This document shows, piece by piece, positions 1 through 64,000 of a stretch of 64,000 nt of DNA (position 1 is the first letter of the stretch; the number at the start of each line of letters is the position of its first letter). The DNA is from Spiroplasma alleghenense. Its GTDB lineage: Bacteria; Bacillota_I; Bacilli_A; Mycoplasmatales; Mycoplasmataceae. Position numbers and translations under genes: made by a program. The stretch lies in the NCBI RefSeq assembly GCF_003363775.1, contig NZ_CP031376.1, positions 62,001 through 126,000 on the forward strand, given 5' to 3'. Under the pieces are notes generated by a model. That model saw only the letters and a program-made list of their open reading frames with translations, was not told the origin of the DNA and did no database searches.

Positions 1-150
1 ATTCAATCAGCGGTTTTCGTTATCCTTACCTTATCTTATTGAGGTGAAGCTATGGGAGAAGAACACGAAGAACCTGAACCAGAACGAAGAAATTCTGTAA
101 GAACAGAAAATCAAAAAAATAACAACAAACAAAAATTAATTAAAATTTAA
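1..150 (+). CDS. atpB: F1Fo ATP synthase subunit a, C-terminal end (partial)
   Basis: Only the last 49 codons are in the window. Frame 1 is open from base 1 to the TAA at 148-150 and contains one TGA tryptophan codon. The residues AVFVILTLSYWGEA match the final transmembrane helix of subunit a, the proton-channel component of Fo, and a charged Glu/Asn/Lys-rich tail of about 30 residues follows. The position directly upstream of atpE, in the usual operon order, supports the call. The long polar tail is lineage-specific and has no function I can name. Confidence 0.85.
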
Positions 151-172
151 TTTAGATTAGGAGAATAAAAAA

Positions 173-484
173 ATGCATACAGAATTTATGACTATTTTTA
201 CAAATTACGCACTAACACTTTCAGTAATTTTGCCAAATTTCTTTTTGGCTGATGCAGATAGCATTGGGGCTGGATTAAAATCTTTAGGAGCCGGAGTCGC
301 TGCTGTGGGAGTTCTAGGAGCCGGAATCGGGCAAGGAATTACAGGTCAAGGTGCTTGTTTAGCAATCGGTAGAAATCCAGAGATGTCTGGTCAGATAACA
401 AAAACAATGATTCTTGCAGCAGGTATTGCAGAGTCGGGAGCTATTTATGCTCTAATTATTTCACTTCTATTAATCTTTGTTTAG
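173..484 (+). CDS. atpE: ATP synthase Fo subunit c
   Basis: This 103-residue proteolipid forms the rotating c-ring of the membrane sector. A hydrophobic N-terminal extension of about 30 residues precedes the two-helix hairpin. The first helix is glycine-rich ([13 protein letters not shown]), the polar loop is RNPE (residues 67-70), and the second helix carries the proton-binding glutamate in [10 protein letters not shown] (Glu87). Bacterial c subunits are usually 70-85 residues, so the N-terminus is longer and may be a cleaved or extra membrane segment, as in other Mollicutes. A good AGGAG site lies before the ATG. The gene sits between atpB and atpF. Confidence 0.97.
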
Positions 485-487
485 AAA

Positions 488-1024
488 ATGATGATTAATT
501 TATTAGCAACACCAGGGATTCCAGAAATTACCCACGGGCTATTTCCGAATCTTCCAAATTTTATTGCCCACGTCTTATCAACAATAGTTTTAATTTTATT
601 ACTAGCAAAACTGGTTTACAAACCTTTTCGTAATTCTATTGATGAACGTCGTAAAAAAATTAATTCATTATTAGATGAAGCGGCCGATAAGACAACTAAG
701 GCAAACAGAGACAAAAAAGAAGCTGAAATATTATTAAAAAATGCTAAAAATGATTCTTTAAATATTATTAAATCAGCATATACAGAAGCTGATACAAATA
801 AAATGGCAATTTTAGATCGTGCTCGAAGAGAGGCGAATAACATTCAAAACCATGCGAAAATTTCAATCGAACATGAACGCGATGCTTTAAAAGAAGAAAT
901 TCGACAAAACGTTATTGGAGTTGCTTTTTCAGCTGCCGAAAAAGTTTTAGAGAAAAATATTACAAAAGAAGATAACCAAAAAATTATTGAAAGTTTTATT
1001 GACGACTTAGATAGGGTTGATTAA
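488..1024 (+). CDS. atpF: ATP synthase Fo subunit b
   Basis: Subunit b forms the peripheral stalk that holds F1 against the c-ring. The 178-residue product has one transmembrane helix near residues 25-45 (HVLSTIVLILLLAKLVY), followed by a long charged coiled coil rich in Lys, Glu and Asn, the expected layout. Three bases separate it from the atpE stop and there is no strong Shine-Dalgarno sequence, so translation is probably coupled to atpE; a second ATG at 491 is an equally possible start. It ends two bases before atpH. Confidence 0.95.
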   Translation: MMINLLATPGIPEITHGLFPNLPNFIAHVLSTIVLILLLAKLVYKPFRNSIDERRKKINSLLDEAADKTTKANRDKKEAEILLKNAKNDSLNIIKSAYTEADTNKMAILDRARREANNIQNHAKISIEHERDALKEEIRQNVIGVAFSAAEKVLEKNITKEDNQKIIESFIDDLDRVD

Positions 1025-1026
1025 TC

Positions 1027-1578
1027 ATGATTTTAAATGAGTCAATTATAAGTAACTGAGGCCACGCACTTTTTAGCATAGCCAAAAAAGAAAATAAAAT
1101 TGAATCTTATATGGAGCAATCAAATATTATTATTGAAATTTTGAAAAAAAATCAAGGAATTACTAAAATCCTAACAACTCCAAATATTGATTTAGATAAA
1201 AAATTAGTTATCGTAGATGAAGTTTTTTCAAAATTTAAGTTTGAAAATTACATTATTAATGCCATAAAAATTTTAGTTAGACAAAAATCTTTTATTTACT
1301 GTCGGGCTATTTTTAAAAAACTCCGTAAAAATTTATTGGAGGAAAAACATATTTTATATGGAACAATTTGATCAACTGTTGAATTAAGTGATGATCAAAT
1401 TAAAAAAATTGAAGAAAAAATAAGTAAAAAATTGCAAGAGAATGTGATTTTAATAAATAAAATTGATCCCAAATTAATTGGTGGTTTACAAGTTATTGTC
1501 AAAGGAAACACTTTTGACGGTTCTTTGCGAGGAAAATTAGAAGCGATCAAGAAATCTTCAATAAGCAATAGAGAGTAA
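1027..1578 (+). CDS. atpH: ATP synthase F1 subunit delta
   Basis: The delta subunit caps F1 and joins it to the b stalk. The frame from the ATG at 1027 is 183 codons long and reads through TGA tryptophans at about 1057 and 1369. The C-terminal motif [27 protein letters not shown] is split here as [11 protein letters not shown] and FDGSLRGKL, and is the family signature. Length and position between atpF and atpA fit. The start is set by the downstream reading frame and the two-base gap from atpF. Sequence is divergent at the N-terminus, as is usual for delta. Confidence 0.93.
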
Positions 1579-1588
1579 GGTGATTATT

Positions 1589-3160
1589 TTGGCGATTAAC
1601 ATTAAAGATATTTTCGAAGTAATCGAACAACAAATAAAAAATTACGGTAAAGATATTGTTCATACCGAAGACGGAACTGTTGTAACTGTTGGGGATGGAG
1701 TTGCAATGCTTTATGGTTTGGAAAATGCCATGATGGGGGAACTGCTTATTTTCCCAAACAATGTTTATGGAATGGTTTTAAATCTTGAAGAAGGAGCAAT
1801 TGGTGCTGTTTTAATGGGAGATGACTCGCTTGTAAAAGAAGGAGACATTGTTAAGCGTTCGGGTAAGGTTGTTGAAACTCCAGTTGGGGATGCTTTATTG
1901 GGAAGAGTTGTAAATGCAATCGGTGTACCAATTGATGGTAAAGGACCAATTGATTCAAAACAATTTCGCCCAGTAGAAAAAATGGCTTCAGGAGTAATGG
2001 CTAGAAAGTCAGTAAACGAACCTTTGGAAACAGGAATATTAGGAATTGATGCAATTATTCCGATTGGAAAAGGTCAAAGAGAATTAATAATTGGGGATCG
2101 CCAAACTGGTAAAACCGCAATTGCAATTGATGCTATTATTAACCAAATTGGTAAAAATGTTAAGTGTGTTTATGTTGCAATTGGTCAAAAAGAATCAACA
2201 GTTGTTCAGATAGTTGAAAAATTAAAACAGGCTGGAGCAATGGAATTTACAACAGTAGTTTCAGCTTCCGCAAGTGAGCTTGCACCGCTACAATACATTT
2301 CTCCTTATACAGGAGTAACAATAGCTGAGGAATGAATGGCTCAAGGCGATGATGTTCTTGTGGTATATGATGACCTATCAAAACATGCTGTGGCTTATCG
2401 AACAATGGCGTTACTATTGCGTAGAGCACCAGGCCGTGAAGCTTATCCAGGAGATGTATTTTACTTACATTCAAGATTGTTAGAAAGAGCTGCAAAGGTG
2501 ACAAGCGAATTTGGTGGGGGAAGTATTACAGCCTTGCCAATTATTGAAACCCAGGCAGGAGACATTTCTGCATATATCCCAACTAACGTTATTTCAATTA
2601 CCGATGGTCAAATATTTTTAAGCGAATCTTCATTTAAATCTGGGGTTAGACCTGCTGTGGATACTGGATTATCAGTTTCTCGTGTTGGTTCTTCTGCGCA
2701 AATTAAAGCGGTTCGCCAAATGGGGGGGACTTTAAAACTGGAATTAGCTCAATATTATGAACTAGCAGCTTTTGCAAAATTTGGTAGTGATTTAGATGAA
2801 TCAACTCAACAAACACTTGAACATGGTAAAAGAATTATTGAAATACTAAAACAACGCCAGTATCGTCCAATTTCTCAAATTGACCAAGCTATTATTTTAT
2901 TAGCAATTAAATCTCGACTAATAAAATGATTACCAGTTGAATTCATGAGTTACTTCAAAGATTCTCTAATACATCATTTCAATAAATCTCCTGAAGGAAA
3001 AAAATTATGAAAACGACTTGACGATGCTAAAGCATTTGATGAAAAGCTTGAAAAAGACATAGAAGCAGAAATAAAAATAATGCTGAAGCGTGCAATTAAA
3101 ATGATAGATAAATATGACCCAAATCAATATGGCAAAATTGAAGAATATAAAAAGCTATAG
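1589..3160 (+). CDS. atpA: ATP synthase F1 subunit alpha
   Basis: Alpha is the non-catalytic nucleotide-binding subunit of F1. The 523-residue product contains the P-loop GDRQTGKT near residues 169-176, and the arginine-finger region [14 protein letters not shown] lies in the second half. Two TGA tryptophan codons (2333 and 2927) interrupt a standard-code reading. I place the start at the TTG at 1589 because the AAGGTGAT ribosome binding site lies at 1577-1584; a GTG at 1580 is in frame but overlaps that site. The C-terminal helical domain is lysine/glutamate-rich. Spacing to atpG is six bases. Confidence 0.95.
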
Positions 3161-3166
3161 ATATTT

Positions 3167-5454
<2,288 letters not shown>

Positions 5455-5470
5455 TTTAAGGGTGATTTAG

Positions 5471-5752
5471 TTGAAAACAAAATTAAAAATTATCACTCCT
5501 GAGGGTATTTTTATTGACGATATCTTGGTTGATATCGTTAACGTTCAAACCACTGATGGAGATATGGGTTTTCTTGTAAACCATAGCCCTGTTGTTGCGA
5601 CTTTAAAAATTGGGACTTTAAGCTATCGCCAAGGTGGTAAGGTATTCTATGTTCATGTTCACCGCGGTATTGTAAAAGCTGGTAAAGATCAAGTTAAAGT
5701 AATCACCGAGAGAGTGTATCTTGTTGATAAAAATGGTAACAGACTTAAATAA
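5471..5752 (+). CDS. atpC: ATP synthase F1 subunit epsilon, short form
   Basis: Epsilon sits at the foot of the central stalk. The 93-residue product matches the N-terminal beta-sandwich (IITPEGIFIDDILVD, QTTDGDMGFLVNHSPVVATL, FYVHVHRGIVK) and then stops, lacking the C-terminal two-helix domain that inhibits ATP hydrolysis in many bacteria; full-length forms run to about 130-140 residues. The start is a TTG after a GGGTGAT ribosome binding site, the same arrangement as atpA. The last gene of the operon, it is followed by the terminator at 5766-5791. Confidence 0.93.
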   Translation: MKTKLKIITPEGIFIDDILVDIVNVQTTDGDMGFLVNHSPVVATLKIGTLSYRQGGKVFYVHVHRGIVKAGKDQVKVITERVYLVDKNGNRLK

Positions 5753-5765
5753 ATTTCATAATTAA

Positions 5766-5791
5766 AAAAGCAGCTTTTTAAAGCTGCTTTT
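5766..5791. terminator. Intrinsic terminator after atpC, probably bidirectional
   Basis: The arms AAAAGCAGCTTT and AAAGCTGCTTTT are perfectly complementary around a two-base centre, with A-runs on one side and T-runs on the other. It ends the atp operon and can also serve the converging minus-strand gene that stops at 5865. Confidence 0.85.
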
Positions 5792-5864
5792 AGTTTTATT
5801 AAACTTTATGGAAAGTTTCAAACTTTCAAATTCTTAATTAAATAAAAATTGAAGACAACTAAAA

Positions 5865-6779
5865 TTATTGCGAATTTTGATTATCATTAATTTTATTTTC
5901 AATGCGACTTACAAACGCTCACATGCGTTCTCTTTTTAAAAAATAAATATAACTTTTGTAATTAATTTTTAAAGGTCTAAAATCAATATGGCCTAATTTC
6001 AAATTTTTTTGAATTGTGGCAATTTTTTTATTTAAAAATATCTGATCTCTATTACGGATAAGACGCTCGGTTTGCCTCTGGTCGATGTTCTCGATATTTT
6101 TAAAAATGTTTTCTATATTTTGATACTCGCTTAATAATTCAATAGCTGTAGTATAATGCATTCCGCGGACACCTTTAATATTGTCGCTTGGGTCACCCAT
6201 TAAGCTTTTCAGATCTGGAATCTGATTGGGGGTACAACCATATTTTTCAAAAACAGATTCTTTATGAATAATTTGATCATCTTCATCTTTGTTGCCTTTC
6301 AAAATTACTGAAGTTTTTTCGTTTATTAATTGAAAGGTGTCGCGATCATTGGAAAGGATATGGACATTATAACCAAGACTATTGGAAATTTTAGCAATTG
6401 TTCCCATTACATCATCGCCTTCAAAGTTTTCCTTCTCATATCAAGGAATATTTATGAAAGTCAGAAATTCCCTTACTAATTGCATTTGAGGAATTAGGTC
6501 CTCGGGAGTGTCTTTTCTTTTGGCTTTGTACTCGGGATATAATTCCTTTCGTCAGCAACCTTTTCCAACATCAAATGTTACAATAATTGTATGATATTTA
6601 TTCGAGTTAATATAGTCGTTAATATTAGCGACAAATGTATAAACCGCGTTAATTAAAATCCCATCTCTGTTTCTTGGCAACTTGGTTCTTTTTAAAGAAC
6701 CATAGTAGCCTTTATGTAGTAAATGATAACCATCTACTACAAGTATGGGATTTTGGTTCACGACCGCTCCCTTTTCCAT
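5865..6779 (-). CDS. 5'-3' exonuclease (PolA N-terminal-like, FEN family)
   Basis: The 304-residue product is a free-standing 5' nuclease, the activity that removes RNA primers and flaps and that is part of DNA polymerase I in other bacteria. Metal-binding acidic motifs are visible: ILVVDGYHLLHKGYYG at the start, VTFDVGKG near residue 70, EGDDVMGTIA and ILSNDRDTFQLI in the middle, and LMGDPSDNIKGVRG near residue 200, the helix-hairpin-helix region. Three TGA tryptophan codons lie inside. An AAGGAAGTG site precedes the ATG. It lies 33 bases downstream of the YigZ-family gene, so the two are probably co-transcribed. Confidence 0.92.
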
Positions 6780-6812
6780 TATTAATGCACTTCCTTACAA
6801 ATATATTCTACA

Positions 6813-7403
6813 CTAAACTTGACTAACAAATTTGTTTATAATATAGTTTATTTCCACCAATGGTTTCAATTCCATTATCAAGCCCTCATTTATGGTTTCA
6901 AAAATATAATTAACATTTTCTGTAAATTGCTTTTTGGAAATTACCCCATATTTTACTAAAATTGAATCAACTAGTTTAATTTGTTCCAATTTAAAATTAA
7001 TACCAACTTCAAAACCAGCAACCAAATTGATAAACTGACATTTTTTTAATAAATCATTTGCACTTGAGTTATAAGCCCTCATAAGCGGCCCGGCTCCAAG
7101 TTTTATACCACCAAAAAATCTGGTGACTAAAATAACGATGTTACTTAAATTATTTTTTTTAATTAAATTAATTAAAGGCTCTCCAGCCGTTCCTGAAGGT
7201 TCACCATCATTGTGGAATTGTTCAATATTAACATCCCCGTTAATCACATAAGCAAAACAGTTGTGACTAGCTTTGGGGTCGCTATTTTCTTTTAAAAATT
7301 TTTCAACAGCAGCTTTGCTGTCTACTCGAGATATTGTTACTTTGAATTTTGATTTTTTTATTTCATAATCTTCTCTAAAAATAGTATTAGCGATAGTCTT
7401 CAT
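6813..7403 (-). CDS. YigZ/YvyE (IMPACT) family protein
   Basis: The 196-residue product belongs to the UPF0029/IMPACT family. Family motifs visible are KSKFKVTISRVDSKAAVEKF at the start, DPKASHNCFAYV, FHNDGEPSGTAGEPL and VTRFFGGIKLGAGPLMRAY. The C-terminal half matches the small alpha/beta domain seen in YigZ proteins. The biochemical function in bacteria is not settled, although a link to translation regulation is known for the eukaryotic relative. A GAGGT site precedes the ATG. It is the first gene of a two-gene minus-strand unit and is divergent from the P-type ATPase gene across a 143-base promoter region. Confidence 0.92.
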   Translation of the reverse strand: MKTIANTIFREDYEIKKSKFKVTISRVDSKAAVEKFLKENSDPKASHNCFAYVINGDVNIEQFHNDGEPSGTAGEPLINLIKKNNLSNIVILVTRFFGGIKLGAGPLMRAYNSSANDLLKKCQFINLVAGFEVGINFKLEQIKLVDSILVKYGVISKKQFTENVNYIFETINEGLIMELKPLVEINYIINKFVSQV

Positions 7404-7546
7404 AAATACCTCATAATTATTTTACTCTTTTTATAGAGAAAACATAATATTTTAAACAACTTATAATCTAATTATAATATGAGTGAATTTTATACTATAA
7501 TATGTGTATGAAACAAATGATATAAATTATATGAAGGGATAGAAAA

Positions 7547-10453
7547 ATGAAGCCAACCAAAGCCAAAAACAATAACAAAAATAAAGAAGTTTCTATCCAA
7601 GAAAAAGGTTGATATCAAAAATCAATTAACGAGATCGAAATCGAATTAAAAACCGAAACCACAACGGGGTTATCAAACGATGAAGCTGAAGAGCGTCTTC
7701 GTAAATTAGGACCTAACAAACTTCCAGAACCAAAACAAGTACCTTGGTATTTGTTATTTTTGAAGGGTCTTCTTGAACCTTTATCAATCGTATTACTTGT
7801 AACAGCCATAATAGTTGTGGTCGCGCCTTACTTTGCTGGGGGTCATCCAGAATGGGTTGAATTTGGAGTAATTCTGGGAATGATTATTATTAATACATTA
7901 CTAGGAATGACTCAAGAATTAAAAGCTCGAAGTTCGGTTAAAGCACTGCAGAGTTTATCCAACCCAAATGCTACAGTAATTAGATCAGGAAAACAAATTC
8001 AAATTTCTGCCCATGACTTAGTACCGGGAGATATTGTAATTTTGCAAACCGGAGAATTTATTCCCGCAGATATTAGATTAATTTCTTCTTCACATTTAAC
8101 AGTTGATGAATCTGCTTTAACTGGAGAATCAATGCCAGTTGTTAAAAATATTGAATTACTTGATTCAAAAACCACAATTCTAGCAGAACAAAAAAACATG
8201 GTTTTCATGTCAACATTCGTACAATCAGGAAGAGCTACAGGAATTGTGGTTGCTCAAGCACCTTTATCAACTATGGGTAAAATTGCTTCATCAATTGCTG
8301 AAACCAAAGCCCAAAAAACTCCATTGCAATTAAAGCTGAATCGTTTAACAAAATGAGTTTCAGTAATTGCTACAGTTACAGCTCTAGTATTATTTGGAGT
8401 TCTGATAATGATTGATGTTTTCAGAGCTGACCATACTGGAATTTCATGATCGGAAAACTTATTGTTATCAGTTTCATCGGCCATAGCAATTATTCCAGCA
8501 TCACTGACAGTAATTGTGTCGATTATTCTATCGGTTTCAACAAACCAGATGAGTAAACAAAATGTAATTGTTAAACAACTTCAAGCTGTTGAAACTTTAG
8601 GAAAAGTAAATGTTATTTGTTCTGATAAAACCGGAACTTTGACAATTAATAAAATGACTGTAACAAAATATAACCAAGTTGGAGTTACCAGAGCCGCTTC
8701 TAGTTTTACTTATGTATCAGATGACATTGGTGACATTCATTTTGTTAATGCACTTACTTTATGTAACGATTCAATTGTCTCAGAAAAAGATCGTATGGGA
8801 TTGCCAACTGAATTGGCGATGTACGACTGAATGACTAAAATGGGATTTGATCCTTTAACATTGCGCCATAAATATATGAGAATTGATGACTTGCCTTTCT
8901 CATCAGATAATAAGTACATGGTAACAGTTAACCAAGTTGATGACAAAAAAGTTGTTTACATAAAAGGTGCTATTGATAGAATTTTAGATAAATGTACTCA
9001 CACAGTAATTGACAACCAAATTGTTAAACTAACTTCAAAAATGAAAGAACAAGTTTTAGAAAACGCTGAAAAAATGTCTGCAGAAGCTCTAAGGGTTATT
9101 ACAACTGCTTTCAAGGTTTTATCAGAGGATGAATTCAAAAATAAAGACTATGTTTCTAAATTGGTTTTAACAGGAATTATTGGAATGATTGATCCACCAA
9201 GAGAAGAAGCTATTTCAGCCATAAAAATTGCACACCGCGCCGGAATTAGAGTTGTTATGATTACTGGTGACCACTTAGCAACTGCGATGGCCATTGGCGA
9301 AAAACTTGGCTTAGTTCGTGAAGGGTTTGTTGGCTTAACTGGAGAAGAGTTAGATTTACTAACTGATGAAGAGTTAACTAAGAAAATTGATCGAATCTCA
9401 GTTTTTGCCAGAGTTAATCCAGATCATAAAACTCGAATCGTAACCATTTTACAAGAAAAAGGTTTAATAGTTGCGATGACTGGAGATGGAATTAACGATG
9501 CTCCAAGTTTAAGAAAAGCCAATGTTGGAATTGCTATGGGAATGAACGGAACAGAAGCTGCCAAAGATGCTGCCAACGTAATCTTAGCAGACGACAACTT
9601 TAGTACTATTGTTTCTGGGGTAAGTGAAGGAAGAAATTCATACCGTAAAATTAAAACTTCAGTTGCCTTTGTTTTAGGGGCCAACCCTCAAATTATTGCA
9701 ATGTTTTTAATTATTTTAATCACAGGAATTTCACCACTAAACTCAATTAACATTTTATGATTTAACTTAATTGTGGAAACCATTTTAGCAATTCCAATTG
9801 GAATGTCAAAATCAGACCCAAATGTAATGAGTTTAAAACCAATCAAAAATAATGAGTCCATATTTAGCCGCATTTGGTTGTTAATTATTTTTACAATCAC
9901 CTCAACCGCGATTGCAGTAATTCTAGCATTTATCATGGGATTCTATGTTTTCCCGGGACCAAACGCAGCCTTAACCGGACAAACAGCAGCATTCATTACA
10001 ATTGCCTTTTCACCAATCTTCTTTGTATGAATGATGAAATTTAGACCAGACCGCAAGGAACGTCACAAAAACTTTAAAGAAAAAGTTAAAGATGCTAACT
10101 GAGCTTTATTTGGAGCCATGATTGGAGCATTCCTATTAAATGTAATTGTAGTTTTTGTTCCTGGAGTAAGAGATGTCTTTAAAATTGCTGAGCTGAAGTG
10201 AGAATTATGACTAGTTGTTGTATTCTTAACAATTTCTCCAGCAATAGTTATCTTTGTCTCTATTAATCTGGCAGGAAACCAAATTCGTCGTCACAACGAT
10301 CCAAGTTATGAAAATAAATTGCGAAAACGCTTCAAAAAATATCGCCGTCCAAAAATTGCCAATAACTATAAACTATTGCGTGATTCAACCGTTGATATTA
10401 GACATACTAAAAAAGTAAAAGATAAAAAACAAAAAACAGCTACCCCAGCGTAG
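7547..10453 (+). CDS. Cation-transporting P-type ATPase (calcium pump-like, P2 type)
   Basis: The 968-residue membrane pump moves cations across the membrane at the cost of ATP. Signatures in order are the N-terminal segment LSNDEAEERLRKLGPNKL, the actuator motif DESALTGESMP, the phosphorylation site CSDKTGTLT with Asp360, the nucleotide-domain segment YIKGA, MITGDHLATAMA, and the hinge motif TGDGINDAPSL. Hydrophobic helices lie at roughly 70-120, 265-345 and in the last third. The composition matches Ca2+-type P2 pumps such as PacL/YloB, but the exact ion cannot be fixed from sequence alone. Several TGA tryptophans occur. A GAAGGGA site precedes the ATG; the basic tail ends just before a strong terminator. 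Confidence 0.9.
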
Positions 10454-10466
10454 ATAATGATATTTA

Positions 10467-10497
10467 AAAGGCCGACACAGTACTGTGTCGGCTTTCT
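10467..10497 (+). terminator. Intrinsic terminator after the P-type ATPase
   Basis: The GC-rich arms GCCGACACAG (10471-10480) and CTGTGTCGGC (10483-10492) pair perfectly around a two-base centre and are followed by TTT. Confidence 0.85.
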
Positions 10498-10602
10498 AGA
10501 TTTTATAGATGGAATTAACAATCAGGTGAGAGAACATTTTTAAGTATAAAAGTGCGATAAACAAATATTGATTATATATCAAATTAATAAAAAACAATTC
10601 AT

Positions 10603-10640
10603 AAAACCCTGATTTGGTTTTATAACCAAATCAGGGTTTT
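10603..10640. terminator. Perfect 17-bp inverted repeat, terminator or attenuator in the leader of the next gene
   Basis: AAAACCCTGATTTGGTT (10603-10619) and its exact complement (10624-10640) flank TTAT, with a T-run at the 3' end. No gene ends between this hairpin and the previous terminator, so it cannot simply end a coding transcript. It lies 56 bases before the deoxyribosyltransferase start. The stretch AATCAGG at 10520-10526 is complementary to CCTGATT in the left arm (10608-10614), which would allow an alternative fold. The rest of 10498-10696 shows nothing else I can name. Confidence 0.6.
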
Positions 10641-10696
10641 ATAATTACCTTTTCTGTAATATGATTGTCTTTAGCAATTAATGAAAGAGGAAAAAA

Positions 10697-11269
10697 ATGA
10701 AAAAAATTTATAACGCTGGGAGCATGTTCAATGAAGCCCAAATTAATCAAAGAAAAATAGAAGGAGTTAACTTACGTAAGGAACTAAAAGGCTTTGACAT
10801 TGCAAACCCAATTGATTTTGACTCTAACTTAGGTTTGGGGGTTTGTCCAACACCTAAGGTAATTTGGGAAGCTGATTATGAACAATTACAAAAGGCTGAG
10901 TATGTAATTTTTGAATTAGACAGCTTAGATCACGGGATGATTTCTGAATTTGGTATCGCAGTGGAAATGGCTAAATCAAGTCACCCAAACAAATATTTGA
11001 TAGTTGTGATTTCGGATTTTCGTTATTACCAAAAAGGCTCAACAACCCAAATAAGTGAGTTTGCCATCAATCACTTTGTATTTGGACAATTATTTGATCA
11101 GCAACTAAACGATGAAAATAGAATTATCCAAGTAGCCTCTCATAATGAGGCAATTCAAGCAATTAAGAATAGAGAACTATACTTAGAAAATCGTGATGAT
11201 AAATATCTTAAATTAAACCAAGATTTAGACAAAAAATACCTCTATGAGACCGGAAAGATGTTCGGTTAA
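10697..11269 (+). CDS. Nucleoside 2-deoxyribosyltransferase family protein
   Basis: The family exchanges the base on 2'-deoxynucleosides, a purine/pyrimidine salvage reaction. The 190-residue product begins with KKIYNAGSMFNEAQ, the usual substrate-entry strand (Y-x-A-x-x-F), and contains FELDSLDHGMISEFGIAVEMA, given in parts as ELDSLDHGMISEFG, in which the Glu before FG is expected to be the nucleophile. Size fits the family. A GAAAGAGG site precedes the ATG. It is a single-gene unit between a leader hairpin and a terminator. Together with DeoD and the BMP/ABC importer it suggests active deoxynucleoside salvage. Confidence 0.85.
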   Translation: MKKIYNAGSMFNEAQINQRKIEGVNLRKELKGFDIANPIDFDSNLGLGVCPTPKVIWEADYEQLQKAEYVIFELDSLDHGMISEFGIAVEMAKSSHPNKYLIVVISDFRYYQKGSTTQISEFAINHFVFGQLFDQQLNDENRIIQVASHNEAIQAIKNRELYLENRDDKYLKLNQDLDKKYLYETGKMFG

Positions 11270-11292
11270 TAAATTTAAAAAAATCCGAGATT

Positions 11293-11315
11293 AAGCAAGT
11301 TTTTGCTTTTTTTTT
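11293..11315 (+). terminator. Intrinsic terminator after the deoxyribosyltransferase
   Basis: A short stem AAGCAA/TTGCTT around GTTT is followed by a run of T. It is weak in stem length but well placed, 24 bases after the stop. Confidence 0.6.
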
Positions 11316-11361
11316 GTTAAAATATTACTATTGATTTTAATAAATAAGGCAGGGATTAAAC

Positions 11362-14301
11362 ATGGCAAGAGATAAATCGATTATAAAGAAAATGGGGATA
11401 ATCGCCGATAGGATTATTGCTTTAGAACCTGAATATGAAAAATTTTCAGATGAGCAATTATTGGCTAAAACCGCAGAATTTAAGGAAAGAATTCAAGAAA
11501 AGGGCGAAGAACTAGATGATATTTTAGTTGAAGCTTATGCGGTTGTTCGTGAAGCAGCATGAAGGGTTTTAAAACTTAAAGCTTATCGAGTGCAATTAAT
11601 TGGAAGTATTATTTTAAACAGTGGTGATATTGCGGAAATGAGAACTGGTGAGGGTAAAACCTTAACAGGTCTTTTTCCTGCATATTTAAATGCACTTTCA
11701 GGAAAAGGTGTCCACATTGTTACAGTTAACGAATACTTATCAAAACGTGATAGCGAAATAAATGGTCAAGTATATAATTTTTTAGGAATTACTGTGGGAT
11801 TAAACGGTAGAAACCTTACAAAAGACCAAAAAAGAAACGCTTATTCTCAAGATGTTACCTATACAACAAACTCAGAAATTGGATTTGACTACCTAAGAGA
11901 TAATATGGTATATAATTTTGGTTTAAAAGTTCAAAGAGGGCTAAACTATGCCATTATCGATGAGGCCGACTCAGTTCTAATCGATGAGGCCCGAACTCCT
12001 TTAATTATTTCTGGGGGTAGTTCAAACCGAACAAACATGTATCAAGCGGCAGATCAATTTGCTAAAACCTTGAAAAAAACCGATGATTTTGAAATTGACT
12101 TGGAAACTAAACAAGTATATTTAAACGACCAAGGAATTTCAAAGGCAAATGCTTTTTTCTCAATTAAAAACTTATTTGATGTTAAAAATACAGAGCTATT
12201 TCACTTAATTATGAATGCCTTGAAAGCTAACTTTACCTTTAAAGAAGGTGTTGAATATGCTTCTCAAAATAATGAAATAGTTTTAATTGACCAATTTACT
12301 GGTCGTATTATGGAAGGTCGTTCATATAGTGACGGTTTACAACAAGCATTACAAGCAAAAGAAGGGGTTTATATTGAAGAAGAAACAACAACTTTAGCAA
12401 CAATTACCTACCAAAACTTCTACAGACTTTATAGTAAGCTTTCAGGAATGACGGGAACTGCCAAAACCGAAGAAGAAGAATTCATTAAAATATATAATAC
12501 CCGTGTTATTGTTACACCAACAAACAAACCCGTAATTAGAAAAGACGAAATTGACTTAACTTTCGCGACTAAAAATGCTGCTTTAAAAACAATGGTTGCA
12601 GATTTAAAAGAGCTAAACGATTTGGGTCGTCCGGTTTTAATTGGAACAACAAGTGTTGAATCATCAGAACAAATTGAAAGATATTTAGAAAAAGCTGGTA
12701 TCAAATTTGAAATGATTAATGCCAAAAACCATGATCGTGAATCAGAAATCGTTGAAAAAGCCGGTCAAAAAGGAGCTATAACTCTTGCGACTAACATGGC
12801 TGGTCGTGGAACTGATATTAAATTAACAGACGAGACTAAAGCTTTAGGTGGATTGTTTGTATTCGGAGTTGAACGAAATGAAGCTCGAAGAATTGATAAC
12901 CAATTACGTGGTCGTAGTGGTCGTCAAGGAGATCCGGGTAATTCAAGATTCTATATTTCAATGGAAGATGAATTGATGGTGCGATTTACAGCCCCTAAAG
13001 TTCGCCAAATGTTTTTACGTTTAGGTGATGAAGCAATTAAATCCAAAATGTTTACTAGAGCGATAACAAATGCTCAAAAAAAATTAGAAGGATTAAACTT
13101 TGATCAAAGAAAAAATGTTTTAGATTATGATAATGTTTTAGCTCAACACCGTGAAGCGATTTACTCTCAAAGAGATGAAATTCTAAAACAAGAAGATATC
13201 AAAGTTGTTATCGAGCGTTTCCAATTTACAACCGCTTTTGAATTGGTATTAAAAAATTCAGAACTTGTTCGTGGAGAGAGCACTATCAATGCAGAACAAT
13301 TAATTAGTTCAATTGATGGAGAATATGTAAAAGCTGGAACATTTAAAAAATCAGATTTTGCTCACCAAGAAAAATTTAAGGTCGCTAAAATGATTAGTGA
13401 AGCAATGATGGAATTCTACTTAGATAGAATTAGTCATGTGCCAAACGAAGTGGCCCAAGAAATGGAACGTCGTACTGTGCTTCAATCTCTTGATAAATTC
13501 TGAACTAGACATATTAATTTAGCAAATAAATTAAGATCGGGAATTTATTTACAACAGTATGCTCAAAACAATCCACTTCACGAGTATATCGAAGAGGCTG
13601 CAAAACTATTTAATAAAATGAAAATTGATATTGCTGAAGAGGTTATAAATAATCTTTCTCAAGTAGTTATTAAAGAATCGGAAAGAAATAGTGATGCACC
13701 AAAAGTGGCCCGCGCTAAACCAGCAAACGACACAATTCAAATTAGTGAAAATGATATTGAAGATATTTTAAAAGAAATTGGCCTTAAAAAAGAGGACTTC
13801 ACACGCGAAGGTGTAAAAAATCGTTTTACAGAATTAAGAATAAAAGCCGAAGAAGACAAGTCAGAAGAAGCTTTAAAAAAATTAAGTTTCCAAGAAATGG
13901 TTTTAAATGGACTAATGGATGAAATTGACAAAATCAAAGCCGGTCAAGGTTCAAAATCTGTTAATGTTAAATTAACTCAAGAAGACATGGAAGCAATCTT
14001 TAAAAAATTTGGTTTAAAAATTGGAGATAAAATTGACGAGAAAAAAATCTCTACGAAATTTGAGAAATTATTAAACTCAGAAAAAATTAAAGATAACCCA
14101 GCGGAAGTACAAAAACTTCACTTTGAAAAAGAAGTCATTTTAAGAATTGGACCGAACCTTGTTAAAGACGACAAAGAAGAAAAAGAATTTGTTGTTGAGG
14201 ATAAATCAGGAAACGTTAAAAAGAAAATTAAAACCAAGGGAATTGATGTGGACGATGTTGATGATAGTGAACAAGTTCAATCAAAAGTTAAGATTGGTTA
14301 A
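11362..14301 (+). CDS. secA: Preprotein translocase ATPase SecA with atypical C-terminal extension
   Basis: SecA drives protein export through SecYEG. The 979-residue product has the Walker [11 protein letters not shown] near residue 95, the DEAD-type box [19 protein letters not shown] (shortened here to [13 protein letters not shown]), the second ATPase domain motif [11 protein letters not shown] and [10 protein letters not shown]. The helical scaffold and wing domain ends near residue 770 ([19 protein letters not shown]). Beyond this there is no zinc-binding CxCx tail. Instead residues 794-979 hold two related segments, starting [16 protein letters not shown] (794) and [16 protein letters not shown] (871), then an acidic/lysine-rich end. 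Two TGA tryptophan codons (11560 and 13501) interrupt standard-code reading. It is a single-gene unit with its own terminator. Confidence 0.97.
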
Positions 14302-14314
14302 TACATAGTGTAGT

Positions 14315-14343
14315 AAAAACTAGAAGCAATTTCTAGTTTTTTT
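14315..14343 (+). terminator. Intrinsic terminator after secA
   Basis: Arms AAAACTAGAA (14316-14325) and TTCTAGTTTT (14331-14340) pair around GCAAT and run into T residues. uvrB starts 23 bases further on, so any uvrB promoter must lie very close to or within this element. Confidence 0.8.
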
Positions 14344-14365
14344 CCACGTAGAACGGAAAATTAAA

Positions 14366-16348
14366 ATGAGAAAAGAAGACTTAAAATTTAAATTAGTAAC
14401 AGACTACCAACCCGCAGGTGATCAACCCGAAGCTATCAAACAACTTATTAAAGGTTTGGAAAATAAGGAAAAGCATCAAGTTCTACTTGGGGCAACTGGA
14501 ACAGGAAAAACTTTTACAATAGCTAATATAATTAATCAAACTAATCGCCAAACTTTGGTATTAGCTCATAATAAAACTTTAGCAATGCAACTTTATATTG
14601 AATTAAAAGAATTCTTTCCTGAAAATCGTGTTGAGTATTTTGTTTCTAACTTCGACTTTTTTCAACCAGAAGCCTATTTGCCATCAAGGGATTTGTACAT
14701 TGATAAAGATGCAAAAATAAATCAAGAACTAGATATGATGCGATTAAGCGCCATGAACGGATTAATGTTAAGAAAGGATACTATTGTTGTGGCTTCGGTT
14801 GCAGCTATTTATGCTTCTCAAAATCCCGAAGAGTATGGAGCGGTTTTCTTTGAACTAAAAGTTGGAGAAGTTTTAAGTAAAAAAGAATTACTAGGATTTT
14901 TAATTAAAACTGGTTATGTAAGGAATGAAATTGAAACTGTTCGTGGTACTTTTTCAGCTAATGGAGATGTAATAAAAATAGTTCCAAGTTGAACCGACCA
15001 AATAGTTTATCGAATCTCAATGTTTGGAAATGAAATTGAATCAATTGAAACTCTAGAACCTTATAACAATAAAGTTGTTCAAAGAATGAGTTTAGCAACA
15101 ATTTTTCCAGCAACAAGTTATGTAACCCCAGAAGATAAAATGAAAACAGTTATTGAAAATATTCGTGAAGAATTAAAAAATCGTTTAACTGAACTAAGAA
15201 CTGAAGGAAAAATGCTAGAGGCTCAGCGTTTAGAGCAAAGAACCAATTATGATTTAGAATCTCTTTCAGAATTTGGAACTGTTAGTGGAATCGAAAACTA
15301 CTCAGCACATTTAGATTTTAGACCTGCTGGAGTACCCCCATACACCTTGTTAGATTATTTTGAAAAAGATTTTTTAACTATAATCGATGAATCTCATATG
15401 ATGATTCCTCAGACTCGTGGAATGTCAAACACAGATTACAGTCGTAAGAAAAATTTAGTTGACTACGGATTTAGATTACCAAGCGCCATGGATAATCGTC
15501 CTTTAAATTTTGAAGAGTTTTCAAATAAATTAAAGCAAGTTATTTACACTTCAGCCACTCCTGGTGATTATGAAATGGAATTAACGAATAATAAATTTGT
15601 TCAACAAATTATTAGACCAACCGGATTGCTAGATCCTATTATTGAAGTTCGCCCAACAGAAAATCAAATTGAAAATATTATCGAAGAGATTCTGAAACGT
15701 CGAGAAAAAAATGAAAGAGTTTTTATTACAACTTTAACAATCAGAATGTCAGAAGACCTAACCAGTTATTTGCAAGAACGAAATATTAAGGTGGCTTACT
15801 TACACTCAGAATTAAAAACTATTGAGAGAACAACTGTTCTAAATGATTTACGTAAAGGTGTTTATGAAGCAGTGGTTGGTGTTAACTTACTAAGAGAGGG
15901 ATTAGATTTACCCGAGGTTAGTTTAGTTTGTATTTTAGATGCTGATAAGCAAGGGTTTTTGCGAAACACAAGAAGTTTAATTCAAACAACAGGTCGAGCT
16001 GCTCGAAACGCTTCGGGATTAGTAATTTTTTACGCCGACCAAGTTTCAAAAGCGATGGCTGAAACAATTGATGAAACCACTCGACGTCGAGAAATTCAAC
16101 AAGCTTATAATTTAAAACACAATATAACTCCAAAAACTATTTTGAAAAAAATATCTGATTTTGGAATTGATGACGCAACTAGAAAACAAATAATTGATAT
16201 TACCAAACGCAAAGCGAATGCTGCAAAAGATAAAAAAGATAAAATTATTAAACAGTTACGAGCTGACATGATTGCCGCTGCAAAAGAATTAAATTTTGAA
16301 AAAGCTGCACAAATCCGTGATGTAATAATAGAATTAGAAGGACAATAA
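14366..16348 (+). CDS. uvrB: Excinuclease ABC subunit B
   Basis: UvrB is the damage-verification helicase of nucleotide excision repair and works with UvrA and UvrC. The 660-residue product shows the P-loop GATGTGKT (residues 42-49), the beta-hairpin segment that inserts into DNA ([19 protein letters not shown], shown in part), the motif [16 protein letters not shown] and the helicase motif QTTGRAARN. The C-terminal UvrC-binding domain is [20 protein letters not shown]. One TGA tryptophan codon lies at about 14990. The next gene, uvrA, begins one base after the stop, so the pair forms an operon. Confidence 0.97.
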
Positions 16349-16349
16349 A

Positions 16350-19193
16350 ATGAATAAAGATGTTATTAAAGTAAAAGGTGCTCGTGAGCATAACTTAAAA
16401 AATGTTGAAATTGAAATTCCAAAAAATAAATTAGTTATTTTTACAGGACTTTCTGGAAGTGGTAAATCTTCGTTAGCGTTTAATACAATTTATGCTGAAG
16501 GGCGTCGCCGATATATTGAATCGCTTTCTGCTTATGCGCGTCAATTTTTAGGGGGTAATGAAAAACCTGATGTTGATTCAATTGAGGGACTAAGTCCAGC
16601 GATCTCAATTGATCAAAAAACTACTTCACATAATCCTCGTTCAACTGTAGGAACAGTAACAGAAGTTTATGATTACCTTCGTTTGCTTTATGCAAGAGTG
16701 GGGACTCCATTTTGTATAAATGGTCATGGTGAAATTAAAGCGTCTTCCATAAAAGAAGTTGTTGAATCAATTCAAAAGGAAACCGCTATTGATGAGCAAG
16801 TATTTATTTTAGCACCAATTGTGGTCGATAAAAAAGGAAGCTTTAAGGATCGCTTAGAAAAATTAAGAGCCGAAGGATTTATTCGAGTTCAGATTGATGG
16901 AGCAATAATTAATTTAGATGAAGAAATTGATTTAGATAAAAATACCCGTCACAACATTGATATAGTTGTAGATAGATTAATTTTTCAAGACGACGAAGAA
17001 ATCAAGTCAAGGATTTATTCTGCAATTGAAGTTGGTTTAAAATACGCAAACGGACTAATTAAAGTTCACTATCCCAATAAAGACAAGCTAGAAAAATTGT
17101 TTTCAACAATTTATTCATGTAAAGTTTGTGGCTTTAGTATTGCTGATATGGAACCAAGACTATTCTCATTTAATGCCCCACAAGGAGCTTGTTCTGATTG
17201 TACTGGTTTAGGAATTAATTTAGAACCCGACCAGGATTTAATAATTCCTGATAAGACTGTTTCAATTTCAGATGGAGGAATTGTTTATTATAAAAATATT
17301 ATTGCCAAAGACAATATTGAATGACAACGCTTTAAAATTTTATGTGATCACTACTACATTGATTTAGAAGCTCCAATTCAACAGTTAACCCCAAAGCAAA
17401 AAGAAATGATTCTTTGAGGAAGTGATGAACCAATTGAATCAAAAATTAAATCTTCGGGAGGAAATACTTTTGAGTCGTTTGATTATATTGAAGGGGTTGC
17501 AAGCTTAATTCAAAGAAGATATATGGAAACCAAGTCTGAGGAGAGCCGTAAGTGATATGCTAAATTCATGGCTTCAAAAACTTGCAAAACTTGTAAGGGG
17601 GCTCGTCTTAATTCAACTGCTTTAGCTATAAAAATAAATAATCTTTCAATAAATGATTTCACTAACTTAGCAATCGATGAAGAATTGGATTTCTTGTTGA
17701 ATATTAAATTAAATCCAAATCAAGAAAAAATTGCTAACCTAGTTTTGAAAGAAATTGTTTCAAGAATTAGTTTTTTAAATGAAGTTGGTCTAAGTTACTT
17801 GAACTTATCACGAACTGCCACCACTCTTTCTGGGGGAGAAGCTCAAAGGATTCGTCTAGCCAAACAAATCGGTTCGCAGTTAACAGGAATTTTATACGTT
17901 TTAGATGAACCATCAATTGGTTTACACCAAAGAGATAATGATAAATTGATTGCTACCTTAAAGCACTTGCGTGATTTGGGTAACACTTTAATTGTGGTTG
18001 AACATGATGAAGATACAATGCGCGCTAGTGATTGAATTGTTGACATTGGTCCGGGTGCTGGAATTCATGGAGGAGAAATTGTTTTTCAAGGAACTGTAGA
18101 AGACATTGTCAGAGATGAAAAATCTTTAACAGGAAGATACTTAAGTGGTCGTGACTCAATTCCATTACCAAAAAATACTCGCGGAGGTAATGGGAAAAAA
18201 ATTGAAATTATTGGAGCTAGTGAAAATAATTTACAAAATATTGATGTAACGATTCCGCTAAATAAATTTATTACTATCACGGGAGTTAGTGGAAGTGGTA
18301 AGTCTACCTTAATGGAAGACATTATTTATAAAAGTTTAAAGAAAACTTTACACAATGAGCAAATCAAACCAGGAGCTCATAAATCAATTAAAGGGTTAGA
18401 AAATATTGATAAAGTAATTTATGTTTCTCAAGAACCAATTGGTAAAACTCCAAAATCAAACCCAGCAACTTATACTTCTGTATTTGATGATATTAGAGAC
18501 TTGTATACAGAAACCACTGAAGCTAAAATTCGTGGTTATAAAAAAGGACGATTTAGTTTTAATGTTCCTGGGGGACGATGTGAAAATTGTCAAGGAGATG
18601 GAATTATAACAATCTCGATGCAATTTATGCCAAGTGTAGAAGTTGTTTGTGAGGTTTGTGATGGAAAACGTTACAACGAGCAAACTCTTCAAGTTCTATT
18701 TAAAGGTAAAAATATCTTTGATGTTCTAAGCATGAGTGTTGAAGAGGCTGCAGTATTTTTTGAAAATATTCCTCAGATTAAAAATAAGCTTGATACAATT
18801 TTAGAAGTAGGTTTAGGATATATTAAACTAGGACAAAATGCAAAAACTTTATCTGGGGGAGAAGCACAACGAATCAAACTCTCAACATTTTTACTAAAAA
18901 AACAAACAGGTAAAACATTATTTCTATTAGATGAACCAACTACGGGTTTACATATCGATGATGTTAAAAGATTGTTAGCGGTTTTAAATCGATTAGTTGA
19001 TTTGGGAAATACTGTCTTAACAATTGAACATAATTTAGATTTTATTAAAGTTTCAGACTATATAATTGACTTGGGACCTGGAGGAGGAACTGGAGGTGGC
19101 CGTGTTGTTGTAACCGGAACACCAGAACAAGTAATAAAAAGTGAGACTAGTTACACTGCGCAATATTTGAGAAAGTATTTAGAACGTGATTAG
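16350..19193 (+). CDS. uvrA: Excinuclease ABC subunit A
   Basis: UvrA is the damage-recognition ATPase of excision repair, with two ABC modules. The 947-residue product has the first P-loop [11 protein letters not shown] near residue 32, zinc-finger cysteines CKVCGF..CSDCTG and later [14 protein letters not shown], and ABC signatures [12 protein letters not shown] and [12 protein letters not shown] with Walker B strands [12 protein letters not shown] and [12 protein letters not shown]. The second P-loop is [10 protein letters not shown]. Several TGA tryptophans interrupt standard-code reading. It begins one base after uvrB, and the folC start overlaps its last codons. Confidence 0.97.
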
Positions 19194-20292
19194 TGTTAGT
19201 GAAAATTTTATTCCTAAGTTTCAAGAAGCAAGTAAAAAAAATTTAAGAGAAATTTTAGAAAAACATAAAAATTTTCAAAACCAATATCCAGTTATTAATG
19301 TTGTTGGCACAAACGGGAAGGGCTCGACAAGTTATTTTACTTCTCAGGGTTTAAAACCTTATTATTCAAAAATTGGTTTGTTCATTTCTCCTGCCTTTCT
19401 TTATCAAAATGAAAGAATTCAAATAAATAACGAATGCATCAGTGATTCTAATTTTAAAAAAATTTTAAAAAAATTTGAAAAAGATATTAACGATAACAAA
19501 CTTAATTTTTTTGAAATTTATACTTTGATTGCAATGTGATATTTTTTTGAAAATAAAGTCGACATTGCTGTGATTGAAGCTGGAATCGGGGGCGTGCTTG
19601 ATACAACAAATTTATTTGAAAACCAAATTGCAACGGTTTTAACCACTGTAGGATTAGACCATGAAGAAATTTTAGGTTATAACGTCAAAGAAATTATTAA
19701 TCAAAAAATTGGTATTGCTAAAAAGGGTTTTGTAGTCATCAGTCCTGATAATAAAAAATATTTTAAACTTATTAAATATAAATTGCAAAAAGTTGATTTG
19801 CCATTGTTCCAATCAAAGATTTATTACGAAGATAAAACTTATCAAAAAAATAATAAAGGATTAGTTTTAAAACTGTTTGAAGTGTTAAAATTAGATTTTG
19901 ATTTAACGATTTTTAATAATCAAGGATTATTTGGAAGATTAACAGTACTGAACAAATCTCCAAAATTAATTATTGATGGGGCTCACAATGTCAAAGGTAT
20001 CCAAGCCTTAATAAAAACAAGTAAAATAATATCTAAAAACTTTGAAGTTATTTTTGCTAGTTCTTGGAAAAAAAATTTTCATAAGGAAATAAAAATCTTA
20101 CGAAAAAATTTTAAAAATATTTATTTTGCCGAGTTTAACGAAATTGAAAACTGAAATTTTGAAAAAAAATATCAAGTGATTGACTGAAAAGAAAAAATAA
20201 AAAATAATATAAAAAATAATCAAGACACATTAGTATGTGGTAGCCTCTACTTTGTACCAATTGTTTATCAATGATTTATTACGGAGGGATAG
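19186..20292 (+). CDS. folC: Folylpolyglutamate synthase/dihydrofolate synthase (FolC) family, short
   Basis: FolC adds glutamate residues to folates (and in some bacteria to dihydropteroate), using ATP, in the cytoplasm. The 368-residue product has the P-loop [12 protein letters not shown] near residue 44, the Mur-ligase-like motif [13 protein letters not shown] and the C-terminal IIDGAHN. Family members are usually about 420 residues, so it is somewhat reduced. The GTG start overlaps the end of uvrA by eight bases. The stop is one base before the TTG of an ECF S component, which suggests that this transporter handles a folate and that FolC traps it by glutamylation. Confidence 0.88.
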
Positions 20293-20293
20293 T

Positions 20294-21931
20294 TTGTTTT
20301 ACATATTCACTACTTTGGGAGCTGCTATGGGAATTTTAATTTTTTTTCTGCTTGCGCTTTGAATTGAAAAATGAAATTTTAGACGTCTAACAATCAAAGT
20401 GATTGCTATCCTCTCTTTATTAACAGCAATGTCAGTAGTTTTAACAAATTTTATCAGTTATAGTTTTCCTTTTTTTGGTGGAGCTATAATTTTAGCATTA
20501 GGAGACTGAATTATTTTTCTAACAGGAATGACATTTGGTCCACTTTCGGGAGTAATTGTGGGAATTTGCACTGATTTAACCGGAACAATGATTAATTTGT
20601 CTGGACAATTTCATCTTGGCTTCATGATGATTAAAGTTTTGTTGGGTTTTTCAGGATCATTAGTATTTTTGTTTCGAAAGAATAATTTTATATACTTAAA
20701 AGTTTTGTTAATTTATTCAATATGTTACACATTAACATCTTTAGTATTAAATCCAATATGGCTATATGCAATTGGTTGAGGTAATGCTGTATTTGTTCAT
20801 TTTGTTGCGAAGTTAATAAAATTGCCTTTTGGAATTGCTGTCTACCCCCTAATTGCATTTTTGTCATTTACTGTAATAGTCAAAATTATTAAGGATTGAA
20901 GCGAAAATGAAGTTTGATGTTTTCGTCGTGGAAAGATTAATTTTTTTGGTAAAATAATGTTAAAGAGAAAATTGTCTTTGAAAAAAGGAGAAGTAAAAAT
21001 GAATAAACTAAAAATAAAAAATCTTGTAGACCATTTTGAATTAGAAGTAATTTCGGGGAAAGAACATTTAGATAATGTAATTGAGGTTTACGGTTTAAAT
21101 CGTGCAGGTCTTGAATTAGCAGGTTATGTTGAAAAAGATGTTCAAAAACGTCGTGTTGTCCTATTTTCAAATAAAGAAAATAATTATATTCACGGTTTTA
21201 CAGAGGCTGAAAGAGAAAAAAAATATTTAGAAATGCTGAAAGATAAAATCCCAGCAGTTATAATAACTGAAAAGTTTGATGATAATATTCTTGTCAAAAC
21301 TACCAACAAACTTGGGATTCCCTTATTAAAGGTTAGTGGTCAAACAACAAGTGAGTTTACCCAACAAATTTTAGGTTTTTATGATGATTACTTTGCTCCA
21401 AGCGAAGAATTTCACGGTTCTTTAGTCAACATTTACGGTAAGGGCGTAATGATTATGGGAAAATCAGGAATTGGAAAATCAGAAATAACAATTGAATTGG
21501 TTAAGAAAAATCATTTATTTGTTGGAGATGATCGTATTGTGGCCATCAGAAAATCAAGTAAAATTTATGGTAAAAGTCATGAAATTTTAAATAATCTTGT
21601 TGAAGTTCGCGGAATTGGGATTGTTGACATTGCTCAGACTAACGGCTATCAAGTTATTTTAGATGAAACTGAAATTGAACTAGTGATTGACTTAATAAAA
21701 TTTGGGGAAAATGGTGTTGATGACACTGATAGACTAGGAAATGAATACGATACCAAAAACATTCTAGGTGTTAAAATTCCTCATATCAGAATCCCTGTTT
21801 CATCAGGTAGAAATATTGCCAATATTATTGAAACCGCTGTTGCCCAACTAAAAATTAAAGAAAGCGGCAATTGAGTGAGTCCAACCAAAATAATTGCTAA
21901 TCGAATTGAAAAAACCAATCAAAATGATTAA
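20294..21931 (+). CDS. ECF transporter S component (FolT-like) open in frame into HPr kinase
   Basis: From the TTG at 20294 the frame stays open under code 4 through 545 codons and ends at the hprK stop. Residues 1 to about 205 are five to six hydrophobic helices with the S-component pattern FGPLSGVIVGICTDLTGTMI. A short charged linker follows (residues about 202-235, including TGA codons at 20897 and 20915 read as Trp), then the full HprK sequence begins. S components bind a vitamin and use a shared ECF energising module that is not in this window. The folC neighbour suggests folate. I checked every codon between 20780 and 20999 and found no TAA or TAG. Either one fusion protein is made, or HprK is made separately from an internal start, or both. 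Confidence 0.7.
20984..21001 (+). promoter_or_regulatory. Internal ribosome binding site and ATG for hprK
   Basis: AAAGGAG (20984-20990) lies eight bases before the ATG at 20999, an ideal distance. The site is inside the open frame of the upstream S component and gives a free HprK of normal length. Confidence 0.75.
20999..21931 (+). CDS. hprK: HPr kinase/phosphorylase
   Basis: HprK phosphorylates and dephosphorylates Ser46 of HPr in response to the energy state and so controls PTS activity. Counting from the ATG at 20999 the product is 310 residues, the family norm. It has the catalytic-histidine segment EEFHGSLVNIYG (His139), the P-loop GKSGIGKS (about 154-161), GDDRIVAI, the family signature VEVRGIGIVDI and the C-terminal RNIANIIETAV. 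One TGA tryptophan is near the end. No stop separates it from the S-component frame upstream. The lgt start overlaps its last codons by eight bases. HPr with Ser46 is encoded at 58379. Confidence 0.95.
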
Positions 21932-23387
21932 TTTTTTAAGTAATATTCCAAATCCTGGAGACCAAGTTGATAAATGACTAGAACAAGGACAAAACGATCC
22001 CTATTTATGAGGATGAATGCCAATTTATCCAATTTTCATTTTTTTAGGAGTAATGGCTGTTTTAATTGCTTCGGTGATAAAATTTCGTATGCGCAAAATT
22101 CCTCTTTATGATTTGGGAATTGGAATTTTTGTTGTTATTCCAGCAGGAATAATTGGAGCTAGTGTTTTAGGTAAATTTAATATCATATATAATAACTGAA
22201 AAGTTTGGGAGTTATTTTATTTTTGACAACCAGGAATGTCAATTTTTGGTGGTTTAATTTTTGGAGGAGCCGCGGGTTTTGCCTGATTTCATAAAAGAGC
22301 TCAGCATTATCAAATATCAACTTGAGTTTACTCTGATTGTATCTTACCAAATGTTTTACTCGGACAAGCAATAGGGCGATGAGGTAACCTATATAATCAT
22401 GAAATATTAGGAAAACCAACAAGTTTGGAAAGTCTTCAAAAATGATTGCCTGATTGAATTGTCAATAAATTGTGATATGTTCAAAATCCAAATCCTGGAG
22501 CATTAGAAACAGATCCTTGATTTATTGAATATCGCGAACCACTATTCTTATATGAATCCATCGCTTGTCTATTATTGTTCGTCTTGATCACATTTTTAAT
22601 TGCCAACTTGGGTAGATTATTTTCAAAAAAACCTTGAAAAATTTATCCTCAGGAATTTCCGAATAATTTTAATAAGCAATTAAAGTGAGCTAAAAAAGAA
22701 GAACTACAACTTTGAGAAACCCAAAGAGCCATTGTTTATAAAGAAAGAATAAATAATGAAGTTAGCGAACTTAAATTGAGTTGATGGGAAAGTTGGAATA
22801 AAGCTTATTATTTGAAAGTTTTAGACAATGAGAGAATCGCTTACTTTTCAGAATTGGAAAATATCGAACAATCTAATTTGAAGCGTAAAGAGTTAAAGCT
22901 TGAAAAATCTCTACAATTACAAAAAAATGAGTTAGATTCAAATAAACAAAGTTACTTAAAAAAACTCAAAAAAGTTAAAACTAGTACTGAAAAAAAAGAG
23001 TTAGAAAAAAAATATAAATTAAAGGTCAGAGAAATCAAACAAAGTTATCGACAACAAATTAAAGAGCTTAAACGAGAAACGAACTGATTTAGAAATACTT
23101 GAAATCAAGATTGCAAGGATCTTTATCAAGCCAATAACCCGGATAACTACTTTGTTATCCATTGTGGAGTGGTGAGTTCATCTTATTTAGTGGGCTATAT
23201 GATTATAAGATGGGTTCTAGAAACCAGAAGAACGGATGCTGAACTTGTTTTAAAACACCTTTTTGCTATGGATATGGTATTATTTGCTATTTTAACTACA
23301 TTTTCGCTTGTGCTGCTGGTATTTGCTCAATTCATTTCGCCTTATAAGTGGAGAAAAATTAATTGACTTTATGAAAAATCATATTAA
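21924..23387 (+). CDS. lgt: Prolipoprotein diacylglyceryl transferase paralogue 1, divergent, with long charged insertion
   Basis: Lgt transfers diacylglycerol to the lipobox cysteine of prelipoproteins in the membrane. This 487-residue copy has the family motifs GQAIGRWGNLYNHE and YMIIRWVLETRRTD. In the segment QPGMSIFGGLIFGG the histidine of the conserved HGG motif is Phe108. Between the penultimate membrane helix and the C-terminal motif lies a charged, probably coiled-coil insertion (about residues 240-395, Lys/Glu/Gln-rich). Typical Lgt is about 270-300 residues. It overlaps hprK by eight bases and precedes a second lgt by 43 bases. Activity is doubtful because of the lost histidine; it may be a specialised or regulatory paralogue. 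Confidence 0.85.
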
Positions 23388-23430
23388 TAGTCAAAAATAT
23401 GCTAAAATTTTAGATATGGAGGATTTTTAA

Positions 23431-24801
23431 ATGGTCGATTGAGTATTTAATGAAAGAGATTGAAAAATATGAAATGACGGTTGAATCCAAGAAGTTTATG
23501 GTGGTTGGTTTAGGGTTTATGCATTCACTATGACTCTTGGAGTAATCGCTGCAATTCTTTTTTCAGCTTACAAATTTTGAAGAAAAGATCTTCAATTGAC
23601 TCAATTGGCAATTGGAGCCGTTCCGATTGTTATTTGTTCGCTATTTGGGGCAAGTTTCTTTGGTAAGCTAAATTCCGGAGGGAAAACTGATTTCTCCAAT
23701 CCATCAGAAGTATGAAGGTTATTTCAATTTTGACAGGGTGGTATGGCAATTCACGGAGGTGTTTTTGTCGGAGCATTTGTAGGAATAATAATATTTTATT
23801 TTATGGGTCGAAGAACTCATGTTTCTGTATGAACCTATATGGATGCGATTATTCCAAATATTTTAATAGGTCAAGGAATTGGTAGATGAGGTAACTTCTT
23901 TAATCATGAAATTACGGGTCCGCCAATTGGCCTGGCTTCAGAAACTAATTTGTGATGGTTACCGAACTTTATAACAAGAAATACACAAGCAGTTTATATA
24001 GGCTTAAATAATAAGCCGCCAATAAATGGAATACATCTTGAAAACGGACAACTTTACCAATTAAATCCAATATTCATTTATGAAGCTTTTTGATTAATTG
24101 TTGCTTGAGCTGTCATTACTTTTGTGATTCCCCACTTCTTAAAGTGATTTCAAAAAAGACCAGAAAATATTTCAATGTCTAAACTAAATGTTGAATTAAA
24201 AAACGAATACTTCAATACATTTGCTAATGCATTGGGTGAATTTCAATTTACAAATTTTGGTGGTTGAAAATACGATCGTCTATTTTACTTTAATATTTCA
24301 AGCTACGGAATGAAAAATTATGATTCAGTTAAGTCGAGATTAGACAAATCTCGAAGTAATAAAGAAATTGGTTACTTGTCTTATAGATGAAAGATGGGAC
24401 AAGCTCTAGAAGAAGCCAACAATCCATACAGAATAAAAGTTATAAGATCAGGAGTTGAAGCCGGAGCCTATTTCTTTTCTTGGAACCTAGTTAGATTTAT
24501 TTTGGAACTACAAAGACCATCAAACCACTTATTTATCCAAAATGATAAAACTTTATCTCTTATTGTTATTGGGATCACTGGTTTAATTGGATTAATAGTA
24601 ATGGCTTTATGTCAGTTTGTTGTGCCATATTTATTTAGAAAAACAGGATATTCTTATGAAAAAGACTACTTTAAAGTAATTAATTTAAAAAATGTTGAGT
24701 CAATCAATCCTGAAGTTGCTAATAAAAAAAATAATGTCCGTAAATCAAAAGAAATCAAAGCTCAAGAAAAACTTGAAAAATTAAAACAAAAAGCTAAGTA
24801 G
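23431..24801 (+). CDS. lgt: Prolipoprotein diacylglyceryl transferase paralogue 2
   Basis: This 456-residue copy keeps the full family signature: GGMAIHGGVFVG with His108, GQGIGRWGNFFNHEITG with the conserved Arg, and VEAGAYFFSWNLVRFILELQRP near the C-terminus (quoted in part). It is therefore the better candidate for the active enzyme, needed for the BMP lipoproteins at 34822 and 36272. It is longer than usual because of a segment of about 90 residues before the last motif and a lysine/glutamate-rich cytoplasmic tail of about 50 residues. Many tryptophans are TGA. The start follows a GGAGG site. whiA follows after eight bases. Confidence 0.92.
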
Positions 24802-24809
24802 GTGATTTT

Positions 24810-25766
24810 GTGTCTTTTGCTCTAGAAGTTAAAGAAGAAATTGTGACCCATACGTTCACAGAACAACAAAAAAAGGCGTTTCTGTGCGGCTTTATAAAAT
24901 ATAATGGCGAGATTATTATTTCAGATAATAAATCTCGTTTAATTTTAACAACCATTAGTAACAGAATTGCTCGAACAATAATTAGTTTTATAAAAAATTT
25001 CTATGAAGGCGAAATTTTGATATCAATTATACAGTCTCAAAAACTTAAAAAAAGCAAAACTTTTCAAATTACACTAAAAGATAAAGTTTTTGAATTTTTA
25101 TTTAATTTTAATATTTACAACACTAATAAAAGTGGTAAAATAATTGAGGTGGAAGAAACCTTTAGAAATAACACAAGTTTATTAAGGGCTTATATTTCGG
25201 GGGTCTTCATTGCAGTAGGAAGTGTTAATTCCCCGGAAACTAGCAATTACCATTTAGAATTGCAGTTTGGAGAAGAAGTTTCAACAAGCGTTTTTAACGA
25301 ACTACTAAAGCCACTGGGTTTTGATTTCAAGACTATAAAAAGAAAGTCAAAATTCGTTAGCTATATTAAAAAATCAACAGTTGTTTCAGACTTTCTTAAG
25401 TTAATAGATGCTCCTAATTCGGTAATGAAGTTTGAAAATCAGAGAATTTCAAGAGATATGTTGAACAATATCAATCGTATGATAAATATAGATATTTCTA
25501 ACCAGGCAAAAACTCTCGATGCCGGTCAAAGACAGGCAATGCAGATAAAAAATTTGAAAGAGAAAGGTTATTTTAGATTTTTATCCGATAAAGCTAAGTT
25601 TTTAGCAAATGTCAGATTAGAGAGACCCGAGGCAACATTTTCTGAGCTAGAGGAAATACTAAATAATAACAATATCCCCATTTCTAAATCAGGGGTAAGT
25701 AATTTATTTAGAAACATAGAAAAAATTTATAAAAATAGTCAAGAGGGAAAAAATGAAAAAGGATAA
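24810..25766 (+). CDS. whiA: WhiA-family DNA-binding protein
   Basis: WhiA proteins combine a LAGLIDADG-like N-terminal domain with a C-terminal helix-turn-helix; they regulate sporulation in Streptomyces and affect division in Bacillus, but the role in Mollicutes is unclear. The 318-residue product starts SFALEVKEEI, contains FLCGFIKYNGEI and LRAYISGVFIAVGSVNSPE (the degenerate homing-endonuclease-like motifs), and ends with LANVRLERPEATFSELEEIL and ISKSGVSNLFRNIEKI (HTH). The GTG start follows AGGTGATTTT. Its end overlaps the next gene by 14 bases, indicating translational coupling. Confidence 0.93.
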   Translation: MSFALEVKEEIVTHTFTEQQKKAFLCGFIKYNGEIIISDNKSRLILTTISNRIARTIISFIKNFYEGEILISIIQSQKLKKSKTFQITLKDKVFEFLFNFNIYNTNKSGKIIEVEETFRNNTSLLRAYISGVFIAVGSVNSPETSNYHLELQFGEEVSTSVFNELLKPLGFDFKTIKRKSKFVSYIKKSTVVSDFLKLIDAPNSVMKFENQRISRDMLNNINRMINIDISNQAKTLDAGQRQAMQIKNLKEKGYFRFLSDKAKFLANVRLERPEATFSELEEILNNNNIPISKSGVSNLFRNIEKIYKNSQEGKNEKG

Positions 25767-25977
25767 CGTTATTTCAATTTTAAGTGAAAACATGAAAGAA
25801 TTGAGAATGAAAGCCAATATAACTCAAGAAGAATTGAGTTTCCGTTCAGGTTTACACAGAAACTATATTTCAGATACTGAAAGAGGTACCCGTAATATAT
25901 CAATTAAAGCAGTTGAAAAAATTGCTCAAGGACTAGAAGTTCCAGTAGAGGATCTATTCGTTAATAAAAACAAATAG
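25753..25977 (+). CDS. Small XRE/Cro-type helix-turn-helix regulator
   Basis: The 74-residue product is a single HTH_3 domain: LRMKANITQEELSFRSGLHR, YISDTERGTRNISIKAVEKI and GLEVPVEDLF cover all five helices. There is no other domain, so it would act as a DNA-binding dimer or as an antagonist. The ATG lies inside the last codons of whiA with a GAGGG ribosome binding site, so the two are co-translated. Its target is unknown. The gene ends just before a terminator that is shared with the converging rhodanese-like gene. Confidence 0.9.
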   Translation: MKKDNVISILSENMKELRMKANITQEELSFRSGLHRNYISDTERGTRNISIKAVEKIAQGLEVPVEDLFVNKNK

Positions 25978-25988
25978 TAAAATTAAAA

Positions 25989-26018
25989 AAATTATTTCGT
26001 ATTGCGAAATAATTTTTT
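25989..26018. terminator. Bidirectional intrinsic terminator
   Basis: Arms AAATTATTTCG (25989-25999) and CGAAATAATTT (26005-26015) pair perfectly and are flanked by A- and T-runs. It separates the regulator gene from the converging minus-strand rhodanese-like gene. Confidence 0.85.
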
Positions 26019-26414
26019 TTATGATGTTTTGAATGTTGTGTATTTGTCTAAGAATCCGGTTACTCTGACTTCTTTGTAACCTCCAACCAGAATATAAGAT
26101 TTAATTCGGCGCTTATCTAAAGTTTGATAAATTTCTAGATGGCTTCTATAATCCTCGTTTATTAATAAAATTTTTTTATTTCTATCAAGCTTCTTAAAAT
26201 ACCTCAATTTAAATGTCAGATGATCAATATTAATACTATCTATTAAGTGACTAGTTTCAAAGCTTGCTCCAGGCCGAATATCAATAACTTGCCATTTATC
26301 TGATTTTAAAATTTTAGGTAAGTGCTTAATTTTTTTAACTCTGTATTTGCTTCTGAATGAATTACCAGTAAATATTCTTCCAAAAAACTTCAAAATTGCT
26401 TCAATAAATTGCAT
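26019..26414 (-). CDS. Rhodanese-like domain protein without cysteine
   Basis: The 131-residue product has a hydrophobic/basic N-terminus and then a rhodanese fold: WQVIDIRPGASFETSHLIDSINI (cited in part as DIRPGASFETSHL) is the first conserved motif and ILVGGYKEV is the C-terminal one. The active loop, normally C-x-x-G-x-R, reads INEDYRSH, and the whole protein has no cysteine, so it cannot act as a sulfurtransferase. Related single-domain proteins of this kind are often annotated only as rhodanese-like. A GAGGT site precedes the ATG. It is a lone minus-strand gene between the regulator and secG. Confidence 0.82.
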   Translation of the reverse strand: MQFIEAILKFFGRIFTGNSFRSKYRVKKIKHLPKILKSDKWQVIDIRPGASFETSHLIDSINIDHLTFKLRYFKKLDRNKKILLINEDYRSHLEIYQTLDKRRIKSYILVGGYKEVRVTGFLDKYTTFKTS

Positions 26415-26486
26415 AAATATACCTCAAAATAATTATACATAATTTAAAAATTTATAGTAAAATAATTAAAGGAATAGGTGATTTTA

Positions 26487-26759
26487 ATGCAAGCGCACGA
26501 ATGACAGAATACATTAATAATGGTTTTTGAAATTTTTGCTATGATAATAGCTTTAATTATGATAGCTGTAGGATTAATTCAAAATAAAAAATCTCAAACA
26601 GGATTGAGCGCACTTAATGGGGGAAATGATGAATTGTTCTCTAACTCAAAAGAGCGCGGTTTAGATAAAACTATGTCAATATGAATGTTTTCTCTTGGAA
26701 TTGCCTTGTTTGTAATAACCATTATTATTTGTATACTTACGAACACTATTCTTAAATAA
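26487..26759 (+). CDS. secG: Protein-export membrane protein SecG
   Basis: SecG is the small accessory subunit of the SecYEG translocon. The 90-residue product has two transmembrane helices (about residues 12-32 and 66-88) joined by a loop with the family motif IQNKKSQTGLSALNGGNDELF. TGA tryptophans at codon 6 and in the second helix hide it from standard-code reading. An AGGTGAT site precedes the ATG. The rnr gene follows, as in many Firmicutes, but a terminator-like hairpin overlaps the secG stop codon. Confidence 0.92.
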
Positions 26760-26771
26760 TAGTGTTTTTTA
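26742..26771 (+). terminator. Terminator or attenuator overlapping the secG stop codon
   Basis: Arms AACACTATT (26742-26750) and AATAGTGTT (26758-26766) pair perfectly and are followed by TTTTT. The secG TAA (26757-26759) is between and within the arms, so a terminating ribosome would cover the hairpin and could allow read-through into rnr. Confidence 0.65.
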
Positions 26772-26792
26772 TTAGAAAATGAGGATTTAGAA

Positions 26793-28901
26793 ATGATTAA
26801 AATTATCTTGGAGAGCTTAGTACAAAAAAGCCTGCAAAAAGTTTCTGATTTATCCAATAAACTAAAAGTTTCTGATTTTGAACAATTTCAATTCTCTTTA
26901 AATCAATTAGAAGAAGAACATAAAATTGCTACGACCATTAACGGTGATGTTTATCTGATTGGAAAAGACTTTAAAGTAGGAACAATAAAAATAAATGATA
27001 AAGGTTTTGGATTCGTCAAGGATTTTAACGACCCTGATAATGACTATTTTGTTCCAGCAATTTTTTTAGCTGGTTCAATAACAAATGACGAAGTTGTTTA
27101 TAAATTAGAAAAAGAAAATGATGGTCGCTTAAAAGGGATAGTTTTAGCAATTTCAAAAAGAACTAAAAAGTTTTTAATTGGGGAAATCAATAAATCATGA
27201 GATGGCAAATATTTAGATTTTATACCAGCAGAAAACGGATTTAAAAACTACCGCATTGTCATGGTAAACAAGGCGGCTTTTAAAATTGAACCTGATCAAT
27301 TGATTAAAGTTAAAATACTTGAAGTAAAAGAGAAAAAAATGTTTACAAAAATAGTAGAAATAATCGGTAATTCTAATAAAGCCGTAGATCGAATTATTTC
27401 AATTGCTTATGAGTTTGATGTTCCAACCGAGTTTAAAAAAGAAACTTTGAAAAATGCTGAATCGGTTGCAAAGCCAATCAACTACAATGATGCTCAGGTA
27501 ACGAGACGTACAAATTTAATAGTTGATAAAAATTTAGTAACAATTGATGGTGAGGATTCGAAAGATTTAGATGATGCTATTTATGTAGAAAAATTAGCAA
27601 ATGGAAATTATAAACTTTTAGTTGCAATTGCAGATGTTAGTTACTATGTAGAACCTAGATCTGCATTAGATTCTGAAGCTCTATACAGAGGAAACTCAGT
27701 TTACCTAGCAAACAAGGTTTTGCCAATGCTGCCCAAAACTTTATCAAACGGAGTATGTTCTTTGAATCCTAATGAAGATAAATTATGTTTAGTTTGTGAA
27801 ATGGAATTCGACAGCAAGGGGAATATTGTAAGTAAAAAAGTTTATGAATCTATCATGAATTCTAAAGCTCGATTAACATATAAGGAAGTAAACAAATTTT
27901 TTGAAACCAAAGAAACTGACAGACCCAAAGAAATTGCAGAAATGTTGATGGTTGCAAGAGAGCTACACGAAATTATTGAAAAAGAGCGCGATATTCGTGG
28001 TTCAATAGACTTTGATGTTAAAGAGGCTAAAGTAATTTTGGATAGCGACTCTAATGTAATTGATATTGTAGCTAGAACTGTTGGAATTAGTGAAAAATTA
28101 ATTGAAAACTTTATGGTTAGTGCCAACGAAAGCGTTGCTGAAATTGTATTCAAAAAAGAACTTCCATTTATTTATCGAGATCACGGCAAACCAAAAGATG
28201 AAAATTTAATAGAGTGATATGGAATGCTTTCTAACTTTGGTATAAACCCAAAACTGACAGATTCAGATAAGTTGAATCCAAGAAATATCCGTCATACACT
28301 TCAAGAAATATCTAAACAAATTCCTGACCGCGATGAACGAGAATTAATAAATATCACCTTATTAAGATTTATGGAAAAAGCTGAATACAATCTTGATAAT
28401 ATCGGACATTTCGGATTAGCTAGCGAATGCTATACTCACTTCACTTCTCCTATTAGACGTTATTCAGATTTAATTGTTCATCGATACTTAAAACAGTACT
28501 TAATTGATAAGGATTTAAATCCAAAAAGTTTAACTAGAAATGAAAACTTCATTAATCGCGCTTGCACAATAATTAATGATACTGAAAAAAAAGGCGTTAA
28601 CACCGAAAGAGAAGTTAACAAAGTTTGTATGGCGGAATATATGACAAAATTTATTGGGCAAGAATTTGATGGAATTGTTTCGGCTGTTTTAAAATTTGGA
28701 GTTTTTGTTCAACTTCCAAATTGCGTCGAAGGTCTAGTTCATATTACTGAATTGGGTTCAGATTTCAGTTACGATGAAAAAATGCAAACGATGGTAAGTA
28801 AACAAAACTTAGTATATAAATTAGGTCAAAAAGTTAGAATAAAAGTTAAAAATGCTGATGTTAAAAAAAGGATAATTGACTTTATGTTTATTAAAAAATA
28901 A
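26793..28901 (+). CDS. rnr: Ribonuclease R
   Basis: RNase R is a processive 3'-5' exoribonuclease that degrades structured RNA and works with SmpB-tmRNA in trans-translation. The 702-residue product has the N-terminal cold-shock domain (GFGFVKDFNDPDNDYFVP), the RNB catalytic motif DGEDSKDLDDAIYVEKL with the metal-binding aspartates, HFGLASECYTHFTSPIRRYSDL (cited as YTHFTSPIRRYSD) and a C-terminal S1 domain (FDGIVSAVLKFGVFVQLPN). Two TGA tryptophan codons occur. It is followed by smpB after 12 bases, and the tmRNA gene comes next. Confidence 0.96.
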
Positions 28902-28913
28902 GGGGAGATTTCA

Positions 28914-29360
28914 ATGGGAGAACATGTTATTGTAAAAAATAAAAAGGCTTATTTTAATTACGAAATTCTAGAAACCTTTGAAGCAGGATTGGTTTTAAAT
29001 GGACCAGAAATAAAATCTATTCGTAGCAAAGATGTTTCAATCAATGAAGCCTTTATTTTAATTCGCCGCGGAAGAGCAGAAGTCCTTAACATGTCCATTA
29101 AAAAATACGAATTCGCAACAAATATTAAATTAGAACCAGAACGAAATCGTTATTTATTACTCCATAAAAAAGAACAACAAAAAATTTTAAAAAGAATTCA
29201 ATTGGAAAATTTAACTTTAGTACCTCTTCGACTTTACCTAAAAGACAATTTAGCAAAACTTGAAATTGGTTTGGGTAAAGGTAAAAAAAATTATGATAAG
29301 AGGGAAACTATAAAACAAAGAGATGTTGAAAGAAGAATTTCAAAATTGAACAAATACTAA
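28914..29360 (+). CDS. smpB: tmRNA-binding protein SmpB
   Basis: SmpB binds the tRNA-like end of tmRNA and is needed for ribosome rescue. The 148-residue product has the family motifs [48 protein letters not shown] and [20 protein letters not shown] near the C-terminus. Length is normal. A GGGGAGA site precedes the ATG. The gene lies between rnr and the tmRNA gene, so all parts of the trans-translation and non-stop mRNA decay pathway are adjacent. Confidence 0.97.
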
Positions 29361-29411
29361 TTATTTATTTCGTGTCTAATTTTATCGCTATTAAATACCG
29401 AAATAAAAGTA

Positions 29412-29417
29412 TATAAT
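29412..29417 (+). promoter_or_regulatory. -10 element of the tmRNA promoter
   Basis: TATAAT at 29412-29417 lies nine bases before the mature 5' end of the tmRNA. No good -35 hexamer is visible at the expected distance. Confidence 0.55.
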
Positions 29418-29425
29418 TAGTTTAT

Positions 29426-29834
29426 GGGGATGTCCCGGTTTCGACAGGATATCTCTGGTGAAGAGTTGCAGTGGTGTGGTAGACCATAAGACTTCTAGGT
29501 TTGAAAAAATGCAAACAAAAAACGCGAAAGCGAAAACTTTGAAATGCCAGCATTTATGATCAATAACGCATCAGCTGGAGTTGCTTTAGCAGCTTAATAA
29601 TTCTTAAGAATTATAGTATTTCCGCAGTTTGATAATTTGTACATTATTAATTCTGTGTAAGCCTTGTACAATAGATTTGCCAACCGACAGTAAGGTGAGT
29701 CGAAATTATACTGTCAACGTTTTAATTAATTTTTGATAACTTCATTATTTGAAACGCATCCAAAGTTATCTAAACTGTAGAAACTTTTCACCGGACTATT
29801 TTGGACGCGGGTTCGATTCCCGCCATCTCCACCA
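29426..29834 (+). ncRNA. ssrA: Transfer-messenger RNA (tmRNA)
   Basis: The 5' end GGGGATG (29426-29432) pairs with CATCTCC before the 3' ACCA, forming the tRNA-like acceptor stem, and the 5' segment GTCCCGGTTTCGACAGG and the T-arm GGTTCGATTCC are standard. The tag frame runs from GCA at 29511 to 29594 and ends TAATAA: 28 residues that begin ANKKRES, contain ENFEMPAFMINNASAG and end VALAA. The tag resembles those of the Spiroplasma/Mesoplasma/M. capricolum group. The 3' CCA is encoded. Confidence 0.97.
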
Positions 29835-29919
29835 TTTTTTTGAAATTTAAAAAAGGCAATTAATTTGATTATTGATTTTCTTTTTTAAATTTTAATTTTA
29901 TTTAAAAGCGAGGTATAAA

Positions 29920-31917
29920 ATGTCTGGATCAATATGAACAATTGTAGCGGTTTGCTCGGCTTTTACAGGCCTATTTACTTTTATATATGCTTTAATTTAT
30001 GGACTAACTCGTCATTTGTTTGAGAAAATAAAAATTTATTATTTATTAATAATAGGAATAATATTTGGTGGACTTGCTTTGCTTGTCGGGGTACTTGTAA
30101 AAGTTATGATTCCAATACAAGAAATCCAATATTTGGCATTGTTTTTTCCGGTTTTAGTATTGGGTCTGATCATAATTTTCGTTGGTTTCATAGCTGCAAT
30201 AGGAGCTGCTATTATTGAAACAATCACAATATTGGTGATGCCAAATTGAATGCCAAATTTATTTCAAGCAGTTAATAATAATTATGTTTTAGCTATCTTG
30301 GTTGTCAGCTATGTAGTAATTATTATTATGGCGATATTCAAAAAATACTTCCAAAAGGTAAATAATTGATGAGTTTGATCTGTGTTTTCCCTATCAGTAT
30401 TAAGTTCGGGAATGTTGTTTATATTTGTTGATAATTTTACAATTGAAAGAATCACCAGAATCCTGGTTTTATCATCTTGGATTTTAACGGGATATTTATG
30501 TTTTGCAATTTTCAGCGTTATTGAGGCTGTATATCGTCATGCCTTAAAGTTAAGAAACATTATTTCATATGACCAAAACCGTTACATTCTTGAATCGGGA
30601 GCTAATATGGCAATTACAGATTTTGTAACTAAAAACAAAATCAAGTATGGTCTTTTTGTAAATTATTACATTGCCAATTTTGATAAATTTGAAAAAAAAT
30701 TAAATAATCGAGTTAAGGATTACATTATTCAAAATATCGCCGGACAAGCTTATAAAAGTTTTCAAGACTACGATGGAAGAACAGTTTTTTTTAAATCTTC
30801 ATACAAATTATTTGGTGCTTTTGTACCATTAGAGGAAATTGATTTTGATAAAGTTAATAATGCATATGAAAATAATAATAAGCCAATTCGAGATGAAAAC
30901 GACTTGCTTCATGCCGTTCAAATTACTTTAAATAAAATTAAGACTAAATTTAAAATTGATAACTATTTTATTTCAATTAAGTTGCTTGGCTCAGTTTCTA
31001 TTTACGGAATTCATAGCAATGATGTAGAACAATTGCAAGCTTTCAATCGATACTCGGAAACAGAAAAAGTTAGAAGAAAAAATGAAAATAATATAATCAT
31101 TGTTAAACCAACAGATTTCAATTCGCAATTGAATCAAAATAGAAAGATGTTGGCTCTAAACGAAATCATCGACTTGAACCATTTTGGAACAATTTTTGAG
31201 CCAATTTTTTCTATGAGTAGAAATGAAATAGAGGGCTTCTATTTGAGCCCTACAGTTGGGGGATTAAAATTAACAGATTCGGTAATGAAAAAACCGTTAG
31301 TAACAATTAGTGAATCGGGGCTAGAATCGCTTTTTAACCGCTTCAAAAGTTTAGAAAACCTTAAGGACGCTAAGGAATTTCGTAAGCTGCTAAAAAATAA
31401 AAAAATATTTTTTAACTATGATCAGTGGGTTGTCTCAAGTGAGGATTTTTCAATTAATGATTTACTTGAAAAATTATCAAGTTTAAATTTAAGTAAGCAT
31501 GATCTGTGTTTTTTATTTGATATTACCAAAGAAGTAACATCAATTGAATTTTTGAAAAAAAATATCAAACTTATTAAAAAAGCCGGAATTAAAATAGGAT
31601 TAACTTATTTTGGAGCAAAAGACACTGCCTATCAATTAATTGGTTCATACCGACCAGACTACCTTTTTATTGATGAAGAAATAATCAATAAATTAGGAAA
31701 AGTTAAAGAGTATCAGGAAATATTTGTAAAATGTCAAGAAATTGGGGCCAAAATTGATGCTAAAATAATTCTTAAAGGTATTGATAATTACTTAACTTTT
31801 AAAAAATTAGAAAAATATCAATGTGACTTAATTGCGGGTAAATTAATTGGATCAAGCAAAAGTCCCAAGCCGCAACTAGCAGATGAAACAATTTTTTTGC
31901 TTAATAAAAAAGATTAA
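29920..31917 (+). CDS. Multi-pass membrane protein with degenerate GGDEF- and EAL-like domains
   Basis: The 665-residue product has six or seven hydrophobic helices within residues 5-210. Residues about 245-345 resemble a GGDEF fold (NYYIANFDKFEKKLNNRV, YKLFGAFVPLEE) but the GGDEF loop is missing. Residues about 420-660 resemble an EAL fold: FEPIFSM, LCFLFDITKE, KKAGIKIGLTYFGAKDTAYQ, YLFIDEEIINKL and IILKGIDNYLTFKKLEKYQ line up with the order of EAL motifs. The EAL triad, the DDFG aspartates (here TYFG) and the AEGVE glutamates are absent, so c-di-GMP hydrolysis is not expected. It could sense a nucleotide or act as a scaffold. A GAGGT site precedes the ATG; mgtE follows after 23 bases. Confidence 0.72.
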
Positions 31918-31940
31918 TAAAACTAGAATGGAATAAAAAA

Positions 31941-33383
31941 ATGGAAATGACAGAAGTAAAACAGATTGAAAAACAGATTATCGATTTGTCGAAACAAAAC
32001 AAAACAAAAGAATTAAAGGAGGTTTGTGAATCATATCCACTTGTGGATGTGGCTGAAGCTCTGGCAGAAATTGATAACGAGGTTGTTCTAAAAATAATTC
32101 GCCTCCTCTCAACTGAGGACGCATCACATGTTTTTATTTATCTTTCTCGAAAAACTCAAGAATTTCTTGTTGAAAAATTAACTAATATTGAATTGAAAGA
32201 ATTAATTAATGATTTATACATTGATGATGTAATTGATACAATCGATGAGTTATCAACTGAAGCGGTGCGCAAGGTTTTAAAGGTGGCCTCCAAAGAAGTT
32301 CGTCTAAAAGTAAACCAAATTCTTGAATATGACGAAATGACAGCGGGAGCAATAATGTCAGTTGAATATATTAAATTACTAGAAAGTGATACGGTTTCTT
32401 CGGCGATTAAAAAAATTCGTGAGCTTTACGAAATAAACGAGGAGAACGAAGATTTCTTTGTTGTTGATAAATTTGATAACTTGGTTGGTTACTTACAATT
32501 AAAAGACTTAGTTTTCAATAAGGAAAAAGCCTTAATCAGCTCCATAATGGACAAGCGTTTGATTTATGCGCAAACAACAACAGATCAAGAGGATGTTGCT
32601 GATATTTTTAAAAAATATGATATCCAAACGTTACCGGTTTTAGATTCAGAAAATAAATTTGTAGGAATAATCACTGTGGACGATGTTATAGATGTTATTG
32701 AAGATGAAAATACAGAAGACATTCACAAAATGGGGGGGATGAAACCATTAGAAGATAGCTATTTTGATACTGGTTTTTGAAAAATGATGTGATCGCGAGC
32801 AGGTTGACTAACTTTTTTAATGCTCTCAGCCACTTTTATGCAATTAATAATAATCGGTTCAATGATGTTATTTAAGGTTAATGGCTCTCAAATATCACTA
32901 AATAGTAGTGTGTTTGTAATGACAATGATTATCTTGCCTGTTCTGCTTGTGGTAATAACAACTTCTAGTAATGCAGCCAACCAGTCATCAACTATGATAG
33001 TTAGAGCTATTGCCTTAAAAGAAATTAAAAAGGGAGATTACTGAAAAGTTGTTTGAAAAGAATTTCGTGTTGCTTCAATGGTTGGTGCTTTTGTAGTTTT
33101 CTTCAATTTCATTAGAATGATAATTATTTTTGCAATTCAGTTCAATGGGGATATTAATCAAACTGAACTTTGAACTGCTATTCTAGTCACTTCGCTTGTA
33201 ATGTTCATCTCAATAGTAACTTCTAAGCTAATTGGAGCTAGTCTTCCAATGTTGGCTAAGTACTTCAAATTGGATGCGGCCATTTTTGCCTCACCAATTA
33301 TTACAACCATAGTTGATACTTTAACTACTTTATTATTTATGGGAGTGGCTTTTGGATTTTACAGTCCAATCCTTGGGGTTTAA
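31941..33383 (+). CDS. mgtE: Magnesium transporter MgtE
   Basis: MgtE is a dimeric Mg2+ channel gated by intracellular Mg2+. The 480-residue product has the N-terminal helical domain (residues about 1-125), a pair of CBS domains (MTAGAIMSVEYIKL, VVDKFDNLVGYLQLKDL, ILPVLDSENKFVGIITVDDV read here as LPVLDSENKFVGIITVDDV) and five transmembrane helices from about residue 285 with the motif SSNAANQSSTMIVRAIALKE that lines the pore. Several TGA tryptophans. There is no long leader before it, so no Mg2+ riboswitch is present. trmB starts one base after its stop. Confidence 0.95.
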
Positions 33384-33384
33384 A

Positions 33385-34032
33385 ATGAGATTAAGAAATA
33401 AGCCCTGAACAGAATCTTTTTTAAAGGAAAACCAATGGTGACTTTTGCCTGTAATAGTTAAAGAACCATTAAATTTAGAGAAAATTTATGCAAATAAAAA
33501 CCCAATCCACTTAGAAATTGGATGCGGCAAGGGTGGATTTATTACAAATCTTGCCAGTCAAAATAAAAATATTAATTTTGTAGCAATGGAGAAAGAAACC
33601 ACGGTAATTGGGGTTGCTGTTAAGAAATCTTTGACCACAAATCCGGATTTAAAAAATTTGCGATTCTTAAATTCTTATGCAGAAAAATTAGAAGAATATT
33701 TTTCAACTAATTCAGTTGAAAGAATTTACCTTAATTTTTCTGACCCTTGACCAAAATCACGACATGCTAAAAAACGCCTCACTTTTACAACTTTTTTAAA
33801 TATTTATAAAAATATTTTAGTTGATGGGGGTGAAATTCATATTAAAACAGACAATGATAAACTATATGAATTTACTTTAGAAATGGTGGAGTTAAACCAA
33901 TGGAAGTTGGTATCGAACACAAACGATCTTTATAATGATAAAAATTTGCTTAAAAACAATATTCCTACTGAGTATGAAACAAAATTTCATAATTTAGGTA
34001 AAAATATTAACAAAATTATTATTAAAAAATAA
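33385..34032 (+). CDS. trmB: tRNA (guanine-N7-)-methyltransferase
   Basis: TrmB uses S-adenosylmethionine to make m7G46 in tRNA. The 215-residue product shows the SAM-binding motif IHLEIGCGKGGFITNLA near residue 42, the acidic ends of the following strands (FVAMEKETTV), and the family signature LNFSDPWPKSRHAKKRLT near residue 120, in which the tryptophan is TGA. The C-terminal ETKFHNLGKNINKI also matches. It begins one base after mgtE and is followed by a terminator, so it ends this operon. Confidence 0.95.
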
Positions 34033-34064
34033 AATTGCCCCTTTATTACGGGCAATTTTATTTT
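34032..34064. terminator. Bidirectional intrinsic terminator after trmB
   Basis: Arms AAATTGCCC (34032-34040) and GGGCAATTT (34050-34058) pair perfectly and lead into a T-run. The minus-strand gene ends at 34070, so the element serves both strands. Confidence 0.8.
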
Positions 34065-34069
34065 TTATC

Positions 34070-34672
34070 TTATTCAACATCTTCAACATCTTCAATTGTT
34101 TCGAATTCTGTAGTTATTTCTTTGGATTCTTTAATCATTTCTTCTTTGAATTTTTTCCTTCAACTTAGAGTTGTTTTTATTATTTCTTCGTTGGTATTTA
34201 GCAAATAAACAGTTAAACTAAAATTTAATAAAAGTAAAGTGAAATTAATTAGAGCCAAAATTAATGCTGGTCCTCAAGCAACTTTAAATCCTTCTCCAAA
34301 ATTTATATTGTTAGCCATTGTTGTACTTGAAACTATTATAAAAAAAGTTACTATTGGTAAAATGCTTGTGATTCAGTAACAATATCTAGATTTCTTAAAC
34401 TCAACGCTTTTTGCAGAATCGGTATCTACTTCAACATCGAAGTGAGTTTCATATAGCAAAGCAATTGGAGTTTTACCAAAATTCAAAACCCCAATTACTG
34501 AGTTAATCAAAACTAAGTCAAGAATAAACTGGCTAGTTATAGTTATTTTCATAATTAAACTTAATTCGATTGTCAAAATAACCGGTAAAGCAATCAGCAA
34601 AATTATGACATTTATTGCCCCAATTCAAAGAACCGGCTTTTTTGTTATTTTTCTAAATTTACCTATATCCAT
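34070..34672 (-). CDS. Uncharacterised four-helix membrane protein
   Basis: I do not recognise this 200-residue protein. From the ATG at 34672 (GAGGG site before it) it reads MDIGKFRKITKKPVLWIGAI and has four hydrophobic segments: residues about 15-40, 45-65, 100-120 and 135-160. Between the second and third is a loop with YETHFDVEVDTDSAKSVEFK; the C-terminus is a charged tail rich in Glu (EFETIEDVEDVE). Three tryptophans are TGA. It converges with trmB and is divergent from the BMP lipoprotein gene. No conserved catalytic motif is visible. Confidence 0.75.
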
Positions 34673-34731
34673 AATTTGCCCTCTTTTTAAATTATATCAA
34701 TAAATCCAAGGTTTATAGAGTTTGGTTGAAA

Positions 34732-34763
34732 AAAACGATTTTAATACCACAAAACGATTTTAA
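34732..34763. repeat. Direct repeat AAAACGATTTTAA, possible operator
   Basis: The 13-base sequence AAAACGATTTTAA occurs at 34732-34744 and again at 34751-34763, 19 bases apart start to start. It lies in the divergent region between the membrane-protein gene and the first BMP lipoprotein gene. An 11-base core of it, inverted, is found at 45125-45135 before nrdJ. It looks like a regulator site, but I cannot name the regulator. Confidence 0.5.
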
Positions 34764-34821
34764 ATTCAGAGACTTTTTCCTTTGAATATGCGATATTTAG
34801 ATTGTAGGGGGAAAGAGAAAT

Positions 34822-36132
34822 ATGAAAAAATTATTATCAATAATAGGAGCAGGAGCTTTGATTACAACTTCTGCAACAAGCGTTGTCGCTTGTGGAGTAA
34901 AAAAATATACAGATATTTTTCTAGTGTCTGATGTTGGGAAGATAAATGATAAATCATTTAATGAATCAGCATATAATGGTTCAAACAAGTTTATAAAAGA
35001 GCAACTAAACATTGAAGATATGGTTATATCTCATTTAACTCCACAAAATACTTCAGAAATTGAAAGAAATTATGATTCTGCTAGAAAAAACGGAGCCAAG
35101 GCTTTGGTTCTACCTGGTTTTGCGCACCAAGAACACATAAACCACGCTTCTGAAGTTATGGCAGATTCAGGAGAGGGAAGTGTCGTATTTCTAGACGGGG
35201 ACAATAAGGGTAATAAAAATGTTATTGGAATACAGTTTAAATCTGAAATGTCTGGCTTCTACTCTGGAGTTGCATCAATTTTATATAAAGTTAGCGTAAG
35301 CGATAAACCTGCCGAAGTGAAATTAAGTGCCTTCGGAGGTCTTCACAATGCAACCGGGGTAACTAATTTTATAAGTGGGTTTATGGCTTCAATAGACTTC
35401 ATGAACAGTCTAAAAAAAGAAAGTCCGGATGTTTTAACAAGTTTAATAAAAGTTTTAAATAAAGATAAAAGCGAATCTGATTTTATTGGCGCTTCTAGAG
35501 TAGCAACTCAAATGAATGCACCAGCAAGCGACAAAGATCAAAATTGATTTTCGGGTTCTTTTGAAGTAGGCGGTGGAACAACAACTGCGGAAAAACTTAT
35601 TTCTGAAAATGCAGACGTAATATTCCCTGTAGCTGGGCCTCAAACCGAGGACACCCTGGCCGCTATTAAAAAAAGCAATAGAAAAGATAGTATTCATATA
35701 GTTGGTGTAGATACAGATCAAGTTCAATTATACAAAAATTACAGTGATTACTTCATTACTTCGGCTACTAAAAAATTAGAGGAATCAACACAATCTGCAT
35801 TAGTAAATAGTAAAGTTTACGCAGACAAAGTTACTAAAGAACAGAAAGATGAATTTATCGGAAAGGACAAATCTGGTAATAAAATTGAGGGTTCTTGAGA
35901 CGGGCAAAATGTATGATTCGATGGTGACTTTAGTAGTGGGGGAAGCAATAAAATAAGCGATCAAAATTACAAAGATTTAATTGCAATTTTGTCTCCAGCA
36001 GGATTAGCACTAAGTGTTTATTATCAAGAAAATATTTCTACCAAAGTCGGAGCTAAAGAAATCTTAAACACTGAAGCAATTAAATCAATGGGTGAAATAG
36101 CTGCAAAAGAACTAAAATCAAATAATTCTTAA
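34822..36132 (+). CDS. BMP-family (PnrA-like) substrate-binding lipoprotein 1
   Basis: The 436-residue product is a surface lipoprotein of the BMP/PnrA family, the binding proteins of nucleoside (and in some bacteria riboflavin) ABC importers. The signal peptide ends in a lipobox SVVACG with Cys24. Motifs VSDVGKINDKSFNESAY, ALVLPGFAHQEH, GIQFKSEMSGFYSGVASILY and VIFPVAGPQTEDTLAAI are family hallmarks, and VGVDTDQ near residue 295 is the usual ligand-contact strand. A GGGGGAAAGAG site precedes the ATG. It is followed by its own terminator and then a paralogue. Confidence 0.92.
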
Positions 36133-36139
36133 AAACTAT

Positions 36140-36206
36140 AATATTGGAAAAATCACCATTGGAAATTTTTTGGAAAAAAATATCTCCGATTTTTTCAATA
36201 TTTTTT
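36140..36206 (+). terminator. Long hairpin terminator after lipoprotein 1
   Basis: Arms AATATTGGAAAAATC (36140-36154) and GATTTTTTCAATATT (36188-36202) pair along 15 positions with one G-U pair and run into T residues. The interior (36155-36187) can form smaller stems. Its 3' arm overlaps the likely -35 of the next gene. Confidence 0.65.
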
Positions 36207-36222
36207 AAAATTTATGTATAAT
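36194..36222 (+). promoter_or_regulatory. Likely promoter of BMP lipoprotein 2
   Basis: TTCAAT (36194-36199), 17 bases, TATAAT (36217-36222) preceded by TG. The -35 is inside the 3' arm of the upstream terminator. Confidence 0.5.
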
Positions 36223-36271
36223 AATTACGAGGGTTAATATAATTCTCTTAATTGTAACAATGGAGGTAAAT

Positions 36272-37585
36272 ATGAAAAAATTATTAAGTGTTTTCGCCGT
36301 TGCGGCGCTATCCACTACTTCGGCAATGAGTGTCGTTGCATGTGGAGTAAAAAAAGATTCAGATGTCTGAGTCGTTACTGATACAGGAAAAGTTAAAGAT
36401 AAGTCATTTAACGAATCTGCATTTAATGCAGCAAACAAATTCTTATCACAGGATTTAAAAAGAGAGGGACAAAGTTCTTATTTGGAACCGAAGTCTCCAA
36501 CAGATCTTGAGCCTGCGTATCAAACTTCGCGTAAAAATGGAGGTAAAGGCTTAATTTTGCCTGGTTATCAACATGCAAATCATATTGCTAAGGCTTCAGA
36601 AGTTTATTCAGAGGGTGACGCCCCCGGAACTGTTGTTTTCCTTGACGGAAGCTCAGTTAAGAGCGGTGAAGAACATTACGAAAATGTAGTCGGTGTTCTA
36701 TTTAAGGCTGAAATTTCGGGATTTTACGCTGGAGTCGCTTCGATTTTATACAATTTTGAAAAAAATAATTTAAAACCGGTTATCACAGCTTATGGCGGTG
36801 GGGAACATTCTCCGTTTGCTACATCAAATGCATTGGCAGGATACTTTTCTTCTGTTATGTTTATGAATGACTTAATTGAGGATTCTAAGACAAATGAAAA
36901 TGAGTTGCTAAATAGTTTGCTAGACATTATAGGTAAAAAACCAACGGATGTTAAAGATGCAAAGGTTGAATTTGCTCCAACACAAAATTTTTATGGAACA
37001 ACCGCTATGTCTGCAAACAACTTCTTCAGTGGGACTTTTGCTCAGGGTGATGGAACACCTCTTTCTACAAAACTAATAGTTGACGGTAAAGCGGATGTAA
37101 TATTTCCATTTGCTGGTCCCCAAACCGAAGACACATTAAAAGTAATTAAGGATAGAAAATCAAATGCATTGGTTGTTGGAGCTGATGTAGATCAGACAAA
37201 TTTATACGGAAATTATAAAGATAAATTTATTACTAGTGCACTAAAAAACTTAGAAGGTGCAGGAAGGGCTGCTCTAGTTCATAGTAAAGCCTTTAAATCT
37301 GAGAATATTGAAATCGATAAAGATATTATAGAGGGAACTGACCAACATGGAAATCCAATTGAAGGTGACTGAGATGGAAAAGATGTTTGATTTGGTGGTC
37401 AAATTGCAACCGGAAAAGATAATAAATTTTCAGCTGATAAAGCAGAAAAATTAATGGAATTATTAAAAGCGCCGGGAGAAAAATTGAGTGAAACTTACCA
37501 AGATGGTACAAATCTTACACAGTTTAGCTACGTTTTTTCTAAAGAATTTATTGCTAGTTTGGCAAAATCAGCTACAGGTCTTTAA
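36272..37585 (+). CDS. BMP-family (PnrA-like) substrate-binding lipoprotein 2
   Basis: The 437-residue product is a paralogue of the preceding gene, sharing the signal sequence pattern (MKKLLS... SVVACGVKK, lipobox Cys24), VTDTGKVKDKSFNESAFNAA, GLILPGYQHANH, GVLFKAEISGFYAGVASILY and VIFPFAGPQTEDTL. Differences in the middle (residues about 150-220) suggest a different ligand or affinity. A TGGAGGT site precedes the ATG. It lies before the ABC ATPase gene, which has its own likely promoter. Both lipoproteins probably feed the same transporter at 37642-42171. Confidence 0.92.
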
Positions 37586-37609
37586 AAATAAATTTAAATA
37601 TCATATAAT
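37581..37609 (+). promoter_or_regulatory. Likely promoter of the ABC transporter genes
   Basis: TTTAAA (37581-37586), 17 bases, TATAAT (37604-37609), 33 bases before the ATG of the ATPase gene. It overlaps the stop of lipoprotein 2. Confidence 0.5.
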
Positions 37610-37641
37610 AAAAGCATAGTAGAATCAATGAGGACACAATA

Positions 37642-39183
37642 ATGAAAAATGACAATCAATATGCGGTTGAAATGGATTCTATTACTATGATTTTTAATAA
37701 AACCTTAATAGCAAATGATAAAATCGACTTTAGAGTAAAGACTGGAGAAATTCATGCCCTAGTTGGTGAGAATGGAGCTGGAAAATCAACTTTAATGTCG
37801 ATTTTATTTGGTTTATATGAACCCACTCAAGGCGAAATAAAAATTAATGGTAAAATTGAAGCTATTACAAATCCTGTTAAAGCAAACCAGTTGGGAATTG
37901 GTATGGTCCATCAACACTTTAAACTGGTGGGTATTTACCCCGTTTGAATGAATATTGCAATGGGTGATGAAATAACAAAAGGCAAATTGTTTTTGGACAA
38001 AAATAAAATTAAAGAGAAAATAAGAGACATCATGATCAAATACAACTTGGAAGTGGATTTAGATGCAAAGGTAGAAAATATAACAGTAGGTATGCAACAA
38101 CGTACAGAAATTCTAAAAATCTTATATAGAAATGCTGATATTCTTGTTTTTGATGAACCTACAGCAGTTCTTACTCCACAGGAAATAAGCGGATTATTAA
38201 AAGTTATGCAAAAATTGCAGAAAGATGGTAAGACAATAATTTTCATCACCCATAAAATGGCTGAAATTCAAGCAGTTGCAAATAGTGCAACAGTAATTCG
38301 TCGTGGTAAAAAAATAGAAACTTTTGATATGAGTAAAACCACTATTGAAAAGTTAGCAGAAGCAATGGTTGGTAGAAAACTTGCAGAAATAAAGAATAAA
38401 TATATTCCATGTCAAGATAAAATTGTCTTGGACGTTCAGTCGCTAACTATGAAAAAAATATCAAATCATAAAGTAATAGGTTTAGAAAATTTTGATCTTA
38501 AAATTAATGCCGGTGAGATTGTTGCAATCGCTGGTGTCGAAGGTAACGGACAACAAGAATTAGTGGGAGCAATTTCTGGGTTGGAAAAAGTAAGTTTCGG
38601 AAAAATATTAGTTAACGGAAATGATATTACCAAAGCTTCCATTAAAAAAAGATACCAAAAGTATAAAATTAATCATATTCCAGAAGATAGACACAAACAC
38701 GGTTTGGTCTTAGATAATGATATTATTCAGAATATGGTATTACAAAACATTGATGATCCAGAATTTAGCAAATTTGGTTTAATCAAAAGAAATTCAATTC
38801 AAAGTTATGCTCAAAAAATAGTTTCTAAATTTGATGTAAGAGGCGCTCAAAATGGTTTTGCAATCTCAAGACAACTTTCAGGTGGTAATCAGCAAAAGGC
38901 CATTGTCGGCAGAGAGTTAACTAGAGAACATGATCTAATTATTATTTTTCAACCAACTCGTGGTCTGGATGTAGGATCAATTGAGTTTATACATAATGAG
39001 ATTTTATTAGAGAAAGAAAAGGGTAAAGCCGTTTTGCTCGTAAGTTATGAGTTGGGAGAAGTAATGGCTCTGGCTGATAGAATAGTTATTCTCAATGGTG
39101 GTAAAAAAATTGGTGAAATACCAGGTAAAGGTGCCAAAAGAGAAGAAATTGGTCTAATGATGACTGGAAAGGGGGCTAATTAA
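37642..39183 (+). CDS. Two-domain ABC transporter ATPase (nucleoside/BMP type)
   Basis: The 513-residue product has two fused ABC domains, as in NupO/YufO and RfuB, the ATPases of BMP-linked importers. The first domain has a full P-loop GENGAGKSTL (near residue 44), MVHQHFKL and Walker B LVFDEPTAVLT, with a degenerate signature ITVGMQQRTEIL. The second has the degenerate P-loop GVEGNGQQEL, the signature LSGGNQQKAIVGREL and IIFQPTRGLDVGS. This asymmetry is normal in the family. One tryptophan (37945) is TGA. It is the first gene of a unit with two permeases, each starting right at the previous stop. Confidence 0.93.
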
Positions 39184-41244
39184 ATGGATTTTAAGTTGGA
39201 TAGTTGGTTAACTAGGGAAAAAATTAGAATTTCTTTAAAATCGGAAAAGACAAAATCAAAACTAAGTTATATTAAGGCTTCTATATTAGCTCTTCTTTTC
39301 GGGATTACATTGGGAATAATAATTATTTTTGCAAATGGTTACAACGGTATTGGATACTTTTTTGAACTATTTAAAGTATCTTTTAGTACATGAAAGGTTG
39401 GTTCTGGTCAGTCCGACTTGGACCGAATGATGAATCACTTTTCATCTTATATAATTTTAGCCTTAGGTTTAGCAATGGCCTTCAAGTTGGGTTTGTTTAA
39501 TATAGGGGGATCGGGTCAAGCTGTTCTTGGGGCCGGACTTTCAATAATATTAGTTGCAGAAATGGAACAATCGACAGGCATTTCTTTTGAAACTGTTGGA
39601 GGTACCTATATTTTGGTGATATTTATTATTTTTGTTTTTTCAGCCGCGTTAACTTCCGCCCTTGCTGGTGTGCTAAAAGTTTTCTTTAATATTCACGAGG
39701 TTGTTACAACTGTTATGATGAACTGGACAATCTGATATTTTGTTCGTTGAATTCTTACAACAAGTCCTAAATTCATGAATATGAATCAAGAAACTAAAGC
39801 TTTTAACCATCAATGACTTACAATTGGTGGTAACCAATGAATATTGGGTATTATCTTGGCAACCATTTGCGTTGGAGTTGTATTCTTTGCTTTAAGCTTT
39901 ACAACATTTGGATATAAATATAATGTAGTTGGTAAGCAGCAGGATGCAGCGAAGTATGCTGGTATAAATAACAAGAGTTTTGTAATTATTGCCACAGCAA
40001 TTTCTGGGGCTTTAATTGGTATAGCTGCATTTATATACTATATTTCTATAGAAAAAAAATTAAGTTATGCTCAAAATGATATTCCAACATTTGGTTTCGA
40101 CGGTATTTCTATTGCTCTTGTTGCATTCAATAATATTTTTGGAATTATACCTATCTCATTTTTATGGGCTGTAATTAAAAGTTCTGCAACAGCGGCCACA
40201 GGAAACTCGGATTTTAATGGACTTTCAAATGAGGCTGCCTCACTAATGTTCGGTGCTGTAATCTACGGAGCAGCGATATATTCTGTATTTTATAGATTTG
40301 TTCCTATTCAGAAATTGAAATTTAAACTATATCAAAATATCGATTTTAAAACTCGAATTGAAATAGATAAAAATATTGCTATTATTAACGATTATAAAAA
40401 TCAAATCAGTTTAATAAAATTAGAAAAGCGTGAAGCTATTAAAAATTATAAAAAAAATCCTGATATTGAAATTCAAAGTAAAGCATCAAAAAATGATTTT
40501 CTTGGATGGAAGGAGATTTTGTGTCTCCCATACAACGATAAAATATCAATCTTAAAAGGAAAAATAAATTCTTCTAAAATTTTAAATAAAATTCTTTGAG
40601 ATGAGGGTTATAAAACATATTTACAAAACGGACTTAAAGGTGTTAAAAATTGAAAAGTTAAAAATGACAACCTAATTTTAGGAACTACACTAGATGAGCT
40701 AACTGAGTATGTAATTGAAAGAGATCATAAGATTTCACAAAGTAAAAAAGATTTCAAGAAATTCCTGAAAGTTTCTGAAAAAATGAACGATTCCAAATTG
40801 GATGATGCAATTTTAAAACAAAATGCGAAACAAAAATTTGGGATTGAAGATGCAGAGAAAGACTTGGCTGATCAAACAAAATTAATTAATACTGATTATA
40901 AGGATTTACTTTTAACCGCAAAAGAGCGAAGAAATGAAGAAATAAAATCGGCTAGACAAGAAGCTTCTATTGCTGGTGAAAAATCTGTAATTGCATACAA
41001 AAAAGTGATAAAGGTTAACAATGAAAATTATAGAGCACTACTTGATTCTGTTAAAAAAGAATACGAAATTATAGAATCCTGAGAAAAACAGAAACTAGAA
41101 GAAATTAAAATTAAGTTTGATAGCAAAATCAGCGAATCAAAAGATAGTTCAGATGAGATTAAAATTTTAAAATCACAATATAAAGATTCAGTAATAAAAA
41201 TTAAAGCCGAAAGCTTTAACAAAAAAATGGAGGTGAAATACTAA
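39184..41244 (+). CDS. ABC transporter permease (BMP/nucleoside type) with a ~300-residue charged C-terminal tail
   Basis: Residues about 30-375 form a BPD_transp_2-type permease with eight or so helices; MAFKLGLFNIGGSGQAVLGA and AGINNKSFVIIATAISGALIGI (cited in part as AKYAGINNKSFVIIATAISG) are characteristic. After the last helix (LMFGAVIYGAAIYSVFYRF, near residue 370) a hydrophilic tail of about 305 residues continues to residue 686, rich in Lys, Glu, Asp and Asn and probably coiled coil. Related permeases such as NupP are about 350-370 residues, so the tail is extra. The frame across several TGA tryptophans is continuous to the TAA at 41242. The second permease starts at the next base. 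Confidence 0.88.
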
Positions 41245-42171
41245 ATGTTAGTTGCAATGATAGCATTTATTTCAGGAGTTTTTGCAATTTTCCTAATTGC
41301 TTCAATTTCGGGAACACTTTCAGAAAGAGCCGGGGTTGTAAATATTTCAATTGAAGGTTTCATGACAATGGGGGCGCTTTCATTTGCCATAGCCGGAAGT
41401 TTTATGAACTCAACAGGGAATAGTAATTGAACTCAAATTATAGCATTAGTTATTGCTATGGGTGTTTCTGGTTTATTCGCTCTTCTTCATGGTTATGCTT
41501 CAATTAAATTGAAGTCCAATCAAGTAGTTGTAGGTACCGCAATTAATATTCTTGCACAAGGTATTGCACTATATTTAGCAACATCTGGAGCCTTGGGTTC
41601 TGATGGAACAAGAATTCCAACAAATTACGCAATGATTAGTTTTGATAATAATGCAAATATATTTAACTTATATTTAATTATTGCCATATTAATCGCATCA
41701 ATTACAGGAGTGTTTTTTACCTTTACAAAAATAGGTAAGAGATATGCTGCGTGTGGTGAAAACCCACATGCAGTAGATGCGGCAGGAATTAATGTTATTA
41801 AATATCGCTACATCGCTATTATTATTTCAGGAATGTTGGCCGGTCTTGCTGGAGCAATGTTTGTTGTAGTGGAAATATCTGGTTCATTTAGAGGTAGCAC
41901 CGCGGGATGAGGTTTTCTAGCTTTAGCAATTATGATTGTTGGGCAATGAAGGGTGAAATATATAGTTCCTTCAGCGCTGCTATTTTCAATTATGTTTGGG
42001 CTAGGAAAATACTTATGAGCCATTAATGGGGTTCCAGAATCTTTCGCAACAAACCAAGATTTATTTAAAGTTTTACCATTTGTTGGTTCTCTAATTGTTA
42101 TGGTTATATTTAGTAAGTGATCTAAAGCGCCAAAAGCTTCGGGGATACCATTTGATAAATCCCAAAGATAA
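41245..42171 (+). CDS. ABC transporter permease 2 (BMP/nucleoside type)
   Basis: The 308-residue product is a second BPD_transp_2 permease, the partner in a NupPQ-like heterodimer. Motifs include LSERAGVVNISIEGFMTMGA at the start of the second helix, the cytoplasmic coupling segment IGKRYAACGENPHAVDAAGI and IIISGMLAGLAGAMFVV. It starts directly at the end of the previous gene with a GGAGGTGA site within that gene's last codons. No extended tail is present here, in contrast to the first permease. A long hairpin terminator follows and closes the operon. Confidence 0.93.
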
Positions 42172-42202
42172 AAAAATTTTGACGAATTCTTTGAGTTAAT
42201 AT

Positions 42203-42263
42203 AATCCCCAATATAGTAGATTATGGAAAATTTGATTTTCCCCTGCTATATTAGGGATTTTTA
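42203..42263 (+). terminator. Long terminator hairpin closing the ABC transporter operon
   Basis: AATCCCCAATATAGTAG (42203-42219) pairs with CTGCTATATTAGGGATT (42243-42259) with G-U pairs, and GGAAAA/TTTTCC forms a nested stem in the loop. A T-run follows. Confidence 0.75.
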
Positions 42264-42383
42264 ATTTGAATTATATTGGTTAAGAAAATTAAATTAAAAA
42301 TATTTTGTTTATATAATTGCTTTATTAGATGTTTATTTGCAATTAATTTAACATTTTTAATAGAAATGACAACTTTTTTTAAA

Positions 42384-42412
42384 TTGAAAATATCTAATTT
42401 AAATAGTATAAT
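42384..42412 (+). promoter_or_regulatory. Likely promoter of the 42463 gene
   Basis: TTGAAA (42384-42389), 17 bases, TATAAT (42407-42412); one of the best matches to the housekeeping consensus in the window. Confidence 0.6.
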
Positions 42413-42462
42413 TATTTGTATTTCTTTTTATTTTAAAAGCATTTACAGAGAGAAGGTATTTA

Positions 42463-43656
42463 ATGATAGACCAAATTAAAAAAAGTAGCTTTGAGTTATT
42501 AAACGAATTTGAAAGTCAGGTTTTCACTGATGTAGAACTTGAAAAAAATAAAAAATTTGAAATAAAATTCAAAGCTTTTAAGGGCGAAGATTTTAATGTT
42601 GATAAAAATCATATTGAAAAAACTTGTGACAGTAATAGGGGTTTATATCAATTACATAGACTGTATGTTAATTCTTCAAATAATCCTACTTTACCTAATA
42701 GAGATGAATATTGGGATGATGTTTATTTTAAAGCTAAGAAAAATAAAGTATACCATAAAACAATAAATATTATATATAAGCATAATGTTCTTGAGGACTC
42801 TTCAAGCAAAAAAGAATTTTTAAAAAATAATAAATATTTCGGAATTGAGTTTGAAATGGGATATAATTTTCGATATGGTAAAAAACATTGAACATCTCCG
42901 GAAGGATTGGATATAAGATTAGAAAAATATGAAGAATTTGTTGAGTTAACCAGTTTTGATAAGGTGGAAGAGATTGCTACTTTTTCAGACCCCAAACACG
43001 ACAACAAAGAAAGGGTAACCGTTGGCATAGAACTTTTTTGAGTTGGTAACGAACTTAATATTTTTCTTAAATTGTACGCTTCGGTTAATTGGACAGGAGG
43101 TAGTGTCTACAATCATTTAGCTATAATAGGAACTCAAAATGAAAGGATTCTATTTTATAGTAAACTAAAAACTAGAAAAAAATTTGACCAGTTGATAAAA
43201 TTTGGCAATGTTGCAACACCAATTAAAGACAAATTAAAGGTTGACCTAGCCAGCGACTCAGTTCATTCGCTTATTAATTCAATTAAAAGCAATACTAAAG
43301 AAGGGGGATTTGACACCGGAAAAATGGTGTCGCTAGAAGCGCACTTTAGCGGACCATTAATGAATGAAAAAAATAAAATTATTGGTTTGTCTGGAATAAA
43401 TATCGGACCAGGTCACTTTGTAAATGTTGTAAGAGCGGTAAATAAAAAAATAAAATCTGGCAAAGAATTTGATTTTAAACTAGAATTAAAATTTTCTGTT
43501 TGACTTAATAATTTTCAGGGGATATTGTATCTAAAACTGGATGACAATTCTTATAAAATTGGAGCAAGTAATGTAGAAAAATGAAAAAATGGCTATTGAG
43601 TTTCTTACCAATCTAGTTACATTTCGCATAATCTATATGTAGGTAAAGTCAAATAA
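42463..43656 (+). CDS. Uncharacterised soluble protein, 397 residues
   Basis: I do not recognise this protein. It starts MIDQIKKSSFELLNEFES after an AGAGAAGG site and has no signal peptide or membrane helix. Composition is hydrophilic and rich in Lys, Asn, Phe and Tyr. Segments such as ELFWVGNELNIFLKLYASVN and a C-terminal part with repeated aromatic residues (KWKNGYWVSYQSSYISHNLY) suggest a beta-rich fold. Four or more tryptophans are TGA. It is a single-gene unit with a good promoter, and no clear neighbour link. The lower conservation and isolated position would fit an accessory gene. Confidence 0.75.
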
Positions 43657-43967
43657 GTCTTCCAATAACTTTATTTGTAAGATTCAAGGAATTATCTATA
43701 TATATTTCAAACGAAGTAAATAATCATATATTCACTAATAACTTACCACTTTATTTAAATAAAAGCATTTGTTAAAATTTAAAAATTAAAATTTAATTTC
43801 TTTAGCTGTCCTGTAAATTAAATGAAGATAGCATATAGATATATTTATTAACAAAAATATAAAAAACAAACTGCCACATTGCGCTTTCCCATCTTTGAAT
43901 ATTTCAATTGAAAAAAATGAAAACGAGGCTTTTTCATAATTTTCTAAAAAATCGAAAATCAATTTAT
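43657..43967. other. Gene-free stretch
   Basis: About 310 AT-rich bases between the 42463 gene and the terminator at 43968. I see no RNA gene or supported coding frame. The minus strand has one open stretch of about 49 codons without a start that could be a decayed gene end, but the evidence is too weak for a pseudogene call. Confidence 0.4.
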
Positions 43968-44001
43968 AAAAAATCCTTAACCAATTGGTTAAGGATTTTT
44001 T
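43968..44001. terminator. Palindromic bidirectional terminator
   Basis: A 32-base perfect palindrome built from AAAAATCCTTAACC, AATT and its complement, centred at about 43984, with T-runs at both ends. It overlaps the stop of the minus-strand gene at 44000. Confidence 0.75.
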
Positions 44002-44452
44002 ATTGTTCGGTTTTTACATTATTTTCTTTTTTATAATAATCTATCAGTGCTAAAATAGAGCCAGCACCCATCCCAACACAACCAATTAGTCCACAAATTC
44101 ATATTGTGATAAAAATCGGGTTATATCCCCAAAATAGGAATGGTGATGTAAAGCAAATCCAAAAAATTCAGAAACTAATACCAACTAAACCAAGTCATGC
44201 GCCAACAACTCTAAGCTTTTTAATTTCAGATGACAAAAAAGTCAAGCAAGTAATCGGAAGCGTGAAAATAGCAATACCAATTCAGCCAGCAATAAGGCAT
44301 CCAAAAACTTGCCCCTCATCCACATAAATTCCGTCTTCAATAGGGTACTCTAATATTTCAGGGAATCCAAGAATTCATGTTCCAAACTGCACTATAAAAA
44401 ACGCAAATAAGCATAATGAAATAAGGATAATAATTTTTGATCATTTAAGCAT
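44000..44452 (-). CDS. Uncharacterised four-helix membrane protein, 150 residues
   Basis: Not recognised. On the minus strand the frame from the ATG at 44452 reads MLKWSKIIILISLCLFAFFI and has four hydrophobic helices (about residues 5-27, 50-72, 83-106 and 115-136), short loops and a lysine/glutamate-rich end. At least six tryptophans are TGA, so standard-code reading shows only fragments and the opposite strand gives a false frame. A GAGGTA site precedes the start. It may form a pair with the next minus-strand membrane protein. Confidence 0.72.
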
Positions 44453-44495
44453 AATTCATTACCTCTTATAATATATTATATCAAATTTAAAAGTG

Positions 44496-45002
44496 CTAAA
44501 TTGATTTCTTTTTGTTTTCGCTATTCAAAATAAATATAACTGCTATTACCAAACTGGCGCTTGTAGCGTCCAGTATTACTGAAATTATGGTTGCTACTTC
44601 AGATGCGAAGTCATCTTTCATAAAATCAAATAGAAAAAGTAAACTTAAAATGCTCAAAATTCACCCAACAAGTCCGAAGAAAAAACTTGTAAGATCCATC
44701 TTATTTGCCATTTTTTCTTTTTTGCTTATTGTGATTTTATCTTTAATTTTTTGATTTACAATTTTTGTCCCAATTATCCAGGCAAATCCTGCAAAAAATG
44801 TACTCAAAAAGTCAAACAAAACTGTAATACTAGTAAAGATAAAAGAGTCTGTTTCCCCCTCAATAAGAGGTCTAATTCAGATATGGGGTTTTAAAGCAAG
44901 TATACTTAATATTCCAGTTGTGATACCAATTATACCGAAGATAGCGCTTAAGGATTCAACAAGCATTAGTTGTTGTCCGCTATTGATGCTTTTATTTTTC
45001 AT
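44496..45002 (-). CDS. Uncharacterised four-helix membrane protein, 168 residues
   Basis: Not recognised. The minus-strand frame from the ATG at 45002 begins MKNKSINSGQQLMLVESLSA and has four predicted helices (about residues 14-36, 50-75, 107-128 and 135-158) with a basic loop between helices two and three (KIVNQKIKDKITISKKEKMA). Two tryptophans are TGA. No clear ribosome binding site is visible before the first ATG, and Met13 is an alternative start. It lies 43 bases upstream of the 150-residue membrane gene on the same strand and is divergent from nrdJ. Confidence 0.68.
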
Positions 45003-45124
45003 ACTATGTTTTTAACAAATTAATTGTATTATTGCAAGCAAAAATAAAAATATTATTTTTTAAACTTTATTATATGTATTTATATAATACATTATCTTGG
45101 TTTTGCTTTCAACTTTAAATTATA

Positions 45125-45135
45125 AAAATCGTTTT
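45125..45135. promoter_or_regulatory. Candidate operator before nrdJ
   Basis: AAAATCGTTTT is the reverse complement of AAAACGATTTT, the core of the direct repeat at 34732-34763. It lies about 65 bases before the nrdJ ATG, just upstream of a possible -10 TAAAAT at 45164-45169. No cobalamin riboswitch is visible in 45003-45199. Confidence 0.35.
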
Positions 45136-45199
45136 ATTTATCAAAAAATACTTTCTTTTGCGATAAAATTATTTTACCAAGATTGAAAGAGGATAAAAA

Positions 45200-47677
45200 A
45201 TGTATTCAGAAAAATTAATTGATTCACTTAACAAAGATTTAACAAGCGAGTTTAAAAACCTAAAACAAATTGACAAAAAATTTAACAAAACTTTTGATGG
45301 AGTTTCTAGAATGGTAATGTTAGATCGTTATTCGCAAAAAGATCTAAACTTAAAAACCTTAAAGGTTGGAGACCTGGTTATCACAACCATTAAACCCGAT
45401 CCAGTCTTTCCTTCTAGAGGAATTGGAAACATTACCAAATTGCTAAAAGATGGTAGATATGAAATTCAAATTGAGCCAGCTTATGTTGGAACTATTGATT
45501 CTGAATTTATTTTAGAAAGTCAAAAAGAGGATATTATTTACAAAAATAAAATTGAAATTGATAAACCGCTTGAACTATTTTGAGAACAAATTGCTTATCG
45601 CGTTGGTCATGCCTTGGGTAAAATTGAAAAAAATTGTCAAAAAGAAATCAGTGAAAAATTTACTCAAGAATTAGAAAACTTAAACGTAATTCCGGCAGGA
45701 AGAGTTTTATTTGGAGCTGGAAGTGATAGTGCTGTAACTTTCTTTAATTGTTATGTAATGCCTTTTATTAAAGATGACCGTGTGGGAATTGCTGAACACC
45801 GCCAACAAGTGGCTGAAATCATGAGTCGTGGAGGAGGAGTTGGAACTAACGGTTCAACTCTAAGACCACGCGGAGCAATCGCTAAATCAGTGGGAGGTAA
45901 ATCTTCAGGTTCAGTAAGCTGATTAAACGACCTTTCTGGGCTAACTCACTTAATCGAACAAGGTGGTTCTCGAAGAGGGGCACAAATGATTATGATGGCC
46001 GATTGGCATCCTGATATTATTGAATTTATAATTTCAAAAATGCAAAACACTAACATCTTGTTATGATTGCGCGAACACTCTCAATCACACCTAATCAGAG
46101 AACAAGCTAATAATAAATTAAGATTTAAAACTTTGACAGCAAGTGAAAGAAAAACTTACGAAGCAATTGTAGCAAATAAAAAAAATATTGAAAAAGATGT
46201 TGTTGGAGAAGCTCAAAGAAATTTAGATGCTGGTGGCACTTGAGCCGTTGCTAATGCTGATTTCTTATCAGGGGCAAATATTTCAGTAACTTTAACTGAC
46301 AAATTTATGGCTGCGGTTGAAAGGGATTTAAATTGAGAATTGAAATTCCCAGATTTAGACGCCTTTGATGCAAAACAAAAAAACTTCTATGATACTAATT
46401 GAGATAAAATCGGAGATGTCTTTGAATGAGAAGCAAAGGGATATCCTGTAAAAGTTTATGAAAAAATACCAGCACGAGATTTGTGAGATTTAATTAACTT
46501 CTGTGCTACTTATTCTGCTGAACCAGGAATATTCTTTATTGATAAAGCAAATAAAATGACTAACGCACAAGGTTATGGAATGAAAGTTGTTGCAACAAAC
46601 CCATGTGGAGAGCAACCGCTCGCGCCATATTCGGTATGTAATCTAGCAGCAATTAACCTAGAAAATTTTGTTGATAAAAAAACCAAAGAAGTTTTATATG
46701 AAAAACTTAGTGAAACAGTTGCTAACTGTGTTCAAATGCAAGATAACGTAATTGATGCTACTCCATATTTCTTGCAAGCTAATAAAACTCAAGCGTTAGG
46801 AGAGCGAAGAGTAGGTCTGGGAGTAATGGGTCTTCATGATATGCTAATCTGAGCTGGTCTAAGATATGGTTCAAAAGATGCAAACAAGGTTGTTGATAAA
46901 GTTTTTGAAACTATCTGTTTAAGTGCTTATCGCAAATCAATTGAGTTAGCAAAATTAAAGGGTTCATTCCCATTCTTAACCGATAAGAAAAAATTCATCC
47001 AATCTGGATTCATCCAATCTCTACCAAAAGACATTCAAGATGACATTTTAAAATATGGACTTAGAAATTCTCACTTACTAACAGTTGCCCCAACAGGTTC
47101 AACTGGAACAATGGTTGGAGCTTCAACAGGATTAGAACCGTACTTTGCCTTCTCTTACTTTAGATCTGGAAGATTGGGTAAATTTATGGAAGTTAAAGCT
47201 AGAATCGTTGAAGAATGATTAACTTACTACCCAGAATTTATTGATAAGCCATTACCCGATATTTTTGTGGCAGCAATGGAGTTGTCACCAGAAGAGCACG
47301 CAGATGTTCAATGTATAATTCAACGTTGAGTTGACTCATCAATCTCAAAAACTGTTAATGCTCCGAAAGGATACACAGTTAAACAAGTAGAACAAATTTA
47401 TTCACGTCTTTATAAAGGTGGAGCTAAAGGAGGAACGGTTTATGTTGATGGAAGCCGTGACACCCAGGTACTTTCTTTAAATGATGATGATCAAACTATT
47501 GATGATGGATTGGAAGTAATTACAAATCCAAAAGTAGCAAAACCAATTGAGGGAGAACAAAAAATTGGAAACGAAATCGGAGATTTATGTCCAGTTTGTT
47601 CAATCGGAACTTTAATCGATTCAGCAGGTTGTGTAACTTGCAATAATTGTGGAGCACAATTGAAGTGTGGGCTATAA
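45200..47677 (+). CDS. nrdJ: Adenosylcobalamin-dependent (class II) ribonucleotide reductase
   Basis: NrdJ reduces ribonucleotides to deoxyribonucleotides with a thiyl radical made from adenosylcobalamin and needs no oxygen. The 825-residue product has an N-terminal beta-rich region (GDLVITTIKPDPVFPSRGIG), the active-site cysteine FNCYVMPF (Cys184), SRRGAQMIMMADWHPDI, the radical cysteine NPCGEQPL (Cys469, Glu471) and the paired CNLAAINL (Cys480), and APTGSTGTMVGASTGLEP. A C-terminal zinc-ribbon-like segment CPVC..CNNCG with a final CG carries the likely reducing cysteines. Spacing Cys469-Cys480 equals that of known class II enzymes. Most tryptophans are TGA. A GAAAGAGG site precedes the ATG. 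The next genes are for cobalamin uptake and adenosylation. Confidence 0.95.
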
Positions 47678-47700
47678 AATAATTTAAAGGAAAATTCAAA

Positions 47701-48777
47701 ATGAATCAGAGAGTCCAATTACTTTTTAAAATTGCCATTGTTCCAGTTTATGCTGCAATGGTAGTGGGAGCCAAAGAAGCTTTAGCTTTGGTACCCAATA
47801 TTGAATTGGTCTCTTTTCTTTTGTCCTTTGCGGCTTTAGTATTTCCGATTCTAATGGTCTTGGGAATAATTACGGTGTTTACGTTTATTGAGGTATTTAT
47901 CTACTCTTATGGTGTGGCACAATGAATGCTTTTGTATTTAATTGCTTGACCAATTCTAGTTTTATTGACTTTGCTGTTTAGACCAGCCATTAAGCGTCAC
48001 TGATTTATTTTTGTAATAATAAATGCTATTTTTGGATTATGTTTTGGTTTAATCGATGCTGTTTTAAACTACTTTGTGTGGTTTCAATTTAATCTACCAG
48101 TAACGATTGCCTATTATCTACGCGGAATTACTTTTGATATTATTCATGGCTCGGGTAATTTTGTAGTAGCAATTATTTTGTACAAACCAGTAATGGCTTT
48201 ATGAAATAGTCATTTGAAAAAATACTTAGGAGGTAATTATTTCGTGAAACAAGAAAAAGGATATGTTCATATAATTATGGGTGAGGGAAAAGGAAAAACC
48301 TCAGCTTTAAACGGGATGGCTTTAAGGGCTGCTGGAGATGGATGAACCGTTAAGTATGTGCGTTTTTTAAAGAATCGCCCAACTAGTGAAAACAAAATGC
48401 TTAAAAAAGCTAAAATTAAAGTTGAAAACTTTTATCATTTTTCAAAAAAATTTATCTGAGAAATGAACGAAACTGAAGTTGAAGAGTTCAAAACAGAAAC
48501 TCGAAAAGGTTTTGAACATCTGAAAAATTTGTTACAAGATAGCAATAATAATATGATTTTAATTGATGAACTTCTTGGGGCCATAGAAAATAAATTTATT
48601 GATGAGGATGAATTAATTACAGCCTTAAAAAATCGTCGCCCGGGAATTGAAATAGGAATATCAGGAAGATATGCCTCAGATAAATTAATAGAATTTGCAG
48701 ATCTGGTAAGTAAAATCGAGCCAGTCAAACATTATTTTGAAAAAGGGGTTGAAGCCAGAAAGGGGATTGAATATTAA
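47701..48777 (+). CDS. ECF S component (cobalamin type, predicted) joined in frame to CobA-type adenosyltransferase
   Basis: From the ATG at 47701 the frame stays open under code 4 for 358 codons. Residues 1-181 are a small membrane protein with about six helices, a conserved-looking N-terminus (QRVQLLFKIAIVPVYAAMVV) and size typical of an ECF S component. Residues 182-358 are a complete CobA/BtuR adenosyltransferase. All 105 codons between 47926 and 48240 were read and contain no TAA or TAG. The location between nrdJ and CobA suggests that the ligand is cobalamin. The product could be one uptake-and-adenosylation fusion, or the enzyme could also be made alone from an internal GTG at 48244. 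The ECF energising module is not in this window. Confidence 0.75.
48228..48246 (+). promoter_or_regulatory. Internal ribosome binding site and GTG for the adenosyltransferase
   Basis: AGGAGGT (48228-48234) lies nine bases before an in-frame GTG at 48244. This is a strong site inside an open frame and would yield a free 177-residue enzyme. Confidence 0.7.
48244..48777 (+). CDS. Cob(I)yrinic acid a,c-diamide adenosyltransferase (CobA/BtuR family)
   Basis: This enzyme transfers adenosine from ATP to reduced cobalamin and makes the coenzyme that NrdJ needs. The 177-residue unit has the P-loop IIMGEGKGKTSALNGMALRA, VRFLKNRPTSEN, the Walker-B-like MILIDELLGAIENKFI, RRPGIEIGISGRYA and the C-terminal signature KHYFEKGVEARKGIEY, all diagnostic of the CobA family. 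It can be read as the C-terminal domain of the S-component fusion or as a separate protein from the GTG at 48244. Its stop overlaps the start of the next gene by one base. Confidence 0.92.
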
Positions 48778-49244
48778 TGAATTCAAGTACAAAAATTTGA
48801 TTAGCCAGTTCAGCTGCCGCGGTTGTTTTAGCAGGTTCAGTTATTTTAAATACCGTCTATATTTCAAAGTATATTAATTTAAAAAGTAATTTAGAGGTCG
48901 ATAATTCTTTACGACTAACTACGGAAGTTTATGATAGGGATAAAAAACAAATTTACTATAAGGAGTTTAATGATCTGGCTCCAACTAGTTTTTATGAAAT
49001 CACCAAAACTGATCCTTCATTTAAATACACAGTTAGTCCAGAATTTGGTGCCTTTTTAAGTGGATTCCAGGACTATAAGTTAATAGGAAATGAATATTTT
49101 TCAATTAGTTCTCCGACCCACAAAGAATGTGCTGGAAAAGGTGGGCAATTTACACCAAATACTCCAAATGCGTGTCAAGTTGGAGCCTCAAGTTTAATAA
49201 TTTCTCGACCAGAAAGTTTTGTTATAAGCGTTGAAAGTTATTAA
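48777..49244 (+). CDS. Membrane-anchored extracytoplasmic protein, tentatively DUF4430/transcobalamin-like
   Basis: The 155-residue product has one N-terminal transmembrane segment (WLASSAAAVVLAGSVILNTV) and an extracellular domain of about 120 residues. Pattern features such as SPEFGAFLSGFQDYKLIGNE, EYFSISSP, a cysteine pair (KECAG and NACQ) and QVGASSLIISRPESF resemble the DUF4430 domain related to the C-terminal domain of transcobalamin. This family match is by eye and tentative. The start overlaps the stop of CobA by one base, so it is translationally coupled. It could capture cobalamin outside the cell and pass it to the S component. Confidence 0.6.
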
Positions 49245-49263
49245 TAATTTTAATTAATATTTT

Positions 49264-49301
49264 AAAAAACCAAACAATGAACATCATTGTTTGGTTTTTT
49301 T
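49264..49301 (+). terminator. Terminator of the cobalamin cluster
   Basis: AAAAAACCAAACAATGA (49264-49280) and its exact complement (49284-49300) around ACA, followed by T. It is a perfect 17-bp stem 19 bases after the last stop. Confidence 0.9.
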
Positions 49302-49366
49302 ATAACTAATATATCATTTTAGTATTTAATAAAAACTTAATAAATAAAAAGCGCTCTTTATGTTAA

Positions 49367-49372
49367 TATAAT
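49367..49372 (+). promoter_or_regulatory. -10 element before deoD
   Basis: TATAAT at 49367-49372, 24 bases before the deoD ATG. The -35 region (ATAAAA near 49344) is poor. Confidence 0.4.
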
Positions 49373-49396
49373 TGTGTAAAGGCAGGTAGAGAAAAG

Positions 49397-51065
<1,669 letters not shown>

Positions 51066-51100
51066 TAATACTATAAATATCGAGAAAAGGAGGTAATTAT

Positions 51101-51895
51101 ATGAGATCATTTTTAGTAAAGTTGGCAACAATTGATGAAAACATTCTTACAAGTAGGGAAACTCAAATTGTCGAATATATTAAAGCTAATTTACACGAAA
51201 TAGTAAATAGCAACATGAAAATTGAAAGACTTGCCCAAGAGGTTGGAACAGGATATAGTGCAATCTACGGATTATTAAACAAACTAAATATCAGGGGTTA
51301 CCGCGACTTCTCCATTTCTCTTTCAAACGATGCAGATTCACAAGAAATCGAAGTGGCTAAAAACGATGAAAATGTTGCAGCAAGTTACATTAACTTAATA
51401 AAACAAAACTATTCTTTAATAGAAAAACGTGCAATTTTTGAATCATTAAAACTAATTAGAAAATCAACAAGAATTTTTATTTGTTACTGAGAAAACTCGC
51501 TTATGGGCCCAGCACAAGTTTTAGAAAACTTCTTGTATAAAGAAAAATTGAATTGCTATCTTTTAGATAACGACTGAGATACTTTATTAGATCGTGTCGA
51601 AAACTTAAGAGAAGATGATTTATTTATTTTTTATACAAAATATGGTCAATCAAAGCACCTTGAAAGAATTATGAACAGAATTAAGAATAAAAATGGAGAT
51701 ATTATTTATATCTCTGGAAGAGTTTCAAATCCCGAAATTGCTAGATTAGCAAATTCATCACATACACTAATAATTGAAAATTATGAATCAACTCAATTTA
51801 ATAGCTATGTTTCACAATCAGTTCCCTTTCATTATTTTAATGATTTATTTATTTATCATTTTGTAAATACGTCAAATCAAGAAAGAGCTGAATAG
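51101..51895 (+). CDS. MurR/RpiR-family transcriptional regulator
   Basis: RpiR-type regulators bind DNA with an N-terminal helix-turn-helix and sense phosphorylated sugars with a SIS domain. The 264-residue product has the HTH region TSRETQIVEYIKANLHEIV and MKIERLAQEVGTGYSAIYGL, and a SIS-like C-terminus (IFICYWENSLMGPAQVLENF, LFIFYTKYGQSKHLERI, YISGRVSNPEIARLANSS). An AAAGGAGGT site precedes the ATG. manA (mannose-6-phosphate isomerase) follows after a terminator, so a sugar phosphate is a plausible effector. Two tryptophans are TGA. The target genes are not visible. Confidence 0.85.
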
Positions 51896-51910
51896 GCTCT
51901 TTTTATTTTT
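51882..51910 (+). terminator. Terminator after the RpiR-type regulator
   Basis: AAAGAGC (51882-51888) and GCTCTTT (51896-51902), followed by T-rich sequence. The regulator stop codon lies between the arms. manA starts 26 bases after the stem. Confidence 0.7.
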
Positions 51911-51927
51911 AGAAAAGGAAATCAAAT

Positions 51928-52848
51928 ATGGAAATTTTAAAATTAGCACCCTTTTTTAGCGAACGTCTATGGGGTGGTCAAAAACTTAAAGAAATGGGAT
52001 TTAAAACTCCAATTAATAAAAAAATTGGAGAAGCCTGAGTTATTTCAGCTCATGAAAACGGGATGTCATATATTGATTCACCTGGTACTTATGAGGGAAT
52101 GGCTTTAAAAGATTTATTCGAAAAACATCACGAACTATTCGGAGGAAACTATAAAGAATACCCATTACTAGTTAAAGTAATTACAGCAAGAGATTATTTA
52201 TCAGTGCAAGTTCACCCAGATGATGAATACGCCAAAGAGCATCATAATTCATTTGGTAAACCAGAAAGTTGATATGTTTTGGAAGCTCCAAAAGATAGTG
52301 AATTAATTTATGGTCATAATGCCAAAACCGCCGATGAATTTAAGAAAATGGTGGATGAGGGAAATTGAGATAAATTACTTAAAAAAGAACCAATTGAAGA
52401 AGGTGACTTCTTATATGTACCTCCAGGAAAAGTGCATGCCATTACTCCTGAAGTTGTAATTTATGAACTTCAAAGATCAAGTGATATTACTTATCGTTTA
52501 TACGATTATGATAGACTTGATGATAAGGGTAATCCTCGCGAACTACACATTCAAGAATCTTTGGATAATACTAAAATTCCTGACACAGACCACTTTGTTA
52601 CTAAAAAAGCCAAGGGTAAAGTGTTTTCTTCTGAATTCTTTTCTTTAGAAATTGTTGAAGGGGCTCATCAAAAGGAATACATTTGTCCAGAACCAGCTGA
52701 CTGACTGCAAATTACAGCTATTAAGGGTTCGGGAACAATTAATGGGGTTAAATTCTCAAAAGCACAATCAGCAATTACCATCAAAGGTATTGATAAAATG
52801 ACAATTACAGGTAATTTAAAATTCTTAGTATCTTGAATTAAAAAATAG
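51928..52848 (+). CDS. manA: Mannose-6-phosphate isomerase, class I
   Basis: ManA interconverts mannose 6-phosphate and fructose 6-phosphate and depends on zinc. The 306-residue product begins with KLAPFFSERLWGGQKL, then GEAWVISAHENG and VKVITARDYLSVQVHPDDEY (Q-x-H zinc ligands), GDFLYVPPGKVHAI with a third ligand and the YELQRSSDITYRLYDY segment. Length fits the short bacterial class. Several tryptophans are TGA. An AAAAGGAA site precedes the ATG. It probably works with the PTS sugar genes of this organism, although no mannose permease is in the window. Confidence 0.95.
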
Positions 52849-52850
52849 TC

Positions 52851-52906
52851 AAAAAATCTCTTTATATTAGTTGTTAATTACAACAATAAGAAAGGAGATT
52901 TTTTAT
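52851..52906 (+). terminator. Terminator after manA
   Basis: AAAAAATCTC (52851-52860) pairs with GAGATTTTTT (52895-52904), with inner pairing TTGTTAATTACAA in the loop. It starts three bases after the manA stop. Confidence 0.7.
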
Positions 52907-52990
52907 TTTAAAGAATTACAAAAAGTTAGTTTTTAAAAAACTAAATGAAAATATATTGTATAATTTACTTAACGAAAAAGAGGAAAAAAT

Positions 52991-54355
52991 ATGGACTTAA
53001 AAGAGTTATTTTCTAGTTTTAAAAAATTAGATAAAAAGAAAATATCATTAATTGCGCGAGTTCGTAGTAATCGCCAAGGGAAAGTAGTTTCTTTTATGGT
53101 GGTGAACGACGGGACAACTTTAAATGATTTGCAAGTTGTTTATAAACCCGAAACTAAAGGTTTTGATTCAGCTGTGCAATCAAGAGTTAGCTCAATTGTT
53201 GAAGTTATTGGAACTTTAATTTTAACTCCAGGAAAACCGCAACCGTTTGAATTACAAGCTGAAGAAATAAACTTGCTTGATCAAGCGATTGAAGAATATC
53301 CACTACAAAAAAAAGAACACTCACCAGAGTTTTTAAGAGAAATCGCTCAGTTACGCGCCAGAACTAAAACTTACAATGCGGTTTTTAGAATTCGTTCTAG
53401 TTTGTCATTTGCAATTCACAAGTTCTTTCAAGAAAATGGTTTTGTTTATGTTCAAACCCCAATTATAACAGGAAACGATGCAGAAGGTGCTGGTGAAGCT
53501 TTTACAGTCACAACCCGAAGTGATGATAAATATGATCAGGACTTCTTTGGTAGAAAAGCATCTCTAACAGTTTCGGGACAATTAAATGCAGAAGCTTATG
53601 CTCAGGCCTTTAAAAATGTTTATACTTTTGGACCAACTTTTAGAGCTGAAAATTCTTTTACCTCAAGGCATGCATCAGAATTTTGAATGATAGAACCCGA
53701 AGTTGCGTTTGCAGATTTAAATCAAAATATTAAATTGGTTGAAGCGATGCTAAAAAGTGTTATTGAATATATTTTTGCTCACAACTTAGAGGAGTTGGAA
53801 TTCTTAGAAGCGAACCAAGAGGAAGGTTTAATTAATAAACTTAAAGGAATAGTGGATTCACAATTTTCAGTTATGAAATATGAAGAAGTTCTAGAAGTTC
53901 TTAAAACAGCTATTAAAAATGGTCATAAATTTGAGGAAAATAACATTGTATTTGGTCTTGATTTAGGAACAGAACACGAAAGATATATTTGTGAAGTTCA
54001 TAACAAAAAACCAACATTTGTAACAGATTATCCCAAAGAAATTAAGTCTTTTTATATGAAGTTAAATGATGATAACAAAACTGTTGCAGCGGTTGATTTA
54101 TTAGTTCCTGGAATTGGGGAATTAGTTGGGGGAAGTCAAAGAGAAGATGACTACTCAAAATTAATGAATCGAATTAAAGAGTTAAAAATGAGTGAAGAAG
54201 AAATCGCTTGATATACAGATTTACGTCAATATGGTTATTATAAATCAGCAGGATTTGGAATCGGATTTGAAAGATTAATTATGTACGTGACAGGAATGAG
54301 TAACATTAGAGATGTTATTCCATTTCCAAGAACACCTAAAAACTTATTATTTTAA
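52991..54355 (+). CDS. asnS: Asparaginyl-tRNA synthetase
   Basis: AsnS charges tRNA-Asn. The 454-residue product has an N-terminal OB-fold anticodon-binding domain ([20 protein letters not shown]) and a class II catalytic core with motif 2 ([20 protein letters not shown]) and motif 3 ([20 protein letters not shown]), including VIPFPRTP near the end, which separates AsnRS from AspRS. Tryptophans at 53684 and later are TGA. A -10 TATAAT at 52959-52964 lies upstream. No T-box leader is present. It is a single-gene unit. Confidence 0.96.
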
Positions 54356-54360
54356 TAAAC

Positions 54361-54388
54361 AGCCTAGATTTAGTTCTAGGTTTTTTAA
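54361..54388 (+). terminator. Terminator after asnS
   Basis: CCTAGA (54363-54368) and TCTAGG (54375-54380) followed by TTTTTT. The stem is short but well placed. Confidence 0.7.
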
Positions 54389-54486
54389 TTAGTAAATCAC
54401 TTTAAAGCATAAATATCTAAAAAAACTTTTTAAACTTTATAAAGCATAAATAGTGTAAAATTATTATATGAAATGAGAGTGATGTC

Positions 54487-55434
54487 ATGTTAGTTTCAAT
54501 TATTATTGCCACCCAAGGTAAAAAAACCCGACTAGTGGAATCATTTTACAGCATTCAACAACAAATAAATAAGAATTATGAAATTATTGTTATAAATGAA
54601 GGTAATGATGCAGATTGTGAACAGCTATTAAGACAAGATTTTAAAAGAAATCCAAATTTAAAAGTAGTCTTTAATACAAAAAATCAAGGAACAGCTTATG
54701 CTTGAAATATGGGAATTGAGTTGGCGACAGGTCAATATTTCATTTTCTTAAAAGAGGGTAATACTATCGATCCTAACTTTATTCAAAGGATTGAAGATAT
54801 TGTTACTAAGTCTCCAGATAAAATTGACTTAATTGAATTTTCAATTCAGTATACAAAATTAAGTGATTCTCACTCAGATTCAGTTTTAGAGTCAGATAAA
54901 CTTTATGATTTAAAAGTCGAACACGAGCCATTTGCTTATACTAATCCAATAATTTACAATAAGTTATTTAGAACTGAATTTGTAAAAGATCATAATTTTT
55001 CTTTTAGAAGATTCACTAGATTTGACGCTTTGTTTGTTTACAAAATTTTGGGACAAGCAAATAACTTTATGTATATAAGTGATATTTTAATGAATCACCG
55101 TTTGAGCGTTGTGAAATATTCAGCCTTTGACTTGGTAAACCAATGACCCCATGTTATGAACTACTATCGTCGTGTTGGAAAATTTAAAAATTTAAAAGAA
55201 GAAATTTATTATGCTTATTACAAGGATATTATTTATCGCTTTTTATGAATGATAACTAAATTTGAAAATAAAGTTTTAGTAAAAAAAGGTGTGGCTTTTG
55301 TTGAGAGAAAAGTTGGAAATAAACTAGAGGAAATCAAGGAAAATGAAGTTTTCAAAAAAAACTTAGAACCCGAATTTAATGACACCATTAATAATTTAAA
55401 AGATTATTTTAAAGAGATTTTAAAGAGTTCTTAA
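54487..55434 (+). CDS. Family 2-type glycosyltransferase
   Basis: The 315-residue product starts with the GT-A core of family 2 enzymes: MLVSIIIATQGKKTRLVESF, YEIIVINEGNDADCEQLL, NTKNQGTAYAWNMGIELATG and YFIFLKEGNTID, where KEG replaces the usual D-x-D/DDD metal motif. The C-terminal half is less conserved and ends in a charged helix. The substituted metal motif lowers the certainty of catalytic function. It is followed after three bases by an RDD-family membrane protein and then pcrA; no glycan pathway is evident nearby. The acceptor may be a membrane lipid. Confidence 0.8.
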
Positions 55435-55437
55435 TTT

Positions 55438-56121
55438 ATGAAACAAGTTACAAATAAAGAAGCAGCAACATGAGAAGTCGCTTCTTTAACGAGAATTACT
55501 TTCGCAAGAACTTTTGATTTAGTAATTTCCGCCTTGCCGATGCTTATATTGCAATTATTTTTAAAAATAGACGGATGAATTGGCATTTTAATCAATGCTT
55601 TTTTTGCATTATCATTACTAATAATTTATTTTATAATAATCCCTTGCTTTATTTCGGGGAACACAATTGGTAAAAAAGTTTTTCAAATAAGCATTAAGAG
55701 TCGCGAAAAAGTGGGGTTCAAAAAAATATTTTTTCGTGAAGGTTTTTTTGTCCTGTTGCCGTGATTAATATCTTTTTTGATTAAAGTTATTGCTTTAGGT
55801 ATTTTTTACTTGGGCGATCACAACAACGATGATATAATGACAAATGGATTTTGAATTGCCTTTGGAATTGCTAGATTTGGTGATTTGTTCTATTTAGCTT
55901 GGGCAGCATTCATGTTTATCACAATCAAAGTTCAAGAAAATAATCAAAGCGGTATTGATTTGAAATATAATATTTTTGTGGTCAAGAAGAACCCAATAAT
56001 CGAAAAAGCAAAAGACGATGGCAATGATACCAAAACTAATAGCCGACATATTCATTTAGATGAAAACCGTCCAGGAGAAATTAGTGATGATATTATTCGC
56101 GAAATCGAAGAAATAGACTAG
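55438..56121 (+). CDS. RDD-family membrane protein
   Basis: The 227-residue product has an RDD domain: ITFARTFDLVISALPMLI carries the conserved Arg and Asp in the first helix, then further helices at about residues 58-80, 105-125 and 140-165 with FISGNTIGKKVFQISI typical of the family. The last 60 residues are a charged cytoplasmic tail. RDD proteins are proposed membrane proteins of broad role, some linked to transport; the function here is unknown. It begins three bases after the glycosyltransferase and ends eight bases before pcrA. Confidence 0.8.
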
Positions 56122-56129
56122 GAGAATTT

Positions 56130-58310
56130 ATGAACGAAAATATTATAAGGGATTTAAACCCAGACCAATTAGAAGCTGTAACAATTACCCAAGTTCCTTT
56201 AAGGGTAATTGCTGGTGCTGGAAGTGGTAAAACCAAAGTTATTACAACAAAAATTGCGTACCTAATTAATGAACTTAAAATTCCGGCTTGAAGAATCTTA
56301 GCAGTAACATTTACTAACAAGGCTACTAAGGAAATGAAAAGCAGAGTTAGTTCTTTGATTTCAGATACTAGAGGTAATCCCTTTATTAGTACATTCCATG
56401 CTTTTTGTGTTAGGGTTCTAAGAGAAGAGTATGCAAATGTAAATCTTGAAAAAAACTTTTTAATAATTGACAATTCAGACCAAAGAATAATTGTAAGCAA
56501 AATTTTAAAATCAATTAATGTAGGTCCTGATTTGGTGAGAAAATATGAAAAAATTGCTTTAAGCAAAATTTCATCTTGAAAGAATCAGTTTTTAACCCCT
56601 GATGATGTTTCTGGTTTTGCTACTAGTGAAATGGATTTTCAAATGGCTAAAACATACAAAAACTATATAAAAGAATTACAAAAAACAAACTCAGTGGATT
56701 TTGATGACTTAATACTGTTAACTCATCAGTTATTTAAAAATAATCTTGAAGTTCAAAAAAAATGACGAGACAAGTTTGATTACGTCTTGGTTGACGAGTT
56801 TCAAGATACCAATGATGTTCAATTCGATTTGATAAACTGACTAACAAAAGATAAAAATAATTTAACTGTTGTTGGTGATCCAGACCAAACCATATATTCT
56901 TGAAGAGGTGCTAAAGTAAATATTATTTTAAACTTTAAGCAAGCTTACAAAAACGCTCAAACTGTTGTTTTAAAAGAAAATTACCGTTCAACACAAAATA
57001 TTCTAAATCTTGCTAGCGATTTTATCACTAATAATAAAAATCGTGAATCAAAGGCGGTTTTCTCAAATAACCCGGTGGGGGAGAAGATCTCATTAAAAGA
57101 GACTGCTTCAAAAGCATTTGAAGCTAAATTTGTAACTCAAAAAATTAAGGAATTAGTTGATTCAGGTAATTACAAATATTCAGATTTTTACATTCTTTAT
57201 AGAATCAATGCTTGATCGCTTGAGTTTGAAAAGAGTTTAGGAATAGCTAAAATACCTTTCCAATTAGTTGGAGGTTTAAAATTTAGAGACCGAAAGGTTA
57301 TCAAAGATATTTTGGCACTTCTTAAACTAGCGGCTTTTGGAGATAATCTGGCTGCTTTAAGAGTTTTAAACTTTATTCCAAAAGTAGGTGCGGTTACAAT
57401 TGAAAAAATTGAGCAAAAGGCTGTTGAACAAGGAATTTCGATCTACAGTCTCTTAACAGAACATAAAATTGATGCCTTGAACATATCCAAACACTTGGAA
57501 TATTTATGCGATGCATTAGGTGAAGCTAAGGAAATGCTCCTGGAAATGCCGAGAATCGATGAATTCACAAAATTCTTACTTCAAAAAACCGGTTATGAAG
57601 AGCGTCTTAAATTTTTGAATAAAGATGACGATGACTTGCAAAATCTACAAGCTTTTTTAGACCAAGTTAAGTCATATGATGATGAATTTAATGTTGAACA
57701 AGCGGGAGAAGAAAATCATGTCTTAGCATTTCTACAAAACGAAGCATTAGAAAGTTCAGAATTAGATAATTTTACTGCTAATAAGGTCACATTATTAACT
57801 GTTCATGCTGCAAAAGGTTTAGAAAATAAAGTTGTTTTTATCACTGGATTAAACAATGCTGTATTTCCGCTAAAATCAGCTTTTAGTTCAGTTGAAGCAA
57901 TTGAGGAAGAGCGTCGCGCGCTATATGTTGCAATTACTAGGGCTGAAGAAAGATTGTTTATATCATATGTTTCGGGAGAACGCTCTTATATTTCTGATGG
58001 AGAACTTTCTGCAAGTATGTTTATTAAAGAATTAAATCAGGAATTATGCGATTTTGAAAAAAATATTTTCTTCCACTCTGATGGAGCAATGAGTTCTAAT
58101 CAATATAATAACTTTAGTGAAAGTTTGCCTAAAGCTCAGAAAATCGATTCAGAATATAAAAAAGGTATTCTGGTTGAACATTTAGCCTTCGGTAAAGGTG
58201 TTGTTACTAAGGTATTGGACCGTCAAGTAATGGTGGCTTTTGATAACCCGCAATTTGGTGCTATTTCTGTTGCAATAAATAGCCCAGCACTAAAAGTAAT
58301 AAAACACTAA
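56130..58310 (+). CDS. pcrA: UvrD/PcrA-type DNA helicase
   Basis: A superfamily 1A 3'-5' helicase involved in excision repair and rolling-circle replication. The 726-residue product shows motif I VIAGAGSGKTKVI, Ia VTFTNKATKEMKSR, STFHAFCVRVLR, motif II DYVLVDEFQDTND, motif III VVGDPDQTIYSWRGA, IV ENYRSTQNIL, V TVHAAKGLENKVVF and VI ERRALYVAITRAEERLF. Seven or more tryptophans are TGA. A GGAG site precedes the ATG at 56130. The C-terminal region (residues about 690-726) resembles the Tudor-like RNA polymerase contact of PcrA (GILVEHLAFGKGVVTKV). Length is normal. Confidence 0.95.
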
Positions 58311-58321
58311 AATAAAAGGTA

Positions 58322-58349
58322 TTTACAAATTATATAAAAAGTTTATAAT
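58322..58349 (+). promoter_or_regulatory. Promoter of ptsH
   Basis: TTTACA (58322-58327), 16 bases, TATAAT (58344-58349), 30 bases before the ptsH ATG. Confidence 0.65.
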
Positions 58350-58378
58350 TATTAAAGTAGCGATAGGAGGATTATAAA

Positions 58379-58642
58379 ATGGCACAATTTACTGCAAAAG
58401 TAATTGACAAAGTAGGTTTGCATGCAAGACCTGCGTCAGTTTTAGCTAAAGAAGCTTCAAAATTCCAATCAGATATCAAAATTAAATCTGATGGAAAAGA
58501 AGGTAATCTAAAATCAATCATGAACGTAATGGCATTAGCGATTAAATCAGGAGCTGAAATTACCATTGAAGCTAAAGGAGCAGACGAAGCTGACGCGATA
58601 GCTGCAATTGAAAAAGCAATGAAAGAAAACGAAATTATCTAA
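58379..58642 (+). CDS. ptsH: Phosphocarrier protein HPr
   Basis: HPr carries phosphate from Enzyme I to the sugar permeases. The 87-residue product has the active-site KVGLHARPAS with His15 and the regulatory site GNLKSIMNVM with Ser46, which HprK (20999) phosphorylates. Length and sequence are standard. A strong GGAGG site precedes the ATG and its own promoter and terminator make it a single-gene unit, which allows a high level of expression. ptsI follows downstream with separate control, unlike the ptsHI operon of many Firmicutes. Confidence 0.98.
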   Translation: MAQFTAKVIDKVGLHARPASVLAKEASKFQSDIKIKSDGKEGNLKSIMNVMALAIKSGAEITIEAKGADEADAIAAIEKAMKENEII

Positions 58643-58654
58643 TATTTCACTTTG

Positions 58655-58678
58655 AAAATCACCTTGGTGATTTTTTTT
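58655..58678 (+). terminator. Terminator after ptsH
   Basis: AAAATCACC (58655-58663) and GGTGATTTT (58666-58674) with a two-base centre and a long T-run. Confidence 0.85.
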
Positions 58679-58785
58679 ATTTTTGGAAAATAGCTTCTAA
58701 AATTAATAATTTTTTCTATGAAAAAAAATGAGTTTTAGAAAAATTAAAATGTATAATTAGTATTGAACATAAAAGGGAGATATAT

Positions 58786-60510
58786 ATGAGTAAAAAATTA
58801 ACCGGAATCGGAGCTAGTGATGGAATCGCGATTGCTAAAACTTATCTTTTAGTTGAAGACCACATTAAAGTTACTGATTCAAAAGCAAAAGATGTTGAAA
58901 AGGAATTAAAATTAATTGAATCATCTCTTGCTAAAGCAAAAGCAGACTTGAGTAATTTACAAAAGATTGCTATGGAAAAATTAGGACCTGAAAAGGCAGC
59001 TATTTTTGAGGCTCACGAGCAAATCCTAGAAGATCCAGCAATGAGTGATGAATGAAACCAAATCGTTAAAAATGAAGGTTTAAATGCTGCTTTTGCAGTT
59101 AAATCAGTCGCTGATAAATATTCAGCAATGTTTTTAGCAATGGATGATGATTACTTTAAAGAAAGAGCAGCAGATGTAAAAGATGTAACCGAAAGATTAA
59201 TTCGCTACATTTTAGGAATGCCAGTTTTAGACTTAGCAACAATCAACGAAGAAGTTATTATTGTTGCTGATGATTTAACTCCAAGTCAAACTGCTCAACT
59301 AAACCCAAAATTTGTTAAAGGTTTTGCTACAAACATCGGGGGAAGAACTAGCCATGCTGCTATTATGGCGCGAAGCTTAGAAATTCCAGCAGTATTGGGT
59401 TTAAAAAATATTACCTCAACTGTTAAAAGTGGTGAAATCATTGCTATTGATGGAGAATCAGGAGAACTTGAAATTGCTCCAGCAAAAGTAGCTGAGTGAA
59501 AAGAAAAATCAGAAAATTTCTTAAAATTTAAAAAAGAATTAGAATCGTTTAAAGATAAAAAAACTGTTACAAAAGACGGTTATGATAAGTTCATCCTTGA
59601 AGGGAACATTGGTTCTCCAAAAGATGTTGAAGGTGTCTTAAATAATGGTGGGGAAGGAATCGGTTTATTCCGTTCAGAATTCTTATACATGGATAACGAC
59701 CACTTCCCAACTGAAGAAGAACAATTTGTTGCTTATAAAAAAGTAGTTGAAGACATGAAAGGTCATGTAACAATAATCAGAACTCTGGATATTGGAGGAG
59801 ATAAAAAACTTTCTTACTTTAAATTTCCAGAAGAAATGAACCCATTTTTAGGATATCGTGCAATTAGATTTACATTAGACCGTAAAGATATTTTTAGAGA
59901 ACAAATTAGAGCTTTATTAAGAGCTAGTGCATTTGGTCCTTTAGGAATTATGTTCCCGATGATTGCCACAATCGATGAATTTAAGGCAGCAAAACAATTT
60001 ACTCTCGACTGTAAAAAAGAACTTGAAAAAGAAGGGGTAAAAGTAGGAAAAGATTTACAAATCGGAATGATGGTGGAAATTCCTGCTGCTGCTGTAAACG
60101 CTGAAAAATTTGCAAAACACGCAGATTTCTTCTCTGTGGGAACAAATGATTTAGTTCAATATTCAATGGCTGCTGACAGAATGAGTGAAAATGTTACCTA
60201 CCTATACCAACCATACAATCCTTCAATTTTGAGATTATTAAAAATGACAATTGATGGAGCTCACAAACATGGTAAATGAGCTGGAATGTGTGGGGAAATG
60301 GCTGGAGAACCCAAAGCGTTGCCATTACTAATGGGTTTAGGATTAGATGCATTTAGTATGTCTGCAACAAGTATTTTAAGAGCAAGAAGCATTATGTCAA
60401 AACTTGACTTAAAAGACACACAAAAACTAGCAGAACAAGCGTTAGATTGTGAAACAACTGATGATGTAATTAAACTAGTTGACGAATTGCTAAAAAAAGC
60501 TAAAGTTTAA
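58786..60510 (+). CDS. ptsI: PTS Enzyme I (phosphoenolpyruvate-protein phosphotransferase)
   Basis: Enzyme I starts the PTS by taking phosphate from phosphoenolpyruvate. The 574-residue product has the phosphohistidine motif [13 protein letters not shown] with His190, the HPr-binding helical region before it, the TIM-barrel motifs [32 protein letters not shown] and [16 protein letters not shown], and the active-site cysteine loop [12 protein letters not shown]. Tryptophans at 59053, 59497 and 60280 are TGA. A TATAAT at 58752-58757 lies before a GGGAGA ribosome binding site. Length is normal. Confidence 0.98.
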
Positions 60511-60524
60511 AAACAATCATTTCT

Positions 60525-60553
60525 AAAAACTACTTTTATAAGTAGTTTTTTTA
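60525..60553 (+). terminator. Terminator after ptsI
   Basis: AAAAACTACTT (60525-60535) and AAGTAGTTTTT (60540-60550) around TTAT. Confidence 0.85.
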
Positions 60554-60607
60554 TTTTCCAATCCACAATGCTTTATTTACTTGCGAAATAAAGTTGGAGG
60601 ATAAAAT

Positions 60608-60967
60608 ATGAACGAAAAAATAGAAATTGATTTTAGAAAAATAAAAATAATAATTGGTCAGGAAAAAGGTAAACCGTGTGTCTGGGTTGCGGACGGAAGC
60701 GCAACACCCGTTGATGTCAAATCATTTATTAATAAAATGCAACCAACAACTTTTGATAAAACCAGATACAATAAAGACATAAGAAAATGTTTAAGGGAGT
60801 ATGAAATCAAAATGTCAAAATGTTCACAAGAAATTGAGCAAGAGTTAATCAAGGCTCATAAAATTTGAGAAGAAAGATTGCAAAAAGATCGCGAATTTTA
60901 CCAAGCAAGAATTGATAAATTAGAAAAAATATTAATTCAAAATAATTTGATAAAAGAATTAGATTAA
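60608..60967 (+). CDS. Uncharacterised 119-residue protein between ptsI and crr
   Basis: Not recognised. The product starts MNEKIEIDFRKIKIIIGQEK after a TTGGAGG site and has a short basic N-terminal beta-like part with GKPCVWVADGSATP, then a charged helical region (residues about 55-119) likely to be coiled coil. One tryptophan is TGA (60868). It is a single-gene unit by spacing. The position between ptsI and crr may be chance or may indicate a PTS accessory role; I cannot tell which. Confidence 0.7.
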
Positions 60968-61079
60968 ATAATTGTCTGAATTTAATTATATTAAATTCTT
61001 TTCATAACATAACTATGTAAAATAATTTATAAAATATCGTTTATAAATGGTATTATATTAATGTAATCGGAGGATGAAT

Positions 61080-61556
61080 ATGAGTTTATTTAGTAAAAAT
61101 AAAGATGTACAAATATTTGCACCATGTGATGGTGAAATAATTGGTCTTGAAAAAGTAGAAGACGAAGTTTTCTCGGAAAAAATGCTTGGAGATGGTTTTG
61201 CAATCGATCCAGCAAATGGTGATTTTGTAGCACCAATGGAAGGAAAACTAGTTACAGTTTTTCCTTCAGGACATGCATATGGAATTAAGCATAAATCAGG
61301 TCTTGAAGCTTTATTACACATCGGTTTAGATACTGTAAGCCTTGATGGTGTTGGTTTTGATATCAAAGTGAAACAAGGAGAATCAGTTAAAGTTGGAGCT
61401 CCTCTTGTAATGGTTGATTTGGAAGGAATTAGAAGTAAAGTTCCTTCTTTAAAAACTCCATTAGTTTTCACTCAAGATTCACTTGAAGGTAAAACTATCG
61501 AAGTACTTGCAAAAGGAAAAGTAAAAAAAGGCGATTTAATAGCAGTCATAAAATAA
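61080..61556 (+). CDS. crr: PTS IIA component, glucose family
   Basis: A soluble IIA(Glc)-type protein that passes phosphate from HPr to the sugar permease. The 158-residue product shows the start IFAPCDGEIIGLEKVEDEVF, LGDGFAIDPANGDFVAP, and histidines in PSGHAYGIK (His65) and EALLHIGLDTV (His80), the pair equivalent to His75 and His90 of the E. coli protein. I choose the ATG at 61080 because GGAGG (61069-61073) is directly next to the earlier ATG at 61074 and six bases from this one. It stands alone rather than being fused to IIB/IIC. A terminator follows. Confidence 0.93.
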   Translation: MSLFSKNKDVQIFAPCDGEIIGLEKVEDEVFSEKMLGDGFAIDPANGDFVAPMEGKLVTVFPSGHAYGIKHKSGLEALLHIGLDTVSLDGVGFDIKVKQGESVKVGAPLVMVDLEGIRSKVPSLKTPLVFTQDSLEGKTIEVLAKGKVKKGDLIAVIK

Positions 61557-61583
61557 AAAAACGGAATTTAATTTCCGTTTTTT
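61556..61583. terminator. Bidirectional terminator between crr and the SOD-like gene
   Basis: AAAAAACGGAA and TTCCGTTTTTT flank TTTAAT. The two converging genes end at 61556 (plus) and 61611 (minus). Confidence 0.85.
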
Positions 61584-61610
61584 GCTTATTATATAATCTC
61601 TTCTAATCTC

Positions 61611-62222
61611 TTATTTTAAAGCATTTGCATAAATTTCTTGAACATAATCTCAATCAATGATTGTAAGTAGGTTTTCGACATATTTTTCGCGATCATTGGC
61701 ATAATCAACAATGTATGCGTGTTCTCAAAGGCATAATCCAATTAATGGAGTCATGCCCAAAAATCATGGATTATCCTGATTGAAAGTGTTGTAAACACGC
61801 ATATTCTTATTTCTGTCTAAAACTAGTCACGTTCATCCACTTCCGAAGATTGACAATGCATTTCTAATCATCTCTTTGCAAAATTCATCTAGAGTGCTAA
61901 AGTTTTTAAAGATGGCATCTTTTAGAATACCTTCTTTTAAAGTTACATCTTTTTTGAAGTTCTTAAAGAAAAAGTTTAAATTCATTAAACCCCCGCCGTA
62001 TTGGCGAACAAGAATATGGAGTTCTTTTGGCAGGCTTAAGTAGCTTTTAACCAAATCATTTAGATCCTCCACGAATCTTGGTAATGGGTAGGAACCCAAT
62101 CCTTTGTTAAGTTTGTCTTCATATTCAAGATGAAACTTGTTGTAGTGTAAATCGATTTGTTCTTTTGAAAGTACTGGTTCAAGGAAACTGGTTCCCTGGT
62201 CTAGTTCTATTCTTTTAAACAT
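61611..62222 (-). CDS. Iron/manganese superoxide dismutase-like protein lacking two metal ligands
   Basis: The 203-residue product aligns along its length with Fe/Mn superoxide dismutases: LSKEQIDLHYNKFHLEYEDK with His26, VRQYGGGLMNLNFFF, FGSGWTWLVLD and GLCLWEHAYIVDY with His168. Of the four metal ligands only His26 and His168 remain: the second (the H of GGHANH) is Leu82, and the aspartate of DxWEHAY is Cys164. The gateway histidine is Phe30. Loss of two ligands makes normal dismutase activity unlikely. A GAAGGA site precedes the ATG. It is a single minus-strand gene. It may bind a different metal, or have only a structural role. Confidence 0.82.
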
Positions 62223-62321
62223 TTATTTCCTTCTCTCTATTTAACACATAAGATAATATTATATTAATAATTAAAAATTGCATTATTAAAGTAAAATTAA
62301 TTTATATGGAGGTCATTATTT

Positions 62322-63353
62322 ATGCAAAAACAAGACAAAAAATCTGATTTTAATGAAGACGCAAGACAAAAAATCAAAGAAAACAAAAAAGGATGGGAAA
62401 AGGTTCAAATACCCAGCCGGTGAGTTGACGGTAACTTTCCTTTTAATTTCAGTACCTATATTGATAAAAATATAGGAATAATATTTTTTATAACTGGATT
62501 AATTGTACCGTTTTTTTCAGGACTTGTTTTAAGATTGGCTTTCTCCCTTGATGGTGGTTTTTCAGATGGATTAGGTTTAATCAATTTGGCTATCAGCATT
62601 GTTTCAAACGGGATTGGATTCTTTATTATTTGAGACAAGCGACGCTCGCTTATGTTTAAAACAACCTTATTTATGTACTATGCTTATGTTGTTTTGCCAA
62701 TAGTGTTATCGCTATTACTGTCTCCAATTGGTTTCTTAGGTATTCCTGATTATTGAACAAGTTCAATTTTATTGTTGATTCAAGCGATTGTATTATTAAC
62801 TTTAATTTACTGAGTTTTTAGTCGTGTTGATGAACTAAAATCAAGGGTTTATAAGACTTTAAAACAAAACTTTAAAATGCTACTTTTAGTGGCGGCAATT
62901 GGTGCAGCATCGATATTCATTCTCTCATTAATTTATGGAACAATTAGTAGTGCTCTTGGATTTTCTCAAAATAACTCAGAAAATCAAGAAAGTTTAGTTC
63001 GACCTTTAACACAAGGGAATCTTGGTTCACAAATTTTATACATTATTTCACTATTTGTATTTACCGTAATTGTCGCTCCATTAATGGAGGAGATAGTATT
63101 TAGGGACGGAGTCTTTACTGGTGCTTCAAACCGTTGAATTGGCTGAATAATGTCTGCAGTTCTATTTGCCTACATTCATATATCTGCTACCGGGGACTTT
63201 GAGCACTTATTAGAGTATTTAATTGCAGGAATTGTTTTAGCAACTGCCTTTAATATATGCCGTGGTAATGTGACTTATACTTGATTTATTCATGCGACAA
63301 GCAACTTAATTTCATTTATAATGATATTGGTGAGTGTTTATGCAATTAATTAA
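62322..63353 (+). CDS. CPBP-family intramembrane metalloprotease
   Basis: The 343-residue membrane protein has about eight helices and the CPBP (CAAX protease/bacteriocin-processing) motifs in order: LMEEIVFRDGVF, then SAVLFAYIHIS and the final WFIHATSNLISF, which supply the glutamates and histidines of the metal site. The first 40 residues are a charged cytoplasmic segment. Several tryptophans are TGA. A GGAGGT site precedes the ATG. Its end overlaps the start of the pseudouridine synthase gene by 14 bases, so the two are co-translated. The substrate is not known. Confidence 0.87.
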
Positions 63354-64000
63354 AGTTCAAAGCAATGATACGGGTCAGTCGCTTTTTAAGTTCATTAAAA
63401 AACGCTATTCAGATACTCCGCTTTCAGTAATTTATAAGTGATTTAGAACCGGTAAAATTAAGGTTAATGGTAAAAAAATCAGGGATCAAAAATTTTTAAT
63501 TAATCTTGGTGATGAAATAATGGTTTTTGATACTAATAGAACTCTTGTAAGAGATAATTTTAAAGAGGCTGATTTCTCAGATTTAGAAATTGTTTATGAG
63601 GATAACAATATTTTGATTGTAGATAAACCTCATAATTTAGAGATTCATTCTCCGATTAACATTGCCCTAGATGATCAGGTTAAATCTTATTTGGTTTCTA
63701 AAGGTGAATATGCACCAGAAGAAGAAAATAGCTTTGTTGTTAGTCACGTTCATCGAATTGACAAACTAACTAGAGGATTGGTAATATATGCTAAAAATCG
63801 TCAAGCTCTAGAAAGTCTAAGTGAGGCTATTAATGACAAAAATAAAATAAAAAAAACTTATTGAGCTAATCTTGAAAGAAAAGTTAATAATAATTTGGAG
63901 GCTGTGGGTTGAATTAAGTATGACTCGGATTTACAAAAAGCGATTTTTCAAGAAGACGAGGATGAGGGATATAAAAAAGTTCAAACCAGCTTTTATCCTT
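63340..64000 (+). CDS. Pseudouridine synthase, RluA/RluC/RluD family (partial)
   Basis: The gene runs past the end of the window; 220 codons are seen. It starts with an S4 RNA-binding domain (KFIKKRYSDTPLSVIYKWFR, KIKVNGKKI) followed by the catalytic domain with DLEIVYEDNNILIVDKPHNL and the active-site HRIDKLTRGLVIYAK, where the aspartate is the catalytic residue. This arrangement fits enzymes that modify 23S rRNA (RluC or RluD types); the exact target cannot be set from this part. The ATG at 63340 lies within the last codons of the CPBP gene. Two tryptophans are TGA. Confidence 0.9.

Follow-up and report, generated by a model that had tools for sequence, protein, structure and literature searches.

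A stop-free folT-hprK frame in Spiroplasma alleghenense, probably an in-frame gene overlap with two products

Is a folate-family S component that runs without a stop into HPr kinase one fused protein, or two adjacent genes that still yield two products? The question arose from an earlier note, made from the letters of a 64,000-nucleotide stretch of the Spiroplasma alleghenense genome (the window; positions are counted from its first letter). The note had reported that no TAA or TAG lies between position 20294 and the hprK stop, that the TGA codons at 20897 and 20915 are read as tryptophan, and that an ideal ribosome-binding site lies eight bases before the hprK ATG. The studied genome is referred to as G000, and G001 and G002 are the other members of the same genus examined. 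The features of the locus were as follows.

19186..20292, + strand: folC, the gene upstream of folT and part of one tightly packed run with it (TIGR01499)
20283..20287, + strand: GGAGG, ribosome-binding site of folT, six bases before the TTG and inside the end of folC (sequence; Shine-Dalgarno [SD] scan)
20294..20998, + strand: folT-like ECF S component (folate family), TTG start, without a stop of its own, linker included (TIGR04518; predicted model compared with 4z7f)
20897..20899, + strand: TGA read as Trp (table 4 translation)
20915..20917, + strand: TGA read as Trp within a WCFRRG motif (translation); Trp here recurs in the FolT tails of relatives
20957..20998, + strand: 42-nt linker from the FolT tail FFGKI to the hprK start, amino acids unconstrained and predicted to be disordered
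20984..20990, + strand: AAAGGAG, internal ribosome-binding site of hprK, 8 nt from the ATG (kept in G001; AGGAG in G002)
20999..21931, + strand: hprK, HPr(Ser) kinase/phosphatase, own ATG, 310 aa (TIGR00679; start alignment with 1knx)
21924..23387, + strand: lgt, downstream neighbour, overlapping the end of hprK out of frame (TIGR00544/PF01790; sequence)

Translation with table 4 from position 20291 bore out the reading of the frame. From the TTG at 20294 to 21931 (+ strand), no TAA or TAG occurs before the final TAA at 21929-21931, and both TGA codons are translated as Trp, a code that fits the window throughout. In relatives, the counterpart of WCFRRG near the end of FolT is WCF, WCL, WCY, or PW. 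Neither TGA can be the FolT stop. The full read-through product, FolT-HprK, would have 545 residues. No terminator was found between folT and hprK, and promoter-like sites between them occurred only at chance level. Downstream, two tandem lgt (prolipoprotein diacylglyceryl transferase) genes with long extra segments occupy window positions 21924-24801, and the first of them scores below the TIGR00544 cut-off. Other fused or split differences in the 64 kb were rejected as shadow frames antisense to known genes.

Both parts of the frame were recognized by family models. The FolT part matched TIGR04518 (6.1e-23, 81.4 bits, cut-off 60) and, searched alone, reached PF12822 exactly at its cut-off (30.7 bits for both). 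Its predicted structure has six transmembrane helices and the S-component fold, with a TM score of 0.80 (normalised to target) to the solved FolT 4z7f. The HprK part matched the equivalog model TIGR00679 (3.9e-88, 295.6 bits, cut-off 240), and all of the HprK motifs were found: EFHG at 137, GKSGIGKSE at 154 (Walker A, GxxGxGKSE), VGDDR at 175, EVRGIG at 202, and DRLG at 244. HprK is hexameric in solved relatives. In the AlphaFold model of the whole fusion, the helical membrane domain matched solved FolT and the HprK domain matched 1knx. Fusion residues 220-235 had pLDDT values below 50, by which the linker is predicted to be disordered, and the overall pTM was just 0.47, so the relative placement of the two domains is undefined.

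HprK and the solved Mycoplasma pneumoniae HPrK (1knx) align from residue 1 of each, which identifies the ATG at 20999 as the canonical hprK start. The ribosome-binding site in front of it was as strong as the earlier note had held: in the SD scan, it ranked first among the 334 internal in-frame ATGs of the window. An SD run of at least 7 nt was present at just 4 of the 45 gene starts tested in the window. For the background count, 400 kb of the genome was sampled as stretches, and in 464 kb of genome, such a run preceded 5 of 3,364 internal in-frame start codons. The hprK start was the sole ATG among those five, and the GTG of cobA (see below) was another. Loss of the internal initiation signals would mark an obligate one-product fusion; here, SD and ATG are both retained and strong.

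A sequencing or assembly error that removed a stop is hardly credible, since the frame is likewise open in the independently sequenced sister G001, with many substitutions and despite near-saturated synonymous change (hprK, G000 vs. G001: Ka 0.065, Ks 1.69). In G001, the stop-free frame spans the same 565 codons, with 84% identity along its full length. In G002, the comparison of sister species that had been proposed in the earlier note revealed an out-of-frame overlap instead: folT extends 20 nt into hprK in a different frame before it reaches a TAA, and a 4-nt indel makes its aligned linker four bases longer than those of G000 and G001.

Base-by-base reading covered 44 loci, 29 with folT close to hprK. 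Two of these pairs are fused (G000 and G001), and in all of the 27 unfused pairs folT ends with TAA or TAG. The two genes overlap out of frame in G002 (−20 nt, L004), G008 (−8 nt, L023), and G077 (−20 nt, L039), and with overlaps in three lineages, the junction is prone to this arrangement. In G010, G072, and G082, the genes abut within 4 nt, and the remaining pairs lie 38-158 nt apart. A wider search, taken at the level of its match list, covered 298 genomes from the order and listed no further match that was stop-free through both FolT and HprK. A fusion in G018, to which an open frame of 716 codons among the search results had pointed, was rejected: folT there ends with TAG, and ten in-frame stops lie between the two genes. 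The tree built from UvrA, SecA, and HprK grouped G000 with G001 and placed G002 outside (SH-aLRT 99.9, UFBoot 100), overruling an HprK-only tree that had paired G000 with G002 (97/68). On the three-gene tree, the fused frame is derived, most simply with one origin in the ancestor of G000 and G001. Elsewhere in the window, an RpiR-family regulator (51101-51895) shows 100% amino-acid identity between G000 and G001, although DNA identity at this gene is only ~87% and most of the proteins encoded nearby have identities of 64-95%.

The linker evolves differently from a conserved protein segment. Between G000 and G001, its Ka was 0.73 and its Ks 0.56 over 14 codons (a small sample), and with these values it is without sign of protein-level constraint; the protein-level selection on the linker that would characterize an obligate fusion was not found. 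The longest identical linker block is 9 nt and holds the SD (permutation P 0.04). The linker contains zero indels and zero stops between the two genomes. In a neutral simulation, it remained stop-free in both G000 and G001 25-43% of the time (P 0.25-0.43), and a linker free of stops and indels over this long divergence is mildly above the neutral expectation, not significantly. Of the other 11-70 nt gaps that separate adjacent genes, the majority differ in length between G000 and G001, so the unchanged linker length is a mild point for frame keeping. Together, the linker data hint weakly at selection for the fused frame.

Selection of this kind could operate if HprK were anchored to the folate transporter for regulation, for example near PTS permeases or in vitamin-sugar coupling, which we consider unlikely. 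The frame has been kept open in two species. Nearly all Mollicutes other than phytoplasmas have HPr kinase, and in spiroplasmas, which appear to be without the CcpA system, its main target may be sugar transport (PMC5138195). S-component folds are also joined to signalling outputs elsewhere, e.g., in 5TMR sensor histidine kinases (PMC11109136). Against a selected anchor, however, the linker amino acids are unconstrained, the internal SD and ATG are kept, the fused frame is absent from G002 and every other relative read, an indel or stop loss suffices as a neutral origin, and the neutral expectation is not significantly exceeded.

We regard it as quite probable that folT and hprK form an in-frame (phase-0) overlap of adjacent genes with two products, tolerated and nearly neutral through gene packing. 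As such an overlap demands, the upstream frame is open through the downstream start, and the internal SD and start codon are conserved. The folT frame would have come into register with hprK in the common ancestor of G000 and G001, through an indel or through loss of the folT stop. Translation begun at the folT TTG could then not terminate before the hprK stop, and every completed FolT would bear HprK at its cytoplasmic C-terminus, while initiation at the internal SD and ATG 20999 would yield ordinary free HprK. The arrangement is presumably tolerated because the linker is flexible and the own start of HprK is intact. Its persistence would be nearly neutral, owed to gene packing and not to selection for an anchored kinase. 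Judged from the sequences, both FolT-HprK and free HprK are likely to be translated: the linker is unconstrained, the ribosome-binding site is conserved, and neutral drift can account for the open frame, so two products are likely and a selected role of the anchored kinase is weakly hinted. From the same data we infer that both forms are active and that the arrangement is close to neutral.

The earlier note had also proposed that, if a fusion is translated, a share of the kinase would be anchored to the membrane. Anchoring as such follows from the stop-free sequence and the cytoplasmic C-terminus of FolT; a selected job for the anchored form is, as stated above, only weakly hinted. Both ends of FolT proteins are cytoplasmic (PMC4525288), and the anchored kinase would thus be on the correct side of the membrane, where the kinase works. 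Going beyond the note, HprK should be attached not to a part but to all of the finished FolT, barring cleavage. S components are believed to topple in the course of transport (PMC4820897), so a large cargo on FolT could matter. With HprK as a domain of a toppling S component, folate uptake might suffer, and processing or frameshifting would then be needed.

FolT could be released in two such ways: by a frame shift or stall at the A-rich SD region followed by out-of-frame termination, or by a protease that cuts the lysine-rich linker. The linker is indeed predicted to be disordered and contains six consecutive A directly before GGAG, and each of the two other frames meets a stop close behind the junction (20994 and 21004). 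No slippery site is evident in common between G000 and G001, though, and nearby stops are always on offer in AT-rich DNA; release of FolT therefore seems improbable. The tryptic peptides over fusion residues 215-240 that were suggested in the earlier note would be poor evidence of the fusion, because the linker is rich in lysine. The Glu-C peptide diagnostic of the fusion is VKMNKLKIKNLVDHFE, and the protein N-terminal peptide diagnostic of free HprK is (M)NKLKIKNLVDHFE.

The window contains a second junction, where a membrane protein runs in frame into the adenosyltransferase CobA.

47701..48777, + strand: S-component-like membrane protein in frame with CobA adenosyltransferase (PF02572, 6e-51), open in G000, G001, and G002
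48228..48246, + strand: internal AGGAGGT (48228-48234) and GTG start (48244-48246) of cobA, kept in the three species

In G073, which belongs to another genus, the genes are separate: the membrane protein ends with LKKYLE-TAA, the TAA overlaps AAGGAG, and ATG-KQGYIH follows. In G000, G001, and G002 (loci L049, L050, and L051), the stop is gone (LKKYLGG), and GGAGGT and a start (GTG, GTG, and ATG, respectively) remain. The junction resembles that of FolT-HprK in that the stop is lost and the downstream SD and start are kept; it differs in being present in all three genus members and in having a shorter, more conserved linker. Its conservation in all three indicates that it is older than the FolT-HprK junction. 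In G036, cobA (L069, G036:C2:118461-118980) was found as two overlapping match pieces with several in-frame TAG and TAA codons, as if decayed.

The earlier note had called this membrane protein a second S component with the same arrangement. The anatomy stood, with conservation in three species added, and the label rests on weaker ground: the membrane part had no Pfam or NCBIfam match, and its predicted model showed weak S-component likeness (TmRibU, TM 0.57/0.61, E 0.54). By its modelled fold, it is probably an S component, and it is plausible that the membrane protein and CobA act on a common substrate. Two junctions in one window, both on S-component-like proteins, are a coincidence that the neutral account does not predict, and the second, conserved in three species, counts in favour of a selected fusion. 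In the strongest form of that idea, FolT-HprK would be a functional two-form kinase, soluble by internal initiation and anchored by read-through, that links nutrient uptake to HPr phosphorylation, and S-component genes in the lineage may repeatedly gain cytoplasmic enzymes (HprK, CobA) by stop loss; we consider this a long shot.

Read as an overlap with two products, the locus is a phylogenetically placed case in which two neighbours became one frame and both start signals survived, with the out-of-frame overlap preserved in a sister species. If it is translated as expected, FolT would be made solely joined to a central regulatory kinase, and the locus would serve as a test of how much cargo a vitamin transporter tolerates and of how anchoring affects carbon control. 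It also carries a warning for annotation, as gene callers will probably list either a single 545-residue protein without the free kinase or the free kinase without the fusion.

The limited open literature searched yielded no description of an HPr kinase that is fused or anchored to the membrane. Same-strand overlaps that arise via stop loss are well described, and in-frame ones have been treated as alternative starts of a single gene and left aside (PMC3887535). Genes with internal in-frame starts, such as that of Cas11b (PMC11899642), are comparable in having a single frame with an SD and a start inside it, from which a long and a short product with a common C-terminal part are expected; here, in contrast, folT and hprK are separate, unrelated genes in all the other relatives that were read, and the upstream one encodes a subunit of a membrane transporter. 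Compared with FolT-type ECF S components, the FolT part belongs to the same family model and has a predicted six-helix domain with the fold of solved FolT, but it has no stop codon and its C-terminus continues into HprK. The HprK part is full-length like the HPr(Ser) kinase/phosphatases of M. pneumoniae (1knx), L. casei, and S. xylosus, with an equal start residue, Walker A, and the signature motifs, and differs in being expected also as the C-terminal domain of a membrane protein. The 5TMR sensor histidine kinases (PMC11109136) likewise have an S-component fold followed by a cytoplasmic phosphotransfer enzyme; HprK, however, is a P-loop kinase unrelated to histidine kinases, its linker to FolT is disordered by prediction and unconserved, and the fusion is recent and lineage-specific.

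Follow-up and report, generated by a model that had tools for sequence, protein, structure and literature searches.

The locus studied here raises the question of what a membrane protein with the layout of a c-di-GMP enzyme, and with its catalytic motifs replaced, is doing in a mollicute directly in front of a gene for a Mg2+ transporter. It lies in the window, the whole stretch of 64,000 nucleotides from Spiroplasma alleghenense that was analysed (NZ_CP031376.1, positions 62,001 to 126,000), where a reading frame at 29920..31917 on the plus strand, the strand of all window features given below, encodes in code 4 a protein of 665 amino acids. The label EALp is used for this protein and its relatives. 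The reading frame contains five TGA codons, read as Trp in code 4, and two of the residues encoded in this way, W150 and W153, are conserved in the family alignment (32 and 31 of 36 rows, respectively). Hydropathy places the membrane part in residues 1-205 (29920..30534), with hydrophobic segments at 4-29, 36-63, 66-109, 117-145, 151-173 and 180-205; as segment 66-109 is long enough for two helices, the count is six or seven, which is what had been read from the sequence originally. The linker helix that follows the membrane part (residues 206-230, 30535..30609) is the best conserved stretch of EALp, with 9 of its 25 positions within the top tenth. It is followed by a GGDEF-like domain whose catalytic residues are replaced (residues 231-383, 30610..31068), assigned from structure and a weak sequence signal, and by an EAL domain without catalytic residues (residues 409-665, 31144..31914).

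The EAL fold of the C-terminal domain is certain. The Pfam family PF00563 (EAL) matches residues 413-644 with an E-value of 2.3e-22 and 80 bits, against a cut-off of 31.3. Comparison of the EALp family profile with an EAL profile by hhalign, for which 17 of 19 reference proteins were used (the other two being too short or without the motif), gave a probability of 99.7 and an E-value of 1.1e-25, and the reversed and column-shuffled EAL profiles that served as controls both gave a probability of 0.2. A search of solved structures with the family profile reached an E-value of 5e-12; among the matches listed, 39 of 39 carry an EAL domain, and some of them bear the names GGDEF-EAL or GGDEF-family protein. 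The EAL fold claimed in the original prediction is therefore borne out by Pfam, by the structure-profile search and by the controlled profile-profile comparison. A model of the two domains together has a pLDDT of 45, which is too poor for domain placement; most of its matches are EAL proteins, interspersed with several other barrels. In members from family f3 (e.g. L039-L052), the EAL domain ends ahead of the part with the KID, AEGVE and QG motifs, leaving a truncated barrel in a conserved gene.

The middle domain is harder to place by sequence. Pfam gave no GGDEF (PF00990) match in EALp even at an E-value of 10, far from the curated cut-off. A profile-profile comparison with 36 rows, in which 14 of 31 GGDEF reference proteins were used (the others were excluded as too short or as lacking the motif), was not significant, with an E-value of 0.024 vs 0.074 for the reversed control; a wider alignment gave a modest match, with an E-value of 8e-4 over 126 columns vs 0.24 reversed and 0.65 shuffled. 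A single-sequence AlphaFold2 model of residues 215-400, made with no alignment, is of low confidence (mean pLDDT 50, pTM 0.49), and its helices and strands follow each other as in GGDEF. Structure prediction had been suggested from the start as a check, and in the Foldseek comparison of this model GGDEF domains came out best in the PDB, with an E-value of 5.5e-4, a probability of 1.00 and a TM of only 0.40. With VIA-align, 50 of the 50 matches listed were GGDEF proteins, at a Z of 8.2, which is at the edge of the tool's class for a common arrangement, and an rmsd of 4.7 over 119 residues. The low-confidence model and the weak profile match suggest that the middle domain probably has a GGDEF fold. 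Thus, the original claim of this fold stands as probable from the structure model and the wide-alignment profile, its sequence signal being faint and Pfam silent. The GGDEF or GGEEF motif itself is absent, and SYKLF or NYKTF stands at its place in the alignment of the family. From alignment and conservation, we infer that residues 290-303 (FFKSSYKLFGAFVP, 30787..30828) correspond to the GGDEF hairpin, a stretch that would be conserved in a new form. Further along, SIYGIHS at residues 360-366 (30997..31017) is a hallmark motif across the order; when 32 diverse members are aligned, G363 is invariant, and Y362 and S366 reach at least 90%.

Motif counts for the EAL domain come from an alignment of 38 sequences of the window's family to the EAL profile. 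The Asp of DDFG is kept at the first position in one row and at the second in three, the Gln of QG in one, and the Lys of KID, each of the two Glu of AEGVE and the Glu of ELTE in 0/38. At the position of the EAL motif, four rows have Glu and 22 have no aligned residue. The structural Gly residues are retained, in 36/38 rows for DDFG and 38/38 for QG, and the Asn of the NxSA motif is found in 12/38 rows, including the EALp of the window. The replacements are patterned: the EAL Glu becomes Tyr or Phe, the second Asp of DDFG mostly Asn, and the last Glu of AEGVE Asn or Asp. These alignments confirm the early observation that GGDEF, EAL, DDFG and AEGVE have all been replaced. The best conserved parts of EALp, in an analysis made without L037, are the linker, FFKxxYKxFGxFIP and SxYGxHSN; the columns of the lost pocket in the EAL domain fall between the 9th and the 86th conservation percentile, below the linker and the SIYGIHS stretch. 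Judged by these residues, EALp is not an active c-di-GMP phosphodiesterase.

The enzymes that make cyclic dinucleotides were sought in the same genomes. A GGDEF profile search found no match in the window's genome, and a GGDEF search with Pfam follow-up found no diguanylate cyclase among 196 genomes of the order, in keeping with the original expectation. Eight weak GGDEF matches in these 196 genomes were considered as active cyclases and rejected by Pfam, seven of them being GdpP-type c-di-AMP phosphodiesterases and one an unrelated M26-like (M26-N) protein. Elsewhere in the class GGDEF is common (37/80 genomes at an E-value of 1e-20), and the ten genomes of the order inside that 80-genome sample gave 0/10. 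The diadenylate cyclase domain of c-di-AMP synthases (DAC) is present in 124/196 genomes of the order, and in most of its families other than that of the window. It was found in 0/60 genomes of the window's family, in a search that matched 11/14 control genomes, which makes this family a candidate for loss of c-di-AMP synthesis. Laboratory E. coli, which is not known to possess a DAC, was not among the controls that matched.

The EALp gene is under purifying selection. In 10 of 11 whole-gene comparisons w was 0.047-0.192, with non-synonymous change far below synonymous change; in three of these 10 low-w pairs dS was above 1, so that their values are rough. The outlier, L030/L032, had a w of 0.53 at a dS of 0.02, with too few changes to count. 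The 11 comparisons included those of L003 with L004 and L005 and eight close pairs elsewhere, L044/L047 among them, and the set corresponds to 10 distinct whole-gene pairs and domain-wise splits. EALp was carried by 41/60 genomes of the window's family and, in a wide-alignment search, by 69/196 genomes of the order, with a full-length reading frame in nearly all carriers; it is missing from 19/60 family genomes. One more genome, G197 (L101), has EALp and falls outside the 196-genome sample on which DAC and EALp were counted. Close relatives of EALp were absent from the genome_contigs, viral_contigs and plasmids collections. L037 of genome G195 encodes an EALp of 482 aa without helices, a broken or rearranged copy, and an N-terminal EALp piece lies about 200 kb from it, at G195:C1:1378165-1378509. 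L090-L097 of family f5 form a separate group of proteins, about 595 aa long, that have one helix and a degenerate EAL region, to which the C-terminal EALp profile matches at 96%; their gene precedes a proS-like gene, and no tie to DAC was seen.

Inspection of the DAC loci of other families turned up relatives of EALp immediately ahead of DAC. Comparison of whole-protein profiles confirmed them at probabilities of 99.7-99.9 for family f11 and of 97-98.5 for f10, with reversed controls at or below 2.2. Similarity in the helical part is not significant outside families f1 and f3, so that homology for f8, f10 and f11 is supported by the middle and C-terminal regions together with the order of the genes. 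Beyond the window's family, EALp occurs in 31 genomes of the order, 28 of which also have DAC, the three without a DAC match being G093, G105 and G191. In 16 of the 28, which belong to 7 genera and 3 families, f3, f10 and f11, EALp shares its strand with DAC and lies immediately upstream of it (G010, G011, G023, G029, G035, G039, G044, G049, G117, G131, G134, G140, G143, G155, G176 and G185). The two genes are at most 5 kb apart in 3/28 (G008, G015, G102) and unlinked in 7/28 (G018, G060, G072, G084, G087, G111, G167), some of these on different draft contigs; in the other two (G059, G188), with the genes on different contigs, a contig end is too near or a match too weak to judge linkage. EALp is absent from 96 of the 124 genomes with DAC. 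Among 11 loci measured, the gap between EALp and DAC is 17-30 bases in nine, and 59 and 110 bases in the other two. A DAC neighbour with seven transmembrane helices in L204 was left uncounted, since it matches the f3 profile alone (probability 87.5), and L206 has a helix-less piece ahead of DAC in a genome, G123, that is not among the 69 with EALp; L188 did not enter the analysis.

Some of these loci preserve a longer gene order. L217 reads EALp-DAC-MgtE, and L220-L222 read rnr-smpB-EALp-DAC, one gene, and MgtE, the intervening gene in L221 being a nucleoside phosphorylase by Pfam. Neighbouring rnr and DAC, or DAC and MgtE, persist without EALp in L193, L194, L216 and L227-L231. DAC and mgtE are direct neighbours in L197, L199, L200, L209, L211, L216, L217, L219 and L227-L231, a conserved pair of synthase and transporter that also occurs without EALp. 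In L175 and L178 of family f8, a signal peptidase II-like gene and a large gene (860-879 aa) separate EALp from DAC; the DAC frame of L175 is short, and its DAC match is split in two.

In the window, EALp is preceded by rnr (RNase R, 26793..28901) and smpB (28914..29360), both counted as members of the putative ancestral neighbourhood by gene order and domain assignment, and by the tmRNA gene ssrA (29426..29834), its conserved upstream neighbour. The tmRNA lies no more than about 600 bases upstream of EALp in 35/36 family loci (L003-L038), the exception being the start-truncated L037; in two further copies it is upstream (L099) or on the opposite strand, about 2.4 kb downstream (L100). Behind EALp, a gap of 23 bases (31918..31940), as given in the original prediction, leads to mgtE (31941..33383), which encodes a Mg2+ transporter with MgtE_N, CBS and MgtE domains, and then to a trmB-type methyltransferase gene (33352..34032, with an ATG start at 33385), the conserved downstream neighbour. 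In relatives, the place of this gap is occupied by the DAC gene. Within the window's family, mgtE stands directly behind EALp in 28/28 genomes with both. The closeness of mgtE had been taken as a hint of magnesium or nucleotide sensing; the clue is real, and its explanation is a different one, as relatives have the order scaffold-DAC-mgtE and mgtE adjoins EALp in the window's family, which would have lost DAC. MgtE is present in 46/46 genomes of the family outside one genus, g5, in which EALp is found in 13/14 genomes and MgtE in 0/14, so that this genus must use another Mg2+ importer. A further 18 family genomes have MgtE and lack EALp. A strict pairing of EALp with MgtE was considered and rejected, since genus g5 lost MgtE and retains EALp.

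We propose that EALp would be a catalytically dead membrane signalling scaffold. Its roughly seven helices may sense a signal at the membrane, which the conserved linker helix would pass to the cytoplasmic pair of pseudo-GGDEF and pseudo-EAL domains, and this pair would act by binding a partner protein instead of synthesising or hydrolysing a nucleotide. In the order's ancestor, EALp may have been paired in one operon with the CdaM-type c-di-AMP synthase (DAC), within a block rnr-smpB-ssrA-EALp-DAC-mgtE that, on the simplest reading, was thinned differently in each lineage. We infer this partnership from gene order, and most likely EALp tuned DAC, by analogy with CdaR and CdaA in Firmicutes. 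In the window's family DAC would have been lost, EALp kept under selection, and mgtE brought directly behind it. MgtE of B. subtilis binds c-di-AMP through its CBS domain, according to an excerpt of PMC8316131, and EALp-DAC-MgtE may therefore be read as sensor, synthase and target, of which the window's family would keep the sensor and the target, and genus g5 the sensor alone. As EALp outlives DAC in the window's family and MgtE in genus g5, neither would be needed for its present function; its present target in the organism of the window may be MgtE, where present, or something else. It is likely that EALp is a conserved scaffold without catalysis and that it was formerly part of a DAC operon. 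The whole chain, from dead scaffold through former membrane partner of DAC to retention after DAC was lost, we consider evenly balanced. More tentatively, EALp could serve the CdaM-type c-di-AMP synthase of Mycoplasmatales as its dedicated membrane regulator. A domain pair of the c-di-GMP type would in that case have been deprived of its original messenger and recruited into another cyclic dinucleotide pathway, the window's lineage then losing c-di-AMP synthesis and keeping the regulator without a known cyclic dinucleotide synthase.

Other readings of the locus have to be weighed against this one. EALp might regulate MgtE, its pseudo-domains contacting and gating the transporter, as the unbroken adjacency of the two genes in the window's family would suggest; EALp is also followed by mgtE in 3/13 f3 loci with EALp at the tblastn level (L174, L183, L184). 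However, genus g5 retains EALp without any MgtE, the 18 family genomes mentioned above have MgtE alone, and in the DAC-linked genomes the direct neighbour is DAC and not mgtE, so that we regard this as unlikely. Another possibility, already raised in the original prediction, is that EALp acts as receptor for some different nucleotide instead of c-di-GMP, with a reshaped pocket that binds c-di-AMP or another nucleotide and shifts partner contacts. The patterned replacements at the catalytic positions and the linkage to a c-di-AMP synthase outside the window's family are consistent with it, but the lost-pocket columns are less conserved than the linker and SIYGIHS, the EAL barrel of f3 members is missing its final portion, and the window's family has no DAC match in its 60 genomes; this too seems rather improbable. 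A role like that of CsrD, in which EALp would tether RNA decay or trans-translation at the membrane with RNase R or SmpB-tmRNA as partner, draws on the position of the gene after ssrA in the family, on rnr or smpB as direct neighbour elsewhere (L170, L177, L171, L172) and on the E. coli record that names CsrD a regulator of CsrB and CsrC decay. Neighbours that vary by lineage are, however, what the thinning of one ancestral block would leave, and nothing seen in the EALp sequence pointed to RNA binding, which makes such a tether quite improbable.

Two more explanations touch the state of the protein itself. That EALp still cuts or binds c-di-GMP might be argued from an EAL domain well above the Pfam cut-off, and an excerpt of PMC11535214 infers that a coral mollicute uses c-di-GMP from the EAL region of a single, highly expressed gene. 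With metal and substrate residues lost and 196 genomes of the order yielding no diguanylate cyclase, this activity is close to refuted. Equally hard to maintain is a decaying relic without function, one of the options in the original prediction: EALp is missing in 19/60 family genomes, and L037 has lost its helices, with the N-terminal piece elsewhere in the genome, but w is well below 1 in nearly all pairs, the frames are full-length in nearly all carriers and the place of the gene is conserved, so that the selection test already contradicts it. The other option named there, a re-used scaffold, fits the dead motifs in a gene under purifying selection.

A dead scaffold that acts through a partner has precedents among degenerate GGDEF and EAL proteins. 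CsrD is a dead membrane GGDEF-EAL protein that controls RNA decay in E. coli, and LapD and CsrD pass signals by contact, LapD needing c-di-GMP to do so. EALp resembles CsrD and the LapD of Pseudomonas in its membrane part, its GGDEF-like and EAL domains and the loss of catalytic motifs, and, like them, may act by contact; with the caveat on the GGDEF fold, EALp would share the layout of a membrane part with both domains dead, and its action would pass through a protein partner. CsrD can also be aligned to the EAL profile with a comparable score (68 bits), and the structures that best match the two-domain model, itself of low confidence, include LapD of Vibrio cholerae. Unlike these proteins, EALp has about seven helices, shows no HAMP-type part and occurs in an order without diguanylate cyclases, and CsrD retains the EAL Glu and the KID Lys. 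The degenerate EAL proteins YkuI and FimX share the fold, the family profile matching FimX with an E-value of 5e-8 and YkuI with 1e-5. FimX binds c-di-GMP, whereas the binding residues are lost in EALp. GdpP (membrane-PAS-degenerate GGDEF-DHH/DHHA1) is likewise a mollicute membrane protein with a degenerate GGDEF domain tied to c-di-AMP, but it cuts c-di-AMP with DHH/DHHA1, and EALp has neither DHH/DHHA1 nor the GGDEF_GdpP signature by Pfam.

The nearest parallel for the proposed partnership with DAC is CdaR, which regulates CdaA in Firmicutes and is a membrane protein encoded beside the diadenylate cyclase, as described in passages of PMC8316131. EALp is alike in that its gene adjoins that of the diadenylate cyclase, in 16/28 non-family genomes. 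The two differ in that the C-terminal domain of CdaR is extracellular (same passages) and CdaR has YbbR domains, whereas the large domains of EALp are probably inside and its gene stands before the cyclase and not behind it; a Pfam scan found no YbbR domains in EALp. Thus, EALp is no homologue of CdaR and would be at most an analogue. An excerpt of an E. coli interactome study that included degenerate GGDEF and EAL domains reports that they show contacts (PMC5635695). Searches by title and start of abstract, with subscription papers and database annotations outside their scope, found no literature on the EALp family or the EALp-DAC pairing, and excerpts of PMC13022847 and PMC5508000 named no regulator of a mycoplasma diadenylate cyclase. 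Inactive GGDEF-EAL scaffolds are known, and their tie to a c-di-AMP synthase is not described, as far as the literature was searched.

For the biology of these organisms, EALp would be a testable candidate regulator of the mycoplasma DAC, being encoded by a conserved membrane gene directly ahead of it in three families. An EAL match in a mollicute need not imply the use of c-di-GMP, in contrast to what the excerpt of PMC11535214 concludes, and a second-messenger scaffold can outlive its messenger. If the absence of DAC from all 60 genomes of the window's family is true, this family would be a natural experiment in life without known c-di-AMP synthesis.
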